Positions 1-64,000 of a DNA stretch of 64,000 bases are shown here, one piece after another. Source of the DNA: Hongsoonwoonella zoysiae (GTDB lineage: Bacteria > Pseudomonadota > Alphaproteobacteria > Rhizobiales > Stappiaceae); the NCBI RefSeq assembly GCF_013266695.1, contig NZ_JABRXF010000001.1, positions 2,175,736 through 2,239,735 of the forward strand. Reading direction: 5' to 3'. Position 1 is the first letter of the stretch. Each line of letters starts with the position of its first letter. The translations under genes and the position numbers were made by a program. Below the pieces are notes generated by a model. That model saw only the letters and a program-made list of their open reading frames with translations. It searched no databases and was not told the DNA's origin.

Positions 1-2
1 AA

Positions 3-1019
3 GGCGACGTCGCCAAAAGCCAGGAGGTCTCGGCCTGGTTCGTGCTGCTCGGCATCGGGCTTTCGATCGCCATCATGGCGAAGCCCGCGGCGGCGGGCTT
101 GCGCGATACGCTGCGCGCCTATTTCGAATTCGCGCATACGATTCCCGTGGAGGGAGGCGGCCTGAGGGAACTCTGGTATCAGACGGGGACGGGCATCGCC
201 AAATCGCTCGCGCTTCCGCTTCTGATCCTGCTGGTCATGGCTGTTGCCGGCAACCTGGTTCAGCACCGCCTCGTCTGGTCTGCCGAAAAGATCAAGCCGA
301 AACTCAACAAGATCTCTCCGGTTTCGGGGTTCAAGCGGCTTTTTTCGTCGGAAAGCCTTGTCAACTTCGGCAAGGGTGTTGCGAAAATCGTCATCGTGGG
401 CGGGCTGATGGCCGCCGTTCTCTGGCCGGAGCGCGATCAGATCGACACGATGATCTTCCGTGAGACCTCCCTCATGCTGGCGGAAACGCGAGAGCTGATC
501 ATAAAGCTGATCATCGCCATCATTGCCTTCATGACCGTGGTGGCGGCGGTGGATCTGCTCTATCAGCGCCATCGCTGGTTCGAAAAACAGAAGATGACCA
601 AGCAGGAGGTCAAGGAAGAATACAAGCAGACCGAAGGCGATCCACACATCAAGGCGCGGCTCAGGCAGCTTCGCATGGAACGCTCGCGCAAGCGCATGAT
701 GGCGGCAGTGCCGGATGCAACGGTGGTCGTCACCAACCCGACGCACTACGCAGTCGCACTGAAATATGAGGAAGGCATGAGTGCTCCCGTCTGCCTTGCC
801 AAGGGAACCGACACCGTCGCGCTCAAGATCCGCGAAGTCGCGAAAAGCCATGATATTCCGGTGGTCGAGAACCCGCCGCTTGCCCGCGCGCTGTATGCAA
901 CGATCGACATCGATCAGGAGATTCCCGAAGAACACTACAAGGCGGTTGCGGAAGTTATCGGCTTTGTTCTCAACCTGAAACGGCGCAGAGGTTGGCGGGG
1001 AAGAACTGGAAAAACCTGA
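3..1019 (+). CDS. flhB: Flagellar type III export protein FlhB (5' end outside window)
   Basis: FlhB is the switch component of the flagellar type III export gate in the inner membrane. It changes substrate specificity from rod/hook to filament proteins after cutting itself. The reading frame is already open at base 3 (G-D-V-A-K-S), so the start lies upstream of the window. Hydrophobic membrane segments fill the N-terminal two thirds, followed by the basic cytoplasmic linker. The autocleavage motif N-P-T-H is encoded at 735-746. The C-terminal domain is complete and ends in a basic tail (KRRRGWRGRTGKT). The rest of the flagellar cluster must lie to the left. Identification is firm because motif and overall architecture are diagnostic. 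Confidence 0.96.
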   Translation, partial: GDVAKSQEVSAWFVLLGIGLSIAIMAKPAAAGLRDTLRAYFEFAHTIPVEGGGLRELWYQTGTGIAKSLALPLLILLVMAVAGNLVQHRLVWSAEKIKPKLNKISPVSGFKRLFSSESLVNFGKGVAKIVIVGGLMAAVLWPERDQIDTMIFRETSLMLAETRELIIKLIIAIIAFMTVVAAVDLLYQRHRWFEKQKMTKQEVKEEYKQTEGDPHIKARLRQLRMERSRKRMMAAVPDATVVVTNPTHYAVALKYEEGMSAPVCLAKGTDTVALKIREVAKSHDIPVVENPPLARALYATIDIDQEIPEEHYKAVAEVIGFVLNLKRRRGWRGRTGKT

Positions 1020-1131
1020 CCACTTCGGGTTATCGGTTGATTTTCCCGGTGCGGTAACCGATTCCCTTGGTAAGTATTGGGAGGCGAGAGCGTCGGCGGG
1101 CGCGGCCCGGGGCAGGGGGCGATACAGGCAA

Positions 1132-3678
1132 ATGAGCGATAACGACGCGCAACCGACACAACCGGTGATAGACCGGACGGAACGTACCGGCAATATCGGG
1201 CTCCTGATGCTGCTGGCGCTGGGGTTGATTGCCGCGGCGTCCGCCTTTGCCCTGATGAACCGCGAACAGGCCGAACCCTATGTCCTGGTGCTGCTCGGCG
1301 TGCTTGCCGTCGTTGGCGTCTTCTCGCTGTTTGCCGGCGCGATAGGCCTCTTGAGGTTTTCCGGGCGCGGCTCCCCCAGCCCCATTGCCTCCGCATTTCT
1401 CGAAAACTTCGCCGACGGCGTGACGATCACCGACACGGATGGCCGGATCATCTATGCCAATCAGGCCTATGCGACGCTTACCGGCGCGGACGTGGCAGCC
1501 GATGTACGCAGCGTGGAGCGGGTCTTCTCCGCCGATCCCAATGCGGCGGATGCGCTTTTCCGCCTGTCGCAGGCGGCCCGCGAGCAGCGCAGCGCCCGGG
1601 AGGAAATTCGGCTGCCTTGTCCCCTTGGCCAGACGCAGGGCGAGCCGCACTGGTACAGGGTGAGCGTACGCCCGGTGAGAATCCCGCTTGGCGCGGACGG
1701 GCGCGAACGGGACTGCACGACCTGGCAGATTGCCGATATCACACGCGATCGCGCCGACCAGGAAATGTCTTTCCAGGAACTTCAGCGCGTCATCAATTTT
1801 CTGGATCACGCGCCGGCGGGGTTCTTCTCCTGCGACGCGCGCGGGCGCCTGGTTTACCTGAACGCGACGCTTGCGGACTGGCTGGGATACGATCTTGCGC
1901 AATTCGATGCCGGTGAGATCGACCTGTCCGACTTTATCAGCGGCGACGGGGCCGAGCTCTTGCGTTCGATTTATGGAAAGGCCGGCGAGGTGAAGAGCGA
2001 GACGTTCGATCTTGACCTCGTCACACGACATGGCCGGGGATTCCCGGTCCGGATCATCCACCGTGTTCCCTTCGGCGCGGAAGGTGTTGCGGGCGAGAGC
2101 CGCACGCTGGTGCTCAACCGGTCGCCGGGCGAGGATGTTTCCGAAGAGCTTCGCGCGTCCGAAGTGCGCTTCGCCCGGTTTTTCAACAACACGCCGATCG
2201 CCATCGCCTCGATCGACCGCGAGGGGCAGGTCGGCAAGACGAACGCACAGTTCCTGCGCCTGTTCGGCGTGAGCGATACGGGACCGAACGGCGTTGCCCT
2301 TCTCGACCTGATCGCGGAAGGCTCGCGCGGCGCGCTGAAGGAAGCACTCGACAAGGCACTCGACGGGCAGGGGGAGATTCCGCCGGTCGATGCCCGTCTG
2401 GACGACCGCGAGGACGGGCGAAGCGCCACGTTCTATATTTCCGCGGTTCGCGACGGCGCGGAAGACGGGGAGGTGGCAATTGTCTACGCGCTGGAGACCA
2501 CCGCGCAGCGGGTTCTCGAAGCGCAATTTGCGCAGGGCCAGAAGATGCAGGCGGTCGGGCAGCTTGCCGGCGGTGTGGCGCATGACTTCAACAACGTGCT
2601 GACCGCGATAATCGGCTTTTCCGATCTTCTGCTTGCAAGCCACCGGCCGAGCGATCCGTCTTTCCAGGACATCATGAACATCAAACAGAACGCGAACCGT
2701 GCGGCGGGTCTCGTTCGTCAGCTTCTTGCCTTTTCGCGCCGCCAGACGCTTCGTCCGAAGGAACTCGCGCTCGATGATGTGCTGGCCGATCTGTCGATCC
2801 TGCTCGACAGGCTGCTTGGCGAGAAGGTGGAACTCAAGGTCGTGCACGGGCGCGATCTCTGGCCGGTGATGGCGGACCTCAACCAGCTGGAGCAGGTGAT
2901 CGTCAATCTCGCCGTAAACGCGCGCGATGCCATGGCGACGGGCGGCCAGGTGACAATACGCACGAGCAATGTGAGCGAGGAAAGCTCGAAGTCTTTCGAC
3001 AACACTCGTGGCATGCCGCCGGGCGAATATGTGCTGATCGAGGTGTCCGATACGGGCCACGGCATGCCGCCGGAGGTGATGGAAAAGATCTTCGAACCAT
3101 TCTTCTCCACCAAGGAAGTGGGAAAGGGAACGGGTCTCGGCCTTTCCACCGTCTATGGCATCATCAAACAGACCGGCGGGTTCATCTTCTGCTCCAGCGA
3201 AGTGGACAAGGGCACGACGTTCCGCATCTTCCTTCCGCGCCACGTTCGCAAGGAAAGCGACAAGCCGGTCGAAAAGCCGGTCGAGCAACAGCAGCTATCG
3301 GATTTGACGGGCTCCGCATCCATCCTTCTTGTCGAGGACGAGGAGGCGGTGCGAGCGTTTGCCGCGCGTGCGCTTTCATCGCGCGGCTACACGGTCCATG
3401 AAGCGTCTAGCGGTACGGAAGCGCTGGAAATCATGGAAGAGACCGGCGGCAAGATCGATATTGTGGTATCCGACGTCGTCATGCCGGAAATGGACGGACC
3501 AACGCTGCTTCGCGAATTGCGCAAGACGCAGCCCGACCTGAAAATCATCTTCGTGTCCGGTTATGCCGAAGAAGCCTTCGAAAAGAACCTTCCCGAGAAC
3601 GAGAAGTTCACCTTCCTGCCCAAGCCCTTCACGCTGAAGCAGCTTGCGACGGTCGTGAAGGAAGTGCTCGGCAGCTGA
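1132..3678 (+). CDS. cckA: Hybrid sensor histidine kinase CckA
   Basis: CckA is the membrane hybrid kinase that, through ChpT, phosphorylates the cell-cycle regulator CtrA in alphaproteobacteria. The 848-aa product has two N-terminal membrane helices (about residues 22-42 and 50-72) and PAS-like sensing modules between roughly 88 and 460. A HisKA domain carries phospho-acceptor His484 in the context VAHDFNN. An HATPase domain follows, with DTGHGMP and GTGLGLS motifs. A C-terminal receiver domain has phospho-acceptor Asp781 ([10 protein letters not shown]). Length and order match CckA. The gene follows flhB by about 110 bases, a neighbourhood seen in rhizobia. The start is an ATG shortly after a GC-rich leader with no strong ribosome site. 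Confidence 0.95.
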
Positions 3679-3709
3679 CAAAGCGGGGCAACTGTCGAGC
3701 AGCAACCAC

Positions 3710-4210
3710 CTATCCGGAGATCGCTCCAGTGCAGCCCGATGCGGCTTCGGCTTTCCGCTTCAACCCGATCAGGCTTTCGGGATTATTGTACTGCGGCTGC
3801 GTGAGCGCGAAAACCTGCTCGAGTGCGGTGCTTGCGTTGTTGACCACGAACACTTCCTGCACAACGAGCGTGTCGCATGCCGTGCCCTGGAAGCGGATGC
3901 GAATGCGAAACTTGCGGTCGCCGTTGTCGGACGGGCCGAATTCCTGGTCCAGGGCCGGGATTTCCTCTGTGACAAGCCGTTCGAGGACTACCATGTTCGG
4001 CTCGTTCTGGACGATTGGCGTGCCCCGCTCCGCCGCGCCGCTGACAAGCGTTTGCCGAACCGTCTCCGGACTTGCGACGACCAATGCGGACTGCGCGCCC
4101 TGTGGCACGGTAAGGGCCGCCTGTTGCTGCGCGCCCGGCACCGGCGAACGGGAGGACTGGCAAGCGGCGAGGGCAATGGCGGCGAATGCAACGGCAAGCA
4201 AGCGATACAT
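3710..4210 (-). CDS. Small outer-membrane-type lipoprotein of unknown function
   Basis: The ATG at 4210 gives a 166-aa protein opening with a lipoprotein signal peptide: short basic start, hydrophobic core and lipobox LAAC with the acylated Cys at residue 17. A longer frame upstream has no signal sequence, which supports this start. The mature part has a low-complexity linker (QSSRSPVPGAQQQ), then a compact domain with two further Cys (in TACDTL and SGCTG) that could form a disulphide in the periplasm. No family is recognised with certainty. It is convergent with cckA, 31 bases apart, and is transcribed alone. Confidence 0.75.
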   Translation of the reverse strand: MYRLLAVAFAAIALAACQSSRSPVPGAQQQAALTVPQGAQSALVVASPETVRQTLVSGAAERGTPIVQNEPNMVVLERLVTEEIPALDQEFGPSDNGDRKFRIRIRFQGTACDTLVVQEVFVVNNASTALEQVFALTQPQYNNPESLIGLKRKAEAASGCTGAISG

Positions 4211-4337
4211 GGTGAACGACCCATTGGTATCCGGTTCGGCGAGCCACGGACCGGCCGCGACACCCAATCTGGTTCGAATGATCGATTACCTATGGTTAAA
4301 AAAACCTCAGTGCGGTGTCACGGAAAATATTGGGCAG

Positions 4338-4367
4338 AAAAAACCGGCCCGGGAATGCCGGGCCGGT
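4338..4367 (-). terminator. Intrinsic terminator of the doxX gene
   Basis: A 10-bp GC-rich stem (ACCGGCCCGG paired with CCGGGCCGGT) with a 5-base loop lies just past the doxX stop. On the minus strand it is followed by six T residues (A run at 4338-4343 on the plus strand), the standard form of a rho-independent terminator. Confidence 0.8.
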
Positions 4368-4414
4368 GGCGGTTCGTATGGAGTGACCAACGGTCTTGTT
4401 CCGCTGTCCCGATG

Positions 4415-4840
4415 TTAGGCCGCGGATGCTCCGTCGATCGGCAGACGTGCAGGCTTGACGGCGTGGGAGCCGTCGCCGATGAGGATATGCACGATCATCG
4501 CCACAAACAGGAAAACGGGATATTCCCAGCCGCCGCCTTCGTTGCTGAATACCCAGCCGTTACCGATGTGGATGGTGGTCGCGACGAGGAGGATCGGGAT
4601 AAGCAGAATAGCCGCATAACGGCTGTAGATTCCAAGGACCATCGCAAGGCCCAGGATGGTCTCCGTAAGCGGCACCGGCAAGGCGAAGATCGAGGGCAGG
4701 CCCTGCGATTCGAGCCAGCCCGCGAAGCCGGCAATGCCGAAGACGAAGAACTTGAGCGAGGCGTGAGCGATCCACATGATGCCGAGAGAAACCCGCAAAA
4801 GCATCGCTCCGATACCGGAAAGGTCCTGACTGTTTGTCAT
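4415..4840 (-). CDS. DoxX family membrane protein
   Basis: This 141-aa protein has four hydrophobic segments and the DoxX-type pattern: LLRVSLGIMWIAHASLK at the first helix, a PLTETILGLAMVLG helix and IPILLVATTIHI. DoxX proteins are small quinone-related or redox-associated inner membrane proteins, often controlled by MarR or Rrf2 regulators. The start is the ATG at 4840 (MTNSQD), because the frame upstream runs antisense through the divergent marR gene and is unlikely to be coding. It is divergent from the MarR gene, and two palindromes lie in the 66-base intergenic region, so repression by that regulator is the likely control. Confidence 0.85.
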   Translation of the reverse strand: MTNSQDLSGIGAMLLRVSLGIMWIAHASLKFFVFGIAGFAGWLESQGLPSIFALPVPLTETILGLAMVLGIYSRYAAILLIPILLVATTIHIGNGWVFSNEGGGWEYPVFLFVAMIVHILIGDGSHAVKPARLPIDGASAA

Positions 4841-4857
4841 GACGTTCGACTCCTTAT

Positions 4858-4871
4858 GTTGCAATTGCAAC
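4858..4871. promoter_or_regulatory. Palindromic operator 1 in the doxX-marR intergenic region
   Basis: GTTGCAATTGCAAC is a perfect 14-bp palindrome between the two divergent starts. MarR dimers typically bind such inverted repeats. A second, nearly identical site lies 31 bp away, so both fall on the same face of the helix. Confidence 0.65.
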
Positions 4872-4888
4872 GGATATAGGAGATTTTT

Positions 4889-4902
4889 GATGCAATCGCA
4901 AC
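4889..4902. promoter_or_regulatory. Palindromic operator 2 in the doxX-marR intergenic region
   Basis: GATGCAATCGCAAC matches the perfect palindrome at 4858-4871 at 12 of 14 positions and keeps the TGCAAT/GCAAC half-sites. It sits a few bases upstream of the first possible marR start, so occupancy would also block marR (autoregulation). Confidence 0.6.
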
Positions 4903-4906
4903 AAAA

Positions 4907-5353
4907 ATGGGGTTCCATGGCATGACCACCTTGACCGCCGGTGGAGAAAGAGCCTGGGTGGGGTTGATCCTCGCGTCGCGCGCGGCGCTTTCTCGCGTCG
5001 AAGCCGCCCTCAAGGAAGCGGGCCTGCCCCAACTCGTCTGGTACGATGTGCTCCTGGAGTTGGCGCGCGAGGGCGAAGGGCGCCTGCGAAACAAGGATCT
5101 CGCCGGGCGCATGCTGCTTGAGAAATACAATCTTTCCCGCCTGATCGACAGGATGGCGGCCGAGGGCGTGGTGGAGCGAGTGCACGACGCCAGCGACGCC
5201 CGCGGTGCCGCCATCCAGATCACCCGCAAGGGGCGTGAATTGCGCGAGATGATGTGGCCGGTCTACCGCGACGCGGTAGCGGCATCTTTCGCCAGCCGAT
5301 TCCAGGAAGAGGAACTCAAGGCCTTGTCGGCTTTGCTGAGACGGGTGCTCTGA
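4907..5353 (+). CDS. MarR family transcriptional regulator
   Basis: This 148-aa protein has the MarR winged-helix fold. The recognition-helix region reads LRNKDLAGRMLLEKYNLSRLIDRM and is followed by the wing (GVVERVHDASDARGAAIQIT, with the conserved D-x-R). MarR proteins act as dimers that release DNA on binding a small molecule or on Cys oxidation. No obvious redox Cys is present, so a ligand is more likely. Starts at 4907 or 4922 are both possible; neither has a strong ribosome site. The divergent partner is doxX, and two palindromes between them suggest control of both genes. Confidence 0.85.
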   Translation: MGFHGMTTLTAGGERAWVGLILASRAALSRVEAALKEAGLPQLVWYDVLLELAREGEGRLRNKDLAGRMLLEKYNLSRLIDRMAAEGVVERVHDASDARGAAIQITRKGRELREMMWPVYRDAVAASFASRFQEEELKALSALLRRVL

Positions 5354-5356
5354 TCG

Positions 5357-6799
5357 TTAAAAAGTCCGACCGGTCTTGAAGCCGCCGCCGCTGCCGCCGC
5401 CGAAGGTGCCTCCGGTGGAAAATCCGCCGCTCGAGCGCCCGCGGCGCCCGGAAAGCGGACCGCCCATGGAGCCGGGAAGGCCGAATCCGTCCGGAAATCC
5501 GACGCCGCGTCCGCGGTTTGTGCGCCTGCGGTGCGACCGTTGCGCACGCGCCCAATATTCCGCTCCGGTAATCGCACCGCGGACAAGTTCTCCGAGCAAA
5601 ACGGAAGCGAGATTGTCGTCCGAGAAAGTGGAGTTCCAGTCGTCGTAGCCGCTGCGGCGAAACTCCCTCGTCACGCGGGCAAGTTCCGCCCGGCGGCGCC
5701 CGATATCGGAAAGGATGCTTCTGTCCTTGGATATGTCGAATTCCAGGCTTTTCCTGCGGTCCGCGATCTCCTGCAGCCGGCGAACGATCTTCTCGTCTTC
5801 CGGCGAGGGCGTGGCGAGGGCGTCCTGCCACAACTCCTTAAGGCTTTGGGCGCCAAGGGAAGCGGCAAGCGCCTCGCGCGCCTTTTTGAAGGCTTCATCC
5901 TCGCCGTCGAGATAAACGCGTTCTTCCTCGACGAGTTTGGAGAGGTCCTGTTCGAGTTGGTCGAGCATCTGCGAGCGCTGATCGATGTCGTCATCCAGAG
6001 CAGCGATACGCCCAGCGATATCTTCGCCTGCGATTTCGGTCGCGGCGGCGCGTGACATTTCCGCAAGTCGGTTCATCTCCTCTTTCGCGGCCTGTTCGCG
6101 GTCGGTAGCATGCTGGTCGAGGCGAAGCGGAATTTCCGTCAGCATCGCATAATTTGGCCGGGCGTCCCGATAGCGGATAAGGCGGGCGACCCATCTGTCC
6201 AGAAAGCGGATCAGGCCGGTGTGGGCGTATGCGGATGTGCCGAACCCCCGGTTCCAAAGGTACAGGAACAGCGGGTCGGATTCATAGGCGACACCTTTTT
6301 CGTCGCGATCCGCTTCGGCCTGGCGCGCCTTTTCCCGCGCGGCTGCGGCTGTAGCGCAGATTGCCTCCGCCTTCTCCTTCTGGGCGATGTATTCACCGTC
6401 TTCCGCCAGCCGGTCGTCAACGTGCTCCATCACCTCGTCAAGCCTGTCGGCCAGCGCTTCCCGCTCACTTGTTAAACGGGTGCGTTCCTCCGTCGCCCTT
6501 GCAATCTTTCCTTCCATTCCGGTGCGTTCGGCCCGAAGCGTCTCTATCTCGCGCGCCCGGTTGCGAAGGAGTTCGCCGATGATATCCTTCGCCGAACTCA
6601 GGCGCCGTTTCAACTCGCCCTTCCGCTCGCCTTCAAGCCGGAATTCGGCCAGTTCGCGGAATCCGGACAGTTGTTCTTCACGCAACCGCGTGATTTCGAT
6701 ATCGCATTTCTCGAGTCTGGCATTGACTGCCGCTTCCTCGCGGCGCAATTCCGCCAAGGCCTTTTCGATGGATCCGAGGGTCTGCCGTCCGCTCAGCAT
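5357..6799 (-). CDS. Coiled-coil protein with glycine-rich tail, third gene of a three-gene operon
   Basis: The 480-aa product is rich in charged heptads over most of its length (for example ALAELRREEAAVNARLEKC and further stretches to about residue 390), predicting long coiled coils. The last 45 residues change sharply to Gly/Ser/Phe/Arg, with FSTGGTFGGGSGGGFKTG near the end. Such Gly-rich tails also occur on surface or membrane-associated proteins such as the YgcG group, but the family here is not recognised. There is no signal peptide or membrane helix. It starts 24 bases after the membrane protein gene ending at 6824. It may be the soluble partner of that protein. Confidence 0.7.
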   Translation of the reverse strand: MLSGRQTLGSIEKALAELRREEAAVNARLEKCDIEITRLREEQLSGFRELAEFRLEGERKGELKRRLSSAKDIIGELLRNRAREIETLRAERTGMEGKIARATEERTRLTSEREALADRLDEVMEHVDDRLAEDGEYIAQKEKAEAICATAAAAREKARQAEADRDEKGVAYESDPLFLYLWNRGFGTSAYAHTGLIRFLDRWVARLIRYRDARPNYAMLTEIPLRLDQHATDREQAAKEEMNRLAEMSRAAATEIAGEDIAGRIAALDDDIDQRSQMLDQLEQDLSKLVEEERVYLDGEDEAFKKAREALAASLGAQSLKELWQDALATPSPEDEKIVRRLQEIADRRKSLEFDISKDRSILSDIGRRRAELARVTREFRRSGYDDWNSTFSDDNLASVLLGELVRGAITGAEYWARAQRSHRRRTNRGRGVGFPDGFGLPGSMGGPLSGRRGRSSGGFSTGGTFGGGSGGGFKTGRTF

Positions 6800-6823
6800 G
6801 TCGGCGCGATTTCCTTCACGCTT

Positions 6824-7762
6824 TTACCATTGGGTGATTGCTCCGCTTTCGACCGCCATGACCCAGTCAGGGTCAAGCCGTCCCCGCTCCTTTCGCCCAA
6901 GCAGGTTTTCCTGGACGATGCCGTCCGCTTCCTTGTCCTGTCGCACGGCATCGAACGTCGCGCGGGGCACGCGCTGGGCCCAGATCCGGACGCGCTTCCG
7001 GGCGCCGTCTTCTTCGGATATGACCTCGCGTTCGAGCGCGTTACCGTCGGGACCGATCGCCTCCACCACGAGATAATAGTTTTCGGTCGACAGGTTGACG
7101 TCGGGTATGCGGGTAACGCCCGTGGGCATGCCCGGGCGCGAAACGATGCGTATTTCGTAGACTGACGAAAGCCGTGCCTCCAACGCCTTCATGTCGGAAA
7201 GTGCCTTGCGCGCAGCTTCGGCTTCACCGGCTTTCGCCGCCCGCTTACCTTCGAAGAGCAAGCGCTCGGCATCCTCGACGGCGCTTTCCTCCCGGCTGAG
7301 TTCGGCAATCCGCCCGGCCGTGGCTTCAAGCTCGCCGGGAAGCGTTTGGGTAAGTTCCACGCGCAGGTCTTCGGCAGCGCGTTCCGCCGGCACAATCACC
7401 AGGAAACGATAGGCGAGCACAGCGGCAACAAGTACGACGAATCCGATCGCCAGCCATCTGCCCCAGATGTTGCGGCGAATGTAGAACATCGCCAGGGTAC
7501 GGCTGAAGCCGCTGGCCGGGGGATTGTAGACGAAGCGGTTTTCCTTCAGTCCCTCCACGCCTTCGCGAAGAATGCGGTCCGGCACCTCGATGCCCTGGCT
7601 TTCGTAGATATCCCGCAGGCGCTTGACCATTGCCTCGTCGCGCTGGTCTGAGGTGAGTTCCTTCAACGCAAGCGCTTCGTCATGGCGTAGCGTATCGACC
7701 ACGTCCATCGCCATCATCAGGTCGTCGAGCGGCGGTTGCGCGGGCTTGGAGGTGCTTGGCAT
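6824..7762 (-). CDS. Single-pass membrane protein (possibly the DUF6384 group)
   Basis: The 312-aa product has an N-terminal cytoplasmic segment of about 100 residues with a region like a short J-domain-less helical bundle (DTLRHDEALALKELTSDQRD). One transmembrane helix follows (about 103-124, WLAIGFVVLVAAVLAYRFL), then a coiled-coil stalk and a beta-rich C-terminal part. From memory, rhizobial proteins of this shape are called DUF6384, which I cannot confirm here. It lies 18 bases after the gene ending at 7781 and 24 bases before the next gene, so the three are one transcription unit. Confidence 0.7.
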   Translation of the reverse strand: MPSTSKPAQPPLDDLMMAMDVVDTLRHDEALALKELTSDQRDEAMVKRLRDIYESQGIEVPDRILREGVEGLKENRFVYNPPASGFSRTLAMFYIRRNIWGRWLAIGFVVLVAAVLAYRFLVIVPAERAAEDLRVELTQTLPGELEATAGRIAELSREESAVEDAERLLFEGKRAAKAGEAEAARKALSDMKALEARLSSVYEIRIVSRPGMPTGVTRIPDVNLSTENYYLVVEAIGPDGNALEREVISEEDGARKRVRIWAQRVPRATFDAVRQDKEADGIVQENLLGRKERGRLDPDWVMAVESGAITQW

Positions 7763-7780
7763 CGCGGTTCCCGCCGCGCC

Positions 7781-8950
7781 TCAAGCGGGCAGCGCCTTGG
7801 CTTCGGCGGCAAGCTTTGCAAGGCGCCGCTTGCCGTCTTCCACCGCGGTACGAATTTCCTCGGAGTTCCTGGTTGCCTGATCGCGCATTTCGGAAATGAT
7901 CTCGCGCGAGTTTTCCTGAAAGGTGACAACGGAATCGACGAGTTTCTTAACAGCCGCCGCCTGTACGGTCGGGCCGTAGCCCGCTTTGAGCGCGGCCTCC
8001 TGTACCTGGTCGCCGATCTCCGCCAGCGTCTCCAGGCTCTTGGAAACGCCTTCCTTCATGGAATTGAGCGTCTCGGTCGATTCATGCAGCCCCTGCAGGC
8101 CCGTAAAGGAGGCGTTCAGGGCGGTCAGCACGGATTCATTGGTGGAAAAGAAGCTGACGGATTGCGCGTAAATGCGCTCCTTGGCATTCGTGGTCTGCAT
8201 CAGCCGCGCCATGATGACTTCCGACGTGTTGTAGCCGATCGTCAGATTGTCGGCGAGATCCTTGGCGACCTGATAACGCTTCTCCTCGTCCTGCATGGCG
8301 CGCATCTTTTCGTCGCGGGCAAGTTCGAGCTTTGCCTTTTCGGCGGCATCGTCGCCCTCGTACGCCTGAACCGTCTCGCTCGCGTTCTGAAGCGACTGCT
8401 TCGCGGCATCGAGCTTGGCCGTCGCCGTGTTAAGCACTTCAAGCGCAAGGACTTCCGCCTGCTTCAGCGCGCCGCGATAGTCGCGATAAGCTTCCAGGAT
8501 GCGCTGCTCGCGTTCGATCTGGTCCTTCGTGTCGTGCGCCACGTCCAGGTATGTATCGCGGATCTTGTCGAAGCGGTCGGAGATCGAGCCGCGCGTCATG
8601 TCGCGCCATTTGTTGGAAAGGTTTTCCAGGAAGGAAAGTTTGCCGTCGGCAAGCTGGTCGACGAGAGATTTGGCATCATCACGAATGGAATTGAAGGCTT
8701 CCGTGATGGCCTCGTATCGTTCGCCGATCTCCATCGCCTGGATTTCGTTGCGAACAACTTCGTTGAAGGTCGAGGCCTGGCCGAGCGTGCGGGTAATGAC
8801 GGCTATCTTGTCCGGCGAAAGATCCGAAATCTGTTGCAGAAGGGCGTTGATTGGGGCTTCGCCGGTGGAATCCGGCATCAAGCCCATCTCCCTGAGCGCT
8901 CCGACCGCCTTGTCCAGATACTGCATCGGTGAAAGGCTTGTTTCCGCCAT
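7781..8950 (-). CDS. Coiled-coil protein, first gene of a three-gene operon
   Basis: This 389-aa protein is almost entirely helical and charged, with repeated heptad-like stretches (for example LAKLAAEAKALPA at the end and LELARDEKMRAMQDEEKRYQ). It has no signal peptide and no membrane helix. The ATG at 8950 is preferred over the in-frame TTG two codons upstream because GGGGAG lies at a good distance from it. Rhizobial homologues are often labelled cell surface protein without support. The mostly helical build recalls proteins that work with membranes under stress (such as TelA), but I see no diagnostic motif. Confidence 0.7.
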   Translation of the reverse strand: MAETSLSPMQYLDKAVGALREMGLMPDSTGEAPINALLQQISDLSPDKIAVITRTLGQASTFNEVVRNEIQAMEIGERYEAITEAFNSIRDDAKSLVDQLADGKLSFLENLSNKWRDMTRGSISDRFDKIRDTYLDVAHDTKDQIEREQRILEAYRDYRGALKQAEVLALEVLNTATAKLDAAKQSLQNASETVQAYEGDDAAEKAKLELARDEKMRAMQDEEKRYQVAKDLADNLTIGYNTSEVIMARLMQTTNAKERIYAQSVSFFSTNESVLTALNASFTGLQGLHESTETLNSMKEGVSKSLETLAEIGDQVQEAALKAGYGPTVQAAAVKKLVDSVVTFQENSREIISEMRDQATRNSEEIRTAVEDGKRRLAKLAAEAKALPA

Positions 8951-9093
8951 CGTCAACTCCCCGTTCGCCTGGTGAATTCCGCCACTTTCGCCCGGCGTTT
9001 CCGAACACGCTGTGCCAGATTTCGAAACGATCCGAATGACTAATCCTTATCCTTACGGAATGTTACACTGCAAAGACGCAAGGGCCAGCCTTT

Positions 9094-10008
9094 TTATCCT
9101 TCGTTGCAGGTCTCCAGGGCAATTCGCGCGGCAAGCCGCGCATTGTTGCGGACTAGCGCTATGTTGGTCTCGAGGCTGCGGCCCCCGGTCAGGTCGAAAA
9201 TGAGCGAAAGTACGAAGGGAGTGACGTCCTTGCCCGAAATGGTGCGCTTGGATGCTTCCTTGAGCGCGGCATCGATGTAGCCTTCCATTTCGCCCGACGG
9301 AATTTCATGCTCCTTCGGGACCGGATTGGCGACCAGCACGCCGCCATGGTCGCCGAAGAGCCGTCGCGTTTGCAGAAGTTTTGCGATCTCCGCTGGGGTT
9401 TCGAGCCGGTAGGGGGCGGGAAGGGCGCTTTCACGCGACCAGAAAGCCGGAAAGCGATCCGTCTTGTAGCCCACCACCGGTACGCCCCTCGTTTCCAGTA
9501 CTTCCAGCGTCTTCGGCAGGTCCAGAAGGGCCTTGGCCCCGGCGGCCACCACGCAAACGGGCGTGCGGGCAAGCTCGTCAAGGTCGGCGGAAATGTCGAA
9601 GCTGTCCCGCGCGCCTCGGTGAACGCCGCCGATGCCCCCTGTCGCGAAGACGGCGATCCCGGCGGCATGGGCGGCCATCATCGTCGCCGCGACCGTCGTC
9701 GAGCCCGGCTGCCCGGTCGCGACCGCAAAGGCGATGTCCACGCGCGAGCATTTCATCACGTGGTCGGCCTTTGCGAGACGCTCCAGCTCTCCATTCGACA
9801 GCCCGATGCGGATTGCGCCGTCAAGAACGGCGATGGTCGCGGGAACCGCTCCTTCCTCTCGAATGTCGGCTTCCACCTGGCGCGCCGTTTCAACGTTTCT
9901 TGGCCAGGGCATGCCGTGGGTGACGATCGTCGATTCAAGCGCGACGACGGCGCCGCCTGCTTCGAGCGCGGCTGAAACCTCGGGCGCAATTTTAAGTATC
10001 TCGTTCAT
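9094..10008 (-). CDS. psuG: Pseudouridine-5'-phosphate glycosidase
   Basis: PsuG splits pseudouridine 5'-phosphate into uracil and ribose 5-phosphate. The 304-aa product contains family hallmarks: ALESTIVTHGMPWPRN near the start, then TVAATMMAAHAAGIAVFATGGIGGVHRG and the GVPVVGYKTD stretch. The ATG at 10008 has GGCAGGA upstream; a longer frame adds 15 residues of no recognisable character. It follows the PfkB kinase gene by about 95 bases on the same strand, and together they make the two-step pseudouridine salvage route. Confidence 0.95.
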   Translation of the reverse strand: MNEILKIAPEVSAALEAGGAVVALESTIVTHGMPWPRNVETARQVEADIREEGAVPATIAVLDGAIRIGLSNGELERLAKADHVMKCSRVDIAFAVATGQPGSTTVAATMMAAHAAGIAVFATGGIGGVHRGARDSFDISADLDELARTPVCVVAAGAKALLDLPKTLEVLETRGVPVVGYKTDRFPAFWSRESALPAPYRLETPAEIAKLLQTRRLFGDHGGVLVANPVPKEHEIPSGEMEGYIDAALKEASKRTISGKDVTPFVLSLIFDLTGGRSLETNIALVRNNARLAARIALETCNEG

Positions 10009-10103
10009 TTCCTGCCTTTCGGGCGGCTTGCATGTTCCGTCATCGACTAGCATTGGACCGGTTATGTCCGGAAGGGTGTGTGGAGGTGATCGGGTTGGAA
10101 AAC

Positions 10104-11048
10104 CTATCCGCGGGCCGATGCGGCCGGATTACGGCAGCGCTCTTCGATCGCGTCCCAGCTCAGGCCGGCGGGTGCGCTGCCCGTTGCCTCCACGGTTATT
10201 GCCGAGGCCGCGAGGCCGGCCTCAAGTGCTGTGCGGTCATCCAGGCCTTTCAACCGGGCGGCAATCCAGCCGGCAATCAGGGCGTCTCCTGCGCCGGTCA
10301 CATCCGCAACCTTTGCCGGGAGAGGGGAAATCGAAAAGCTTTCCCCGTTTATGCAGCAACCGGCAGGGTGGGTGCCATCGGTGACGCAACAGGCTCTTGC
10401 GCCTTGCCTGGCGAGCTTCATGGCGAGGTCAATCGCCTCTTCGCCGGGAGGTGCCCCCATCAGTTGCACCGCTTCCAAGCGGTTGCAAAACAGCATGTCG
10501 AGGCGGGGAAGAATAGCGGCAAGCCTTGCCGCCTTGGCGACAGAGACGGCGTCGGCAACAAGCAGCCTGTCCCCGGTCATGGCGGCAAGCCGCGAGAGCA
10601 CGGCAGCCGGAAGATTCGCGTCGACGAACCAGATATCCGCCGATGAGGCGGCAGCCCTCATATCGTCGAAGAAATCGGACGGGAGGCTGTCCACAATCTC
10701 GCCGTCGATTGCCGCCGCCACAAGAGCGCCATCGGGATCGTGTAATGCGACATAGCGTCCGCTCGGTTTGTCTAGTTCCCTTACGCCGGACACGTCAACT
10801 CCGGCCTGCGCAAGCATCCTCTTCAGCGTTGCACCGGCCTCGTCTTGTCCGATGCAACCTGCCAGGGCACTCGGCACGCCGCATCGCGACAGTGCGCGGC
10901 AGACATTTGCCGCCACGCCACCGGGCGCCTCGCTAAAATCGGAGGGCGTGGAGGTGTCGCGTTCTATCGCCCGCCTGGCCTTGATGATCGTATCCAGGTT
11001 GATCGCGCCGAACGCGGCGACCTTGCAGGGGGATTTTCGGTCGGGCAT
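10104..11048 (-). CDS. psuK: PfkB family kinase, probable pseudouridine kinase
   Basis: This 314-aa protein is a ribokinase-fold sugar kinase. It has an N-terminal FGAINLDTI strand, a GG motif (EAPGGVAANVCRAL) and the PfkB signature DVTGAGDALIAG with the catalytic Asp. Position immediately upstream of psuG points to pseudouridine as substrate: PsuK phosphorylates pseudouridine, then PsuG cleaves it. The family assignment is firm and the substrate is inferred from context. Its start faces the recA promoter region, about 260 bases away. Confidence 0.88.
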   Translation of the reverse strand: MPDRKSPCKVAAFGAINLDTIIKARRAIERDTSTPSDFSEAPGGVAANVCRALSRCGVPSALAGCIGQDEAGATLKRMLAQAGVDVSGVRELDKPSGRYVALHDPDGALVAAAIDGEIVDSLPSDFFDDMRAAASSADIWFVDANLPAAVLSRLAAMTGDRLLVADAVSVAKAARLAAILPRLDMLFCNRLEAVQLMGAPPGEEAIDLAMKLARQGARACCVTDGTHPAGCCINGESFSISPLPAKVADVTGAGDALIAGWIAARLKGLDDRTALEAGLAASAITVEATGSAPAGLSWDAIEERCRNPAASARG

Positions 11049-11169
11049 GAAACTTTCTTGTGCGCTGGGGAAAGCCTGTGCGGAAGCGGGTCATGATTCT
11101 CCTTTTCCGCTCGCGGGTTCAAGCGGCAAGTATCAAATGACCTAACGTAATTTTTGCAATCCACAGATG

Positions 11170-11184
11170 GAACATACGCTGAAC
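11170..11184. promoter_or_regulatory. LexA (SOS) box upstream of recA
   Basis: GAAC-N7-GAAC, the same as GTTC-N7-GTTC on the other strand, is the direct-repeat LexA box known in alphaproteobacteria. It lies about 120 bases before the recA start in an AT-rich promoter region, where LexA would repress recA until DNA damage. Confidence 0.85.
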
Positions 11185-11306
11185 ATATTGATAATTATGT
11201 ATAATTTGCAGAGTGTTATTTCGGCTTTTAATTCAGGAACAAAAAGTGTACAAAAGCTTGGATTGAAACGCCGAGCGCAATCGTGGAATAAGGAGCGGGT
11301 CATTAC

Positions 11307-12371
11307 ATGTCGCAAAGCACACTCCGCCTCGTAGAGGGCAACCAGATGGACAAGACCAAAGCACTCGACGCCGCGCTGTCGCAGATCGAACGCGCCTTCG
11401 GCAAAGGTTCGATCATGCGCCTCGGCCAGGGGCAGGCGGTGGAGGTGCAGACGGTGTCGACAGGCTCGCTCGGCCTCGATATCGCGCTCGGCATCGGCGG
11501 TCTGCCCAAGGGCCGCATCGTAGAAATCTACGGGCCGGAGTCTTCGGGCAAGACCACGCTTGCGCTGCACACGGTTGCGGAAGCCCAGAAGCTGGGCGGG
11601 ATTTGCGCATTCATCGACGCGGAACACGCACTCGACCCGATCTATGCGCGCAAGCTCGGCGTCAATATCGACGACCTGCTGATTTCCCAGCCGGATGCCG
11701 GCGAGCAGGCGCTGGAAATCGCCGATACGCTCGTGCGGTCCGGCGCCATCGACATCCTGGTGATCGACTCTGTCGCCGCGCTCACGCCGAAGGCGGAACT
11801 TGAAGGCGAGATGGGCGACAGCCTGCCCGGCCTGCAGGCGCGGCTCATGAGCCAGGCGCTGCGCAAGCTCACCGGTTCGATCTCGCGTTCCAACTGCATG
11901 GTCATCTTCATCAACCAGATCCGTATGAAGATCGGCGTGATGTTCGGCTCTCCGGAGACGACCACCGGCGGCAATGCCCTGAAGTTCTATGCATCGGTGC
12001 GTCTCGACATTCGCCGTATCGGATCCGTCAAGGACCGTGACGAGGTGGTCGGCAACCAGACGCGCGTAAAGGTGGTGAAAAACAAGCTCGCGCCGCCGTT
12101 CAAGCAGGTCGAATTCGATATCGTTTACGGCGAGGGCGTGTCCAAGATGGGCGAGCTTATCGATCTCGGCGTCAAAGGCGGCATCGTCGAAAAATCGGGC
12201 GCATGGTTCTCCTACAACAGCCAGCGCCTCGGGCAGGGGCGTGAGAACGCCAAGCAGTTCCTGCGGGAGAACCCGGAAGTCGCCGAGGATATCGAACAGG
12301 CTATCCGTCAGAACGCCGGCCTCATCGCGGAGCGGATCACGGATCCCGCCGGGGATGCCGGGGATGCCTGA
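11307..12371 (+). CDS. recA: Recombinase RecA
   Basis: RecA forms filaments on single-stranded DNA, drives homologous recombination and triggers LexA self-cleavage. The 354-aa product has Walker A GPESSGKT at residues 76-83, Walker B ([11 protein letters not shown]), the L2 loop region ([30 protein letters not shown]) and the usual acidic C-terminus. AAGGAG precedes the ATG at a good distance. A LexA box lies upstream, and a strong terminator follows, so it is probably monocistronic. Confidence 0.99.
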
Positions 12372-12432
12372 TTTGCGAGCCGGTGGCTGTTTCGCAGGGA
12401 TTGCCTGAGTTTGTGTCGATTGAAATCGAAGA

Positions 12433-12464
12433 GGCCTTGGCGAAAGACGCGCCAGGGCCTTTTT
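12433..12464 (+). terminator. Intrinsic terminator downstream of recA
   Basis: The stem GGCCTTGGCG (12433-12442) pairs over 10 bp, including one G-U, with CGCCAGGGCC (12450-12459). It is followed directly by five T residues. Confidence 0.85.
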
Positions 12465-12651
12465 GCATTCGTGGACTTGCCCTTGGCTGGACAGCTTCAA
12501 GGCCCGCGGATAAAAGGCGAGCAGTGAAATTTGCCTGCCGGAGGCGGGGCGGTGCGAGTTGGCGCGAAACAGGGCAAAGAGCCTTGATCGCCGCCGGGAC
12601 CGGCCGGAATTCCCGCTAACGGCTCCACACACGAAGGTGAAAGAAAGCTCA

Positions 12652-15312
12652 ATGAGCGGTGTAAACGAAATCAGGTCGGCGTTTCTCGACTATTTTGCGA
12701 AGAACGGGCACGAGGTCGTCTCGTCCGGCCCGCTTGTACCGCGCAACGACCCGACGCTGATGTTCACCAACGCCGGAATGGTACAGTTCAAGAACGTCTT
12801 CACGGGTCTTGAAAAGCGTGATTACAGCCGCGCCGCCACCTCGCAAAAGTGCGTGCGCGCAGGCGGCAAGCACAACGACCTGGACAATGTCGGTTACACC
12901 GCGCGCCATCACACTTTCTTCGAAATGCTCGGGAATTTCTCCTTCGGCGATTATTTCAAGGATCGTGCGATCGAGCTTGCCTGGAACCTGATCACAAAGG
13001 AATTCGGCCTTCCCGCGGAACGGCTGCTGGTCACCGTTTATGCCGAAGATGATGAAGCCTTCGATCTCTGGAAAAAGATTGCCGGATTACCCGAAAGCAA
13101 GATCCTGCGTATCCCGACCTCGGACAATTTCTGGGCGATGGGCGATACCGGCCCCTGCGGACCGTGCTCCGAAATCTTCTATGATCACGGCGACCACATA
13201 TGGGGCGGGCCTCCGGGCTCGGCGGAAGAGGATGGTGACCGCTTCATCGAGGTCTGGAACCTCGTTTTCATGCAGTACGAACAATTGGCGGACAAGCGCG
13301 TCGACCTGCCGCGCCCCTCCATCGACACCGGCATGGGGCTTGAGCGTATCGCTGCTGTCCTGCAGGGCGTTCACGACAATTACGACATCGATCTCTTCCG
13401 GGCGCTGATTGCCGCTTCGGAGAACGCGACCGGAGTGGACGCGGAAGGCAAGGCGAAGGCGAGCCACCGTGTGATCGCCGATCATTTGCGTTCGACGAGT
13501 TTCCTGATCGCCGACGGCGTCTTGCCCTCCAACGAGGGGCGCGGCTATGTGTTGCGCCGGATCATGCGCCGCGCCATGCGCCATGCGCATCTTCTCGGCG
13601 CGTGCGACCCTTTGATGTGGAAGCTGGTGCCGGTGCTCGTGCGTGAAATGGGCCGGGCATTCCCCGAACTTGCACGTGCCGAGGCGCTCATCACCGAAAC
13701 GCTAAAGCTTGAGGAAACGCGTTTCCGCAAGACGCTCGAGCGCGGTCTGTCGCTTCTGGACGATGCGACCGGCGAAATGCGCGAAGGCGCTGAGCTCGAC
13801 GGAGAGACCGCCTTCAAGCTCTACGACACATATGGTTTTCCGCTCGATCTGACGCAGGATGCCCTGCGCGCTCGCGGCATTTCCGTCGACACCGAAGGGT
13901 TCAAGACGGCCATGGAGCGGCAGAAGGCGGAAGCGCGTGCCGCCTGGGCCGGATCGGGCGAGGCGGCGACGGATACCGTCTGGTACACAATCAAGGAACG
14001 TGTCGGCGCCACCGAGTTCCTGGGCTATGAGACGGAAACCTCTGAGGGCATCGTCTCCGCGCTCGTCAAGGACGGGGAGGAGGTTTGCGAACTCAAGGCA
14101 GGCGATTCCGGCTTTATCGTCACCAACCAAACGCCGTTTTACGGCGAATCCGGTGGCCAGGTCGGCGATACCGGCATGATGAGCGCCTCCGGCATTCGCA
14201 TCCGTGTGACGGACACGCAAAAGAAGGCGGACGGACTTTTCGTCCACAGCGTCACGGTGGAAGAAGGCACGGTCACGCCCGATCTCGCGGTCGAAATGGA
14301 GGTCGATCATCTCCGCCGAGGCACCATCCGCGCCAATCACTCGGCAACCCACCTTCTGCATGAGGCGCTTCGCGAGGTTCTGGGCACGCATGTGGCGCAG
14401 AAGGGTTCGCTCGTGCAGCCCGACCGGCTCCGGTTCGACTTTTCCCACCCCAAGCCGATCGATGCGGAAGAGCTTCGCGCAGTCGAGGCGATCGCCAACG
14501 AAATCATTCTCCAGAATGCGCCCGTCGAAACGCATCTCATGGAAGTCGACGAGGCGATTGAGCGGGGCGCAATGGCACTTTTCGGCGAGAAATACGGCGA
14601 TGAGGTGCGCGTTGTCTCCATGGGCAGGGCGACCCGGGGCGAAAAGGCGGGCAATACCTATTCGCTGGAGCTATGCGGCGGCACGCATGTGCGCCGTACG
14701 GGCGATATCGGCCTCGTTACGGTCGTCCAGGAAGGGGCGGTTGCCGCCGGCGTTCGGCGCATCGAGGCGCTGACGGGCGAAGCGGCGCGCGATTATCTGG
14801 AAGCTCAGGACAAGCGCCTGCGCAAGGTGGCCGGGCTTCTGAAGGTCACGCCCGCCGATGTCGCGACGCGCGTCGCATCGCTGATCGAGGAACGCCGCAA
14901 GCTGGAGCGCGAACTGGCCGATGCCAGAAAGAAGCTCGCAATGGGTGGCGGCGGCAGCGGCGAGGCGCAGGGTGTGCGCGACGTCGGCGGGGTGAAGTTC
15001 ATGGCCCGCGTTGTGGAAGGCATCAATCCGAAGGACCTCAAGGGTCTTGCCGATGAAGGCAAGGCGAGCCTTGGCTCCGGCGTCGTGGTGCTGATCAGCA
15101 AGGGCGAGGAAAACAAGGCTTCGATTGTGGTCGGCGTATCGAAGGACCTTACCGACCGTATCAGTGCGGTCGATCTGGTGAAGATCGGTTCCGAAGCGCT
15201 CGGCGGGCGCGGAGGTGGCGGTCGCCCCGATATGGCTCAGGCCGGCGGCAGCGACGCCGGCCGGGCGGATGCCGCGGTCGAAGCGATTGCCTCGGCCATT
15301 GCCGGCGATTGA
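12652..15312 (+). CDS. alaS: Alanyl-tRNA synthetase
   Basis: AlaS charges tRNA-Ala and edits mischarged Ser/Gly. The 886-aa product has the class II catalytic domain ([20 protein letters not shown] and [15 protein letters not shown]). The editing domain carries the zinc/editing residues HSATHLLH and [10 protein letters not shown], and the C-terminal oligomerisation (C-Ala) part follows. The start at 12652 ([11 protein letters not shown]) matches the family N-terminus; the frame extends 31 codons further upstream but looks non-coding there. It follows recA as in many rhizobia. Confidence 0.98.
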
Positions 15313-15390
15313 GCGATACCGCGAACCTGCGACCGGGGGGCTGCCTTTCGGCCCCCAAATCCGTTGTGCGGTAAGGTCGTGAGGCGCCGA

Positions 15391-15519
15391 TCACAAGACC
15401 AGGACCACGGCGACCAGCGCGACCGCTGCCAGCGACATGGAGATAACCAGCACCTTCGTGACGATGTGGTTCCTGGTGGTGGCGCCGCCGCGCACCTTTT
15501 CCGGATCGTATTCGGGCAT
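15391..15519 (-). CDS. 42-residue single-pass membrane protein, unknown function
   Basis: This short gene has a GGAGGA ribosome site eight bases before its ATG at 15519. It encodes 42 residues: a charged N-terminus (MPEYDPEKVRGGATTRN) followed by one long hydrophobic helix (LVISMSLAAVALVAVVLVL) that ends the protein. It stands alone, convergent with alaS. Strong ribosome site, clean topology and the absence of any competing gene support it as real. Function cannot be deduced. Confidence 0.6.
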   Translation of the reverse strand: MPEYDPEKVRGGATTRNHIVTKVLVISMSLAAVALVAVVLVL

Positions 15520-15912
15520 TGGATTCCTCCGTCTCGATTGCCACGGTTTGCAAGCGGCATCGAACGCCCGGAGAATGAGTTTTCTTCATTCCGCGCGGGC
15601 ATGCGTACCGTCTCTCCATTCCCAATAGATGTGGCAGCAGATGGAAGTTGCCATGCCCCCCGACTTTTCACGGCCAGTGAAACACGCCAGAAATGCGTCC
15701 GAAAAGCCCCGGAGGCGTTGGTCGGCGCTGCGCGCGGTGGCGGCAGCTTTCGTGGCATAACCTGTAAGTGCCGCCCCCGACTTGCCATTTATTCGCGCTC
15801 GCCCGACGATGCCGGTTAAGGGGCTGGATGGCGATGCCGATCTTATCCCGGGGACGCTTGCGGGACGGAAACGGGGACGCCGGGTTCAAGCAGGGCTGAT
15901 GCTGGCGGGATC
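15520..15912. other. Gene-free stretch between the 42-aa gene and the channel gene
   Basis: About 390 bases with only overlapping frames that lack ribosome sites or recognisable proteins. It must hold the promoters for both flanking genes. I see no repeat or RNA gene in it. Confidence 0.5.
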
Positions 15913-17217
15913 ATGACGGAAAACTACAAGGCGGCGACGTACAGACTGCTGGAAAAGGGAGTGACCGGAGACCCGTTCGGGCGGCGGGTCAACATGGTGC
16001 TGGTCGCATTCATACTTGCGACCGTGGTGATGGCCTTGCTCGACACTGTGCCGCGGATATCGGCCGAATATGCCCGGCTGTTCGCCCTTGCCGAGGCGGT
16101 GGCGGGCATCGCCTTCCTCACCGAATATCTTGCCAGGCTCTGGGTCGCGGACCTTCATCCGCCGCTGCGCCGTTTCGGGCCTTTCGGAGCGCGGCTTCGC
16201 TACGCGCTACAACCCGGGGCGATCGTGGATTTCCTCGCTGTACTGCCCTTTATTGTCGGTCTTTTCATGTCGGATGCGGCTCTCAAGGCTTTCGTGATCG
16301 TGCGCCTCGTACGTTTCCTGAAGCTTGCCCGATATTCTCCGGCCCTGCGCTCGCTCATCAGCGCGGTCGCCCAGGAACGCCATGCGTTGATCGCCAGTTT
16401 CGTCATTATCTTCGGTGCCGTTCTGGTATCCGCGACGGGCATGTATCTCGTGGAGCGGCACGCGCAGCCGGACAAATTCGGCTCCATTCCGCAGGCGATG
16501 TGGTGGGCGCTGGCCACTCTGACGACAGTTGGTTATGGCGATGTCGTGCCGACAACGGTTATCGGGAAAATGCTGGGCGGTCTTGTCATGCTGATGGGCT
16601 ATGGCCTGTTTGCCTTGCCCATCGGCATCGTGGCGACGGCGTTCGCACGCGAAATCCACTCCCGCGAGTTCGTCGTCACCTGGGCGATGGTGGCGCGAGT
16701 GCCGTTGTTTGAGGATTTGAGGGCAACCGAGATAGCCGATATCGCGAAGCTTCTTCGCGCCGTCACCATAAACACCGGCGAGATTGTTACCGAAAGAGGC
16801 GAGGATGCCGATTGCATGTATTTCATCGCCAATGGCGCGGTCGAGGCGGATTTCGGCCATTCGCGTCTGAAACTCGGGGAAGGGGCGTTCTTCGGCGAGA
16901 TGGCGATGGTGGGGCCGCGCAAGCGCGCGGCGACCGTCACGGCACTGGAGCGTACGGACCTCATGGCGCTGAGCGCCAGCGACCTTGGCGTCCTCATGCA
17001 GCGCCGGCCCGAGCTTGCGGAGCGGATCCTGAAGGAAGCCGAGGAACGTGCCGCCACGACCTTTTATCCAGATATCGACATCGCCGATGAAGAGCTGGAA
17101 CAGGAAGAAGCGGCCTTGTCCGAGACCATTGACCAAACTTCGCAGGCAAACGAGGACGAGCCCGAGCTTTTCACTGAACCCGCATCCGGCGAGGATGAGC
17201 CGGCCGACCGAAGCTGA
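15913..17217 (+). CDS. Voltage-sensor-type potassium channel with cyclic-nucleotide-binding domain
   Basis: The 434-aa product has six membrane segments. S4 carries spaced positive charges (VRLVRFLKLAR, about residues 130-140) and the pore has the potassium selectivity filter TVGYGD at 205-210. After S6 comes a cyclic-nucleotide-binding domain (about 262-375). Its phosphate-binding cassette keeps FFGEMA (Glu329) and the basic/Ala part KRAATV (Arg338), the residues that bind cAMP or cGMP. The layout resembles MloK1 of Mesorhizobium, with an added acidic C-terminal tail of about 55 residues. It is predicted to be a cyclic-nucleotide-modulated K+ channel in the inner membrane. No operon partner is seen. 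Confidence 0.9.
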   Translation: MTENYKAATYRLLEKGVTGDPFGRRVNMVLVAFILATVVMALLDTVPRISAEYARLFALAEAVAGIAFLTEYLARLWVADLHPPLRRFGPFGARLRYALQPGAIVDFLAVLPFIVGLFMSDAALKAFVIVRLVRFLKLARYSPALRSLISAVAQERHALIASFVIIFGAVLVSATGMYLVERHAQPDKFGSIPQAMWWALATLTTVGYGDVVPTTVIGKMLGGLVMLMGYGLFALPIGIVATAFAREIHSREFVVTWAMVARVPLFEDLRATEIADIAKLLRAVTINTGEIVTERGEDADCMYFIANGAVEADFGHSRLKLGEGAFFGEMAMVGPRKRAATVTALERTDLMALSASDLGVLMQRRPELAERILKEAEERAATTFYPDIDIADEELEQEEAALSETIDQTSQANEDEPELFTEPASGEDEPADRS

Positions 17218-17259
17218 TCGGAGGGCGCGGATCGCCCGGTAAAGCTCACCCCTGAAACG

Positions 17260-17285
17260 AAAAGGGCGCCCGCAGGGGGGCGCCC
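17260..17285 (-). terminator. Intrinsic terminator of icd
   Basis: Two copies of GGGCGCCC (17264-17271 and 17278-17285) form an 8-bp stem with a 6-base loop. On the minus strand four T residues follow. It lies 25 bases past the icd stop and could also end the convergent channel transcript. Confidence 0.7.
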
Positions 17286-17310
17286 GATCCGTTCAGACAA
17301 GCGATAAGCT

Positions 17311-18522
17311 TCAGGCCATTGCCTTCTGCAGGTTCTCGTCGATCTTGTCGAGGAAGCCGTTGGTGGTGAGCCACTTCTGGTCCGGGCCGACGAGGAGTGC
17401 GAGATCCTTGGTCATGTGGCCGGATTCCACCGTATCGATGCAGACCTTCTCCAGCGTCGCGGCGAATTTCGCCAGCTCGTCGTTGCCGTCGAGCTTGGCG
17501 CGATGGGCAAGGCCGCGCGTCCAGGCGAAGATCGAGGCGATCGGGTTGGTCGATGTCTCCTCGCCCTTCTGGTGCATGCGGTAGTGGCGCGTCACGGTGC
17601 CGTGGGCGGCTTCCGCTTCTACGGTCTTGCCGTCCGGCGTCATCAGCACGGAGGTCATGAGGCCGAGCGAGCCGAAGCCTTGCGCCACCGTGTCGGACTG
17701 TACGTCACCGTCGTAGTTCTTGCAGGCCCAAACGTAGCCGCCGGACCATTTGAGTGCGGCCGCCACCATGTCGTCGATCAGGCGATGCTCGTACCAGATC
17801 TTGGCGGCCTCGAACTTCTCCTTGAACTCGGCTTCGTAGATTTCCTGGAAAAGGTCCTTGAAACGCCCGTCATAGGCCTTCAGGATCGTGTTCTTCGTGG
17901 AAAGGTAGCAGGGCACCTTGCGGTTCAGCGCGTAATTCATCGAGGCGCGGGCGAAATCGCGGATCGAATCGTCGAGATTGTACATCGCCATGGCGACGCC
18001 CGAGCCTGGTGCCTGGAACACCTCATGCTCGATCTCCTGGCCGTCGTCGCCGACGAACTTGATCGTCAGCTTGCCGGCTCCGGGGAAACGGAAGTCGGTC
18101 GCGCGGTACTGGTCGCCGAAGGCGTGACGGCCGACGATGATTGGCTGCGTCCAGCCCGGTACGAGGCGCGGGACGTTCTTCATGATGATCGGCTCGCGGA
18201 AGATCACGCCACCCAGGATGTTGCGGATCGTGCCGTTCGGCGAGCGGTACATGCGCTTCAGGCCGAATTCCTCTACGCGGGCCTCGTCCGGGGTGATCGT
18301 GGCGCATTTCACGCCGACGCCGTATTGCTTGATCGCATTGGCCGCATCGACGGTGATCTGGTCGTCCGTCTCGTCACGCTTTTCGATGCCGAGGTCGTAG
18401 TATTTCAGGTCGATGTCGAGGTAGGGGTGGATCAGCTTGTCCTTGATGAACTGCCAGATAATCCGCGTCATCTCGTCGCCGTCGAGTTCGACGACCGGAT
18501 TTTCGACCTTGATCTTCGCCAT
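17311..18522 (-). CDS. icd: NADP-dependent isocitrate dehydrogenase
   Basis: Icd oxidises isocitrate to 2-oxoglutarate and CO2 in the TCA cycle, making NADPH. The 403-aa product matches the homodimeric, eukaryote-like NADP-IDH used by rhizobia, starting [20 protein letters not shown]. It has the substrate-binding stretch [14 protein letters not shown] and the metal/catalytic region [20 protein letters not shown]. The nucleotide-binding part follows ([12 protein letters not shown]). Length is standard and the gene is monocistronic, ending at a clear terminator. Confidence 0.98.
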
Positions 18523-18737
18523 GATGCTGTTGACCTCTCGTTTCGACTGGAACCGGCGCGCATGCGCTGGAGAATTCGTTTCGCCGCCGCTTGCGCTTCG
18601 GAAAATCCGGCGTCGGGCGGCCCTTGCGCGGCCCCTATAGCAAAGGGCGGCGCAAAGGCAAAGCTAGCTGGAAGTCAACAATTCGGCTGAGCGTTGAAAA
18701 TCCGCGATATTTCAGCTCGCGGCGATACAAAAAATTT

Positions 18738-19319
18738 TCAGCCTCTGGCCATCCGCTTGCCGGCAAGCGCTATGGCGATGTAGCTCCACCCGTTGAACGC
18801 GATGGAAAAGCCCGCGAGGATGCCGAGCGCCCATGTGCCGGAAAAAGGGAATTCCGCCCAGATCATGATGCCGGCAAGCAGCGAGATGATGCCGCCGGCG
18901 ACGATCCAGCCCCAGCCGTCGTGCGGCCTTAGGCGAAAGCCGAGGATAAGCTGCGTTATCCCTTGAGCGACGAAAACGGCGGCAACCACCAAGGTCAGCG
19001 CGAATGCGCCGAACACCGGGTTGGCGTAAATCAGAATACCGCCCACGATCGCGACGATGCCGGTGATGAGCTGCCAGAGGAAACCGCCCCATCCCTGAAC
19101 CGAGAAGGATTGCCATACCTGCACGGCACCGCCGATCAGGAGAACGGCCGCGATCACCAGTGCAACGGCGATCGTCGTTGCGAAGGGAAGGGCGATGGCC
19201 ATAAGCCCGCAAATGACGAGCACGATGCCGAGCACAAGAAACCAGGCCCATTTTTCGCGCACGGTCTGCGTCACCTGGGCTACCTGCGCCTGCATGTTTG
19301 CGTCTGCCTGATTTGTCAT
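18738..19319 (-). CDS. HdeD family membrane protein
   Basis: This 193-aa product has six predicted membrane helices in three pairs, with the HdeD pattern of paired helices (LVLGIVLVICGLMAIALPF, GIVAIVGGILIYANPVFG and GIISLLAGIMIWAEFPF). HdeD in Escherichia coli is linked to acid resistance, but most homologues are uncharacterised. The ATG at 19319 is chosen over a GTG at 19328 because the ribosome site AAGGGGGTGG is correctly spaced only for the ATG. Confidence 0.85.
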   Translation of the reverse strand: MTNQADANMQAQVAQVTQTVREKWAWFLVLGIVLVICGLMAIALPFATTIAVALVIAAVLLIGGAVQVWQSFSVQGWGGFLWQLITGIVAIVGGILIYANPVFGAFALTLVVAAVFVAQGITQLILGFRLRPHDGWGWIVAGGIISLLAGIMIWAEFPFSGTWALGILAGFSIAFNGWSYIAIALAGKRMARG

Positions 19320-20048
19320 ATCAGCCACCCCCTTCGATTGCCGCGTTCATCCAGGCAAGGCGAATTCGCCAACACGTCGAGACCCTTGCCGGGCATCAAT
19401 AATCTATCGCAGCGTAAAGTAGAGAGGATGACAAGGGAAATCTGGTGGTGTTTCGCCGTTATGGCATTCGAAGCGTTCGCGGGCTGAGAATGTATTTCCA
19501 AAAAAATAATCCCCGCCTCTTTGACCACACCCATAATACCTCCCATCGCCCGGCTGCTCGTGGGACCGTGACGGACCGACCGTTCATGACAGCCGGGGGC
19601 GTGACGGCGCCGGCTTAAAGGGCTTAACGGACCTGATTAGGCTGGCGTGCTCCCCTCGGTGGGTGGCCGCTGTAGTGCGGGTGGCCGGTCGCTAGTCCGA
19701 AGGTCCGGATAAGACGGCGAGGCTCTTTCGGGAGTATTTGCCGAAAAGTTCGGGGAAAAGCTTTCGGTTACGGCGCCGGTCGCGGATGCGAGTGAGGCCG
19801 CGGGAGACAACGTCATGGGTGAGGCGCGGCGGAACCGCGACCCTCATTACAAAAAGCACAGAGGCGGCGATGCCGCGCCTCACCGTTCCCAGTCTTTAAG
19901 CTCCGGCGCGAAAGCGTGCGGAGGTATCGGTGCATGGGAAGGGCCGGGAAGATCCCTGTATGCAACTTCAGATCGCATTATGAAAATCTTAATCGCCTTA
20001 TGACAAGACTTCAGAAATTATTCCTTTATTGACCTATTGAAAACGGCG
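19320..20048. other. Gene-poor stretch before the duplicated-domain gene
   Basis: About 730 bases with no recognisable gene. One short frame (ATG at 19815, 62 codons, GGGAGA upstream) is Arg/His-rich and unrecognised. The last 70 bases are AT-rich. No tRNA, direct repeat or integrase was found, but base use differs from the flanking core genes, so this may be decayed mobile DNA. Confidence 0.4.
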
Positions 20049-21782
20049 ATGGGCGTAGATCCTCAAGATTTTGAAGAACTGGTGCCCGAGCTTGAGCGTC
20101 TGCCGGCGCGAGCCCTGATCGTCATTGCGATACGCACTGCGCTCAGGGTGATACCGGCTCTCTGCTATGAACTGATCCCACCAAAGCAGGTTGCCATGCC
20201 GGCCTTGCGTTTGCTCGCATTCAAGCATGACTTCCGGCAGTTGGAGGACTTTGATCCTCAGGCTGTAGAAGTCGAAAAGGAGCTCATTCGCAAGCAGCTC
20301 GACAAGTCGCTAGGGGAATTTTGCAACTATTCCCGAGGGGGCAGTGTGCCCGAAGTTATCAGCGCTTGGGCAGCTTTCTCGGCAGCTCTGGAGTTTCCCG
20401 CTCGAAATGCCGAGCAATCCGCAGTCTGTGAACTGAGAGAGCTTTTGAAGAGGGCCGAGGAGGCAATCCGATTCGTAGGGCCTTATAAGTTGCCGGAAAG
20501 GTCATCGTTGGAGAGGAATGTCTCTGGATACTCCGCCGATCCGTATATCAGCCATCGTTATTTCCAGGAGTTGCTCACAGCGAACGTGGATGCGGTGCGC
20601 GACGCTTTCTTGACTGATTGCCGGTTGCTGGTTGCCGGCTTGGAGCCGAGGGAACTTATTCGGTGTGGCCTATGGCACGATGCCGGCATGCCACGTTCCT
20701 TCGCCCGGCTTTGGGTCGACTTGAAGTTATGGTTGGAGGCTATCGACGACGAAGATGAGACGACCGAGAACTGGTATGAGGCAAGGCTCATAGGCCAGTC
20801 TTTAGAGGGCGGCAGATCCACGACAACCGCAAGCTTGCCGATGGCGAAAGCATGGCGCATGGACGAACCGGTATTTGACGAGAACGAATTTCAGTTATGG
20901 GCCTTGTCGTGCAATGTATCGGTACACGCGATGATCGCAGTGAGAAATGCATTGCGTGCGATACCGCTGACATACGAGGAAGTCCTGATACGGGATGAAA
21001 TTGTTCTCCAACCTTTGCTCGCCAACTTTCGCGTTCTCGCGATCAGCTGGTTGGCGGCCGCTCCCGCGCTCGTAAGCGAAAATACGATGCGCTCCGCGCG
21101 CTTCGCATTCGTTCGCGCATTTTCCATGTTCCAGCCGGAATTGAGGGAATCCTCACAGGAAAAGCGCGCGGTCTATAATCGGGACCCTCCAGTTTGCGGC
21201 GCTATTCTCGCCACGCGTATCGCCGTCGGCGCAGCGATGGCGGCGCGAATCTACGGTGGAGGGCTGAAATATGCTCGGAGTGACGCCGTGAGTACGGCAT
21301 CCGCTGCGATCTACCCGCTCATCGCCGGCTTCGATCCCAAGGACTATTCGGATGTCGAGAATCTGAGGGCGGATGACTTCTTACGGGAAGTCGATGAAGC
21401 TTGGTTATCGCACACCGCTGCTCCACGCGCATTTTACCGCGCAATGAATTCGGACCGATCGCTCGTGATCGACGGCGCTTCTGCTGTGGACCTTGCCGCT
21501 GCCCCGCTGTGGTACGACGAAGAGATGCCGGAGGCCTTCGCCGCGCGCTGGATGGACTTGCGCCACGCGCTCCTTGGCCGGGTTGAGCATTGGGATGTGT
21601 GGACTGACTGGTACGCGGACCGCCTTTCAGGAAAGGCTACTATTGCTGTTGAGCCAAGAGCTCTTGTCGCACCATTCGAGGGCCTGTGGGGATGGGGAAA
21701 CGAGGTGTTTGAGGAAGAATTGAGACGTCCGCCGGCGTTGGTGAACGGCGAACTGAAAGGCATAGTACATCGGCTGCGCTGA
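20049..21782 (+). CDS. Accessory protein with two tandem copies of a WY-RL-G motif domain
   Basis: The 577-aa protein (ATG at 20049; a TTG at 20037 is also possible) is not a family I can name. It is an internal duplication. The stretch IAIRTALRVIP, about residues 26-36, recurs as IAVRNALRAIP at about 296-306. The pair LWHDAGMPRSFARLW then WYEARLIG (208-249) recurs as LWYDEEMPEAFAARW then WYADRLSG (487-528), with the same 34-residue spacing inside each pair. The motif W-Y-x-x-R-L-x-G ending a helical repeat occurs in accessory rhizobial proteins as I recall them. The gene is flanked by gene-poor DNA on one side and trmJ on the other. Confidence 0.6.
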   Translation: MGVDPQDFEELVPELERLPARALIVIAIRTALRVIPALCYELIPPKQVAMPALRLLAFKHDFRQLEDFDPQAVEVEKELIRKQLDKSLGEFCNYSRGGSVPEVISAWAAFSAALEFPARNAEQSAVCELRELLKRAEEAIRFVGPYKLPERSSLERNVSGYSADPYISHRYFQELLTANVDAVRDAFLTDCRLLVAGLEPRELIRCGLWHDAGMPRSFARLWVDLKLWLEAIDDEDETTENWYEARLIGQSLEGGRSTTTASLPMAKAWRMDEPVFDENEFQLWALSCNVSVHAMIAVRNALRAIPLTYEEVLIRDEIVLQPLLANFRVLAISWLAAAPALVSENTMRSARFAFVRAFSMFQPELRESSQEKRAVYNRDPPVCGAILATRIAVGAAMAARIYGGGLKYARSDAVSTASAAIYPLIAGFDPKDYSDVENLRADDFLREVDEAWLSHTAAPRAFYRAMNSDRSLVIDGASAVDLAAAPLWYDEEMPEAFAARWMDLRHALLGRVEHWDVWTDWYADRLSGKATIAVEPRALVAPFEGLWGWGNEVFEEELRRPPALVNGELKGIVHRLR

Positions 21783-21858
21783 AGCTTTCCTAAAAGGCGG
21801 GATGCGTCATTTGTTCTCCCTCTAGCCTTATTCCCTGTCTTAAGCTAAATCCCGCGCC

Positions 21859-22671
21859 ATGACGCGAAATGCCCGTATCGACCCTGAAACCGTGACTGTC
21901 GACGTTCTGCCGCCGGCGGTGATCCTGTGCGAACCGCAGCTTGGCGAGAATATCGGCACGGCCGCCCGTGCCATGGCGAATTTCGGCCTTGTGGACCTGC
22001 GCATCGTCAACCCGCGCGACGGCTGGCCGAGCGAGAAGGCGCGAGCGGCCGCAAGCCGCGCGGATCACGTCATCGACAATGTTCAGGTTTTCGACAGCGT
22101 CGAGGCTGCGATTGCCGATCTCAGGTTCGTCTTTGCCACGACGGCGCGGTCGCGCGAGATTTCCAAGCCCGTGCGCGGGCCGGACGAGGCGGCTGAAACG
22201 CTCTGCCGTTATGGGCGCGACGGGCTGAAGACGGGATACCTCTTCGGGCGTGAGCGCTGGGGCCTCAACAATGAGGAAGTGGCGCTCGCCGATGAGATCG
22301 TCACGCTTCCGGTGGATCCGAATTTCGCCTCGCTCAATATCGCGCAGGCCGTGCTCGTCTGCGCTTATGAGTGGCGCATGAAGGCAACGTATGGCGCGCT
22401 TCCCTTCCGCGTGGACGGGGAGACCCACCCTCCTGCGGAAAAGGAGGATGTCGTGCGTCTGTTCGAGCATCTGGAATCGGCGCTCGACAACGTGAATTTC
22501 TTCCGGCCGCCGGAAAAACGGCCGTCGATGGTGCTCAATCTTCGCAATATCCTGCAAAAGGCGAACCTCACCCGTCAGGAGGTGAAATCGCTCAGGGGCG
22601 TGATTGCGGCGCTCGAACGCCGCCCGACGCGACCGCGTAAAGACGAGCCGGAAGGGCAGGGCGAAAAATGA
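21859..22671 (+). CDS. trmJ: tRNA (cytidine/uridine-2'-O-)-methyltransferase TrmJ-like
   Basis: This 270-aa SPOUT-fold enzyme would 2'-O-methylate the ribose at position 32 of tRNAs, using S-adenosylmethionine. It shows the N-terminal motif VILCEPQLGENIGTAARAM, the middle GRERWGLNNEEV and the knot motif NFASLNIAQAVLVCAYEW typical of TrmH/TrmJ. A basic tail follows. Its stop overlaps the murI start (ATGA), so the two are translationally coupled. Confidence 0.9.
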   Translation: MTRNARIDPETVTVDVLPPAVILCEPQLGENIGTAARAMANFGLVDLRIVNPRDGWPSEKARAAASRADHVIDNVQVFDSVEAAIADLRFVFATTARSREISKPVRGPDEAAETLCRYGRDGLKTGYLFGRERWGLNNEEVALADEIVTLPVDPNFASLNIAQAVLVCAYEWRMKATYGALPFRVDGETHPPAEKEDVVRLFEHLESALDNVNFFRPPEKRPSMVLNLRNILQKANLTRQEVKSLRGVIAALERRPTRPRKDEPEGQGEK

Positions 22672-23444
22672 GCGAAAACCGGCCGGTCCTGATCGTCGAT
22701 TCCGGCATCGGAGGCCTGTCGGTCACGCGTGAGGTGAGGGCGCTCCTGCCCGGCCTCTCGATCGTCTATCTGGCGGATTTCGCCGCCTTTCCCTATGGCG
22801 ACTGGGATGAAGCGGCACTTGCCGATCACGTGGTTGCGCTGACTGCGGGACATGTGGCCGAACATGACCCATGCGCTGTGGTCATTGCCTGCAACACGGC
22901 CTCCACGCTTGTTCTGCCGGGGTTGCGGGCAAAGCTCGATATTCCCGTCGTCGGCACGGTGCCCGCGGTCAAGCCCGCGGCGGAGCGCACGAAAAGCGGG
23001 TTGGTGTCCATCCTCGCAACGCCCGGCACGGTGAAGCGGGATTACACGTTCGATCTTATCCGCCAGTTCGCGCCGGATGTCGCCGTCACCCTTGTCGGCG
23101 CAACGGGCCTTGCCCGCATCGCGGAGGACAAGCTTGCAGGGCGTCCTGTGGACAGCGTGCGCCTTGCCGCCGAAATTGTGCCCTGTTTCCGGGAAAAGGC
23201 CGGCAGGCGAACCGATACGATTGTTCTTGGATGCACGCATTACCCGTTTCTCCTTGAGGATATGCGCGCGCTTGCGCCCTGGGACGTCGATTGGATCGAC
23301 CCGGCTCCGGCCATCGCCCGCCGTCTAGCCGCTGTCATAGAAGGACCCGACGCGAGTGCTGAGCGGTTCGAACGCTATATTTCGACGGGAGGGGAAGCGT
23401 TCGATTACCTGCCGTTTATCGGCGAAAATCCGCATGTTTTCTGA
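22668..23444 (+). CDS. murI: Glutamate racemase
   Basis: MurI turns L-glutamate into D-glutamate for peptidoglycan. The 258-aa product has VDSGIGGLSV at the start, the first catalytic Cys in ACNTAS and the second in GCTHYP, all invariant in the family. It overlaps trmJ by four bases. A terminator follows, so trmJ-murI is a closed two-gene unit. Confidence 0.95.
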   Translation: MSENRPVLIVDSGIGGLSVTREVRALLPGLSIVYLADFAAFPYGDWDEAALADHVVALTAGHVAEHDPCAVVIACNTASTLVLPGLRAKLDIPVVGTVPAVKPAAERTKSGLVSILATPGTVKRDYTFDLIRQFAPDVAVTLVGATGLARIAEDKLAGRPVDSVRLAAEIVPCFREKAGRRTDTIVLGCTHYPFLLEDMRALAPWDVDWIDPAPAIARRLAAVIEGPDASAERFERYISTGGEAFDYLPFIGENPHVF

Positions 23445-23490
23445 TGCCGGGGTTTGACATGATGCCCGCGATCCACTAAACACCGCGCGA

Positions 23491-23526
23491 GCTTGGCGGG
23501 TCGTGATTGGCCCGCCATGGCTTTTT
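23491..23526 (+). terminator. Intrinsic terminator after murI
   Basis: GCTTGGCGGG (23491-23500) pairs with CCCGCCATGGC (23511-23521) apart from one bulged base. Five T residues follow. Confidence 0.65.
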
Positions 23527-23656
23527 ACGCACCCGTGGACCTGCAGGCGGCGCAAGATGCCGGCGGTCCTGTCGACCTGGTAACGGGGAGAGGAGGGCGC
23601 GTTTCCTTGAGAAGGGTCATTCCTTCAAAAGACCAACACGAAAAAGGAAACGGCGA

Positions 23657-24274
23657 ATGTCCAAGCGCCATAGCACGAAGTACAAGATTGACCGCCGCCT
23701 CGGCGAAAACATCTGGGGCCGCCCGAAGTCCCCGGCTAACCGCCGCGAATATGGCCCGGGCCAGCACGGCCAGCGCCGCAAGGGCAAGCTTTCCGACTTC
23801 GGCGTGCAGCTGCGCGCCAAGCAGAAGCTGAAGGGTTATTACGGCGATATCTCCGAAAAGCAGTTCATCAAGGTCTACAAGGAAGCTTCGCGCCTCAAGG
23901 GCGATACGTCCGAGAACCTGATCGGCCTGCTCGAGCGCCGTCTCGATGCGATCGTTTACCGCGCGAAGTTCGTGCCGACCGTCTTCGCCGCACGCCAGTT
24001 CGTCAACCACGGTCACGTGAAGGTGAACGGCAAGCGCGTCAACATCCCGAGCTACCGCTGCAAGCCGGGCGACGTCATCGAGGTCAAGGAAAAGTCCAAG
24101 CAGATGGCGCTGGTGCTGGAGGCCACTCAACTGGCCGAGCGCGATGTGCCGGACTATATCGACGCCGACCACAACAAGATGACGGCCACATTCAGCCGCG
24201 TGCCGCAGTTCTCCGATGTGCCGTACCCGGTGCAGATGGAACCGAACCTCGTCATCGAGTTCTATTCGCGTTAA
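23657..24274 (+). CDS. rpsD: 30S ribosomal protein S4
   Basis: S4 is a primary 16S rRNA-binding protein of the small subunit. The 205-aa product starts [20 protein letters not shown] and contains the S4 RNA-binding domain ([17 protein letters not shown], then [22 protein letters not shown]). Codon use is strongly biased, as expected for a highly expressed gene. AAAAAGGAAA lies before the start. The frame is open for 50 codons upstream, but those do not resemble S4. It is encoded away from the main ribosomal operons. Confidence 0.98.
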
Positions 24275-24298
24275 GCGAATCTGTTGCAAATTTCGATC

Positions 24299-24325
24299 AA
24301 GGCCGCTCGTTTGGGCGGCCTTTTT
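24299..24325 (+). terminator. Intrinsic terminator after rpsD
   Basis: AAGGCCGC and GCGGCCTT form an 8-bp stem with an 8-base loop and run straight into a T tract. Confidence 0.9.
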
Positions 24326-24422
24326 CATTTGTCGGTGATGCAGGCTCTTTGCTTGCGTCCGATTCGGCGCTCGGGCATTGTGCGCTGCGAACGGGATGCA
24401 ACTTATCTGGCGGGATTGGAAC

Positions 24423-25385
24423 GTGAGCGAACTGACGACGGCCAACGGTATTGAGCAATCTGGCAAGGACGGCGCAGCAGAGGCAGACTGCCCCGCGCTT
24501 TTCCGCGATGCGCCCTCGTCGGTGGAGTTCAAGAAACTCAGGAAACGCCTTCTGCGCGAGGCCCGCCAGGCTATCGACGATTATTCCATGCTGCCGGGCG
24601 AAGGACGCCCGGCGAAATGGCTCGTATGCCTATCCGGCGGCAAGGACAGCTACACGCTGCTTGCCGTCCTCATGGACTTGAAGTGGCGCGGTCTTCTTCC
24701 CGTGGAGCTCGTGGCCTGCAATCTCGATCAGGCGCAGCCGGGTTTTCCGGGCCATATCCTGCCGGAATTCTTCGAAAAGCACGGCATTGAGCATCGCATC
24801 ATTCGCGAGGACACCTATTCCATTGTCACGGACAAGATTCCGGCCGGCAAGACCTATTGCTCGCTCTGTTCTCGCCTGCGCCGGGGCATTCTCTACCGCA
24901 CAGCGCGTGAAGAAGGGTGTGACGCCATCGTTCTCGGCCATCATCGCGAGGATATTCTCGAAACCTTCTTCATGAACCTTTTTCACGGCGGGCGGCTTGC
25001 GTCCATGCCACCAAAGCTCGTCAACGACGAGGGCGACCTTATGGTGCTTCGCCCGCTCGCCTACTGTGCTGAGAAGGATATCGCGAAATTCGCTTCGGCG
25101 ATGGAGTTCCCGATCATCCCTTGCGATCTCTGCGGTAGTCAGGATGGCCTGCAGCGCGCTGAGATCAAGAAAATGCTGGAGAGATGGGAAAAGCAGGCGC
25201 CGGGGCGGCTTGGCGTCATGGCGCGCGCACTTGCCCACACACGTCCGTCGCATCTTCTGGACCGGAAGCTTTACGACTTTTCCAACCTCGCACCCACCGT
25301 TGCGGCAATGTCGGGGGAAGGTGAGGCGGAAGAGCCTTGCGCGGCAAGCCTCGCCATGACAGAAAAACTTTTCGCGGCGCAATAG
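24423..25385 (+). CDS. ttcA: tRNA 2-thiocytidine synthetase TtcA
   Basis: TtcA thiolates C32 of certain tRNAs using ATP and an Fe-S cluster. The product has the PP-loop SGGKDS, the two CxxC pairs CSLC and CDLC that hold the cluster and sulphur, and the motif [20 protein letters not shown]. The start is uncertain: GTG at 24423 (320 aa, used here), ATG at 24396 or TTG at 24378. The N-terminal tail before [12 protein letters not shown] is not conserved, so this does not matter for function. It is transcribed alone. Confidence 0.93.
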
Positions 25386-25512
25386 CCGCACATCTCTCCA
25401 ATTTCACCCTCTACGGTGGCGAATGTGCCCGTATTTGATGCGGGAACAGGCCGGCATTTTTGCCTGCGGCCGCGCCGAAGCCAATCCGCGAACGAACAGG
25501 GGTTTTGAACCA

Positions 25513-26802
25513 ATGGTTGCTAGCATGCCATGCGGCATGGATTTCGGCACATCGAATTCCACATTGGCGCTTGCAGATTCTGGAACGTCGCGGCTTCTGC
25601 CGCTTGAAGGCGGCCGCGCGGTTATCCCGAGCACGATCTTTTTTTCCTTCGAAGATGAAGACGTGCGTTTCGGGCGCGACGCGGTGCGTCATTATGTGGA
25701 GGGGGTTGAGGGCCGGTTGATGCGCTCCCTCAAAAGCGTCCTGGGTTCCGCCACGATGGCGGAAAAAACCCCGATAAAGGGGCGGCGCTGGGGCTATGAC
25801 GAAATCATCGGTCTCTATATGCGTGAAGTCAGGCGGCGGGCTGAAATTGAGGCGGGCTGTGCATTGGATGAGGTCGTTCTCGGGCGGCCGGTATTTTTTG
25901 TAGATGGCGACGCCGAAGCCGACCGACGCGCCCAGAATGAGCTGGAGGCAATTGCGCGCGATGCCGGTTTCACGTCGATAGAATTCCAGTTCGAGCCCAT
26001 TGCGGCAGCCCTTGACCACGAATTGACGGTGCAAGAAGAAGAGCTTGCGGTCATCGTCGACCTTGGCGGCGGCACGTCGGATTTCTCGGTCGTCCGGGTC
26101 AGCCCGGAGGGCCGCGCGCGGGCCGACCGGCGAAATGATATTCTGGCCAGCTCCGGCGTTCATATCGGAGGCACGGATTTCGATCGGTTGCTGAGCCTCA
26201 AAAGTGTCATGCCCGAGTTCGGATTGGGGGCCCTTGCCCGAGACGGCAAGCGCGATTTGCCGAAGTGGGCCTATTACGAGCTTGCCACCTGGCACCGGAT
26301 CAACTTCCTCTACACATCACAGGCGGCGCAGAAACTGAAGGAACTGCGTTACGATGCACTGGAATCGGGAAGGGTCGAGAGGCTGATCGATCTGGTGGAG
26401 CACCGCCTCGGGCACGCGCTTGCCGGTTGCGTGGAAGGTGCCAAGGTCGCCTTGTCGGAAGCCGACGCCCACAATTTGCACCTGCCGCTTCCCGCCGGTG
26501 ATCTCGAGGTCGATATTACGGTCGATGACCTTGTGGAGGCGATCCATGCCTCGGTCGGGCGCGTGGAACGCGCATTGGACGAATGTCTTCTTCGCGCGGG
26601 GGTTCCGGCGGCTGCCGTGTCCACGGTCTTCCTGACGGGAGGGTCGGCATCGATCCCTTATGTGCGCGATCGCTTGACGAAGAAGTTTAGCCGCGCCCGC
26701 ATTGTGCAGGGAGACGTATTCGGCAGTGTAGGGTCGGGGCTGGCGCTCGACGCGGCCCGCAAATTCGGCAGTTGTGCGCAAGACATGGCTCGAACAGCTT
26801 AG
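25513..26802 (+). CDS. YegD-like Hsp70 family chaperone
   Basis: The 429-aa product has the actin/Hsp70 ATPase fold: phosphate-1 motif GMDFGTSNSTLA at the start, phosphate-2 VIVDLGGGTSDFSVV and the adenosine motif VFLTGGSASIPYVRDRL. It lacks a separate C-terminal substrate-binding domain, as does E. coli YegD, its nearest named relative. The start at 25513 puts the first phosphate motif at the expected place. Client proteins are unknown. A short palindrome (AGGGTCCAGACCTT) follows the stop. Confidence 0.85.
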   Translation: MVASMPCGMDFGTSNSTLALADSGTSRLLPLEGGRAVIPSTIFFSFEDEDVRFGRDAVRHYVEGVEGRLMRSLKSVLGSATMAEKTPIKGRRWGYDEIIGLYMREVRRRAEIEAGCALDEVVLGRPVFFVDGDAEADRRAQNELEAIARDAGFTSIEFQFEPIAAALDHELTVQEEELAVIVDLGGGTSDFSVVRVSPEGRARADRRNDILASSGVHIGGTDFDRLLSLKSVMPEFGLGALARDGKRDLPKWAYYELATWHRINFLYTSQAAQKLKELRYDALESGRVERLIDLVEHRLGHALAGCVEGAKVALSEADAHNLHLPLPAGDLEVDITVDDLVEAIHASVGRVERALDECLLRAGVPAAAVSTVFLTGGSASIPYVRDRLTKKFSRARIVQGDVFGSVGSGLALDAARKFGSCAQDMARTA

Positions 26803-26868
26803 GGTCCAGACCTTAGATCGAAAATGCCCATTGGCTGGCCGATTTCTCGCTCCCGAAAGGTATGCTTT

Positions 26869-27144
26869 TTAGCGCATGTGCAATCCGTTCGCGTTGCCGA
26901 CAGGCTGGTTCCTGACGAGAATGACGAGGGCGGGCGTTTCAGAGGTCGAGGCGCTTTTCGCAAGCCCGCCATAGTCGCGGCAGAGATCTTCGCTGGTTAG
27001 ACCATTCCGGGGAGCAAAGACCGTAAGCCTGGCGCAATTGACTTCACGCAGTCCCTTTGCCTGTTCGCCGGCAAGGGCTACGGCTGCCAAGCCAAGCGCT
27101 GCCAGGGCGGCAACTCCCGTCAACCTTCTAATGGCTCTGCTCAT
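26869..27144 (-). CDS. Small secreted protein, unknown function
   Basis: From the ATG at 27144, preceded by GGGAGGA, the product is 91 aa with a clear signal peptide (MSRAIRRLTGVAALAALGLA, cut near VALAG). The mature part is about 66 residues with two Cys (37 and 55) that could form a disulphide. The frame is open further upstream, but the ribosome site and signal peptide fix this start. No family is recognised. Confidence 0.6.
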   Translation of the reverse strand: MSRAIRRLTGVAALAALGLAAVALAGEQAKGLREVNCARLTVFAPRNGLTSEDLCRDYGGLAKSASTSETPALVILVRNQPVGNANGLHMR

Positions 27145-27325
27145 TCCGGCTTCCTCCCGATCACTCCGTTTCCTCCGATACCCGCTCGGAAGATCGCGGC
27201 TGTGGGATGGAGAATGGCGGCAGACTGCTGACCAGAAGGTGAAACCGGCATTCATCCTTCATTCAGAATAAAGTGATTCGCCCGGTATTTCCGGTGCCTC
27301 TGCGTCACACTTGGCTCGAAGCACG

Positions 27326-27352
27326 AAAAAGGCAGGCCAAACCATGGCCTGC
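27326..27352 (-). terminator. Intrinsic terminator of the grxD transcript
   Basis: GGCAGGCC (27331-27338) pairs perfectly with GGCCTGCC (27345-27352) around a 6-base loop. On the minus strand five T residues follow (A run at 27326-27330). It marks the end of the purL-bolA-grxD unit. Confidence 0.85.
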
Positions 27353-27380
27353 CTTTGATTTTTCTGTGGAAAAGAGGGTG

Positions 27381-27713
27381 TCAGGCGCTCTGGCTCGTTG
27401 AGATGCCTTTTTCTTCAAAGGCTGACTGCAGTTCCTGATTCTGGAACATTTCGCGGATGATATCGCAACCGCCCACGAACTCGCCCTTGATGTAAAGCTG
27501 GGGGATCGTGGGCCAGTTGGCGAATTCCTTGATGCCCTGGCGCAGCTCGTCGTCCTCAAGCACGTTGACGCCCTTGTAGGGCACGCCCACGTAGTCGAGG
27601 ATCTGCACGACTTGGCCGGAGAATCCGCACTGCGGGAAGGCCGGGGTGCCTTTCATGAAGAGCACGACATCGTTGGAATCGACTTCGCTCTTGATCCAGT
27701 CCTGAATGCTCAT
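27381..27713 (-). CDS. grxD: Monothiol glutaredoxin (CGFS type)
   Basis: This 110-aa protein is a monothiol glutaredoxin with the CGFS active site at residues 29-32 and the glutathione-binding WPTIPQLYI and VGGCDI stretches. Such proteins bind and hand on [2Fe-2S] clusters, usually with a BolA partner. The bolA gene lies 62 bases upstream on the same strand, which fits the known Grx-BolA pairing. Confidence 0.96.
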
Positions 27714-27775
27714 TTGACTTTGTCCTTTCGTTGCGCCGGGTCAAGGTCCGGCGAGCGGGCTCTCGATTTCGGGGT

Positions 27776-28009
27776 CTATTCCGGCGCCGAAGTCTGAAGG
27801 GCAAGCGCATGCAATTCGCCGCCCATCTTTCCCTTCAGCGCTTGATAGACCATCTGATGCTGTTGCACCCGGCTTTTGCCGGTAAACGCATCGGAGACGA
27901 CGACGGCGGCATAATGGTCTCCGTCGCCGGCGAGGTCGCGGATCTCGATCTTGGCGTCCGGGAACGCGTCCCGGATCAGGGTCTCGATCTCACGTGCATC
28001 CATCGCCAT
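27776..28009 (-). CDS. BolA family protein
   Basis: The 77-aa product is a BolA-fold protein (AREIETLIRDAFPDAKIEIRDL, then GDHYAAVVVSDAFTGKSRVQQHQMVYQAL with the conserved His residues). BolA proteins share [2Fe-2S] clusters with CGFS glutaredoxins, and grxD is the next gene. GGAAGGA lies before the ATG at 28009; a second ATG two codons on is also possible. It starts 26 bases after the purL stop and so is probably part of that operon. Confidence 0.92.
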   Translation of the reverse strand: MAMDAREIETLIRDAFPDAKIEIRDLAGDGDHYAAVVVSDAFTGKSRVQQHQMVYQALKGKMGGELHALALQTSAPE

Positions 28010-28035
28010 AAGCGGTTTCCTTCCCGTTCCGTTTG

Positions 28036-30264
28036 TTATTCCGCGGGGATTTCCGTTTGCCCCGCCATGTAGCTCGGGAACCAATTTTCATAGGCTTCAC
28101 GCAGCTTTGCAACGGATATGGAGAGGATTCCTTCAACAGTCAATTCGCCGCCCTCAACGGTACCAAGCCGGATGAGGGGCACGCCCGCGTCTTTCGCATC
28201 GCTGATGATGGCGTCAACCGCGTCTTCGCGGCAGGTAACGACATAGCGGCCCTGATCCTCGCCGAAGAGCGCGGCATGCGCAGGCACGCCAACCTTGACG
28301 GATGCCCCAAGGCCGCCGGAAATCGCCATTTCGGCAAGTGCTACACCCAGTCCGCCGGACGAAATGTCATGGACCGCCGTCACGCGCCCGGCACCGATAA
28401 ACTGACGTACCAGTGTTCCGTTTCGCTTTTCCGCTGCCAGATCGACAGGTGGCGGTGCGCCTTCCTCACGGCCCAGGATATCGCGCAGATATGCGGACGA
28501 GCCCAAGTGCGTTCCCTCGCCGCCAAGCATCAGGATCACATCGCCTTCGGCATCGAATGCGGCTTTGGCGCGATACGTCACATCCGGCAGCAGGCCCACT
28601 CCGCCGATCGCCGGTGTCGGAAGGATCGCTTCGCCGTGCGTCTCGTTGTAGAGCGAGACGTTGCCGGAAACGATCGGCATATTGAGCGCAGAACACGCTT
28701 CGCCGATGCCTTTTATCGCGCCGACGAGCTGCCCCATGATCTCCGGCTTTTCCGGATTTCCGAAATTGAGGTTATCGGTCGCGGCAAGCGGTTCGGCACC
28801 CACGGCCGTGATGTTGCGCCAGCATTCGGCAACCGCCTGCTTGCCGCCCTCAAACGGGTCCGCAAGGACATAACGTGGCGTGACGTCGACTGAAAACGCC
28901 AGGCCCTTGCGCGACTTCCCGTTTTCGCCCGGCACACGGATGACCCCGGCATCGCCGCCGGGCGTCGTAACTGAATTGCCCTGGACCAGCGTGTCGTATT
29001 GCTCATAGACCCAGCGGCGGGATGAGCCGTTCGCATTACCGATCAGCGTCAGGAGCGCCTCAGCGTAGTTATCCGGTTCCGCGACATCGGATGCCGCGAT
29101 CACCGGGCGCGCCGTACCTGCGACGTGCGGGCGGTCGTATTCCGGCGCTTCGTCGCCAAGCTCCTTGATCGGAAGATCGGCAACCTCGATGCCCTGGTGG
29201 ATCACGCGAAAGCGCAGGTCGTTTGTCGTCTTTCCGACAATTGCGAAATCCAGGCCCCACTTGCGGAAAATCGCTTCGGCTTCCGCTTCCTGCTCCGGGC
29301 GCAGCACCATCAGCATGCGCTCCTGGCTTTCGGAGAGCATCATCTCATAGGCGCTCATGTTCTCCTCGCGCACCGGCACGGCGTCGAGGTCGAGTTCGAT
29401 GCCGAGGTTCCCCTTCGCGCCCATTTCGACGGCGGAACAGGTAAGCCCGGCGGCGCCCATGTCCTGAATCGCGATCACCGCGCCGGACGCCATGAGTTCA
29501 AGGCAGGCTTCGAGCAGGCATTTTTCGGTGAAAGGATCGCCGACCTGAACGGTCGGGCGCTTTTCCTCGATGGTTTCATCGAACTCCGCACTTGCCATCG
29601 TCGCGCCGCCGACGCCGTCGCGCCCTGTCTTGGCGCCGAGATAAACGACGGGCAGGCCGACACCTTCCGCTTTGGAGTAGAAGATCGCATCCGTCTTCGC
29701 GATGCCGGCCGCGAAGGCATTGACGAGGCAGTTTCCGTTATAGCTTGGGTGAAATTCCACTTCGCCGCCCACGGTCGGTACGCCGAAGGAATTGCCATAT
29801 CCGCCGACGCCGGAAACAACGCCGGAAACAAGGTGCTTCGTTCGAGGGTGGTCGGGATCGCCGAAGCGCAGCGCGTTCATGGCCGCGACCGGTTTTGCGC
29901 CCATGGTGAAGACGTCTCGCAGGATGCCGCCCACGCCCGTCGCCGCACCCTGATAAGGCTCGATGTAGGAGGGGTGGTTGTGGCTTTCCATTTTGAAGAC
30001 CACCGCCTCGCCGTCGCCTATGTCGACGACGCCAGCGTTCTCGCCAGGTCCTTGTATGACGCGCGGCCCCTTGGTCGGCAGCGTTCTCAGCCATTTCTTC
30101 GAAGATTTATACGAGCAGTGCTCGTTCCACATGGCGGAAAAGATGCCAAGCTCGGTAAAAGTCGGCTCACGGCCGATGAGAGAGAGAATGCGCTCGTATT
30201 CGTCGGGTTTCAGCCCGTGGGATTCGATGAGGTCTGGCGTGATCTTGATGTCGTTGGGGATCAT
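28036..30264 (-). CDS. purL: Phosphoribosylformylglycinamidine synthase subunit PurL (small type)
   Basis: PurL makes FGAM from FGAR, ATP and ammonia delivered by PurQ, with PurS as the bridging subunit. The 742-aa length fits the small, three-subunit type of enzyme. Motifs include [14 protein letters not shown] with the catalytic His, [21 protein letters not shown] and the mirrored second half ([18 protein letters not shown]). Here it is followed by bolA and grxD and is separated from purQ, purS and purC by about 5 kb of other genes. Confidence 0.97.
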
Positions 30265-30394
30265 GTTTCGTCCGGGGCAGCGGCGTTGGTCGCGAGGGTC
30301 CGAATTGCCGCGCCTTGTTAGCAGATGCGATGACCGAGGGGAACTGCGCGAAAGTGCGCAATTCCCGATTATCGAGTTATCGATGCCCGGATTC

Positions 30395-31831
30395 TTACGA
30401 ATAATCGTCGTAGCTTGCCGCCGGTTCGGCCAGGAGACGCCGTATCACTTCAAAACCGGTCCTTACATCTTCAAGCGTTTTCGGTGCCGTAAATCCGAAC
30501 CTGACGCGGTGATGGACCTTGTCGGTGCGCGCAGGCTTGAATTCGTCCTCATCGTCGATGAGCACGTTATTCTGCAGGACGGCTTTCTTGAATGTTCCGG
30601 AAAGCCACGGCTCGGGCAGTTTCATCCAGAGAAAAGGCACTCTGGGGTGAGAGCGGAAATCGAAGCCCGCGAACACTTCCCTCGCCAGAGCCTCGCGCTC
30701 GGCGACGACTTCCCTGACCTTCTCCCGGATTTGGTCCGCCGCACCCGAAAGCACGAGCCTCGCTGCAAGTTCGGCCAGCAGAAAGATCATGCCGCCAGCC
30801 GTCATCTTGTGTGCGGTCAGGATGCGCTGGACATAGGCTGGAGGGCAGACCACGTAGCCGCCGCGAACGCCGGCGGCAATCGCCTTGGAAAGGCTCGTGA
30901 CGTGGAAGGTCCGCTCCGGAGCCATCGCGGCAATTGGCGTGGACTGATCTTCGATCATGGCGCCGTAGACGCCGTCCTCGATCAGCCAGACGTTGTATCG
31001 CCTGGCAATCTCCACGATCTCGCGGCGGCGCGCGTCAGGTAATATGCCGAGGGTTGGATTGCGCATGGCCGGCATGAGGAACAGTACTTTCGGGTGCCAT
31101 TGGGCGCATAGCCGCTCGAAGTCTTCCGAGAGCACCCCCTCTTCATCGGAATCGACGATAATCGCGCGTCGTCCAAGCAACGGCGCGGTTCGCGCGAATG
31201 AGCTGTAGGTAAGGTTCTCAAAAGCAATAAGATCACCGGGTGCTGTCATTGCGGAGAGAACGGCACAGATCCCCGCATGGGCGCCGATTGTCGGAACGAC
31301 TGTTTCCGGTGGGGGTGTCCAGCCGCCGCAGGCGGCCCAGCGGCTCCCCGCCTCCAGCCAGTTGCGCGGGTGCGTGCGCGAGTAGCTGGCGATTTCATGC
31401 GGATGCGTTCGGCTGATATCCATAAGGATGCGTTCAAGAATTGCCGACTGGCCAATGTCTGGCGCCGCGCTGCTGTCCATCATGATCGTGCCCGGTTCGG
31501 GCAGGATCGCACGCGTTCCCGCGAATTCTATGCTGGTGGCAAGGCCTTTGCCCTCCACCAGCGCGTTGTTTCCGGACATCAGGTTGTCACGGGAACGGAT
31601 GTAAGTGCCGCGCCCGACCTCTCCGCTCACAAGTCCGCGCTCGCGTGCCAGCGCATAGGCCCGGCCCACGGTGCCGATCGTCACCCCGATGTCGTAGGCG
31701 AGATCGCGTTGAGGCGGCAGTTTTGCGCCGCCCGGCAGAACGCCCTTGTCGATATCGGATTCGATCCGGTCGGCCAGACGCACATAGAGCGGCCCTTCGC
31801 CCTCGGATATATCGGGGAGCCAATTTGTCAT
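30395..31831 (-). CDS. MocR-type regulator (GntR helix-turn-helix fused to aminotransferase domain)
   Basis: The 478-aa product starts with a GntR winged helix ([32 protein letters not shown]). A linker then leads to a fold-type I aminotransferase-like domain with the PLP-lysine region [16 protein letters not shown]. MocR proteins use PLP chemistry to sense a metabolite and usually bind direct repeats. Its start faces a DUF1127 gene across about 105 bases, and two adjacent copies of GGTACAATA lie at that gene's start. The target is probably nearby, but I cannot name the ligand. Confidence 0.9.
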
Positions 31832-31936
31832 GGTGACAATTATCTATCTTGATCAATATTAAGAGTCAATTGATATAAGAAATCACAATCGAAGGGGAGC
31901 AATCTTACCTCTTCTAAGTAAATTTGTGAGGTTGGA

Positions 31937-32182
31937 ATGGGTACAATAGGTACAATATCGTTGGTTCAGCGGTTTTTGGGTCTGGTTGAATCGCTGACCT
32001 GCGACCCACGAATTCCATCTCCGCTTGGTTTCGCACGCTCGAATACGAGCTATCTCTTCGCCCGTTACCGCAAGCAGTTGTCCCGCCGCGACCTGGCAAA
32101 GCTCACGGATGAACAATTGGCCGATATCGGCCTTGGTCGCGCCGATGCAGAGGCTGAAGCACGCAAGCCCTTCTGGATGTAG
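31937..32182 (+). CDS. DUF1127 domain protein
   Basis: The 81-aa product ends with the DUF1127 pattern (YRKQLSRRDLAKLTDEQLADIG, then a short acidic stretch and FWM). Short DUF1127 proteins in rhizobia and Agrobacterium are small Arg-rich proteins linked to RNA turnover and phosphate/carbon control. The ATG at 31937 is the first possible start, but its first codons lie inside the tandem repeat GGTACAATA, so the true start may be later. It is divergent from the MocR gene. Confidence 0.7.
   Translation: MGTIGTISLVQRFLGLVESLTCDPRIPSPLGFARSNTSYLFARYRKQLSRRDLAKLTDEQLADIGLGRADAEAEARKPFWM
31940..31957. promoter_or_regulatory. Tandem 9-bp direct repeat, candidate MocR operator
   Basis: GGTACAATA occurs twice head to tail without a gap. 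MocR regulators commonly bind direct repeats between their own gene and a divergent target, and this lies in exactly that place. Confidence 0.5.
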
Positions 32183-32204
32183 TGGGTCGGCCGTCTCCAG
32201 GCAC

Positions 32205-32230
32205 AGCGGGCAACCTGCAGCCTGCCCGCT
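32205..32230 (+). terminator. Possible terminator of the DUF1127 gene
   Basis: AGCGGGCA pairs with TGCCCGCT (8 bp) around a 10-base loop, 23 bases after the stop. The T tract is poor (TT only), so this is a weak call. Confidence 0.35.
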
Positions 32231-32410
32231 TTGGCGGCCCGTGGCCGGAAGTAAAATTCAGGCCGCGGGCCGGTCGAACTCTTGTGCGTCAAATTCAAGC
32301 ACTACGTAAGATTTTCTTGAACCGCCGCATCAAGGGTTTGTTCATTGTCCGCGCACGGTCCGGGGCCTGGCGTTTCCATCTTCCGCAATGAAGCGGCTGC
32401 TGAACCCTTT

Positions 32411-33508
32411 TCACGCGGCGTAGTGTTTCAGCGCGTCCTCATCCCAATCGAGCCCGAGGCCGGGCCCGTGCGCGATGACGCGGCCATTTTCCGGCAGCAT
32501 ACGTTCCTTGAGCACTGAACCTGCGAAATCGAGATATTCCAGATATTGGATGTTCGAGGTTGCCGCCAGAACATGGGCCGAAGCTTCGATAAAGAGATGG
32601 CTGGAAACGGGAAGCGAAGCTGCCTGCGCCATCGCCGCTGCCCGCATGAAGCCCGTCACGCCGCCGATCTTCATGAGATCGGGCATCACGAGGTCGCTCG
32701 CTCCCGCGGCAATGGAATTCGCCGCTCCTTCCGGAAACCACCAGTTTTCGCCGGTCTGTATCGGGATCGGCGATTTTTCCCGCACGAGCGCATGGCCTGT
32801 CAGGTCTTCGGCGGGAACAGGTTCTTCCACCCAGGTGATATCGAATTCCGTGATCGCCTCGATACGTTCCAGAGCCTCGGTCACGCCGAGCGACTGATTG
32901 TAATCGACCATGATGCGCACTTCCGGCCCGACGACTTGCCGCAACTCGCTTAGCGTATGGACGTCGTCGGAGATTGCGCCGAGCCCAAGCTTGATCTTTA
33001 TCGCCCCGAAGCCGCGCTCCAGCGTCGTTTCCAGCCGCTTGGCGTCGCGCTTGGGATCGACGACGCCATAACTGTCATAAGCTTCAATGGGCGCGATGTC
33101 GGCGCCGAGCAGAACTGCCAGCGGCACGCCAGCCGCTTTCGCCAGCGCGTCCCATAAAGCCATGTCGATACCGGAAAGAGCCATGCCGACGACACCCTGC
33201 CGGCCAAGAAGGCGGAACCTGCCTTCGCACTCCTTGTAAATCGATGCCGGCGCCGCCGGTTCGCCGATGAGCGTCGGGCCCAGATCTTCCATGAATGTCA
33301 CAAGTGCGCGCAACGTTAGCGGCGTGTAGGCGAAAATGTAGCTCGTTCCCCGGATGCCGTCGCTTGTATCGATGTCGATGACGACAAGCGGTGCCTGCCG
33401 GATTTCCCCCGACGCGGTCTTGACCGGAGCTTCTATCGGGGCATTCACGGCTCGTGCGGTTATCCTGTCGATCTTGCCGGTCAGGGAAGCGCGTTCTGCA
33501 TTTGTCAT
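32411..33508 (-). CDS. Mandelate racemase / muconate lactonizing enzyme family protein
   Basis: The 365-aa product belongs to the enolase superfamily: an N-terminal capping domain, then a barrel with the K-x-K motif (AIKIKLG), metal ligands in VDYNQ, VEEP and TGEN, and a late His (SSHLF). K-x-K together with the late His is the mandelate racemase subgroup signature. These enzymes start with proton abstraction next to a carboxylate, usually on sugar acids or aryl acids; the substrate here is unknown. The start at 33508 (MTNAER) is preferred over 33523. It lies between the DUF1127 and peroxiredoxin genes inside the split purine locus. Confidence 0.88.
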   Translation of the reverse strand: MTNAERASLTGKIDRITARAVNAPIEAPVKTASGEIRQAPLVVIDIDTSDGIRGTSYIFAYTPLTLRALVTFMEDLGPTLIGEPAAPASIYKECEGRFRLLGRQGVVGMALSGIDMALWDALAKAAGVPLAVLLGADIAPIEAYDSYGVVDPKRDAKRLETTLERGFGAIKIKLGLGAISDDVHTLSELRQVVGPEVRIMVDYNQSLGVTEALERIEAITEFDITWVEEPVPAEDLTGHALVREKSPIPIQTGENWWFPEGAANSIAAGASDLVMPDLMKIGGVTGFMRAAAMAQAASLPVSSHLFIEASAHVLAATSNIQYLEYLDFAGSVLKERMLPENGRVIAHGPGLGLDWDEDALKHYAA

Positions 33509-33580
33509 AGTCTCAAGCCCCATGAAAAAGACCGCCGGAAATTTCCGGCGGCCAATTTTACGGCAGATTGCGCTCGAGCG

Positions 33581-34117
33581 TTACACTGCGCCCGTGTATT
33601 CGCCGCGCGCCGGATAGTCCACCTTTTGCACGAAATCGAGCGCAGGCAGCATATCCTTGAAGACGGGCCGGGAGAACGGCATGGTTTGCACCGACGCGAA
33701 GTAAAGCGTGTTGTCGGGCTTGACGATGAAGACACCCGGTTCGGAAAAGAGGTCGGGTTCGATGACACCGATGGAGGTTTCGCCGCGGCTCGTGGAGATA
33801 TAGAGGCCCCATTTGCGGGCATCCGCCAACGACAGGCCATAGCCAAGGCGAAGTTCCTTCAGTTCGGCGCGCTCCGCGAAATCCTGGGCCCGCTCTTTGG
33901 TGTCGGAGGAAATCGCTACCGCCTCGATGCCGCGCTCGGCGAAATCGGGAAGAAGCCGCTGCAGTTCCTTCAGGTATGTCGCGCAGATCGGGCAGTGCAG
34001 GCCGCGGTAGAAAACGACGATCGTCGCAAATTTTGGCTTTTGCGCCTGCAAGTCGAACGTACCATGGTTCAGGGTTTCGACTTTCAGATCGGGCACGGGC
34101 TGGCGCGGTGTCAGCAT
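33581..34117 (-). CDS. Peroxiredoxin-like (AhpC/TSA family) protein
   Basis: The 178-aa product has the thioredoxin fold of the AhpC/TSA group with CPIC at residues 42-45 (FYRGLHCPICATYL). Such proteins reduce peroxides or act as thiol oxidoreductases in the cytoplasm, since no signal peptide is present. The ATG at 34117 has CAGGAGAG before it. An AraC-type regulator gene starts on the other strand about 200 bases away, so regulation by it is plausible. A palindrome TAGGG-N6... (34169-34188) lies between them. Confidence 0.85.
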   Translation of the reverse strand: MLTPRQPVPDLKVETLNHGTFDLQAQKPKFATIVVFYRGLHCPICATYLKELQRLLPDFAERGIEAVAISSDTKERAQDFAERAELKELRLGYGLSLADARKWGLYISTSRGETSIGVIEPDLFSEPGVFIVKPDNTLYFASVQTMPFSRPVFKDMLPALDFVQKVDYPARGEYTGAV

Positions 34118-34318
34118 GAAATACTCTCCTGCACTTTGCTTCGATGGCGTTTGTCGGATTCGCTGGGCTAGGGTCCAGGCCCTAAGATGATCGCCGCGCC
34201 GTTGATTTGAAGAGAAATAACCCGGCAAGCGGCTAGCATCGGATGCTCAATTAGCGTACATTTCGCAAAATTCCATACTCGATTATTGATCCTGCGTTCG
34301 GATGCCGAGAGTGTGAAC

Positions 34319-35107
34319 ATGACCATCAGCCATGGTGTCGACCGGTTGTCGGCATTGATCGACCGCTTCCGTATCCGCGCCCATGTGGCCTGCGTGGAAG
34401 GTGCGACGGCAAAGCCAAATCTCTACATCACGACTTCAGCTGACGGTAGGCAGGGCAGGCCGCCGCTGGAAGCTTTGATTTTCCGCCCCAGGGACGGAGG
34501 CTCGCTTTGCGCGAGCGGCCGCGTGGCTGTGGCCGCACGGGTGGAACTCGGCGGCGAGGATTCTCCCTTGTCGCTTGCGTTGCCTGAAGAGGTGCGCGTG
34601 GAGCTTTCCCGGGCGCCCGCGCTTGCCGCGGTCGCCTGTGTTCTGCGTGATGAGCTGGAGTCGCCGCGCTGCGGGCGCCAGGCGGCGGTGGACCGGCTTT
34701 GCGAGGTCGTTGTGATCCGCCTCCTGCGCTATGCGATGGAAACCGGCGCGGCCAGCCATGGGCTAATCGCCGGCCTGTCGCATCCGCAGATCGCGCTGGC
34801 CCTGGTTGCAATGCACGAGGCGCCGGAGCGTACTTGGAAGCTTGAGGATCTGGCGGAAGTGGCGGGCATGTCCCGCACAGTTTTCGCCACTAATTTTCGC
34901 GATGTCGTGGGCCAGACGCCGGGCGCTTATCTCGCCCAGTGGAGGCTTATCGTTGCCCGTCAGGAAATTGCCAGCGGCCTGCCGCTCAAGACGGTGGCGG
35001 GAAGAGTGGGGTTCGCAAGCGCCGCTGCCTTCACCCGTGCGTATCAGCGCGCTTACGGGCATCCGCCGCGCGCCGACCGCAGGCCCGCGTTGGAAGCCGC
35101 GGAATAG
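34319..35107 (+). CDS. AraC family transcriptional regulator (cupin_6 type)
   Basis: The 262-aa product has an N-terminal cupin-like sensor (ISHGVDRLSALIDRFRIRAH opening) and a C-terminal AraC DNA-binding domain with two helix-turn-helix units (WKLEDLAEVAGMSRTVFATNF and LKTVAGRVGFASAAAFTRAYQR). The ATG at 34319 gives the usual N-terminus; the frame is also open from 34286. It is divergent from the peroxiredoxin-like gene, the likely target. Confidence 0.88.
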   Translation: MTISHGVDRLSALIDRFRIRAHVACVEGATAKPNLYITTSADGRQGRPPLEALIFRPRDGGSLCASGRVAVAARVELGGEDSPLSLALPEEVRVELSRAPALAAVACVLRDELESPRCGRQAAVDRLCEVVVIRLLRYAMETGAASHGLIAGLSHPQIALALVAMHEAPERTWKLEDLAEVAGMSRTVFATNFRDVVGQTPGAYLAQWRLIVARQEIASGLPLKTVAGRVGFASAAAFTRAYQRAYGHPPRADRRPALEAAE

Positions 35108-35129
35108 GGCTGGGCGCGGCGCTACCGCC

Positions 35130-35804
35130 TCAGGCGGTTTCCATGAGGTTTGCGATGCTTGCGAAAAGCGAGCGCCCGTCCGTGCCGCCTTGCAGCGGAT
35201 CGACAAGGTTTTCCGGGTGCGGCATCATGCCGAGCACATTGCCCGTCGCGTTTAGAACACCCGCGATTTCGTTGACCGACCCGTTCGGATTGGTGCCGTC
35301 GGCATAACGGAAGGCGACCTGGCCTCCGCTTTCGATTCGCTCAAGCGTTTCCGAATCGGCGAAATAATTGCCGTCGTGATGGGCGACCGGGCAGCGCCAG
35401 ACCTGGCCGGGTTTAAATCCACGCGTGAACGCGGAAGCGGTGTTGACGGTTTCAAGCTTCACCTCCCGGCAGACGAAGTGGAGGTCTGCGTTCCGCATCA
35501 GCGAACCTGGAAGAAGGCCTGCTTCGGTCAGCATCTGGAAGCCGTTGCAAACGCCCAATACGAGCACGCCCTTGTTTGCGGCTTCCGCAACCGCGCGCAT
35601 GACCGGCGAGCGGGCGGCGATTGCGCCGGCCCGCAGATAGTCGCCATAGGAAAATCCGCCTGGAAGAACCACGAGGTCCACATCGGGCAGCGCCGTGTCC
35701 TGATGCCAGACGGCTGCCGACTCATGTCCCGTGATCAGCTTCAGCGCATTCATCATGTCGCGTTCGCGGTTGGAGCCGGGGAAGGTGATGACGGCGGATT
35801 TCAT
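35130..35804 (-). CDS. purQ: Phosphoribosylformylglycinamidine synthase subunit PurQ
   Basis: PurQ is the glutaminase that feeds ammonia to PurL. The 224-aa product is a class I glutamine amidotransferase with the nucleophile in GVCNGFQ, the early [11 protein letters not shown] loop and the catalytic His-x-Glu in MMPHPEN. The start at 35804 ([12 protein letters not shown]) matches the family; a longer frame through the hairpin repeat upstream does not. It is convergent with the AraC gene and is preceded by a two-hairpin repeat. Confidence 0.97.
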
Positions 35805-35817
35805 GGTGCGGAGCCCT

Positions 35818-35984
35818 AGTGTGGCGGATTTGAAATACGCTTCATTATAGCAGCAGCCTCCGGAGCGTATTTCAAATCCGGAAACCACACTGGAAACATA
35901 TATTTGGCTAGTCACCCTTTTTGAATCTGAAGTTCGTTCAGCGTATGCCGCGAATAAAGACGAACTTCAGATTCGCGTGACTAG
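35818..35984. repeat. Two linked long palindromes (dispersed hairpin-repeat element)
   Basis: The first palindrome (35818-35891) has outer arms AGTGTGG/CCACACT and a perfect 16-bp inner stem (35826-35841 with 35864-35879). The second (35908-35984) has outer arms CTAGTCAC/GTGACTAG and a perfect 15-bp inner stem (35923-35937 with 35960-35974). Both loops are exactly 22 bases long and the two units are 16 bases apart. Neither is followed by a T run, so they are not normal terminators. The design points to a REP-like or non-autonomous mobile palindrome. Confidence 0.8.
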
Positions 35985-35991
35985 TATCGTG

Positions 35992-36099
35992 TCAGACGAG
36001 CAAGAGCGCGGCAATTAGCGCAAGAACAGCCGGCAAGAGGACGAAAACAGCAGCCTTTATCGCCAGAAATCGGATTGCCTTCGCATTGTCGTCATCCAT
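35992..36099 (-). CDS. 35-residue membrane protein next to purS
   Basis: An ATG ten bases after the purS stop opens a 35-codon frame: an acidic start (MDDDNAKAIR) and then one hydrophobic helix running to the end (AVFVLLPAVLALIAALLLV). No long ribosome site is seen, but the position right behind purS allows translational coupling. I recall that databases name a small membrane protein associated with the FGAM synthase locus in rhizobia; this looks like it, but I cannot check. A role at the membrane for the purine enzymes is only a guess. Confidence 0.6.
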   Translation of the reverse strand: MDDDNAKAIRFLAIKAAVFVLLPAVLALIAALLLV

Positions 36100-36109
36100 T
36101 GTGCCGGTC

Positions 36110-36349
36110 TTAAAGGATTTCGATCGCGTAGTTCTCGATCACCGTGTTGGCCAGAAGCTTTTCGCACATGGCGGAAAGGTCCGCCCTGGCCTTTTCCGCA
36201 TCGCGATCGGAAATCGCGATATCAAAGACCTTGCCCTGGCGCACCTCGCCCACGCCGTCAAAACCGAGGGAGGCAAGCCCGTTTTCGATGGCCTTGCCCT
36301 GCGGGTCGAGAACGCCGGTTTTCAGCGTGACGGTAACGCGTGCTTTCAT
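36110..36349 (-). CDS. purS: Phosphoribosylformylglycinamidine synthase subunit PurS
   Basis: PurS is the small bridging subunit that joins PurQ and PurL. The 79-aa product starts MKARVTVTLKTGVLDPQGKAIENGL and contains the conserved GVGEVRQGKVFDI stretch. Length and motifs are standard. It is separated from purC upstream by a perfect terminator hairpin and is followed by a 35-aa frame and purQ. Confidence 0.95.
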   Translation of the reverse strand: MKARVTVTLKTGVLDPQGKAIENGLASLGFDGVGEVRQGKVFDIAISDRDAEKARADLSAMCEKLLANTVIENYAIEIL

Positions 36350-36425
36350 CTGTCTTTTCCGGATCGTGTGATCTGCCATTAAGGGAACTTTTGGCCGCCA
36401 ATCCATACATTCATGCGCGGCAAAG

Positions 36426-36453
36426 AAAAAGGCCGCAGTGTTGCGGCCTTTTT
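36426..36453. terminator. Symmetrical terminator between purC and purS
   Basis: AAAAAGGCCGC, a 6-base loop and GCGGCCTTTTT form a fully symmetrical hairpin that can stop transcripts from either strand. It begins six bases after the purC stop. purS and purQ therefore need their own promoter or read-through. Confidence 0.85.
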
Positions 36454-36459
36454 CCCGGA

Positions 36460-37224
36460 TTACTTCACGAGCACCGGCCCGGATCCTGCGGGGCGGTCGT
36501 TGTCGTTCAGGATGCCGAGACGGCGCGCCACCTCCTGATAGGCTTCGAGCATGCCGCCCATATCGCGCCGGAAGCGGTCCTTGTCCAGCTTGTCGTTAGT
36601 CTGGATGTCCCACAGCCGGCAGCTGTCCGGCGAAATTTCGTCGGCAACGACGATGCGCATCAGATCGCCCTCGTAAAGGCGGCCGCATTCGATCTTGAAG
36701 TCGACAAGGCGTATCCCTACGCCCAGGAAAAGGCCGGTCAGGAAGTCGTTGACTCGAATGGCAAGCGCCATGATGTCGTCAAGCTCCTGGGGCGTCGCCC
36801 AGCCGAAGGCCGTGATATGCTCTTCGGAGACGAGCGGATCGTCGAGTTCGTCGTTCTTGTAGTAGAACTCGATGATCGAGCGGGGAAGCTGCATGCCTTC
36901 CTCAAGGCCGAGCCGCTTGGCAAGGGAGCCGGCGGCGACGTTGCGCACGACCACCTCCAGCGGGACGACCTCCACTTCCCGGATCAGCTGCTCGCGCATG
37001 TTCATCCGGCGCAGGAAGTGCGTCGGAATGCCGATGGCGTTCAACTGGTTGAAGATGAACTCCGAGATGCGGTTGTTGAGCACGCCCTTGCCGTCGACGA
37101 TCTCGTGCTTCTTGTTGTTGAAAGCAGTCGCATCGTCCTTGAAGTGCTGAATGAGCGTTCCCGGCTCCGGGCCCTCATAGAGGATTTTGCCCTTGCCCTC
37201 ATATATTCGCCGACGGCGGTTCAT
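36460..37224 (-). CDS. purC: SAICAR synthase
   Basis: PurC joins CAIR and aspartate with ATP to make SAICAR, the eighth step of IMP synthesis. The 254-aa product starts [18 protein letters not shown] and contains [23 protein letters not shown] and the ATP/Asp-binding [12 protein letters not shown]. The start at 37224 fits the family; the frame is open to 37257. A terminator follows the stop. Confidence 0.97.
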
Positions 37225-37545
37225 TGGCACATACCGTGTTGTAAACAGGAAATCCATGTTCCAGCAGGAACTCCGTTTATTGGTTCGCCGGTGTCGGGGA
37301 GGACGGATTGGCGGCGAACGGTCTTTCGGCCCCCACTTTTGTGGCGCGGAACCTACACGATCGCCGGAAAAAGCACAATCATGTGTGTGATCTTAGTATA
37401 TGGCTATCCAATACATCCTATGGTCAGGGCGATCCCGCGTTGATTTGGCAAGCCATGGGGGATATGCAAAACGGCATCGAGCGCCCATATGGGGTTAGGG
37501 GGGAGTATTCTCTCCGCGGATCGTCGATTGGCAGGAGACAAGCTG
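37225..37545. promoter_or_regulatory. Divergent promoter region of purC and the DUF1476 gene
   Basis: About 320 bases without a supported gene. The middle part (37370-37440) is AT-richer than its surroundings and probably holds the promoters for both directions. I see no riboswitch fold or clear PurR-type site. Confidence 0.4.
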
Positions 37546-37869
37546 ATGAGCACGTTCGACAGGCGTGAAGAGGCCTTCGAAAACAAATTCGCGCATGACG
37601 AGGAATTGCGCTTCAAGGCGATTGCGCGGCGCAACAAGCTATTGGGCCTCTGGGCGGCTGAAAAGCTCGGCTATGAGGGCGACAAGGTGGAAGAATATGC
37701 GAAATCGGTCGTGCGCGCCGATTTCGAGGAGCCGGGCGACGAGGACGTGTTCCGCAAGGTTCGCGCCGATTTCGACGAAGCCGGCGTGGAACAGTCCGAT
37801 CACCAGATCCGCCGGACGATGCAGGAACTCCTCCAGAAGGCGATCGAGCAGATCCGCACCGAAGGCTGA
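37546..37869 (+). CDS. DUF1476 protein, ATP synthase inhibitor subunit zeta
   Basis: This 107-aa helical, charged protein (STFDRREEAFENKFAHDEEL at the start) is the zeta inhibitor of the alphaproteobacterial F1Fo-ATPase as characterised in Paracoccus. It blocks ATP hydrolysis by wedging into F1. The ATG at 37546 has GCAGGAGA upstream. In many rhizobia it sits next to purC, as here. A terminator follows. Confidence 0.93.
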   Translation: MSTFDRREEAFENKFAHDEELRFKAIARRNKLLGLWAAEKLGYEGDKVEEYAKSVVRADFEEPGDEDVFRKVRADFDEAGVEQSDHQIRRTMQELLQKAIEQIRTEG

Positions 37870-37901
37870 CACCGGCTTTTCCGCGGAGTTATTCTTGAGA
37901 G

Positions 37902-37941
37902 AAGACATCGTCCCTGCATTGGGCGGTGTCTTACTTTTTTT
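37902..37941 (+). terminator. Intrinsic terminator after the DUF1476 gene
   Basis: A 12-bp stem (AAGACATCGTCC with GGGCGGTGTCTT, two G-U pairs) with a 7-base loop, then AC and seven T residues. Confidence 0.85.
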
Positions 37942-38018
37942 GATGTAGCCCTTGCGGGCGTGCCCGGGGCAGGATTTCATTGCTGCCTGCCTTCGCGACT
38001 CATTGGATCCTGGATTTC

Positions 38019-38795
38019 ATGACCGATTCCCGCATTTCGCTTGCAAGCCGGCTTCGCGCCGGTGAGACCGTGGTAACGGCCTGGTCGGCCCTTGCCGCGC
38101 CGATCCTTTCGGAATTGATGGCCCACGCCGGCTACGAGGCGGTGACGCTCGATATGCAGCATGGGCTGCACGACATCGCGTCTGCGCGCGATGCGATCGC
38201 CACGATTATCGCCGCCGGCGCGCATCCGGCCGTCCGTGTTGCCGTCGACGATTTTGCGACGGCCTCGCGCGTGCTCGATTTCGGTGCTGAGGCGGTCATC
38301 ATGCCAATGGTGAATTCCGCCGAGGATGCGATGGCGCTCGTCGCCGCGATGAAATTTCCGCCGCTCGGCGCGCGCAGCTGGGCTCCTCATCATGCCGCGC
38401 GCAGGCTTGGTTATAACGGCTTGCCCGATTATACGGGCCGCGCGAACGAGGAAACGCTCGCCTTTGCCATGGTCGAAACGCCGACCGCGCTTGCCGCGCT
38501 CGACGACATCTTGGACGTGGAGGGGCTGGATGGCATCTATGTGGGTCCAAGCGACCTCAGCTTCACATTGTCCGAAGGCAAGGGTGTCGATCCGACCGGC
38601 AAGGTGGCGATGGACGCAAGCGCTGAAATCGCCGCGCGTGTCAATGCCAAGGGCAAGATCGCGGCGATTTATTGCATGTCGCCGGACCATGCCAAGGCGG
38701 CGATCGGGATGGGATTTCGATTCGTCACGCTCGGCTCGGATGCGGGTTTCATCACCGGAGGCGCGGCTGAGCTGCTGTCGACGTTGGAGGGATAG
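38019..38795 (+). CDS. HpcH/HpaI family aldolase
   Basis: The 258-aa product has the HpcH/HpaI fold, a TIM barrel metal-dependent class II aldolase acting on 4-hydroxy-2-oxo acids to give pyruvate and an aldehyde. Visible features are LDMQHGLHD, AVIMPMVNSAEDA, FAMVETPTALAALDDIL with the metal-binding Glu, and YVGPSDLSF. It resembles the HpaI-type aldolases, but the substrate cannot be told. The ATG at 38019 is preferred; the frame begins at 37980. Confidence 0.88.
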   Translation: MTDSRISLASRLRAGETVVTAWSALAAPILSELMAHAGYEAVTLDMQHGLHDIASARDAIATIIAAGAHPAVRVAVDDFATASRVLDFGAEAVIMPMVNSAEDAMALVAAMKFPPLGARSWAPHHAARRLGYNGLPDYTGRANEETLAFAMVETPTALAALDDILDVEGLDGIYVGPSDLSFTLSEGKGVDPTGKVAMDASAEIAARVNAKGKIAAIYCMSPDHAKAAIGMGFRFVTLGSDAGFITGGAAELLSTLEG

Positions 38796-38829
38796 GGAAG
38801 GCCGATACGCCCTTGGCAGAATGCGCAAT

Positions 38830-38869
38830 AGCCGATGCACCGGTTATCCATCGATGCATCGGCTTTTTT
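38830..38869 (+). terminator. Intrinsic terminator after the aldolase gene
   Basis: AGCCGATGCA and TGCATCGGCT form a perfect 10-bp stem with a 15-base loop, followed by six T residues. Confidence 0.8.
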
Positions 38870-38882
38870 GTAAGGCCATATG

Positions 38883-39626
38883 TCAGATATATCGCGAGAT
38901 AATCTTGGCCATATGCTCCGGGCCATAGACCGGGGGCAGTATCGTCATCAGCTTCGAGTCCGGCCCGATCAGGTAGATGAGGCTGCCGTGCGAATAGATC
39001 GCGCCGCCTTTTTCATCATGGCCGACCACCTGAATGTCGACCTGGAACAGGTCGCGAACCTCGCCAAGCGCCTTTTCGGTGCCTGTAAGGCCAATGATGC
39101 CGGAGTTCCAGCGTGGCAGGTTCTTGCGCATCGCCTCCGGCGTGTCGCGCGCGGGATCGATGGTGATCATCACCGTGTTGAACTTCTGGTTCTGATCTTC
39201 CAGCAATTCCATCGTACGGGCGACATCCGGCATGACGGCGGAGCAGACGGCCTCGCAGCTTGCATATCCGAAGAAGAGCGCCATCGGTTTGCCGGCGAAA
39301 TCGGCCTCGGTCACGCGATTGCCGTTTTGGTCGACAAGGTCGAAGCGCGCCTCGACGTCGATCGGGAAAGGCAGCGCCGGTCCGCCCGGCGGCAGGTCGC
39401 CGCCGTTCGGTTCCGCCGGTTCAAGGCCGGCGACGCGCGGCGTCGGGCTCTTGCCGGATACGCTTTGATCTTCGGCCTTGCCGGCGGGCGCGGAGGAGGC
39501 GGAAGATGTCTTTTCTGCCACCGCACCGGCCGTTACCACCGATCCGGGATCGGTGTCACGGTTGAGCTGATCATGGAGAAATGCGGCCGAGACCCCGAAA
39601 AGCGCGGCCGCAATCCAGCGGATCAT
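38883..39626 (-). CDS. SCO1/SenC family copper-binding protein
   Basis: SCO proteins deliver copper to cytochrome oxidase or act as periplasmic thiol reductases. The 247-aa product has an N-terminal membrane anchor, a long low-complexity linker (Ser/Ala/Pro rich to about residue 85), and a thioredoxin-like domain. That domain carries the copper ligands CEAVC (Cys124, Cys128) and His213 in IYSHGS. Its start overlaps the stop of the upstream gene by four bases (ATGA), tying it to two small Cys-rich exported proteins. Confidence 0.92.
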   Translation of the reverse strand: MIRWIAAALFGVSAAFLHDQLNRDTDPGSVVTAGAVAEKTSSASSAPAGKAEDQSVSGKSPTPRVAGLEPAEPNGGDLPPGGPALPFPIDVEARFDLVDQNGNRVTEADFAGKPMALFFGYASCEAVCSAVMPDVARTMELLEDQNQKFNTVMITIDPARDTPEAMRKNLPRWNSGIIGLTGTEKALGEVRDLFQVDIQVVGHDEKGGAIYSHGSLIYLIGPDSKLMTILPPVYGPEHMAKIISRYI

Positions 39627-40210
39627 TCTGCATTTTCCTCCAGGTACTTCTGGTCGACCTCATGGCCGAGCCCGAAGTAACCGGTCTCTTCGATCTGGGC
39701 CTTGATGGCCGGATCGCGGCGGAACCACGGCCCCTTGCCCTTAGCTTCGGGGTACTTCGCGGACCACACCTTGGTGAATTTGTTGGTCTTGGCGAATTCC
39801 TTGTCCTCGATCGGGCGGATCAACTGGATCTGAAGGAGCTTGGATTCAAGACCGGGCGTGATGTCGCTGTCGCCGACGAGAAGGCCGTCGACTTCGACCA
39901 TCTGATTGCAGTAATTGGCGAGGTCGTAAGTCGCGCCTGAGAAGATCGGCTGGCCGTTCTTGTTGGCGAGGAACATGCGATCATCGTCTTCGCGGATGAC
40001 AACCATCTGCCTGTCGCCGCCACCGCAGTTGTCCGGGCAGTCGCCCGTCAGTGCGCAAACGGCATCCGTGACTTTACCGGTGAAGCGGGCCTTCTCCTCG
40101 CCGAAGAGGTTCCAGGATTTCGCCTGGCTGTTCGCCGAATAGTCGACATCGCCGGCAAACGCCGGGGAAGCGACCAGAATAGCGGCTGCGCTCATGATCA
40201 GTTTTTTCAT
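39623..40210 (-). CDS. Exported Cys-rich protein, partner of the SCO gene (unknown function)
   Basis: This 195-aa protein has a signal peptide (MKKLIMSAAAILVASPAFAG). The mature part has a strand-rich domain with FTGKVTDAVCALTGDCPDNC (Cys52, Cys58, Cys62), a later lone Cys101 (ANYCNQM), and a C-terminal part rich in charged residues and Tyr. The strand pattern G-x-V-x-D suggests an OB-like fold, and a similar pattern is seen in the next gene upstream. The Cys layout suggests metal or disulphide chemistry. It is coupled to the SCO gene by a 4-base overlap. Confidence 0.7.
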   Translation of the reverse strand: MKKLIMSAAAILVASPAFAGDVDYSANSQAKSWNLFGEEKARFTGKVTDAVCALTGDCPDNCGGGDRQMVVIREDDDRMFLANKNGQPIFSGATYDLANYCNQMVEVDGLLVGDSDITPGLESKLLQIQLIRPIEDKEFAKTNKFTKVWSAKYPEAKGKGPWFRRDPAIKAQIEETGYFGLGHEVDQKYLEENAE

Positions 40211-40222
40211 CACGTATGCCCC

Positions 40223-40684
40223 TCACTTGTTCTTCGGTTGGGCGAAGGGCGGCACGAAGCCGAAGTCTTCGTGGTTGGAAAGCACGATGCCTTCGTCGTT
40301 CACAACGTCGTCGACCATGATGTAGTTGATGCCGTCACGCTTGTAGAGCGTGCCGTCGGCGGTGACGCGGTGGGTCTGGACGGAAAGCAGGCTGGTGCCG
40401 TCGGCGACTTCCGTCGTGTCTTTCCATTTCAGGACCATGTAGACAGTGCCGTCGTCGGCCAGGATGCCGACGGGAATGCCGCCTGCCGCGCACCACAAGG
40501 CGCATGTGTGGTGGGCCGTGCCGCGCACGGCATCGGGACCGCCCATTACGCCCGAGAAATAGCACCAGGTATCGATGATTTCTCCGGTAACCTGGACGTG
40601 CTCGCCCTGAGTGCCCTGCGAGGCGGTGGCGGGTACGGCGGCCGCAAAAGCCAAAGCGGCGCCAATGACCAGTTTTTTCAGCAT
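40223..40684 (-). CDS. Exported Cys/His protein, first gene of the SCO unit (unknown function)
   Basis: The 153-aa product has a signal peptide (MLKKLVIGAALAFAAAVPATA). The mature domain has VTGEIIDTWCYFSG followed by HHTCALWCAAGGIPVGIL: Cys41, two His (58, 59), Cys61 and Cys65. These Cys and His residues are set as metal or haem-like ligands. The stretch resembles a domain widespread in exported bacterial proteins, G-x-V-x-D-x-x-C-Y. It lies 12 bases before the next gene and heads a three-gene periplasmic unit ending in SCO. Confidence 0.7.
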   Translation of the reverse strand: MLKKLVIGAALAFAAAVPATASQGTQGEHVQVTGEIIDTWCYFSGVMGGPDAVRGTAHHTCALWCAAGGIPVGILADDGTVYMVLKWKDTTEVADGTSLLSVQTHRVTADGTLYKRDGINYIMVDDVVNDEGIVLSNHEDFGFVPPFAQPKNK

Positions 40685-40934
40685 TGCATTCTCCCCTGAA
40701 TGCTCTTCGTTCTAAACGGACTGCTTTGAGGGTGGGGGAATATGAGTGCACGAACCACTCAAATTTTCGTGGGAAATCCGCGGAGAGACTGATATCCGCT
40801 ACGTAAATTTGTCGTGAGAGGTGTGGCGGGATGCCTGCCGTTTCGAGCGATTTCCTGTCGCCGGATATTCGCAGATGGTAAAATCGGCGCCGGTTTCTTC
40901 ATCCAGCACCCTGTCAGGGAGCAAGGAGGCGGCT

Positions 40935-41588
40935 TTGCCTCGGATCGATTGGGCAATCATCCGGATCGTGGTCCTCGGCGCGTTCGTGGTGGCGAGCGTC
41001 TCTCCGCTTGTGGCTCGGGGGGCGTGCGAAACCATTCTGTTTCCGCAAGGGGAAAAACAGGTCGTGATCGCCGGTGACGCCTTGCCGGACACAGCGATGT
41101 GTTATCTGCTTGAAGGCATCCAGGGCGACGCGCTCCATCTCAGGCTTCTTGGCGTCGGCAATACGATGTTCACGATTGTGGGCGTCATCGATGCGCGCAT
41201 CGATTACCGCTTCCTGATGGAGGCCAGGACCTACGAGATCCGCATAACGCAGATGCTCAAAAGCGCCGATCCAGAACCGTTTCGGCTACGGGTGACGATG
41301 TCGAGCGGTGAGGAGTCGGGCCTGCAATTGCTTCGCGATCCGGTGGCTATCCGTCGCCTGCAATCCGTGCTGGGAACCTTGGGATACGATCCAGGCCCCG
41401 TTGACGGGATATTCGGGCGGAAATCGCGGGCTGCGCTTGCCGAGTTCCTCGAAGAGCATGACATCGGCCTTCCGCCGTTGCCGACGCAAGCTGCGATGCA
41501 AGCCCTGAAGGACACGCTGAACAGGCTCGCCGCACGTCTCGATCAGGCGCAGGCCGAACGAAAAATCAGCCCTAAAGTTCTTTCATGA
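40935..41588 (+). CDS. Exported protein with C-terminal peptidoglycan-binding-like domain
   Basis: The TTG at 40935 has a very good AAGGAGG six bases upstream and gives 217 aa with a signal peptide right at the start (PRIDWAIIRIVVLGAFVVAS). Longer starts would put that peptide deep in the protein. A strand-rich middle domain carries Cys residues (CETILFPQG, AMCYLLEG), and a peptidoglycan-binding-type repeat follows (IRRLQSVLGTLGYDPGPVDG). It ends in a short helix. It probably works in the periplasm. It overlaps the convergent hydrolase gene by 17 bases. Confidence 0.75.
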   Translation: MPRIDWAIIRIVVLGAFVVASVSPLVARGACETILFPQGEKQVVIAGDALPDTAMCYLLEGIQGDALHLRLLGVGNTMFTIVGVIDARIDYRFLMEARTYEIRITQMLKSADPEPFRLRVTMSSGEESGLQLLRDPVAIRRLQSVLGTLGYDPGPVDGIFGRKSRAALAEFLEEHDIGLPPLPTQAAMQALKDTLNRLAARLDQAQAERKISPKVLS

Positions 41589-42120
41589 GGTGGGCGAAGG
41601 CGAGCACGCCTTCCGGCCATGGCCCCTGGCCGCTTTCCGTGTTCAGATGCTTGGCATCGCCGGCGTCGAGCAGTTTCGTACCCCAGTGGCGGGAAAAAAG
41701 CTCGGCCCGCTCGAAGCTGCAGTAAGGGTCTGTGCGGCTTGCCACTTGCCATGCGTGAAAGGGCAGGGGGTCAAGCGGCAGCGGCCCGAAGTGCCGCAGC
41801 TTGATCGGTATTCGCGCGGGATCTTCCACATCCGGGCAGCAGACGAGGAATGCGCCATGCACCTTGCGGGCAATTCGCGGTGCCGCATGCACAACAACTG
41901 CGACGCCCAGCGAATGCGCAACCAGCACCACAGGCCGTGTTGACGCTTCCACCTCTTCAACGAGCCGGTCCACCCAGTCGGCCAGCACCGGCTCGTCCCA
42001 GTCGTCCTGCTCGACCCGGCGAGAGGTGGACATCTTCTCCATCCAGCGCGATTGCCAGTGATCGGGGCCGGAGTTCTGCCAGCCCGGCACGATCAGGACG
42101 TCTGCATCTGCTGCTTTCAT
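41572..42120 (-). CDS. RBBP9/YdeN-type alpha/beta hydrolase
   Basis: The 182-aa product opens with VLIVPGWQNSGPDHWQSRW, the family's start. The nucleophile Ser lies in AHSLG, and the late His in AKHLNTESG. RBBP9/YdeN proteins are small serine hydrolases of unknown substrate. It stands alone, convergent with the peptidoglycan-binding-type gene. Confidence 0.88.
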   Translation of the reverse strand: MKAADADVLIVPGWQNSGPDHWQSRWMEKMSTSRRVEQDDWDEPVLADWVDRLVEEVEASTRPVVLVAHSLGVAVVVHAAPRIARKVHGAFLVCCPDVEDPARIPIKLRHFGPLPLDPLPFHAWQVASRTDPYCSFERAELFSRHWGTKLLDAGDAKHLNTESGQGPWPEGVLAFAHLMKEL

Positions 42121-42169
42121 TGCGTTTTCCGTCGGATATTCATTTACTTTGCCCAGTTTCGGAAAAGTC

Positions 42170-42916
42170 TCAGGACAGCGGTCCGAAGAAGCCGTTTTTC
42201 AATGAGGCTGCCCAGTCGTCGCGGTCGTTTTTCGCCGCCTGCCGCGCGGCGCGGTCCCAATCATATTCGATCATGCGTTCGGTAAAATCCCACTTGCCGC
42301 CCGTTTTCGTTGCGATCGCATAACGGGCATGCGGGCTGCCCGCCCCAATAATATGGTGGTTTGGGTGATCTTCGTCGTAGGACGGCAGTCCGACGCTGCC
42401 CGGATTGAGGATCGTCTGCTGCGTGGATAGCCTGATCAGGCGCGGGATGTGCGTGTGTCCGCAAAAAATCAGCGGTGCGCTTTCGCCTTCCAGCTTTTCG
42501 CGGATTTCGGCTTCCGACGGCAAATGTCCCTTCGGCCCGACGACCTTTTCGGTCAGATAAAGATCATCGTTCGTGGGAGTGGCATGGCAGAGAAAGACTT
42601 CGTCGGAAAGTCTCGCCGTCGCCGGCAGTGCCTGCAGCCACTCCCGGCTAGCGTTGCTCAACAAAGGGAGCGTGAAAGCGTCCGATTCGCCCAGTTCTTC
42701 CTCCGGCAGGTCGAAAAGCTCGCGATCGTGATTGCCGCGGATCGTCAGCCAGTTCTTTTCTATCAGCAGCTGCGCCGTTTCTTCCGGCCAAAGAGCCCCG
42801 GAAACGCAATCGCCAAGGTTCACGATCACGTCGGGCACCTGCGCCCTCAGGTCTTCAAGGACGGCCTCGAGCGCGAGCAGGTTGCCATGAATGTCCGAAA
42901 CAATGGCGATACGCAT
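42170..42916 (-). CDS. Metallophosphoesterase family protein
   Basis: The 248-aa product has the calcineurin-like metal motifs: SDIHGN at residues 7-12, NLGDCVSG, RGNHDRE and a late CGHTHIP. The length and lack of signal peptide fit a small cytoplasmic phosphodiesterase of the YfcE/MJ0936 kind. It follows purB, with the two frames almost touching (purB stop region at 42920). Confidence 0.9.
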   Translation of the reverse strand: MRIAIVSDIHGNLLALEAVLEDLRAQVPDVIVNLGDCVSGALWPEETAQLLIEKNWLTIRGNHDRELFDLPEEELGESDAFTLPLLSNASREWLQALPATARLSDEVFLCHATPTNDDLYLTEKVVGPKGHLPSEAEIREKLEGESAPLIFCGHTHIPRLIRLSTQQTILNPGSVGLPSYDEDHPNHHIIGAGSPHARYAIATKTGGKWDFTERMIEYDWDRAARQAAKNDRDDWAASLKNGFFGPLS

Positions 42917-42919
42917 GTA

Positions 42920-44248
42920 TCAGTTGCTTCCGAATACCCGGCTGAAAATCGTGTCGACCTGCCTGGTGTGATAGTCGAGGTTGAAGCGTGAGCGGATTTC
43001 CTCTTCCGAAAGGGCGGCGCGCACTTCCTTGTCCGACAGCAGCGAATCCAGGAAATCGACCTCCGCGTTGCCGGACGTCTGATAGCTTTCCCAGACCTTC
43101 ATCGCGTTGCGCTGGACGAGGCGGTAGGCATCCTCGCGCGAAACGCCGGCCTGCGTCAGGGCAAGCAGGATGCGCTGCGAATGCACCAGTCCGCCGAGAC
43201 GGTCCATATTGCCGATCATGCGTTCCGGGTAAACGACGAGGTTTTCGACGACTCCCGTCAGCCGCGCCAGCGCGAAGTCGAGCGTGACGGTCGCGTCCGG
43301 GCCGATCATCCGTTCCACGGAAGAGTGCGAGATGTCCCGCTCGTGCCACAGCGCGACGTTCTCCATCGCGGGAAATGCGTAGGAGCGGACCATGCGCGCA
43401 AGGCCGGTCAGGTTTTCCGTCAGTACCGGGTTGCGCTTGTGCGGCATGGCGGATGAGCCTTTTTGACCCTTGGAGAAAAACTCCTCCGCCTCAAGCACTT
43501 CCGTTCGCTGAAGATGGCGGATTTCCGTTGCCAGCCGCTCGATCGACGAGGCGATCACGCCAAGGGTGGCGAAATACATCGCGTGCCTGTCGCGCGGGAT
43601 CACCTGCGTGGAAACGGGCTCGGGCTTCAGGCCCATAGCGGCCGCCACATGTTCCTCGATGCGCGGATCGATATTGGCGAAAGTGCCGACGGCGCCCGAA
43701 ATGGCGCAAGTTGCGATCTCTTCGCGCACGGCGGCAAGGCGCGCCCGGCAGCGGTCGAATTCCGCATAGGCCTGCGCCATTTTCAGGCCGAAGGTTACGG
43801 GTTCCGCGTGAATGCCGTGCGAACGCCCGATGCAGACGGTGTTCTTGTGCTCGAAGGCGCGGTGCTTCAGAGCCGCAAGCAGCGTGTCCATGTCCTTCAG
43901 GAGAAGGTCCGTGGCACGCATGAGCTGGACGTTAAAGCAGGTGTCGAGGACGTCGGACGACGTCATGCCCTGGTGAACGAAACGGGCGTCCGGCCCCACG
44001 ATTTCGGCCAAATGCGTGAGAAAGGCGATCACGTCGTGCTTCGTCTCGCGCTCGATCTCGTCGATGCGCGCGATGTCGAATGTGGCCTTGCCGCCCTTCT
44101 CCCAGATGGTTTTCGCCGCTTCTTTCGGGATGACGCCGAGTTCGGCAAGCGCGTCGCAGGCATGCGCCTCAATTTCGAACCAGATGCGGAATTTCGTCTC
44201 CGGCGACCAGATGGAAACCATCTCGGGTCGCGAATAGCGCGGGATCAT
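42920..44248 (-). CDS. purB: Adenylosuccinate lyase
   Basis: PurB splits SAICAR and adenylosuccinate, giving fumarate, in purine synthesis. The 442-aa product starts MIPRYSRPEMVSIWSPE and has the fumarase-superfamily signature GSSAMPHKRNP, with HQGMTSSDVLDT and SHGIHAEPVTFG. The start at 44248 is the family start; the frame runs further upstream without coding signal. It lies about 5.6 kb from purC. Confidence 0.97.
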   Translation of the reverse strand: MIPRYSRPEMVSIWSPETKFRIWFEIEAHACDALAELGVIPKEAAKTIWEKGGKATFDIARIDEIERETKHDVIAFLTHLAEIVGPDARFVHQGMTSSDVLDTCFNVQLMRATDLLLKDMDTLLAALKHRAFEHKNTVCIGRSHGIHAEPVTFGLKMAQAYAEFDRCRARLAAVREEIATCAISGAVGTFANIDPRIEEHVAAAMGLKPEPVSTQVIPRDRHAMYFATLGVIASSIERLATEIRHLQRTEVLEAEEFFSKGQKGSSAMPHKRNPVLTENLTGLARMVRSYAFPAMENVALWHERDISHSSVERMIGPDATVTLDFALARLTGVVENLVVYPERMIGNMDRLGGLVHSQRILLALTQAGVSREDAYRLVQRNAMKVWESYQTSGNAEVDFLDSLLSDKEVRAALSEEEIRSRFNLDYHTRQVDTIFSRVFGSN

Positions 44249-44361
44249 CGGCGTCGTCCTGTTTTGTCGATCTGTCCCTTGATGGGGCGGGCAGGTTCGC
44301 GCAGGGTCTATCAGAGCCGACACCGGTTCTCAACGCGGCGGATTGGACTTTCGCGCGCGGA

Positions 44362-44817
44362 TCACCCTTTTCGACGGGCGTAAAGGAAGGAGACCGCGAA
44401 AATGAGTGGCAGCGCCACCGGGGTTAGCAGGCGTACGCCCTTGACCCCGAAAATGTAGCCGGAAGATGCCAGGGTGAAGATGATCTCCGTCAGCAGACCA
44501 CGGGAAATATGCGGTTCGTGCCACTGACTGTAGTAGATGCGGAACTGGAGGTAGAACAGTAACGCCGTGATGCCGGCGGTGGCGAGTGTCAGCGCGATGA
44601 ACATCGCCGCGAACCGCGCGCTGGGTTGAGGGCGGTATTTTGCGATGAGGCCTGCGATGCCAAGGGCCATGAGCGCGGCAAGAAAGCCGCCCGCTGAAAA
44701 AAGCGCCACCGCCGCCAGGGAGCGTTCGCTCACGGCATGGCCGCGCCCGATCGTTAGGGCGAAAAAGGCCCCTCCGATCGCCAGTGCCCAGAATATCGCG
44801 AAACCGATCGCCTGCAC
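44362..44817 (-). CDS. Four-helix membrane protein of unknown function
   Basis: Four hydrophobic segments (AIGFAIFWALAIGGAFFAL, ALFSAGGFLAALMALGIAG, FIALTLATAGITALLFYL and a C-terminal helix before ARRKG). The GTG at 44817 with AAGGGGG upstream is chosen. A TTG at 44868 that overlaps the rpe stop is the alternative, which would couple the two genes. No family is recognised. It is cotranscribed with rpe. Confidence 0.6.
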   Translation of the reverse strand: MQAIGFAIFWALAIGGAFFALTIGRGHAVSERSLAAVALFSAGGFLAALMALGIAGLIAKYRPQPSARFAAMFIALTLATAGITALLFYLQFRIYYSQWHEPHISRGLLTEIIFTLASSGYIFGVKGVRLLTPVALPLIFAVSFLYARRKG

Positions 44818-44864
44818 GCCATCCCCCTTGTCTTCGCTCAGGCTCGGGTGGATCGGCGGTTTCG

Positions 44865-45542
44865 TCAAGAATACACGGCTTGCGCGGCGGAGCGGATCGC
44901 CTCGATATTCTCGCGGTATCCGGCGAGCCCATCGCCCTTGAAGACGGCGGAGCCTGCGACCAGCGCATTTGCGCCTGCTTGCGCGACAAGCGGGGCGGTT
45001 TCAGGCGTCACGCCGCCGTCGACCTCCAGGTCGATCGGCCGGTCGCCGATCATCGCCTTGATACGGCTAATCTTTTCAATCTGGGAATGGATGAATTTCT
45101 GGCCGCCGAAACCGGGATTGACGCTCATCACGAGAATGAGGTCGACCATGTCCATGATATATTCGATGTCGCGCTCGTTCGTGCCGGGATTGAGCGAAAC
45201 GCCAGCCTTCTTGCCGAGCGCGCGGATCGCCTGCAGGGAGCGGTGCAGATGCGGGCCCGCTTCGGCATGGACGGTGATGATATCGGCGCCGGCCTTGGCG
45301 AAAGCCTCGATGTAAGGGTCGCACGGCGCGATCATCAGGTGGACGTCGAAGACCTTGTCCGTATGCGGGCGCATCGCCTTGATGACATCGGGGCCGAAGC
45401 TGATGTTCGGCACGAAATGGCCGTCCATGACGTCGAGATGGATCCAGTCGGCGCCCGCCTTGGCCACATCGCTGACCTCCTGGCCGAGTTTCGCGAAATC
45501 GGCGGCTAGAATCGACGGGGCAATGACGAGATCGCGGGGCAT
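44865..45542 (-). CDS. rpe: Ribulose-phosphate 3-epimerase
   Basis: Rpe interconverts ribulose 5-phosphate and xylulose 5-phosphate in the pentose phosphate pathway. The 225-aa product has [31 protein letters not shown] and a second metal/acid region [14 protein letters not shown], then [10 protein letters not shown]. The start at 45542 (MPRDLVI) fits the family. Confidence 0.97.
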
Positions 45543-45682
45543 CGGGCACACTCCGGGTGGCGGCTGAAGCAAGGATGGACGCGCGCTACCACAGGCATGC
45601 GCAAACAGCAAGCGCAAGCAATCACGGCCTTGGCTCACAAGCTACGTGGCGTGAACCAGACCTGCCGCGTCTCCTCCCAAGC

Positions 45683-46672
45683 CTATTGCCCGGAGGAATG
45701 CGCGTTGGCGGAAAGGGCGGCCGCGGACTGGCGGGCGATCCTCCGTGCCACGGGTCGCAGGAACAGTGGCAGCAGGTAGATCGGCAGTTGTCCGAGGCCG
45801 AAGAATAGCCAGGCAAGATCCGGAACCGCGCCACCCAATGCGGCCACGATCAGGCCCATGTTGCGGTTGCCGACCGCATGGGCCAGCACGAAGGCGTCTT
45901 CGCTGGCCGTTGCGCGGAATATCAGCAGCGTCACGCCCATTTGCGAGAGCGCGATGGCGAATGCGATCACGACCACGCCGATCGTCAACAGCGGGCGCGA
46001 GAGGAAGCTTTCCGCCACGCCGTCCATGACCGCGACGGCGAAGAAGAACAGCAGAACAACGCTGAGCCCGTCGATTTCCGATTTCCAGGAGACGATACGG
46101 TCCGGCCCGGCGATGTGGCGGATGACCCAGGCAAGACCCGCGGTGGCGATGAGCAAGCCGACGAGCCGGACGGCAAGCGAAAGCGAATCGATTGGCAGCG
46201 CGTCGCCAAGAATGACCTCGCCGATGAAGGGGGCGGTGACGGGCGTCGCAAGCATCGCGACGATCAACAGGGCAAGGCTCAAGCCCCCGTTGAGGCCAAG
46301 CAGGGACACGAAGGCCGGTGCCGACATGATCGGCGGTGCCGCGGTCACCAGGAACAGCGCCACGCCGATTGCAGGCGTGGTCTCCAAAATGCCGAGCCCC
46401 TTGACCGTGAAGCCGAGCGCAAGCGGTATGGCCAGCATCATCCACACCACCGCGAGAAGGACGAGCTTCGGGCGGCGCAGCCGTGCCAGAACGTCTATCG
46501 GTGCAACGCGCAAAAACGCCAATACCAGAAGACAGAAAATCGCTTCCTCGACATAAGGGCGCACCAGCGAAGACAGGGGCGGCAGCGCCATTCCCAGGAA
46601 TGCGCTTGCCGCAACGGCGGGCGTGCCGCGATGGCCGAGCCAGCGAAGACCCTGTACTAAGGGTTTGAACAT
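45683..46672 (-). CDS. Bile acid:sodium symporter (BASS)-like transporter
   Basis: The 329-aa product has about ten hydrophobic helices and conserved stretches of the BASS/arsenite-type carrier group (VTAAPPIMSAPAFVSLLG and AHAVGNRNMGLIVAALGG). The pair of repeats carrying small-residue motifs is what binds sodium in this fold. Substrate is unknown. It faces the DadA-like gene on the other strand. Confidence 0.75.
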   Translation of the reverse strand: MFKPLVQGLRWLGHRGTPAVAASAFLGMALPPLSSLVRPYVEEAIFCLLVLAFLRVAPIDVLARLRRPKLVLLAVVWMMLAIPLALGFTVKGLGILETTPAIGVALFLVTAAPPIMSAPAFVSLLGLNGGLSLALLIVAMLATPVTAPFIGEVILGDALPIDSLSLAVRLVGLLIATAGLAWVIRHIAGPDRIVSWKSEIDGLSVVLLFFFAVAVMDGVAESFLSRPLLTIGVVVIAFAIALSQMGVTLLIFRATASEDAFVLAHAVGNRNMGLIVAALGGAVPDLAWLFFGLGQLPIYLLPLFLRPVARRIARQSAAALSANAHSSGQ

Positions 46673-46746
46673 CGTTGCTGATTCTCTCCAGTTGCGGGTT
46701 TCGCCGTCCGGCCGGGTGGCGCAGTATCCGGGAAACGAACGGCAAG

Positions 46747-48015
46747 TTGCAAGGCTTTGAAAAGTTGCGTGAAGTCGACGTCATTGTTCTGGGCGGAGGT
46801 ATCGTCGGCATCACCGCCGCGATCTATCTGCGCATGAGCGGGCGTGATGTACTGGTCGTGGAACGCGGGCGGCCCGGGGATGAAGCCTCGCGCGGCAATG
46901 CCGGTGTTCTTACGCGTGAGGACCTTCTGCCCTTTTCCATTCCGGATGATCCGCTCAGGCTCATGGGCGCTGTCTTCAACGCATCGTCCCGTTTCCGCTA
47001 CGACCCGCGCATCCTTTCAAGACTGCTTTCCTGGGCAGGGCGTTTGTGCGAAGTCTCGGAACGCGATAACGGCATGCGTTATGCAACCGCCATCGCGTCC
47101 TTGCAGCGCACCGCGATTTTCGAGCACAAGGCACTGGCGAAACGCGCAAGTGCGGAACGTTTCTTCCGTCCATCCGGGTGGATCAAGCTCTATCGCAGCG
47201 ATGCCGGGCTTGAAGAGCTCGACATGGAGCTTCATTTCGCGAGGATTTTCGGCACCACGTATGAGGATCTGGATGAAAGCCGCTTGTGCGAACTGGAACC
47301 CGATCTTTACGCAGGCGATTTCAGCCGTGCGCTGTTTTTTCCCGAAAGCCTCTCGGTTTCGAGCCCAGGCGGCCTGACGAAGGCCTATGCGCGGCATTTG
47401 CGCGACGTCGGCGGTGTGGTTGAAACCGGCGATGCTAGGTCGCTCGCGCGAAGTTCCGGGCGCTGGGCGGTCAACACGCTCACCGGCAAGGTGTGTGCCG
47501 ACAATATTGTGGTTTCGCTCGGCGCATGGTCTTCGCAGGTGCTGGAGCCGCTCGGCATCCAGTTTCCGCTGATGGCTTCGCGAGGGTACTATCGCCATTT
47601 CCGGCCGGTGGATGGCGTCAACCTCAGGCGCCCCATCCACGACGTCGAACAGGGCTATATGCTGAGCCCGATGGAGCGGGGCTTGCGCCTGACGACGGGC
47701 CATGAATTCACCGGCGTTGAAGCGAAGGCCGAGACGGCGCAACTGAGGCGGAACGTGAAGGCAGCCCGTAAGGTCTTTCCACTGGGTCCCGAAATAGAGG
47801 AAGAGCTTTGCTTTGCCGCGCGTCCGCTTCTTCCCGACAGCCTTCCCGTGGTCGGGCTTGCGCCCGGGCACAAGGGCTTGTGGCTGAATTTCGGGCATGC
47901 CGGCCATGGTTTTACCACGGCGCCGGCAACCGCCGTTTTGCTTGCGCAACTGATGAACGACGAAGAGCCGTTCACCGATCCATCCCCGCTGTCACCATTG
48001 AGATTCGGCCTTTAA
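46747..48015 (+). CDS. DadA-like FAD-dependent oxidoreductase
   Basis: A Rossmann FAD motif opens the protein (VDVIVLGGGIVGITAAIYL), followed by VVERGRPGDEASRGNAGVLT and, near the end, LPVVGLAPGHKGLWLNFGHAGHGFT. This is the DadA/glycine oxidase group that oxidises D-amino acids or other small amines. No ATG is available at the right place; TTG at 46747 is used here, with TTG 46765 as an alternative. The divergent transporter might move the substrate. Confidence 0.83.
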   Translation: MQGFEKLREVDVIVLGGGIVGITAAIYLRMSGRDVLVVERGRPGDEASRGNAGVLTREDLLPFSIPDDPLRLMGAVFNASSRFRYDPRILSRLLSWAGRLCEVSERDNGMRYATAIASLQRTAIFEHKALAKRASAERFFRPSGWIKLYRSDAGLEELDMELHFARIFGTTYEDLDESRLCELEPDLYAGDFSRALFFPESLSVSSPGGLTKAYARHLRDVGGVVETGDARSLARSSGRWAVNTLTGKVCADNIVVSLGAWSSQVLEPLGIQFPLMASRGYYRHFRPVDGVNLRRPIHDVEQGYMLSPMERGLRLTTGHEFTGVEAKAETAQLRRNVKAARKVFPLGPEIEEELCFAARPLLPDSLPVVGLAPGHKGLWLNFGHAGHGFTTAPATAVLLAQLMNDEEPFTDPSPLSPLRFGL

Positions 48016-48031
48016 ACGCGGGATCCCGGCC

Positions 48032-48511
48032 CTAATTTTCCCGCAAGGGCAAAGCTGCGGTATCCTTGACCGTGTGGACGACGATACGCGACTGAACGTC
48101 GGAGACGAGCGTGTTGTCGAGAAGCTTGAGGCGCAGGAAGTCGTCGTAATGTTTGATATCGTCAGCGACCACCTTCAGCAGGTAGTCGACGGCGCCGGTG
48201 ATCCTTTCGCAGATGACCACTTCCGGCCAACGCTGGATCAGCTTGTCGAATGTTTCCATGTTCTCGCGGCTTGGAACCGTGAGTTTGACGAAGGAATAGG
48301 CGACGAAGCCGAGGCCGACGGCCTCCCGGTCGACGACCGCCACGATGTGCCGGATGACGCCGGTTTCCTTGAGCTTCTTGATGCGCCGCCAGCAGGGCGT
48401 CTGGCTCATGCCGGCTTCACGCGCGATCTCGGCGATGGATAACGAAGCGTCACGCTGGAGAATCCGCAAGACGCGTATGTCCGACGGATCGAGGAGGATT
48501 TTTTCGCTCAT
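48032..48511 (-). CDS. Lrp/AsnC family transcriptional regulator
   Basis: The 159-aa product has the N-terminal helix-turn-helix (LDPSDIRVLRILQRDASLSIAEIA, then GMSQTPCWRRIKKLKETG) and the RAM ligand domain (CERITGAVDYLLKVVADDIKHYDDF). Lrp proteins sense amino acids. It is divergent from the indolepyruvate oxidoreductase gene with about 160 bases between, where GAATAATCATTC (48525-48536) is a near-palindrome fit for an Lrp site. It probably controls that gene. Confidence 0.92.
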   Translation of the reverse strand: MSEKILLDPSDIRVLRILQRDASLSIAEIAREAGMSQTPCWRRIKKLKETGVIRHIVAVVDREAVGLGFVAYSFVKLTVPSRENMETFDKLIQRWPEVVICERITGAVDYLLKVVADDIKHYDDFLRLKLLDNTLVSDVQSRIVVHTVKDTAALPLREN

Positions 48512-48669
48512 AGGCCTATCGGCTGAATAATCATTCCGCATTTTGGGGTGAAGGGTAGCAGGATAGCACAGAAATCCCCCTCAAAAAGAACGAGATTAAG
48601 GTCAGATGTTTTCTCGCTCGCAAAACGCGCATTCCGCGTTCCCCGTTGCGGCGGAAGAGGAGGCCGTCG

Positions 48670-51600
48670 ATGAACGCCATTACGAAGCCGATCACTCTGG
48701 ACGACAAATATCTGGCAGTTGCCGGGCGGGTTTATCTGTCCGGGATTCAGGCGCTTGTGCGCCTGCCGCTCGATCGCGTCCGGCTCGACCGGCAAGCCAG
48801 TCTGAAGACCGGCGGCTTCATCTCCGGTTACCGCGGATCGCCGCTCGCGGGCTACGACAGCGAGCTTGAGCGCGCCAAAAAACACCTGAAACCAGCCGAT
48901 ATCGTCTTCAAGCCCGGTGTGAACGAAGAGCTTGGCGCGACCGCCGTGTGGGGCAGCCAGAAGGTGAAGCAGCACGGCAAGGGTTCCGATTTCGACGGCG
49001 TTTTCGGCATCTGGTACGGCAAGGCCCCGGGGGTGGACCGGGCGGGTGATGTTCTGCGTCAGGCGAACGCCAGCGGTACGGCGGCGCATGGCGGTGTGCT
49101 GGCGCTTGCCGGTGACGATCACCTCGCGAAATCGTCCATCCTGCCGGCGCAGAGCGAATATTTCTTCGAGCATGTGGAAATGCCGGTTTTCAACCCCTCC
49201 GACATCCAGGAAGTACTGGACTACGGGTTGCATGGGCTGGAAATGTCCCGTTTCGCCGGCCTTTGGAGCGGGTTGATCTGCCTTGCGGATACGATGGATG
49301 CTTCCGCGACGATTTCCGTCGATCCGGGGCGGCTTGCCTTCGTGCGTCCCGTGGACCGCGACCCGCGCAAGGACGAGGACCTGAACCGCGTTCTCCTGCT
49401 TGGCAACCGCATGGAGACCGAGCGTCTCTTGCGCGACGTGCGCATTCCCGCGGCACAGGCCTATGTGCTCGCCAACAAGCTCGACCATGTCGCCTTCGGC
49501 GCGATCAAGCCGCGAATCGGCATCGTCGCGACCGGCAAGGCCTATCGCGACCTTCGCCAGGCACTGGATCTGCTTGGCATCGACGAACGCAAGGCACGCG
49601 AGATCGGCCTTGCGATCTACAAGGTCGCCATGCCCTGGCCGCTGGAACCCGTCGGGCTTTCGAAGTTCGCGCGCGGTATCGAGCGGCTTTTGGTCGTGGA
49701 GCACAAGCGTGCCTTCATGGAAGGCCAGATAAAGGACATCGCCTACGGCTGGGAAGAGCGTGCGAGGCCTGAAATCTGGGGCAAGAAGACGCCTGCGGGC
49801 ACGCCGTTCCTCTCCGACGTGCTGGAACTCACGGTACAGGAAATCGCGCAAGCCCTGCTGCGCTTCCTTCCTTCCGACTTCGTGACGTCCGACATGCGCT
49901 CCGTTACCGACCGGATGCTGAAACAGTCCATGTGGGCGCAGGGCCATGCCGAGCGCGCTGCCCGCGTTCCTTACTTTTGCTCGGGCTGCCCGCATTCGAG
50001 CTCGACTGTCGTGCCGGAAGGCGCGCGCGCGATGCCGGGCATCGGCTGCCATGCGATGACCGAGATTCCGGGCCGCACGACCGATGGCCAGATTGCCATG
50101 GGCGGCGAGGGCGTGCTCTGGGTCGGCCAGTCGGACTTTTCAAACGACAAGCATGTGTTTGTGAACGTTGGCGACGGCACCTATTTCCATTCCGCCATTC
50201 TGGCGATCCGTCAGGCGCTGTCGTCCAAGGTCTCGATCACCTACAAGATCCTCTATAACGACGCCGTCGCGATGACGGGCGGGCAGAAGATCGACGGCAC
50301 GCTGACCGTGCCGCAGCTCACCCGCCAGCTTGAAGCAGAAGGCGTGGAGCGTCTCTTCGTTGTTTCCGACGAGCCTGAAAAATACATCGGCCGTCATGAT
50401 CTGGCGCCCGGTACGGATGTTGCCCATCGTGATGAATTGATGCGTATCCAGAAGGACTTGCAGGAATATCCGGGCGTTTCGGTGATTGTCTACGACCAGA
50501 CGTGTGCGGCCGAAAAGCGCCGCCGCCGCAAGCGCAAGGAATTTCCGGATCCGGACCTGCGCCTTTTCATCAACGACCGTGTCTGCGAGGCATGTGGCGA
50601 CTGTTCGGTCCAGTCGAACTGCATTGCCGTTGAGCCGGTGAAGACCGAATTCGGCGAAAAGCGGCGCATCAACCAGTCGAGCTGCAACAAGGATTTCTCC
50701 TGCGTGAAGGGGTTCTGCCCTTCCTTCGTGTGGGTGGAAGGCGCCGATTTGCGCAAATCCGAGGGCTCGGGCGTCGATATCGATGCGCTTCTGGCCGACC
50801 TGCCGGAGGTGGAGATTCCCGGGCTTGATCAGACGCAGAACCTGCTGATTGCCGGCATTGGCGGCATGGGTGTGACGACGACGGCGGCCGTTTTGGCCAT
50901 GGCAGCCCATGTGGACGGCAAGCAGGCCTCCACGCTCGACATGACAGGCCTTGCCCAGAAGGGCGGGCCGGTAACCTCGCACGTGCGTTTTGCGGCTGCC
51001 GACAAGGCGATCGAAGGCCCGCGCGTGCCGACCGCAAGCCTCGACGTCTTGTTTGCGACCGACATGGTGGTTGCCACCAACGCCGAGCAGCTTGCCCTGG
51101 TCGACCGCAAGAAAACCGGCGCTTTTGCCAATACGCGGGTCGCGCCGACAGCGGAATTCGTGATGAAGCAGACGCTCTCCTTCGACGAGATGCGCATGCA
51201 GAAGACGCTTGAGGAAGCCTGCCCGCTTTATCTTGCCGTCGATGCGGCGAGCATCGCCGAAAAGCTTTTGGGGGACGCCATTTACGCCAACATGCTGCTG
51301 GTCGGCATGGCGTGGCAGGCCGGCCGCCTGCCGCTGACGCTGGAAGCGGTGGAAACCGCGATCATGCTGAATGGAGCGGCGGTGAAGAACAACCTGCGTG
51401 CCTTCCGCGCGGGCCGGATTCTGGCCGATTCTCCTGAGAAAATCGTCAAGGCGCTGCCCGGCAACGAAGGCCCGAGGCAGATGGAGCTTGATGAGCGGAT
51501 CGCCTTCCTGAAAGACGAACTGACGGCCTATCAGGATACGGCCTATGCAGAGCGTTTCGCGGAGCTGGTAGAGGGAATTTACAAGTCGGATCAGGAGTTT

Positions 51601-52155
51601 GGCCCGGGTACGATGCGCCTGACGCGCACTGTTGCCGACAACCTTTTCAAGGTGATGGCCTATAAGGATGAGTATGAGGTGGCGCGGCTTTACGCCGATC
51701 CGGAATTCGAGAAGAAGGTGCGCGCGCAGTTTGCCGACCCGAAGAAACTGAAGGTCATGCTGGCGCCGCCGCTTGTCTCGCGGACACTCGATCCGAAGAC
51801 GGGCCGTCCGGCAAAACGCGCTTTCGGACCGTGGATATTTACCGCCTTCCGCATGCTTGCGAAGCTGAAGGGCCTGCGCGGCACGGCTTTCGACGTCTTC
51901 TCAAAAACGGCGGAACGCAAGGCCGAACGCGCGCTTATCGAAAGCTACACGGGCGATGTGAAGCGGATCGAGGGCCTGATCGGCACCGCGAATTACGGGC
52001 TTCTGGTGGAAATCGCCCGGATACCGGATCTCGTGCGCGGGTTCGGCCCAATCAAGGAAGCGAACATGGAGAAGGCGGCGGCAAAGCGCGCCGATCTCTT
52101 CGCCCGGCTCGACAAGGAGCACGAGAAGGGCGTCTTTATGGACGCCGCAGAATAG
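48670..52155 (+). CDS. Indolepyruvate ferredoxin oxidoreductase, fused subunits
   Basis: The 1161-aa enzyme oxidatively decarboxylates aryl-pyruvates (from Trp, Phe, Tyr) to aryl-acyl-CoA, passing electrons to ferredoxin or similar. Domains in order: pyrimidine-binding domain (GGFISGYRGSPLAGYD), TPP-binding domain (YFCSGCPHSS and INVGDGTYF-like GDGTYFHS), a Cys cluster region (CEACGDCSVQSNC and CNKDFSCVKGFCPSF), and a C-terminal gamma-type domain (GIGGMGVTTTAAVLAMAAH). Subunits separate in archaea are fused here. GAGGAGG precedes the ATG. The divergent Lrp gene fits amino-acid control. Confidence 0.93.
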   Translation: MNAITKPITLDDKYLAVAGRVYLSGIQALVRLPLDRVRLDRQASLKTGGFISGYRGSPLAGYDSELERAKKHLKPADIVFKPGVNEELGATAVWGSQKVKQHGKGSDFDGVFGIWYGKAPGVDRAGDVLRQANASGTAAHGGVLALAGDDHLAKSSILPAQSEYFFEHVEMPVFNPSDIQEVLDYGLHGLEMSRFAGLWSGLICLADTMDASATISVDPGRLAFVRPVDRDPRKDEDLNRVLLLGNRMETERLLRDVRIPAAQAYVLANKLDHVAFGAIKPRIGIVATGKAYRDLRQALDLLGIDERKAREIGLAIYKVAMPWPLEPVGLSKFARGIERLLVVEHKRAFMEGQIKDIAYGWEERARPEIWGKKTPAGTPFLSDVLELTVQEIAQALLRFLPSDFVTSDMRSVTDRMLKQSMWAQGHAERAARVPYFCSGCPHSSSTVVPEGARAMPGIGCHAMTEIPGRTTDGQIAMGGEGVLWVGQSDFSNDKHVFVNVGDGTYFHSAILAIRQALSSKVSITYKILYNDAVAMTGGQKIDGTLTVPQLTRQLEAEGVERLFVVSDEPEKYIGRHDLAPGTDVAHRDELMRIQKDLQEYPGVSVIVYDQTCAAEKRRRRKRKEFPDPDLRLFINDRVCEACGDCSVQSNCIAVEPVKTEFGEKRRINQSSCNKDFSCVKGFCPSFVWVEGADLRKSEGSGVDIDALLADLPEVEIPGLDQTQNLLIAGIGGMGVTTTAAVLAMAAHVDGKQASTLDMTGLAQKGGPVTSHVRFAAADKAIEGPRVPTASLDVLFATDMVVATNAEQLALVDRKKTGAFANTRVAPTAEFVMKQTLSFDEMRMQKTLEEACPLYLAVDAASIAEKLLGDAIYANMLLVGMAWQAGRLPLTLEAVETAIMLNGAAVKNNLRAFRAGRILADSPEKIVKALPGNEGPRQMELDERIAFLKDELTAYQDTAYAERFAELVEGIYKSDQEFGPGTMRLTRTVADNLFKVMAYKDEYEVARLYADPEFEKKVRAQFADPKKLKVMLAPPLVSRTLDPKTGRPAKRAFGPWIFTAFRMLAKLKGLRGTAFDVFSKTAERKAERALIESYTGDVKRIEGLIGTANYGLLVEIARIPDLVRGFGPIKEANMEKAAAKRADLFARLDKEHEKGVFMDAAE

Positions 52156-52257
52156 GGGCACGGAGCAAGAGGGGAGGCGCCGAGGAGAATTCCGCAAATG
52201 CCCGAAAAGGTTATTTCGATGCCTTTCCGGGCGAAAGAGAATTCCTTCGGCGTCGTC

Positions 52258-53271
52258 TTACCCGAAGCGCGCGCTCCATGTCGGCTTGACGTCGCCATCT
52301 CGATTTATCGCTGCGTAAACTCCCCGCGCGATCGCCCGCGCCATCGTCGCTGCCGCAAGGGCACCGATTTCGACCTGTTCGGCCAGCGGGTCGACTTGTC
52401 CCCGCTTTGCGGTCGACATGGCAAAGATCAGATCCCCGTCAAGTGCCGTGTGGGAAGGCCAGAGCGCGCGGGCGAAGCCGTCATGCGCCATGACGGCAAG
52501 GCGCTTCAACTCGCCCTTGGAGAGTGAAAGATCGGTCGCGATCACCGCGATGGTGGTGTTGGCGCCAGGAGAAATCGCGTCGAGCTTGGTGCGGATTTCT
52601 GACGCATCAGCGGGAACGGGCGAGGGAAGCCCGAGGCCGCCGAATTCGGAAAGCTTTTCGAATGGGGCAGCCCAGAAGTGCGGTTCGTCGCCCACCGTCG
52701 CTGATCCGAGCGCGTTAACGGCGACGAGCGCGCCGATGGTGGCGCCCGATTTCGTGCGGGCCGAAGCGGAGCCAAGCCCGCCCTTGAGATTGGCTGTGGT
52801 GCAGCCGATGCCGGCACCTGCCGTGCCGATTTCGAAGTCCTGCCCGTCGCCGGATAAAGCGGCTTCGACCGCCTGCCGGCCCAGGGATTTGTAAGGGTTC
52901 TCCGGCCCCCAGTCCTTGTCGCCGCCGTTCAGCAGGTCGAACAGGATGGCGGTCGGGACGATGGGCACGCGCACCGGGCCGACGGCGAAACCGCGCCCCA
53001 TTTCCGCCAATGCCGCCTGAACGCCCGAGCCTGCGTCGAGGCCGAAGGCGGAACCGCCAGAAAGCACCAGCGCATCCACCGCCGGCACGGTCTGTTCGGG
53101 CTCCAGAAGGGCGACGTCGCGCGTACCCGGAGCGCCGCCGTGGATCGCCACGGAGGCTGCTGCCGCCTCATCCGGCAGGACGACCGTGACGCCGGATTTC
53201 AGCTCATCGTCACCGGCATTGCCGACGCGAAGGCCGGGAACATCCGTTATGAGATTGCGGAGATCGGTCAT
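52258..53271 (-). CDS. P1 family peptidase (DmpA/BapA type)
   Basis: The 337-aa product starts LITDVPGLRVGNAGDDELKSG and has the SGGSAFGLDAGSGV motif of the family. The self-cleavage neighbourhood is KGGLGSASA, where the Ser becomes the N-terminal nucleophile of the second chain. Related enzymes remove N-terminal L- or D-amino acids or beta-peptide residues. No signal peptide, so cytoplasmic. It is convergent with the oxidoreductase gene. Confidence 0.9.
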   Translation of the reverse strand: MTDLRNLITDVPGLRVGNAGDDELKSGVTVVLPDEAAAASVAIHGGAPGTRDVALLEPEQTVPAVDALVLSGGSAFGLDAGSGVQAALAEMGRGFAVGPVRVPIVPTAILFDLLNGGDKDWGPENPYKSLGRQAVEAALSGDGQDFEIGTAGAGIGCTTANLKGGLGSASARTKSGATIGALVAVNALGSATVGDEPHFWAAPFEKLSEFGGLGLPSPVPADASEIRTKLDAISPGANTTIAVIATDLSLSKGELKRLAVMAHDGFARALWPSHTALDGDLIFAMSTAKRGQVDPLAEQVEIGALAAATMARAIARGVYAAINRDGDVKPTWSARFG

Positions 53272-53312
53272 CTTCGTTTCCGCCAGCCTGCCTGCCTACA
53301 ATGGGCGGCGCG

Positions 53313-53846
53313 TCAAAGCTTGTGGTAATCGCGGTCGAGATAAATCAGCGCGCCTTCGGCACTGCCGAGGCTGGTCGCCACGACGTGGCCGAAAATGACC
53401 GAATGTGTGCCGGATTCCAGGATCTCCGTCACCTCGCAGTCGAGCGCGACACGCGCCCCTTCCATGACCGGAGCGCCGGTGGCAAGCGTCAGCCAGGAGG
53501 CGGTGGCGAAACGCTCTTCCATGGAATAACCCTTGCGGCCCGCGAAAGCGTCCGACACCGCTTGCGCGCTGGCGGGCAGGGTGTTGAGGCATAAAACCCG
53601 GTTCTTGCGGATGCCGGCGTTGAGCCGGGCTTCGCGGTGAACGCAAAGGAGCACCGTCGGCGGAGTATCGGTGACGGGGCAAACGGCGGAAACGGTTGCC
53701 GCGATGCGCCCGCCCGGACCGTCGGTCGTGACGACATGCACGGCGGCGCCAATCCGGCTCATCGCCTCGCGAAACGCGGCGGCGTCGAGCGGCTTGCCCG
53801 TCGCTTCGGCGGTGCCGTCCTGCCGCAGTGTCCGCATAACCGTCAT
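53313..53846 (-). CDS. Flavin reductase family protein
   Basis: The 177-aa product has the FMN-binding split-barrel fold of the HpaC/RutF group (AVHVVTTDGPGGRIAATVSAVCPVT and LCVHREARLNAGIRKN). Such proteins reduce FMN or FAD for a partner monooxygenase. No partner is adjacent, so the oxygenase is elsewhere. It lies 41 bases before the P1 peptidase on the same strand. Confidence 0.88.
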   Translation of the reverse strand: MTVMRTLRQDGTAEATGKPLDAAAFREAMSRIGAAVHVVTTDGPGGRIAATVSAVCPVTDTPPTVLLCVHREARLNAGIRKNRVLCLNTLPASAQAVSDAFAGRKGYSMEERFATASWLTLATGAPVMEGARVALDCEVTEILESGTHSVIFGHVVATSLGSAEGALIYLDRDYHKL

Positions 53847-54055
53847 GCTCTCTCCCTCGGTCTTCGTGCCCCGTTGCCGCTTTGACCGGCTTAAACGAAA
53901 ACACGCCGGAATGCATCTTTACGTAAGGACGCTTACGTTCCGGTTAAGCGAAACCGCCGAACGGCGGCACAAGCATTAACGAACAGCACAGATCCCGAGC
54001 GCCCCGGTGAGGCACAATATATTGCGCTTCAGCCCGCGATCCATGGTGCGATGCG

Positions 54056-55099
54056 CTATTCGGCCAATTCCGCATGCCGGCCTTGCGAGAGGGGGCGGAA
54101 CATGCGCCGGTATTGAGCGGGCGTGAGGCCTGTCGAGCGCTTGAAAAGGCGGCGAAAAAAGGCGGGGTTTTCATAACCCACGCGCGCTGCGACATCCTCG
54201 CAGGGGCAGTCTTCGCGCTCAAGAACGCGCTTGGCCTCTTCGATGCGAAGGTTTTGCACGTAAGCGATCAGGGTCGATCCGGTCGCCGATCCGAAACGGC
54301 GCTTGAGCGAACGTTCGGGAATCCCCGAGTGCAGGACGGCCTGCGTGACCGCCGAAGGCTCCGTGAAGTTTTCGGCCAGCCAGTCCTGAACCTTGCGCAC
54401 GACCGAATCCGCGTGCGGGCGGTAGCGAACGAGGCTTGCATAGGGAAGCTGCCCTTCGCCGTGCCACTTGAGCAGATAGACCTTGGCGATCCTCAGCGCT
54501 TCTTCCGGGTCGAGGTGGCGGGCGATGATGTGAAGCGCGAGATCGTGCCAGGAGGACGCTCCGCCGGCGGTAACGATCCGCCCCGCCGGATCGGCGAAAA
54601 CCAGGTTCGGCTCGGCTTGAAAGCGCACCTTCGGATACTGCGTCCTGAAAAGATCGGCATAGGCCCAGTGGGAGGTCGCCTCGCGGCCGTCGAGAAGCCC
54701 CGTGGCGGCGAGCAGGACCGAACCCGAGCAGGCGGAATAAAGATGCGCGCCGGCGCGGTATTTCGCGCGGATCCAGTCGACAAGCTGCGGATAGCGGCCC
54801 GACAGGTCCTCATCCATCGCCAGCCAGAGTTCCGGCAGGATGAGGATGTCGCAGGGCGGATCGTCGCGGACGATGACGTCCGGATGGACGGGAATGCCGT
54901 TGCCGCAGCGAAACGTGTTCTTGCGAAGTGAGACGATGCGCGTGCGAAAGCTTTTTCCGCTCATCTCCGTCCCGACCATTTCCTGCCACAGGCGGCCCGC
55001 CGCCGCCAGAACGTCAATCATGCCGTAAAGCGCCGATCCCGCCGTTTCCGGCAGGGCGAGGATCAGCGTTTCAATGTCACCGTCCTGCTTTTGCGCCAT
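54056..55099 (-). CDS. GlxA family transcriptional regulator (DJ-1/PfpI domain plus AraC HTH)
   Basis: The 347-aa product has an N-terminal DJ-1/PfpI amidotransferase-like domain (LILPELWLAMDEDL and HLYSACSGSVLLAATGLLDG with the nucleophile-elbow Cys). A C-terminal AraC helix-turn-helix domain follows (PERSLKRRFGSATGSTLIAYVQ and CEDVAARVGYENPAFFRRLFKRSTG). GlxA regulators often control dehydrogenases or stress genes. It is divergent from osmC, the likely target. A broken copy of its 3' end plus flanking DNA lies at 55930-56130. Confidence 0.92.
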   Translation of the reverse strand: MAQKQDGDIETLILALPETAGSALYGMIDVLAAAGRLWQEMVGTEMSGKSFRTRIVSLRKNTFRCGNGIPVHPDVIVRDDPPCDILILPELWLAMDEDLSGRYPQLVDWIRAKYRAGAHLYSACSGSVLLAATGLLDGREATSHWAYADLFRTQYPKVRFQAEPNLVFADPAGRIVTAGGASSWHDLALHIIARHLDPEEALRIAKVYLLKWHGEGQLPYASLVRYRPHADSVVRKVQDWLAENFTEPSAVTQAVLHSGIPERSLKRRFGSATGSTLIAYVQNLRIEEAKRVLEREDCPCEDVAARVGYENPAFFRRLFKRSTGLTPAQYRRMFRPLSQGRHAELAE

Positions 55100-55249
55100 G
55101 GCGCATCCGCTTTCGTGGCACGAATGGATCGTTTCCGACGATTATCGAACTGCCGTTACGTCTTGTCGAGACTTATCCATATAGGCGTCGCGGCAAGGCA
55201 ATGCGCTCCGCGGCGTGATGTAAATGTATGAGTGAAAAGGAGTATCGAT

Positions 55250-55828
55250 ATGACTGTGCAACCGATGGCCGGTGAAATGAAGACGACGCTGAACGGCCTC
55301 GACGTCATGGCGGCTTCGCAGACGATTGGGGCGATCAAGGCGGACGAAAGCCTTGCCCGCTTCCAGTTCCGGGCGAAGAACACCTGGGTGGGCGGCGGCG
55401 AGAACCGCTCCACGATCCGCGATTTCTACGGCGCGGGCCGTGAAGACGACTCGCGCGAAACCGCCTTCGAATTCACCAACGGCGAGCCCCCGGTGCTGCT
55501 CGGTAACAACGAGGGCGCCAACCCGGTGGAGTATCTGCTGCATGCGTTGGCAGGCTGCGTGACGACGACCTTCGTGCTGCACGCCATGGCGCGCGGGATC
55601 GAAATCCACTCGCTTTCAACCGAGCTTGAGGGCGACATGGACCTGCGCGGTCTGCTCGGCCTCGACGACAGCGTGTCGCCGGGCTACGAGGAAATCCGCA
55701 TCAGGATGCATGTGGACGCCGCATGCTCGGAAGAGGAGCTGGAAGACCTTATGCGCTACGCCGAAGCCCATTCGCCGGTCTGCAACACCGTGTGCCGCCC
55801 GGTTCCGGTGAAGCTGAGCCGCGCCTGA
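55250..55828 (+). CDS. OsmC family protein
   Basis: The 192-aa product is an OsmC/Ohr-fold protein with EFTNGEPPVLLGNNEGANPV and the redox-Cys motif ALAGCVTTTFVLHAMARG, and a second Cys in PVCNTV. These are thiol peroxidases active on organic hydroperoxides. AAGGAG lies correctly before the ATG at 55250. It is divergent from the GlxA-type regulator. A terminator follows. Confidence 0.9.
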   Translation: MTVQPMAGEMKTTLNGLDVMAASQTIGAIKADESLARFQFRAKNTWVGGGENRSTIRDFYGAGREDDSRETAFEFTNGEPPVLLGNNEGANPVEYLLHALAGCVTTTFVLHAMARGIEIHSLSTELEGDMDLRGLLGLDDSVSPGYEEIRIRMHVDAACSEEELEDLMRYAEAHSPVCNTVCRPVPVKLSRA

Positions 55829-55867
55829 ATGCAATAACATCGCAAGGCGGCTTCGCCTGCGACAAAC

Positions 55868-55910
55868 GCCGGTTCCCGGATGGGTGCTCCATCCGGAGCC
55901 GGCTTTTTTT
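55868..55910 (+). terminator. Intrinsic terminator after osmC
   Basis: A long stem (GCCGG...CGGATGG with CCATCCGG...CCGGC, one bulged base) with a 5-base loop, followed by seven T residues. Confidence 0.85.
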
Positions 55911-56049
55911 GGTGTTTGGTAATGCGGTTCGGTTAAACGACATCGCGGAACCGCGCATATTGGATTAACGAGCCGTTTAGATCGCAAGCGCGCCCTGATG
56001 AGGCCCAAAAATATTGCGTTTCATCCTACGATCCATGGCGTGAAGCGCA

Positions 56050-56130
56050 ATTCGGCCAATTCAGCGTGACTTTTCTGCGATAGGGGGCGGAATATGCGCC
56101 GATAGCGGCGGGCGTGAGGCCGGTCGAGCG
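56050..56130 (-). pseudogene. Decayed 3' fragment of a second GlxA-type regulator
   Basis: The minus strand here matches the last 27 codons of the intact regulator (54059-54139): RSTGLTPA is kept, then a one-base deletion shifts the frame and the stop is lost. The likeness continues into the downstream flank, so 55930-56130 pairs with 53941-54139 over about 200 bases. The match ends abruptly at 56130, where accessory DNA begins. Confidence 0.7.
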
Positions 56131-56253
56131 TAAATATCAAGAACGCTTGCGAACGGTTCTCGCAGGTGAGTGTGCAACGGAGAGCGTTCAGCGTAAGAAG
56201 ATGCGTCGCGCCTTGCGGTATCGAGGAGCCGCAATCTATTGCGGGCTATATCA

Positions 56254-56757
56254 TTACCTGGTGAGAAATTCACTTCGACGAACGACACGTTGCTGCGCTG
56301 TCGGCGTTCCAAGGCAGTATTTGGTTTTGCAATTGGTACATGTGTATTTTCGCTGTTTGCGATTTGTCATGAAGTCAAATCGCAGTGTAGATTTGATCCG
56401 CTTGTCGTAACATCCAGGGCAAAGAAAATGCTCTGGTGCCTCCTCGCGAAATTCGTCCTTGAGACGATATGCGAGCGTTCCATCGCCGAAGTTGTGCAGT
56501 TCGTAGCGGTCCAACTCTTCTTCTCGACTTTCGAGATTTGCAAGGAGTTTCTTTAGCTTTTCGTTCTCAGACTGCAATTGGAACATTGTGCTTTGGGCAT
56601 CTATAGCTTTGCTCTGAGCGTCCACAATTGCGCTTTGAAGTTCGCGAATGGCCTCCTTGATTTTTGCCTCATCCCGAGCGTCCGCAGCAAGTTTAGCGAG
56701 TTCCGCCACAGCTTTGATAGACGTAGCAAATCCGGCAATGGAGTCATAATCGAACAT
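56254..56757 (-). CDS. Coiled-coil protein with C-terminal zinc ribbon (accessory)
   Basis: The 167-aa product has a helical N-terminal half (IAGFATSIKAVAELAKLAAD, then a coiled coil rich in Gln/Ser/Glu up to about residue 85). It ends in a four-Cys zinc ribbon: CPGC at 113-116 and CTNC at 140-143. I recall similar proteins in prophage and island DNA, with no function. AAGGA precedes the ATG at 56757. Base composition is lower in GC than the neighbours. It is divergent from a HEPN-like gene, 184 bases away. Confidence 0.65.
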   Translation of the reverse strand: MFDYDSIAGFATSIKAVAELAKLAADARDEAKIKEAIRELQSAIVDAQSKAIDAQSTMFQLQSENEKLKKLLANLESREEELDRYELHNFGDGTLAYRLKDEFREEAPEHFLCPGCYDKRIKSTLRFDFMTNRKQRKYTCTNCKTKYCLGTPTAQQRVVRRSEFLTR

Positions 56758-56941
56758 GGGCAATCCTTCGAAATGTCGCCGGTCGACTTTAAGGATAACC
56801 GGCCGAATCATTCAAGAATAATAGCAATATGACTTAAGTGCCCTTAGCAGTCTCACGTCTGAGCAAAAGCCGTTTCACAGAGATCTTGGAGCGCTTGAGA
56901 CTTGGGTTTTGAACGGAGCAACTCAATCAGGGATGCATATA

Positions 56942-57538
56942 ATGCAGAATAAGCGCATGCGTGTGAAGCTGACGAGCTCGCGGGCCATCTATATTCACAA
57001 CGATCTTAAGAACACGGCATTTCATTTCAAGAAGCGTATCGTCGAGCGAATGGGCAACAACGACCGCGAAGGCATCTTTCTTGAGATGACTGCGGCGCTC
57101 ACGATGACTGCGTTCGCATTAGAGGCCTGCGTTAATTTCGTAGGCGATCGGGTGCTTGGTGATCGTTGGCGGGAGCGCGCTTCATATTGGCAGAAGGTGA
57201 AACTCGTCTTCGAGGAGCTCGGTATACAGGCAGACTATGAATGTCGGCCATTCTCGTCGATTGGAAAGCTGAAGAAACTCCGTGATACCCTTGCACACGG
57301 CAAACCAGAGCACATTGAGGAAGAAGAGATCGTCATTGGCACATACGACGAGCTTTGCGCTAGGCAACGCCTTGCTGGCGGTTGGGAGGAGATGGTCACT
57401 TTGGATAATGTTGTCGAGTGTTATGACGACATGAACGAGATCTGGCGGTTAATGCTTGAGGCCGCGAAGATCGAGGTGATCGATACGACGACCCAAGGTG
57501 GCCACGGCATGGAACTTATCGAATTCATTGATGATTGA
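56942..57538 (+). CDS. HEPN-like protein with R-x4-H motif (accessory)
   Basis: The 198-aa product (ATG at 56942, AGGGA upstream; earlier starts at 56909 and 56933 are possible) is mainly helical. It contains KKLRDTLAHGKPEHI, with Arg114-x4-His119, the pattern of the HEPN RNase fold found in toxins and defence proteins. The motif follows an ALEACVNFVGDRVL helix as in HEPN bundles. I see no antitoxin partner of a known kind; the divergent zinc-ribbon protein is the only neighbour. RNase activity is an inference from the motif. Confidence 0.55.
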   Translation: MQNKRMRVKLTSSRAIYIHNDLKNTAFHFKKRIVERMGNNDREGIFLEMTAALTMTAFALEACVNFVGDRVLGDRWRERASYWQKVKLVFEELGIQADYECRPFSSIGKLKKLRDTLAHGKPEHIEEEEIVIGTYDELCARQRLAGGWEEMVTLDNVVECYDDMNEIWRLMLEAAKIEVIDTTTQGGHGMELIEFIDD

Positions 57539-57868
57539 TACCTTCGCTCCACATCGCATTCGTTAGGTAAACACGGCAGCCAAAGGCCCCGGCGGGTGGA
57601 CGCTTCCGGCGCGCCTTACGCCGGTCGGTGGCGTCGTTTAGCGCGGACGCGCCAATCCTCGCTTCCACAGCAGCGGCCGGTGAGAGCACCATGAGTGAAG
57701 GACGGCCGTTCCGTGCTTTGCGTTTCGCCAACCAAAACTCTCCCGCGCAAAGACAAGGAAATGCCAAGAGTATCCGTAATTCGTAAAGTTGCCGGTGTGG
57801 CAAGGATGTGAATCAGTTACGCAAAACAGGGACAGTCTTTCGGGGGATTTGATTGAAGGGAGGCGGGG
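57539..57868. other. Gene-free stretch in the accessory islet
   Basis: About 330 bases with no recognisable gene. The only frame of note (minus strand, 57525-57803) starts with TTG without a ribosome site and looks non-coding. No repeat or RNA gene seen. Confidence 0.4.
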
Positions 57869-58153
57869 ATGTTCTTCACGATTTTATCGCGGATTATAGC
57901 CGTTTTGGCATTGGTATACGCCGCGCTCAATTTACTTCTGGGGTTTTATATCGGGTCGCAACCGCCTGAGTCCTGGGACGCGCTTTTGAGGCGCTATACA
58001 CCTGCGTCCACTCCAGGCGAACTAATAGACAAAGGACTCCTTGCGATCCTTTATGCGGCTGTGTTGGGGATGTTGGCCGAAATCAGCGCCTCGGTGCGGA
58101 GAAGCCTGAAGTTGCAGCAATCGCTAACACCTGACCAAAAATCCAAGGAATAG
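57869..58153 (+). CDS. Small two-helix membrane protein (accessory)
   Basis: The 94-aa product has two hydrophobic segments (ILSRIIAVLALVYAALNLLLGF and GLLAILYAAVLGMLAEISA) with a periplasmic loop between and a charged cytoplasmic tail. GGAGGCGGGG lies before the ATG. No family is recognised. Confidence 0.6.
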   Translation: MFFTILSRIIAVLALVYAALNLLLGFYIGSQPPESWDALLRRYTPASTPGELIDKGLLAILYAAVLGMLAEISASVRRSLKLQQSLTPDQKSKE

Positions 58154-58182
58154 TCCGTGTGATCCGCAAGCCCGACCGCCGC

Positions 58183-59160
58183 TCAACCCGCAGCGCTTGA
58201 TGTCACCTGCTGCAAGGGGCGGTGGGCGGAGCGGCGCATTTCGCCGGGTGTGACGTTGAACTGGCGCTTGAAGGCGCGGTTGAACGAAGCTTCGGAAGAG
58301 TAACCCACCTGCTCGGCGATCTCGATCAGCGGGTTTTGCGTGTCGACAATGTCGCGCCGCGCCAGGTGCATGCGCCAGTAGGTGACGTAGTTGAGGGGCG
58401 TCATGCCCATCAGCCCGGTAAAACGCTCGGCAAAGACGGTGCGCGACATGCCGGCCTCCTGGGCCATCGTCTCCACCGTCCAGTGGTGCGAGGGATCGCG
58501 GTGGATCCGCGACAGGCAGCGGCCGAGCTTGGGATCCAGAATGCCGGCGAGGCAGCCGGCGGAATCGCCCGCGTTGTCGACATACGAGCGCAGCACCTGG
58601 ATGAAGACGATCTCCGTCAGCCGGTCGACGATCGCGTCCGCCCCCGGCTTTTCCTCCACGATTTCGGAAGAGACGAAGCGCATGACCGCTTCCAGCCAGT
58701 AACCATTGATGGTGCGCGTGTCGGCAAGATGCATGTAGCTCGGCAGCGAACCGAGCAGGGGATGGCGCACGCTGTCGTCGAATTCGAAATGGCCGCAAAG
58801 AAGCTTGCAGGCTTCCTCGTCCCCGTCCGCATCCCCGCCGAAGGCAAGCTCGCCCGATCCGGTGTAGCCCGTCTGGTAAAGAACCTCGTCAAGCGCGGTC
58901 GCCTCGCCATCACGACGGTCGCTCAGGATGTGCGCCGCGCCGTGGGGAATGACGGTGATATCGCCCGGAGACAGGCGGATGGGATTTTCCACACCGTCGA
59001 CGCGCAGCCAGCAGCTGCCGCGAATAGCCATGTGAAAGCGCGCGACATTGCCATGCGAAGGCACCTTGATGCCCCAGGGCGCGCTCAAGTTCGTGTGGAA
59101 ATAGACCGAGCCACGCAGGCGGAGCGCCTTCAGGATCTGGCTCAGCGCATCATCGGCCAT
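58183..59160 (-). CDS. AraC family transcriptional regulator (cupin_6 type)
   Basis: The 325-aa product has an N-terminal cupin-like domain (GSVYFHTNLSAPWGIKVPSHGN and LSPGDITVIPHGAAHIL). A C-terminal AraC domain follows (WTVETMAQEAGMSRTVFAERF and LIEIAEQVGYSSEASFNRAFKR). A small membrane protein gene starts about 280 bases away on the other strand and may be a target. Confidence 0.9.
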   Translation of the reverse strand: MADDALSQILKALRLRGSVYFHTNLSAPWGIKVPSHGNVARFHMAIRGSCWLRVDGVENPIRLSPGDITVIPHGAAHILSDRRDGEATALDEVLYQTGYTGSGELAFGGDADGDEEACKLLCGHFEFDDSVRHPLLGSLPSYMHLADTRTINGYWLEAVMRFVSSEIVEEKPGADAIVDRLTEIVFIQVLRSYVDNAGDSAGCLAGILDPKLGRCLSRIHRDPSHHWTVETMAQEAGMSRTVFAERFTGLMGMTPLNYVTYWRMHLARRDIVDTQNPLIEIAEQVGYSSEASFNRAFKRQFNVTPGEMRRSAHRPLQQVTSSAAG

Positions 59161-59440
59161 CGCGACCTCCTTCGGATACCGGAACGGCGGATACCGGAAC
59201 GGCTTCAGCCTGCAGTTTGAGGCATCGCGCGGCGTGACACTATACGCCCGGCAGTAACGCCCTGTTCACAAAACAGAGAACAGGCCCGGACGATCGATCA
59301 AGAAAGCCGGTTTTTCGCGCATGGACCAAACGAACGCGCGAACGCAAAGATGCGCCCATTCGGCCAGCCCCTCCCGATCCCGGTATGCCGAAAAAAGCTT
59401 GCGCTGCACAACCCGCGCTCCACAAGAAGGAAACCGTTCA

Positions 59441-59815
59441 ATGGCTCTTCGTTTCGTTACCCAGAAGATTCACTCCTGGCTCGACTACCCGGTCGCCGTC
59501 AGCCTGGTCGCCATGCCGTTCATCCTCGGCCTTGGCACTTCCAACCCGCTCGCCATGTGGCTTGCCGTGATCACCGGCGTCGCGGCCTTCATTCTCACCG
59601 TGCTGACGGACCATGAAACTGGCCTGATCCGGGTTCTGCCCTATTCGTTCCATCTGTTGGTCGACGGCCTGGTCGGCGTGACCTTCCTCGCCGCGCCCTT
59701 CGTGCTCGGCTTCACCGGCCTCGACGCCTGGTACTACTGGGCGAACGGCATCGCGGTGTGCATCGTCGTCGGCCTGCACAAGCCGGCCGAGGACGCCATG
59801 GCGATGGCCCGCTAA
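59441..59815 (+). CDS. SPW-repeat-like membrane protein
   Basis: The 124-aa product has four hydrophobic segments arranged as two similar halves (DYPVAVSLVAMPFILGLG and VDGLVGVTFLAAPFVLGF, each followed by W and a second helix). This is the pattern of SPW-repeat membrane proteins. The ATG at 59441 has AGAAGGA upstream; the longer frame upstream has no membrane segment. Two hairpins follow the stop. Function unknown. Confidence 0.7.
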   Translation: MALRFVTQKIHSWLDYPVAVSLVAMPFILGLGTSNPLAMWLAVITGVAAFILTVLTDHETGLIRVLPYSFHLLVDGLVGVTFLAAPFVLGFTGLDAWYYWANGIAVCIVVGLHKPAEDAMAMAR

Positions 59816-59833
59816 GAGGCAGACGCCAACAGG

Positions 59834-59858
59834 CGCGATGACACCGCCTGTCATCGCG
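59834..59858. repeat. Short perfect hairpin in the 3' end of the SPW-like gene
   Basis: CGCGATGACA and TGTCATCGCG form a perfect 10-bp stem with a 5-base loop. No T run follows; a true terminator comes 23 bases later, so this may protect the mRNA end. Confidence 0.5.
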
Positions 59859-59880
59859 TGAACGAGAAGCCATTTTGGCA

Positions 59881-59917
59881 AGCCGGTTCCGGAAAGACCT
59901 CCGGGGCCGGCTTTTTT
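59881..59917 (+). terminator. Intrinsic terminator after the SPW-like gene
   Basis: AGCCGGTTCCGG pairs with CCGGGGCCGGCT (12 bp, two G-U), 8-base loop, then six T residues. Confidence 0.85.
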
Positions 59918-60024
59918 GTGCCGCCTAATCCCGATTGACCGGTCGACGGGCGCGCGCGGATGGTCTAACAGGCCAAATGCGCGGATAATGCCTGTAAGTC
60001 ACAAGCCGACCGGAGACCTTGATC

Positions 60025-61128
60025 ATGAGTGTGCGTAGCCTGGCGCGATTGGCGGGATTGCTTGTGCTGATCCTTGCAGGGCCTGCCCGGGCGGAAATCA
60101 TCATCGGCGTCGCAGGGCCGATGAGCGGACAATTCGCGGCCTTCGGCGAGCAGATGCGCATTGGCGCAGAAGAGGCAGCCGCCGATATCAACGCATCCGG
60201 CGGCATCAACGGCGAAACAATCGTCCTGCGCATCGAGGACGACAAATGCACGGATGAGCAAGCGCTCGCGGTTGCCAACCAGTTCGTCGGCATGGGGGCG
60301 GGCTTCGTCGTTGGGCATGTCTGCTTCAATGCCTCGATCGCCGGCTCGAAGGTCTATGCGGACCGGCAGATCATCCAGATCTCGCCGGCGACCACCAATA
60401 ACGCCTACACCGACGAACGGCCCGGACCCGGCATCTTCCGCATCGCCCGGCGCGACGACGGGCAGGGCAAAGCCGCCGGCGATTTCCTGGCGCGCGAATT
60501 CGCCGACAAGCGCATCGCCATCATCCACGACGGCTCGGTCTATGGCAGGGGGCTGGCGGACGCCACGCGCGCGGCGATGAAGGCCGCCGGCAAGACGGAA
60601 GAGCTTTACGAAAGCTACGAGCCGGGCCGCAACGACTACAGCGTTCTCGTCTCTCGGCTGAACCAGGAGGGGGTCGAGGTCGTCTTCATCGGCGGATACC
60701 ACGCCGAGGCCGCCGTTATCCGCCGCCAGATGAGCGAGCGCGGGCTGGAGGACGCCGTGGTCATGGGGGGCGATGCGCTGATGGCGGCGGAATTCGGCCT
60801 GATCGCGGGCGATGCGGCGGAAGGCACGCTGATCGTGCTGCCCGCCGACCCGATCCGCAATGCGGCCGCCGTTCCCGTCGTCGCGCAACTGCAACAGGCG
60901 GGCAAATCGGCGGAAGGCTATACGCTTCACACCTACGCCGCGCTGGAGACGATCGCCCAGGCGGCGAAAAAAGCCGGTTCGACGGAGTTTGAGGCCATCG
61001 TCGAGGCGATGAACGAGATGGAATTCGATACCGTCGTCGGTCCGTTCACCTTCGACGGCAAGGGCGATGCCACCCGCGACGGTTACGCCGTCTACCGCTG
61101 GACGGACGGGCGGGCCGTGCCGGAATAG
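60025..61128 (+). CDS. LivK-type branched-chain amino acid ABC transporter substrate-binding protein
   Basis: The 367-aa product has a signal peptide (VRSLARLAGLLVLILAGPARA) and the periplasmic binding fold of type I (IIIGVAGPMSGQFAAFGEQM, GVVGHVCF-like VVGHVCFNASIA, ISPATTNNAYTDERP and IHDGSVYGRGLADA). The start at 60025 fits, with CGGAG upstream. No LivH/M/G/F permease genes are adjacent, so it is an orphan binding protein. A weak hairpin (TCCGCAT/ATGCGGA) followed by eight T residues lies near 61170-61214. Confidence 0.9.
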   Translation: MSVRSLARLAGLLVLILAGPARAEIIIGVAGPMSGQFAAFGEQMRIGAEEAAADINASGGINGETIVLRIEDDKCTDEQALAVANQFVGMGAGFVVGHVCFNASIAGSKVYADRQIIQISPATTNNAYTDERPGPGIFRIARRDDGQGKAAGDFLAREFADKRIAIIHDGSVYGRGLADATRAAMKAAGKTEELYESYEPGRNDYSVLVSRLNQEGVEVVFIGGYHAEAAVIRRQMSERGLEDAVVMGGDALMAAEFGLIAGDAAEGTLIVLPADPIRNAAAVPVVAQLQQAGKSAEGYTLHTYAALETIAQAAKKAGSTEFEAIVEAMNEMEFDTVVGPFTFDGKGDATRDGYAVYRWTDGRAVPE

Positions 61129-61337
61129 CGCGTGATTTCAGAGTATTGGCAGATTTTACGATTGTATTTTCCGCATGATTCATTGTGCGAAATGCGGATT
61201 GATTCGTTTTTTTTCGATTTTCTTTCAAATCCCGCACGATAACCCTAATGAAAGATCGCCGCAGGCCTTTGATTTTCAAAGGTTCTTCGATTGCGTAAAC
61301 TCCCTGTTAATCAAGGTCCGGTGGCAGGGGCATGTTC

Positions 61338-62127
61338 GTGAGTATTCAAAAGCTGATCTGGGTCATGGTGGCGGTCTATGCCGCTATCTTTATCACCCTT
61401 TGGGGCGGCAAGGCGCTGGCTGCGCCCGTGGAGGTGCCGTTTCACGCGGGCAACGTGAAGCCAGGCACGATCCTCGTGAAGAATTCCGAACGCAGGCTCT
61501 ATCTCGTGCAAAGGGGCGGAAAGGCGCTTGCCTATCGCGTCGCCGTGGGCAAGCGCGGCAAGGTGTGGACGGGCAGGACCTATATCACCGCCAAATACGT
61601 GAAGCCGGCCTGGACACCGCCTGCCGAGGTGAAGCGTGACCCACCGCATCTGCCGGACGTGATCGGAGGAGGGGCGCCGAACAACCCGATGGGGTGGCGG
61701 CGATGACGCTGGGTGATGGGCCCATAAATAAGGCTGGAATGGCGCTTAAAACGGCAACGAAATGCAAGGAGAAGCGCGCCGGGCGGGTCTGCCACCCGGC
61801 CAAGCGATTCGACGTGGCAGGTCGAAGCCGTTTACGCGGCCTTTTAGGATATGGCGGATTTGCTCGGCAACGTCGTTGCAACCCTTTGAAAACCGGACGG
61901 TTTCCTGCAGGCTTGCGCCTCGTATCCGAACAAATCCGCGCATACCATTTCAACCTTATTTATGGGTCCATCACCTAGCCGGCGGGCAGTACGCCATCCA
62001 CGGCACCAACCGCCCGCGATCCATCAGCCGGGCGGTGTCCTACGGCTGCATCAGGATGCCCAATGAGGATATCTCCGATCTTTTCGGGAGAGTGAAGGTG
62101 CGCACGCCGGTGATCGCCGTCAATTGA
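61338..62127 (+). pseudogene. L,D-transpeptidase (YkuD) gene broken by a frameshift and a MITE insertion
   Basis: The 5' part encodes a signal/anchor and the first half of a YkuD domain (GTILVKNSERRLYLVQ, VGKRGKVWTGRTYIT and NPMG). One G is missing after NPMG (near 61694), which brings an in-frame TGA at 61704. After the 262-bp insert (61713-61974) the frame resumes with GGQYAIHGTNRPRSIS and the catalytic motif SYGCIRM, ending at 62127. Removing the insert and one copy of the 4-base target, and restoring the G, gives a continuous family-typical sequence MGVAAMTLAGGQYAIHGTN. So the gene has two lesions. Confidence 0.85.
61713..61974. mobile_element. 262-bp MITE-like element inside the YkuD gene
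   Basis: Terminal inverted repeats of 30 bp (61713-61742 and 61945-61974) match at 27 of 30 positions, beginning GTGATGG. Flanks are CTGG (61709-61712) and CTAG (61975-61978), a probable 4-base target duplication with one later change. It encodes nothing, but has an inner hairpin (TATGGCGGATTTGCTCGG near 61850 against 61925-61944). It must be moved by a transposase encoded elsewhere; the 4-base YTAR-like target suggests the IS5 group. Confidence 0.85.
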
Positions 62128-62176
62128 CCGGAGGCAAAAGCAAGAACAGTATATGCTCCACGTGTATTCGACTTTG

Positions 62177-62204
62177 ACGGCCGCTCTCATGGGCGGCCGT
62201 TTTT
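62177..62204 (+). terminator. Terminator after the YkuD pseudogene
   Basis: ACGGCCGC and GCGGCCGT form an 8-bp stem around an 8-base loop, leading into five T residues. Confidence 0.85.
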
Positions 62205-62289
62205 CTTTGCGTTGGAGTCACTTGCTCAGGCATCTTTACGTTAAGGAAAAGATTCAGGTTTCCGAGAGGCGGACTAAAGGAGGAGGCGC

Positions 62290-62664
62290 ATGCTGGGTGC
62301 GCTGACGCTTATCTTCTCCTGCCAGCTTGCAGGCGAACTTCTGGTCGCGGTGAGCGGGCTGCCGGTGCCGGGCCCCGTTGTCGGAATGGTGCTGCTGCTT
62401 GGCGGGCTGATCGTGCGCGGCGACATTCCGGAGCCGCTGGCGGACGTCGGCGGTGCGCTGCTTTCCAATCTCGCGCTTCTTTTCGTTCCCGCCGGCGTCG
62501 GCGTGATGCTGCATGTCGCCCTGATCGGCCGCGAAGCCCTGCCGATCACGGTGGCGCTTGTCGTCAGCACCGCGGCGACCGTTGCCGTGACCGCGCTTGT
62601 CATGAACGCGCTGCAGCGCAGTGAGCCCGGCGGAGAAGAGAGCGATGGGGGCGAAGCGCGATGA
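62290..62664 (+). CDS. CidA/LrgA family protein
   Basis: The 124-aa membrane protein has four helices and the family stretch GLPVPGPVVGMVLLLGGL. CidA/LrgA proteins are holin-like and work with CidB/LrgB; plant and bacterial pairs also move glycolate or pyruvate. AAGGAGGAGG lies before the ATG. It overlaps the next gene by four bases. Confidence 0.9.
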   Translation: MLGALTLIFSCQLAGELLVAVSGLPVPGPVVGMVLLLGGLIVRGDIPEPLADVGGALLSNLALLFVPAGVGVMLHVALIGREALPITVALVVSTAATVAVTALVMNALQRSEPGGEESDGGEAR

Positions 62665-63380
62665 CGGAACAGCTTGCCGACATCTGGGTCTACCTCGCCG
62701 CGCGCCCGCTTCTGTCTCTCACGCTGACGCTGATCGCCTATCAGGCGGGGCTCTGGGCGTCCCGCAAGGCGGGCATGCACCCGCTGGCGAACCCGGTGCT
62801 GATCGCCGTGATCCTGCTTGTCGCCATGCTGGCGGGCACGGGCACGCCCTACCAGACCTATTTCGAAGGCGCGCAGTTCGTGCATTTCCTGCTGGGACCG
62901 GCGACAGTGGCGCTGGCTCTGCCGCTCTACCGCCAGATCGAACGCGTGAAGACTTCCGCGCTTGCCATCGCCGCCAGCCTGATTGCCGGAACGCTGACCG
63001 CAATCCTCACCGCCGTCGGCACGGCATGGCTTCTGGGTGCATCCGAAGCGACGCTGGTCTCCATCGCGCCTAAATCCGTGACCGCGCCGGTTGCCATGGG
63101 CATATCGGAACAGCTTGGCGGATTGCCCTCGCTGACGGCGGTGCTGGTGATCCTGACCGGCATATTGGGGGCAGCGGTCGGCCCGCTGGTGCTGAACCTG
63201 GTCCGCGTGAAGGACTGGGCGGCAAGGGGATTCGCGCTCGGCACCGCCTCGCACGGGATCGGCACCGCACGCGCGCTGCAGGTCAACGAACTGGCCGGCG
63301 CATTCGCAGGCCTGGCCATGGGCCTCAACGCGCTGGCGACGTCGCTCCTGCTGCCGCTCCTGTGGCGGCTATTGTTCTAA
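62661..63380 (+). CDS. LrgB/CidB family membrane protein
   Basis: The 239-aa product has about seven helices with the family stretches NPVLIAVILLVAMLAGTGTPYQTYF, GPATVALALPLYRQ and KSVTAPVAMGISEQLGG. It is coupled to the CidA/LrgA gene by ATGA overlap. Together they form the two-part LrgAB-type system in the inner membrane. Confidence 0.92.
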   Translation: MTEQLADIWVYLAARPLLSLTLTLIAYQAGLWASRKAGMHPLANPVLIAVILLVAMLAGTGTPYQTYFEGAQFVHFLLGPATVALALPLYRQIERVKTSALAIAASLIAGTLTAILTAVGTAWLLGASEATLVSIAPKSVTAPVAMGISEQLGGLPSLTAVLVILTGILGAAVGPLVLNLVRVKDWAARGFALGTASHGIGTARALQVNELAGAFAGLAMGLNALATSLLLPLLWRLLF

Positions 63381-63396
63381 GGCGTGGGCGCTTGCC

Positions 63397-63705
63397 TCAG
63401 TCGTCCCAGGTGTAGCGGCGGATATAGCGGTGCCGATGGTCGTGATAATTGTAGGAACTGCGGTTTTCGTTCACCGTCGTCTGCTTGAGCTCAAGCGCAA
63501 GCGGCGTCTGCCCGCCCGGGTTCACGACCACCCGCTCCACCGGCGGCATGCCGCGAAACACCCTGACGCCGGCCTCTATAGTGACCACGGCGCCACGATG
63601 CGGTTCCGTCTCGATGCGGAAGGTGGAGCTGTCGGCAATGGCCGGGGAAACGGCGAACGCGGCCACCGCGAAGGCGGGGGCAAGCATTAGAATTGGTTTA
63701 TTCAT
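63397..63705 (-). CDS. Small secreted protein with basic, His-rich tail
   Basis: The 102-aa product (ATG at 63705, AGGGA upstream) has a signal peptide (NKPILMLAPAFAVAAFAVSPA, cut near AIADS). The short mature domain contains VRVFRGMPPVERVVVNPGG and ends in a Tyr/His/Arg-rich tail (YNYHDHRHRYIRRYTWDD) that could bind metal or polyanions. No family is recognised. It is convergent with the LrgB gene. Confidence 0.65.
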   Translation of the reverse strand: MNKPILMLAPAFAVAAFAVSPAIADSSTFRIETEPHRGAVVTIEAGVRVFRGMPPVERVVVNPGGQTPLALELKQTTVNENRSSYNYHDHRHRYIRRYTWDD

Positions 63706-63955
63706 CGTCTGCACTCCCTGTACGCAGAACTATTACCTTCATGGGCCTGCGGACGAATTCGGCCGAAGGCATTTTTACTTTACATTAACTATTAACGCAG
63801 AGATTCGGTCGTTTGGCAATTACAGGATGCAGGCCAAGGTATTGCAGCCGCTACGTCACGGCTTCGTAAATTCCACAGCTATTCGGTTAGAATCGCCCGC
63901 AATCGGCAATTGGAGCGGGTAACTGATCGAATTGGGGCTGTTCCCGGAGCCGGAC

Positions 63956-64000
63956 ATGGTTCTGCGGAGCCAGAATTTTTCGTTTTCCGATTTCCCAGTG
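63956..64000 (+). CDS. Possible start of a gene running off the window
   Basis: An ATG at 63956 with CCGGAG just upstream opens a frame (MVLRSQNFSFSDF...) still open at the last base. Only 15 codons are visible, so this is a weak call. The 250 bases before it are AT-rich and gene-free. Confidence 0.25.
   Translation, partial: MVLRSQNFSFSDFPV

Follow-up and report, generated by a model that had tools for sequence, protein, structure and literature searches.

A putative IS5/IS427-type miniature element splitting an L,D-transpeptidase gene of Hongsoonwoonella zoysiae, and the predicted fold of its family

Miniature elements (MITEs) are usually regarded as shrunken insertion sequences (ISs) with free interiors. 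Among mobile elements, those of the Tc1/mariner/IS630 type duplicate TA and use a CTAG-like target. The ISs whose ends match the element studied here differ from these in carrying IS5-type transposases. In a table of Paracoccus elements, 11 entries of the IS427 group of the IS5 family measure 832 to 865 bp; 10 of them make 2-bp duplications and the remaining one a 4-bp duplication. The group is described as having two overlapping open reading frames (ORFs) and a frameshift motif; this size and the 2-bp duplication fit the 824- to 866-bp ISs reported below (PMC3281130). Our MITE is like such ISs in its ends and TA duplication but unlike them in being 264 bp long, coding for no transposase, and resembling them at its ends only. 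MITEPsy1 of Pseudomonas syringae, thought to derive from the IS5-family ISPsy2, is likewise small, nonautonomous, and IS5 related and inserts at CTAG or YTAA, but it is 100 nt long and makes a 4-nt duplication, and the main text of the article does not use the term “secondary structure” (PMC3189936). Intergenic repeats of Borrelia plasmids keep a structure, as our MITE seems to do, and are described as having a conserved RNA structure in an article in which the terms “bacterial MITEs” and “compensatory” occur; the organisms are others, and the likeness is by description only (PMC2674063). Literature searches for this MITE family or for structured bacterial MITEs, mostly outside subscription journals, returned no paper with the family named in its title.

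We analyzed a 64,000-bp stretch of the H. zoysiae genome (here, the window) in which such an element lies within a gene for a YkuD L,D-transpeptidase (PF03734). An earlier note on this DNA had proposed that two halves of a YkuD domain flank a noncoding insertion, and this is what Pfam returned when the halves were searched apart: the ORF at 61332 to 61706 covers profile positions 3 to 82 and the ORF at 61762 to 62124 covers positions 85 to 145, with the element between them and the domain, broken at profile position 82/85, incomplete in any single ORF. Both halves match the family and the catalytic motif is present, but the gene is split, with the frame also lost upstream of the element. The features are as follows.

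61332..61706, + strand: 5′ half of the L,D-transpeptidase gene, a 124-aa ORF (YkuD profile match given above)
61710..61711, + strand: left target duplication, TG where TA is expected
61712..61975, + strand: 264-bp miniature element, probably of IS5/IS427 type, with outer bases G...C (inverted ends, multicopy)
61712..61742, + strand: left terminal inverted repeat, the 5′ side of the closing stem
61743..61838, + strand: inner arm (fold and paired changes, alignment columns 32 to 128)
61850..61944, + strand: inner arm (fold and paired changes, alignment columns 140 to 238)
61945..61975, + strand: right terminal inverted repeat, the 3′ side of the closing stem
61976..61977, + strand: right target duplication TA, within CTAG
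61762..62127, + strand: 121-aa ORF starting within the element and running into the 3′ half (YkuD match at residues 62 to 118 only)
61978..62127, + strand: 3′ half of the gene, with IHGTNRP and SYGCIRM motifs, open to the stop (ORF listing, Pfam)

Copies and target of the 264-bp element

The element is framed by inverted arms at 61708 to 61742 and 61945 to 61979 that are 89% complementary. As the earlier note had described, its 30-base ends match at 27 of 30 positions, and its flanks are CTGG on the left and CTAG on the right; the size given there, 262 bp, was slightly short, as the proper bounds with the outer G and C enclose 264 bp. All ORFs internal to the element are too short for a transposase.

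Absence of other copies had been set beforehand as grounds for giving up the reading as a mobile element. Other copies do exist, and the element is no product of chance: BLAST against the 4.36-Mb H. zoysiae genome gave 20 match rows, and in 9 of these (the window copy included) the match exceeds 200 of the 262 bases. Of the 61 genomes searched, 17 contain matches. These comprise 13 of the 37 genomes of the same bacterial family, H. zoysiae included, and 4 of the 24 from other families of the order, among which one match spans most of the element length. A plasmid search found two distant copies, in Nitratireductor and Phyllobacterium.

To define ends and target, we used 65 copies, 27 found by BLAST and 38 by end patterns holding TAGGG (23 copies) or AGGG (15 copies) with two mismatches allowed; L028 and L029 (unclear end alignment), L041 and L042 (internal insertion), and the fragments L010 to L017 were left out. 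Every copy begins with G and ends with C, both in the BLAST-found set (27/27) and overall (65/65). TA flanks both sides in 13 of the 27 BLAST-found copies and in 48 of all 65, with the remaining 17 lacking TA on both sides. The bases outside the TA (left NTAG versus right CTAN) are unequal in 21 of the 48 TA-flanked copies (5 of 13 in the BLAST-found set), and therefore the duplication is TA within a CTAG/YTAR target, most often CTAG. A four-base CTAG duplication, as the earlier note had it, was rejected on these variable outer bases and the invariant inner G and C.

The BLAST-found copies are 261 to 264 bp long, whereas the pattern-found copies are uninformative on length because they were chosen by ends about 249 bases apart. 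Among the matches listed, we counted by eye at least 23 facing end pairs within 600 bases; 20 of these are spaced 248 to 250 bases, and the three others are spaced 155, 255, and 514 bases. One insertion (L038 and L003) is common to Stappia sediminis and H. zoysiae, with flanks 81% and 90% identical, and the family was therefore active before these species split.

Several copies have features of their own. L041 (G001:C10:529556-529928) and L042 (G001:C19:147123-147494), both in S. sediminis, are longer, with about 110 extra interior bases. In H. zoysiae, the locus L030 (G000:C1:1098122-1101094) holds a full MITE and, beyond it, two partial MITE ends that lie about 2.6 kb from each other with several ORFs between them. 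In L009, L027, and L039, the left-flank TAG is the end of an upstream frame, the stop codon of which may be kept by the re-created CTAG.

The split gene and its relatives

The upstream ORF starts at the ATG at 61332 according to the ORF listing. The motifs that we take to be the HGT and S-x-GC-x-R motifs of this enzyme family are both encoded in the 3′ half, with the catalytic cysteine presumably within SYGCIRM. The ORF that runs from the element into this half is probably not a functional protein. The 124-aa 5′ half is 91% identical to the S. sediminis copy (residues 1 to 121) and 81% identical to the Stappia albiluteola copy (residues 4 to 121), and 9 further places in the H. zoysiae genome match this half of the protein. 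A plasmid search with positions 61200 to 61712 gave two partial matches, one annotated as an L,D-transpeptidase.

Near the end of the 5′ half, just upstream of the element, the alignment with S. sediminis shows that the frame is lost within a G run. The earlier note had placed a frameshift near 61694; a departure from the S. sediminis frame is indeed seen in the G run, but it may stem from the assembly, which would leave the element as the sole lesion. We regard an assembly error as a serious though slightly disfavored possibility: the shift falls in a G run, and the S. sediminis gene has an intact frame ahead of its own insert, but a gene that is already broken is expected to gather such changes.

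The same-genus set consisted of three genomes, one per species: H. zoysiae, S. sediminis BGMRC 2046 (G001), and S. albiluteola F7233 (G002). The literature search returned one paper that mentions S. sediminis. In S. albiluteola, the gene is uninterrupted and encodes 190 aa. Among the best 80 of 156 loci from named relatives, 78 stay in frame as far as the catalytic motif (66 matched the script's pattern, and another 12 have a G-C-F-R form in their tails); the other two are S. sediminis, in which the gene is interrupted, and L114, in which reading ended after 7 residues. The comparison with an uninterrupted relative that the earlier note had proposed thus went in its favor, as did the check for relatives in which those 262 bp form part of an intact coding sequence, since the relatives' gene runs on without the insert.

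The S. sediminis gene is interrupted at the same CTAG by an unrelated element of about 160 bp with two hairpins. This two-hairpin family has 19 match rows in H. zoysiae and 20 in S. sediminis (inverted self-matches counted), and matches occur in 14 of 61 genomes. S. albiluteola reads CTTG at the insertion point, and no YTAR was found there in the 49 loci of the best 80 (of 156) that were readable by the script's pattern, two of which have CTAA a few bases on. The sole YTAR of the S. albiluteola gene is at its stop; in S. sediminis, the 5′ half has a single further YTAR, a TTAG. In the window, CTAG occurs 20 times versus 227 expected from base composition. As CTAG is this rare and the gene nearly lacks YTAR, either family had almost no other landing site in the gene.

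Between H. zoysiae and S. sediminis, dN/dS is 0.14 in the 5′ half and 0.05 in the 3′ half, compared with 0.20 in the one control used, the upstream binding-protein gene. For the pooled halves, dN is 0.045 and dS is 0.439 (dN/dS, 0.10). The pooled halves show 16.5 nonsynonymous changes. Had constraint never been interrupted, assumed background ratios between 0.10 and 0.197 would predict 16.7 to 32.8, and with the four assumed ratios tried, no more than about 5% of the path could have lacked constraint. Purifying selection has thus persisted on both halves, and so either both hits are recent or the locus retains some use. Judged from these sequences, both hits seem recent relative to the separation of the two species, and the S. 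sediminis hit is most likely independent of that in the window.

We consider it very probable that a nonautonomous IS5/IS427-type element inserted at CTAG in the YkuD L,D-transpeptidase gene and duplicated TA. A change in the lineage would have created the rare CTAG, nearly the gene's only target; the element would then have entered it, with TA duplicated, and a second, unrelated family would have entered the same CTAG in S. sediminis. The insertion would cut the gene within its catalytic domain, and a full-length enzyme has therefore presumably been lost from this locus. The unrelaxed constraint in both halves counts against this explanation to the extent that it would fit a still-useful gene as well as recent hits. 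The TG in place of the left TA, the 17 of 65 copies lacking TA on both sides, the short reach of the similarity between MITE and ISs, and the failure to find a transposase with matching ends among the relatives sought in H. zoysiae (see below) also weigh against it. Purifying selection between the two species, together with the presence of two different elements at one site, would also suit a locus that switches, with elements entering and leaving the CTAG precisely and the state of the gene, on or off, differing among cells or strains. Such switching is improbable, as the window copy has lost its frame and has an altered left duplication, and no empty site is seen within either species (one genome each).

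Slightly more remote still is an occupation of the site before the species split, with one element later exchanged for the other. The insertions do share the same base position, and one family can lie within the other at a common CTAG (in S. sediminis contig C13, a 264-bp-type element lies inside a two-hairpin element), but constraint should have relaxed in a gene that had been inactive ever since the species separated, and here it has not. Moreover, no two-hairpin match is listed at the window site and no MITE match at the S. sediminis site. If a recent insertion into a newly arisen CTAG is the correct explanation, the split transpeptidase records two hits at the same tetranucleotide, both recent and apparently independent, and offers a natural example of how the creation of a rare CTAG can open a gene to transposition.

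The two families also meet elsewhere. A two-hairpin copy lies inside the window at about 35817 to 35984 (G000:C1:2211552-2211719), with 88% identity across the whole query. In the nested case in S. sediminis (L248; G001:C13:51447-51875), a 262-bp MITE copy sits close to the inner CTAG of the two-hairpin element; insertions supply fresh targets, and elements can therefore stack. Downstream of the transpeptidase gene lies an lrgA/lrgB-like pair (PF03788 and PF04172; 62290 to 63380), in place of which S. sediminis has a different ORF, methyltransferase-like by eye. Just past the gene, at 62148 to 62214, Rfam gives a suhB/mmgR match below threshold (25.2 bits versus a cutoff of 41).

A predicted three-armed fold

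In the predicted fold, the terminal repeats form a closing stem, from which two long inner arms extend. In 8 copies with 40 shuffles each, the folding energy lies 9.0 to 18.5 SD below that of the shuffles. Without the ends, the same copies lie 0.9 to 6.2 SD below, one of the 8 (L230; z = −0.9) being no better than shuffles.

We evaluated paired changes in an alignment of 30 copies, hand-picked from the 65 for diversity. Changes on both sides occur in 75 of 109 pairs, whereas shuffles give 48.6 and slid controls no more than 31. These counts are biased toward the 109-pair structure, for which folds of the same 30 copies supplied the votes, and they still contain the kinship among the copies. 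The corresponding cells number 421, versus 137.5 shuffled and at most 91 slid; the two kinds of control offset the shared-copy bias in part only. RNAalifold alone supports 49 of 70 pairs. The share of the major base is 0.53 in the end loops, 0.825 in the inner loops, and 0.79 in the stems, and the difference between inner loops and inner paired columns is not significant (0.825 versus 0.789; P = 0.14 by permutation). Within the inner part, G faces A at columns 58/102 in all 30 copies, and A faces G at columns 59/101 in 27 of 30.

The pairing does not resemble that of an RNA made from one strand. G-T cells (149) are about as frequent as A-C cells (143), also in the 92 best pairs (81 versus 77), which is notable because the structure comes from plus-strand folds, and these favor G-T. 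Of the two strands, plus is the more stable in 19 of 65 copies and in 6 of 17 representatives (means, −129.7 for plus and −132.9 for minus), and by these models the minus strand folds slightly better, if anything. Rfam returned two weak matches for 61200 to 62300, both outside the element and neither at gathering score, and no match in five loci with MITE copies or in L051. A one-strand RNA is disfavored by the parity of G-T and A-C, by the lack of an Rfam match in the element, and by the plus strand rarely being the more stable. The parity makes the pairing look like that of DNA, or of both strands. These data point to DNA pairing, both strands, or arm-to-arm homogenization as alternatives to plus-strand RNA. 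Homogenization of the arms by conversion or template switching is a possible source of the paired changes, but a pure form of it sits poorly with the persistence of the noncomplementary inner positions at columns 58/102 and 59/101.

The near-constant length across genera, the 75 of 109 pairs with changes on both sides, the inner loops about as conserved as the stems next to variable end loops, and the nearly invariant G-A tandem mismatch suggest that the fold is selected. We therefore propose tentatively, at a little under even chances, that the MITE is a structured mobile sequence with a selected three-armed fold rather than a decayed IS leftover. Given the parity of G-T and A-C, the element would fold as single-stranded or cruciform DNA, a form that a transposase or a replication fork might act on. 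A family that stays close to a single size from genus to genus and keeps its interior paired makes the function of a bacterial MITE interior testable.

Related insertion sequences and the transposase

Stretches around seemingly unpaired MITE ends led to an 839-bp IS in genome G076. In 20 such stretches, several had a second end nearby, ORFs were listed for 9, and one IS (L178) was recognized. The transposase fragment of the G076 IS scores above the cutoff for PF01609; it also matches the NCBI IS5_3 model at 6.5e-25, yet below that model's cutoff. Relatives of the fragment (E ≤ 1e-10) are present in 49 of 87 genomes of the bacterial family, and 11 of 30 transposase loci have paired ends reading GG....GAC(C/T)CATAA, or nearly so, 824 to 866 bp apart. 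The related ISs that we examined have short inverted ends and a transposase split across two frames. S. sediminis has one such IS with matching ends (L189).

MITE and IS ends reach a mean best identity of 13.2 of 17 bases, versus 6.6 when shuffled (highest of 200 shuffle means, 7.4), in a comparison of 28 ends of 14 ISs, most of which were picked for such ends already seen and two of which are one base out of register. The similarity stops about 19 bases in, and no parent IS with interior similarity was found. From the likeness of the ends, we infer that an IS5/IS427-type transposase moves the MITE in trans. The IS5-type transposase suggested in the earlier note thus has counterparts in sister genomes, where IS5-family ISs with matching ends occur, but none with matching ends was found in H. 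zoysiae among relatives of the one transposase fragment at E ≤ 1e-10. H. zoysiae has two such relatives: L216, without recognizable ends, and L204, with other ends, which score 11 and 10 of 17, values between the shuffled mean and those of most other ISs.
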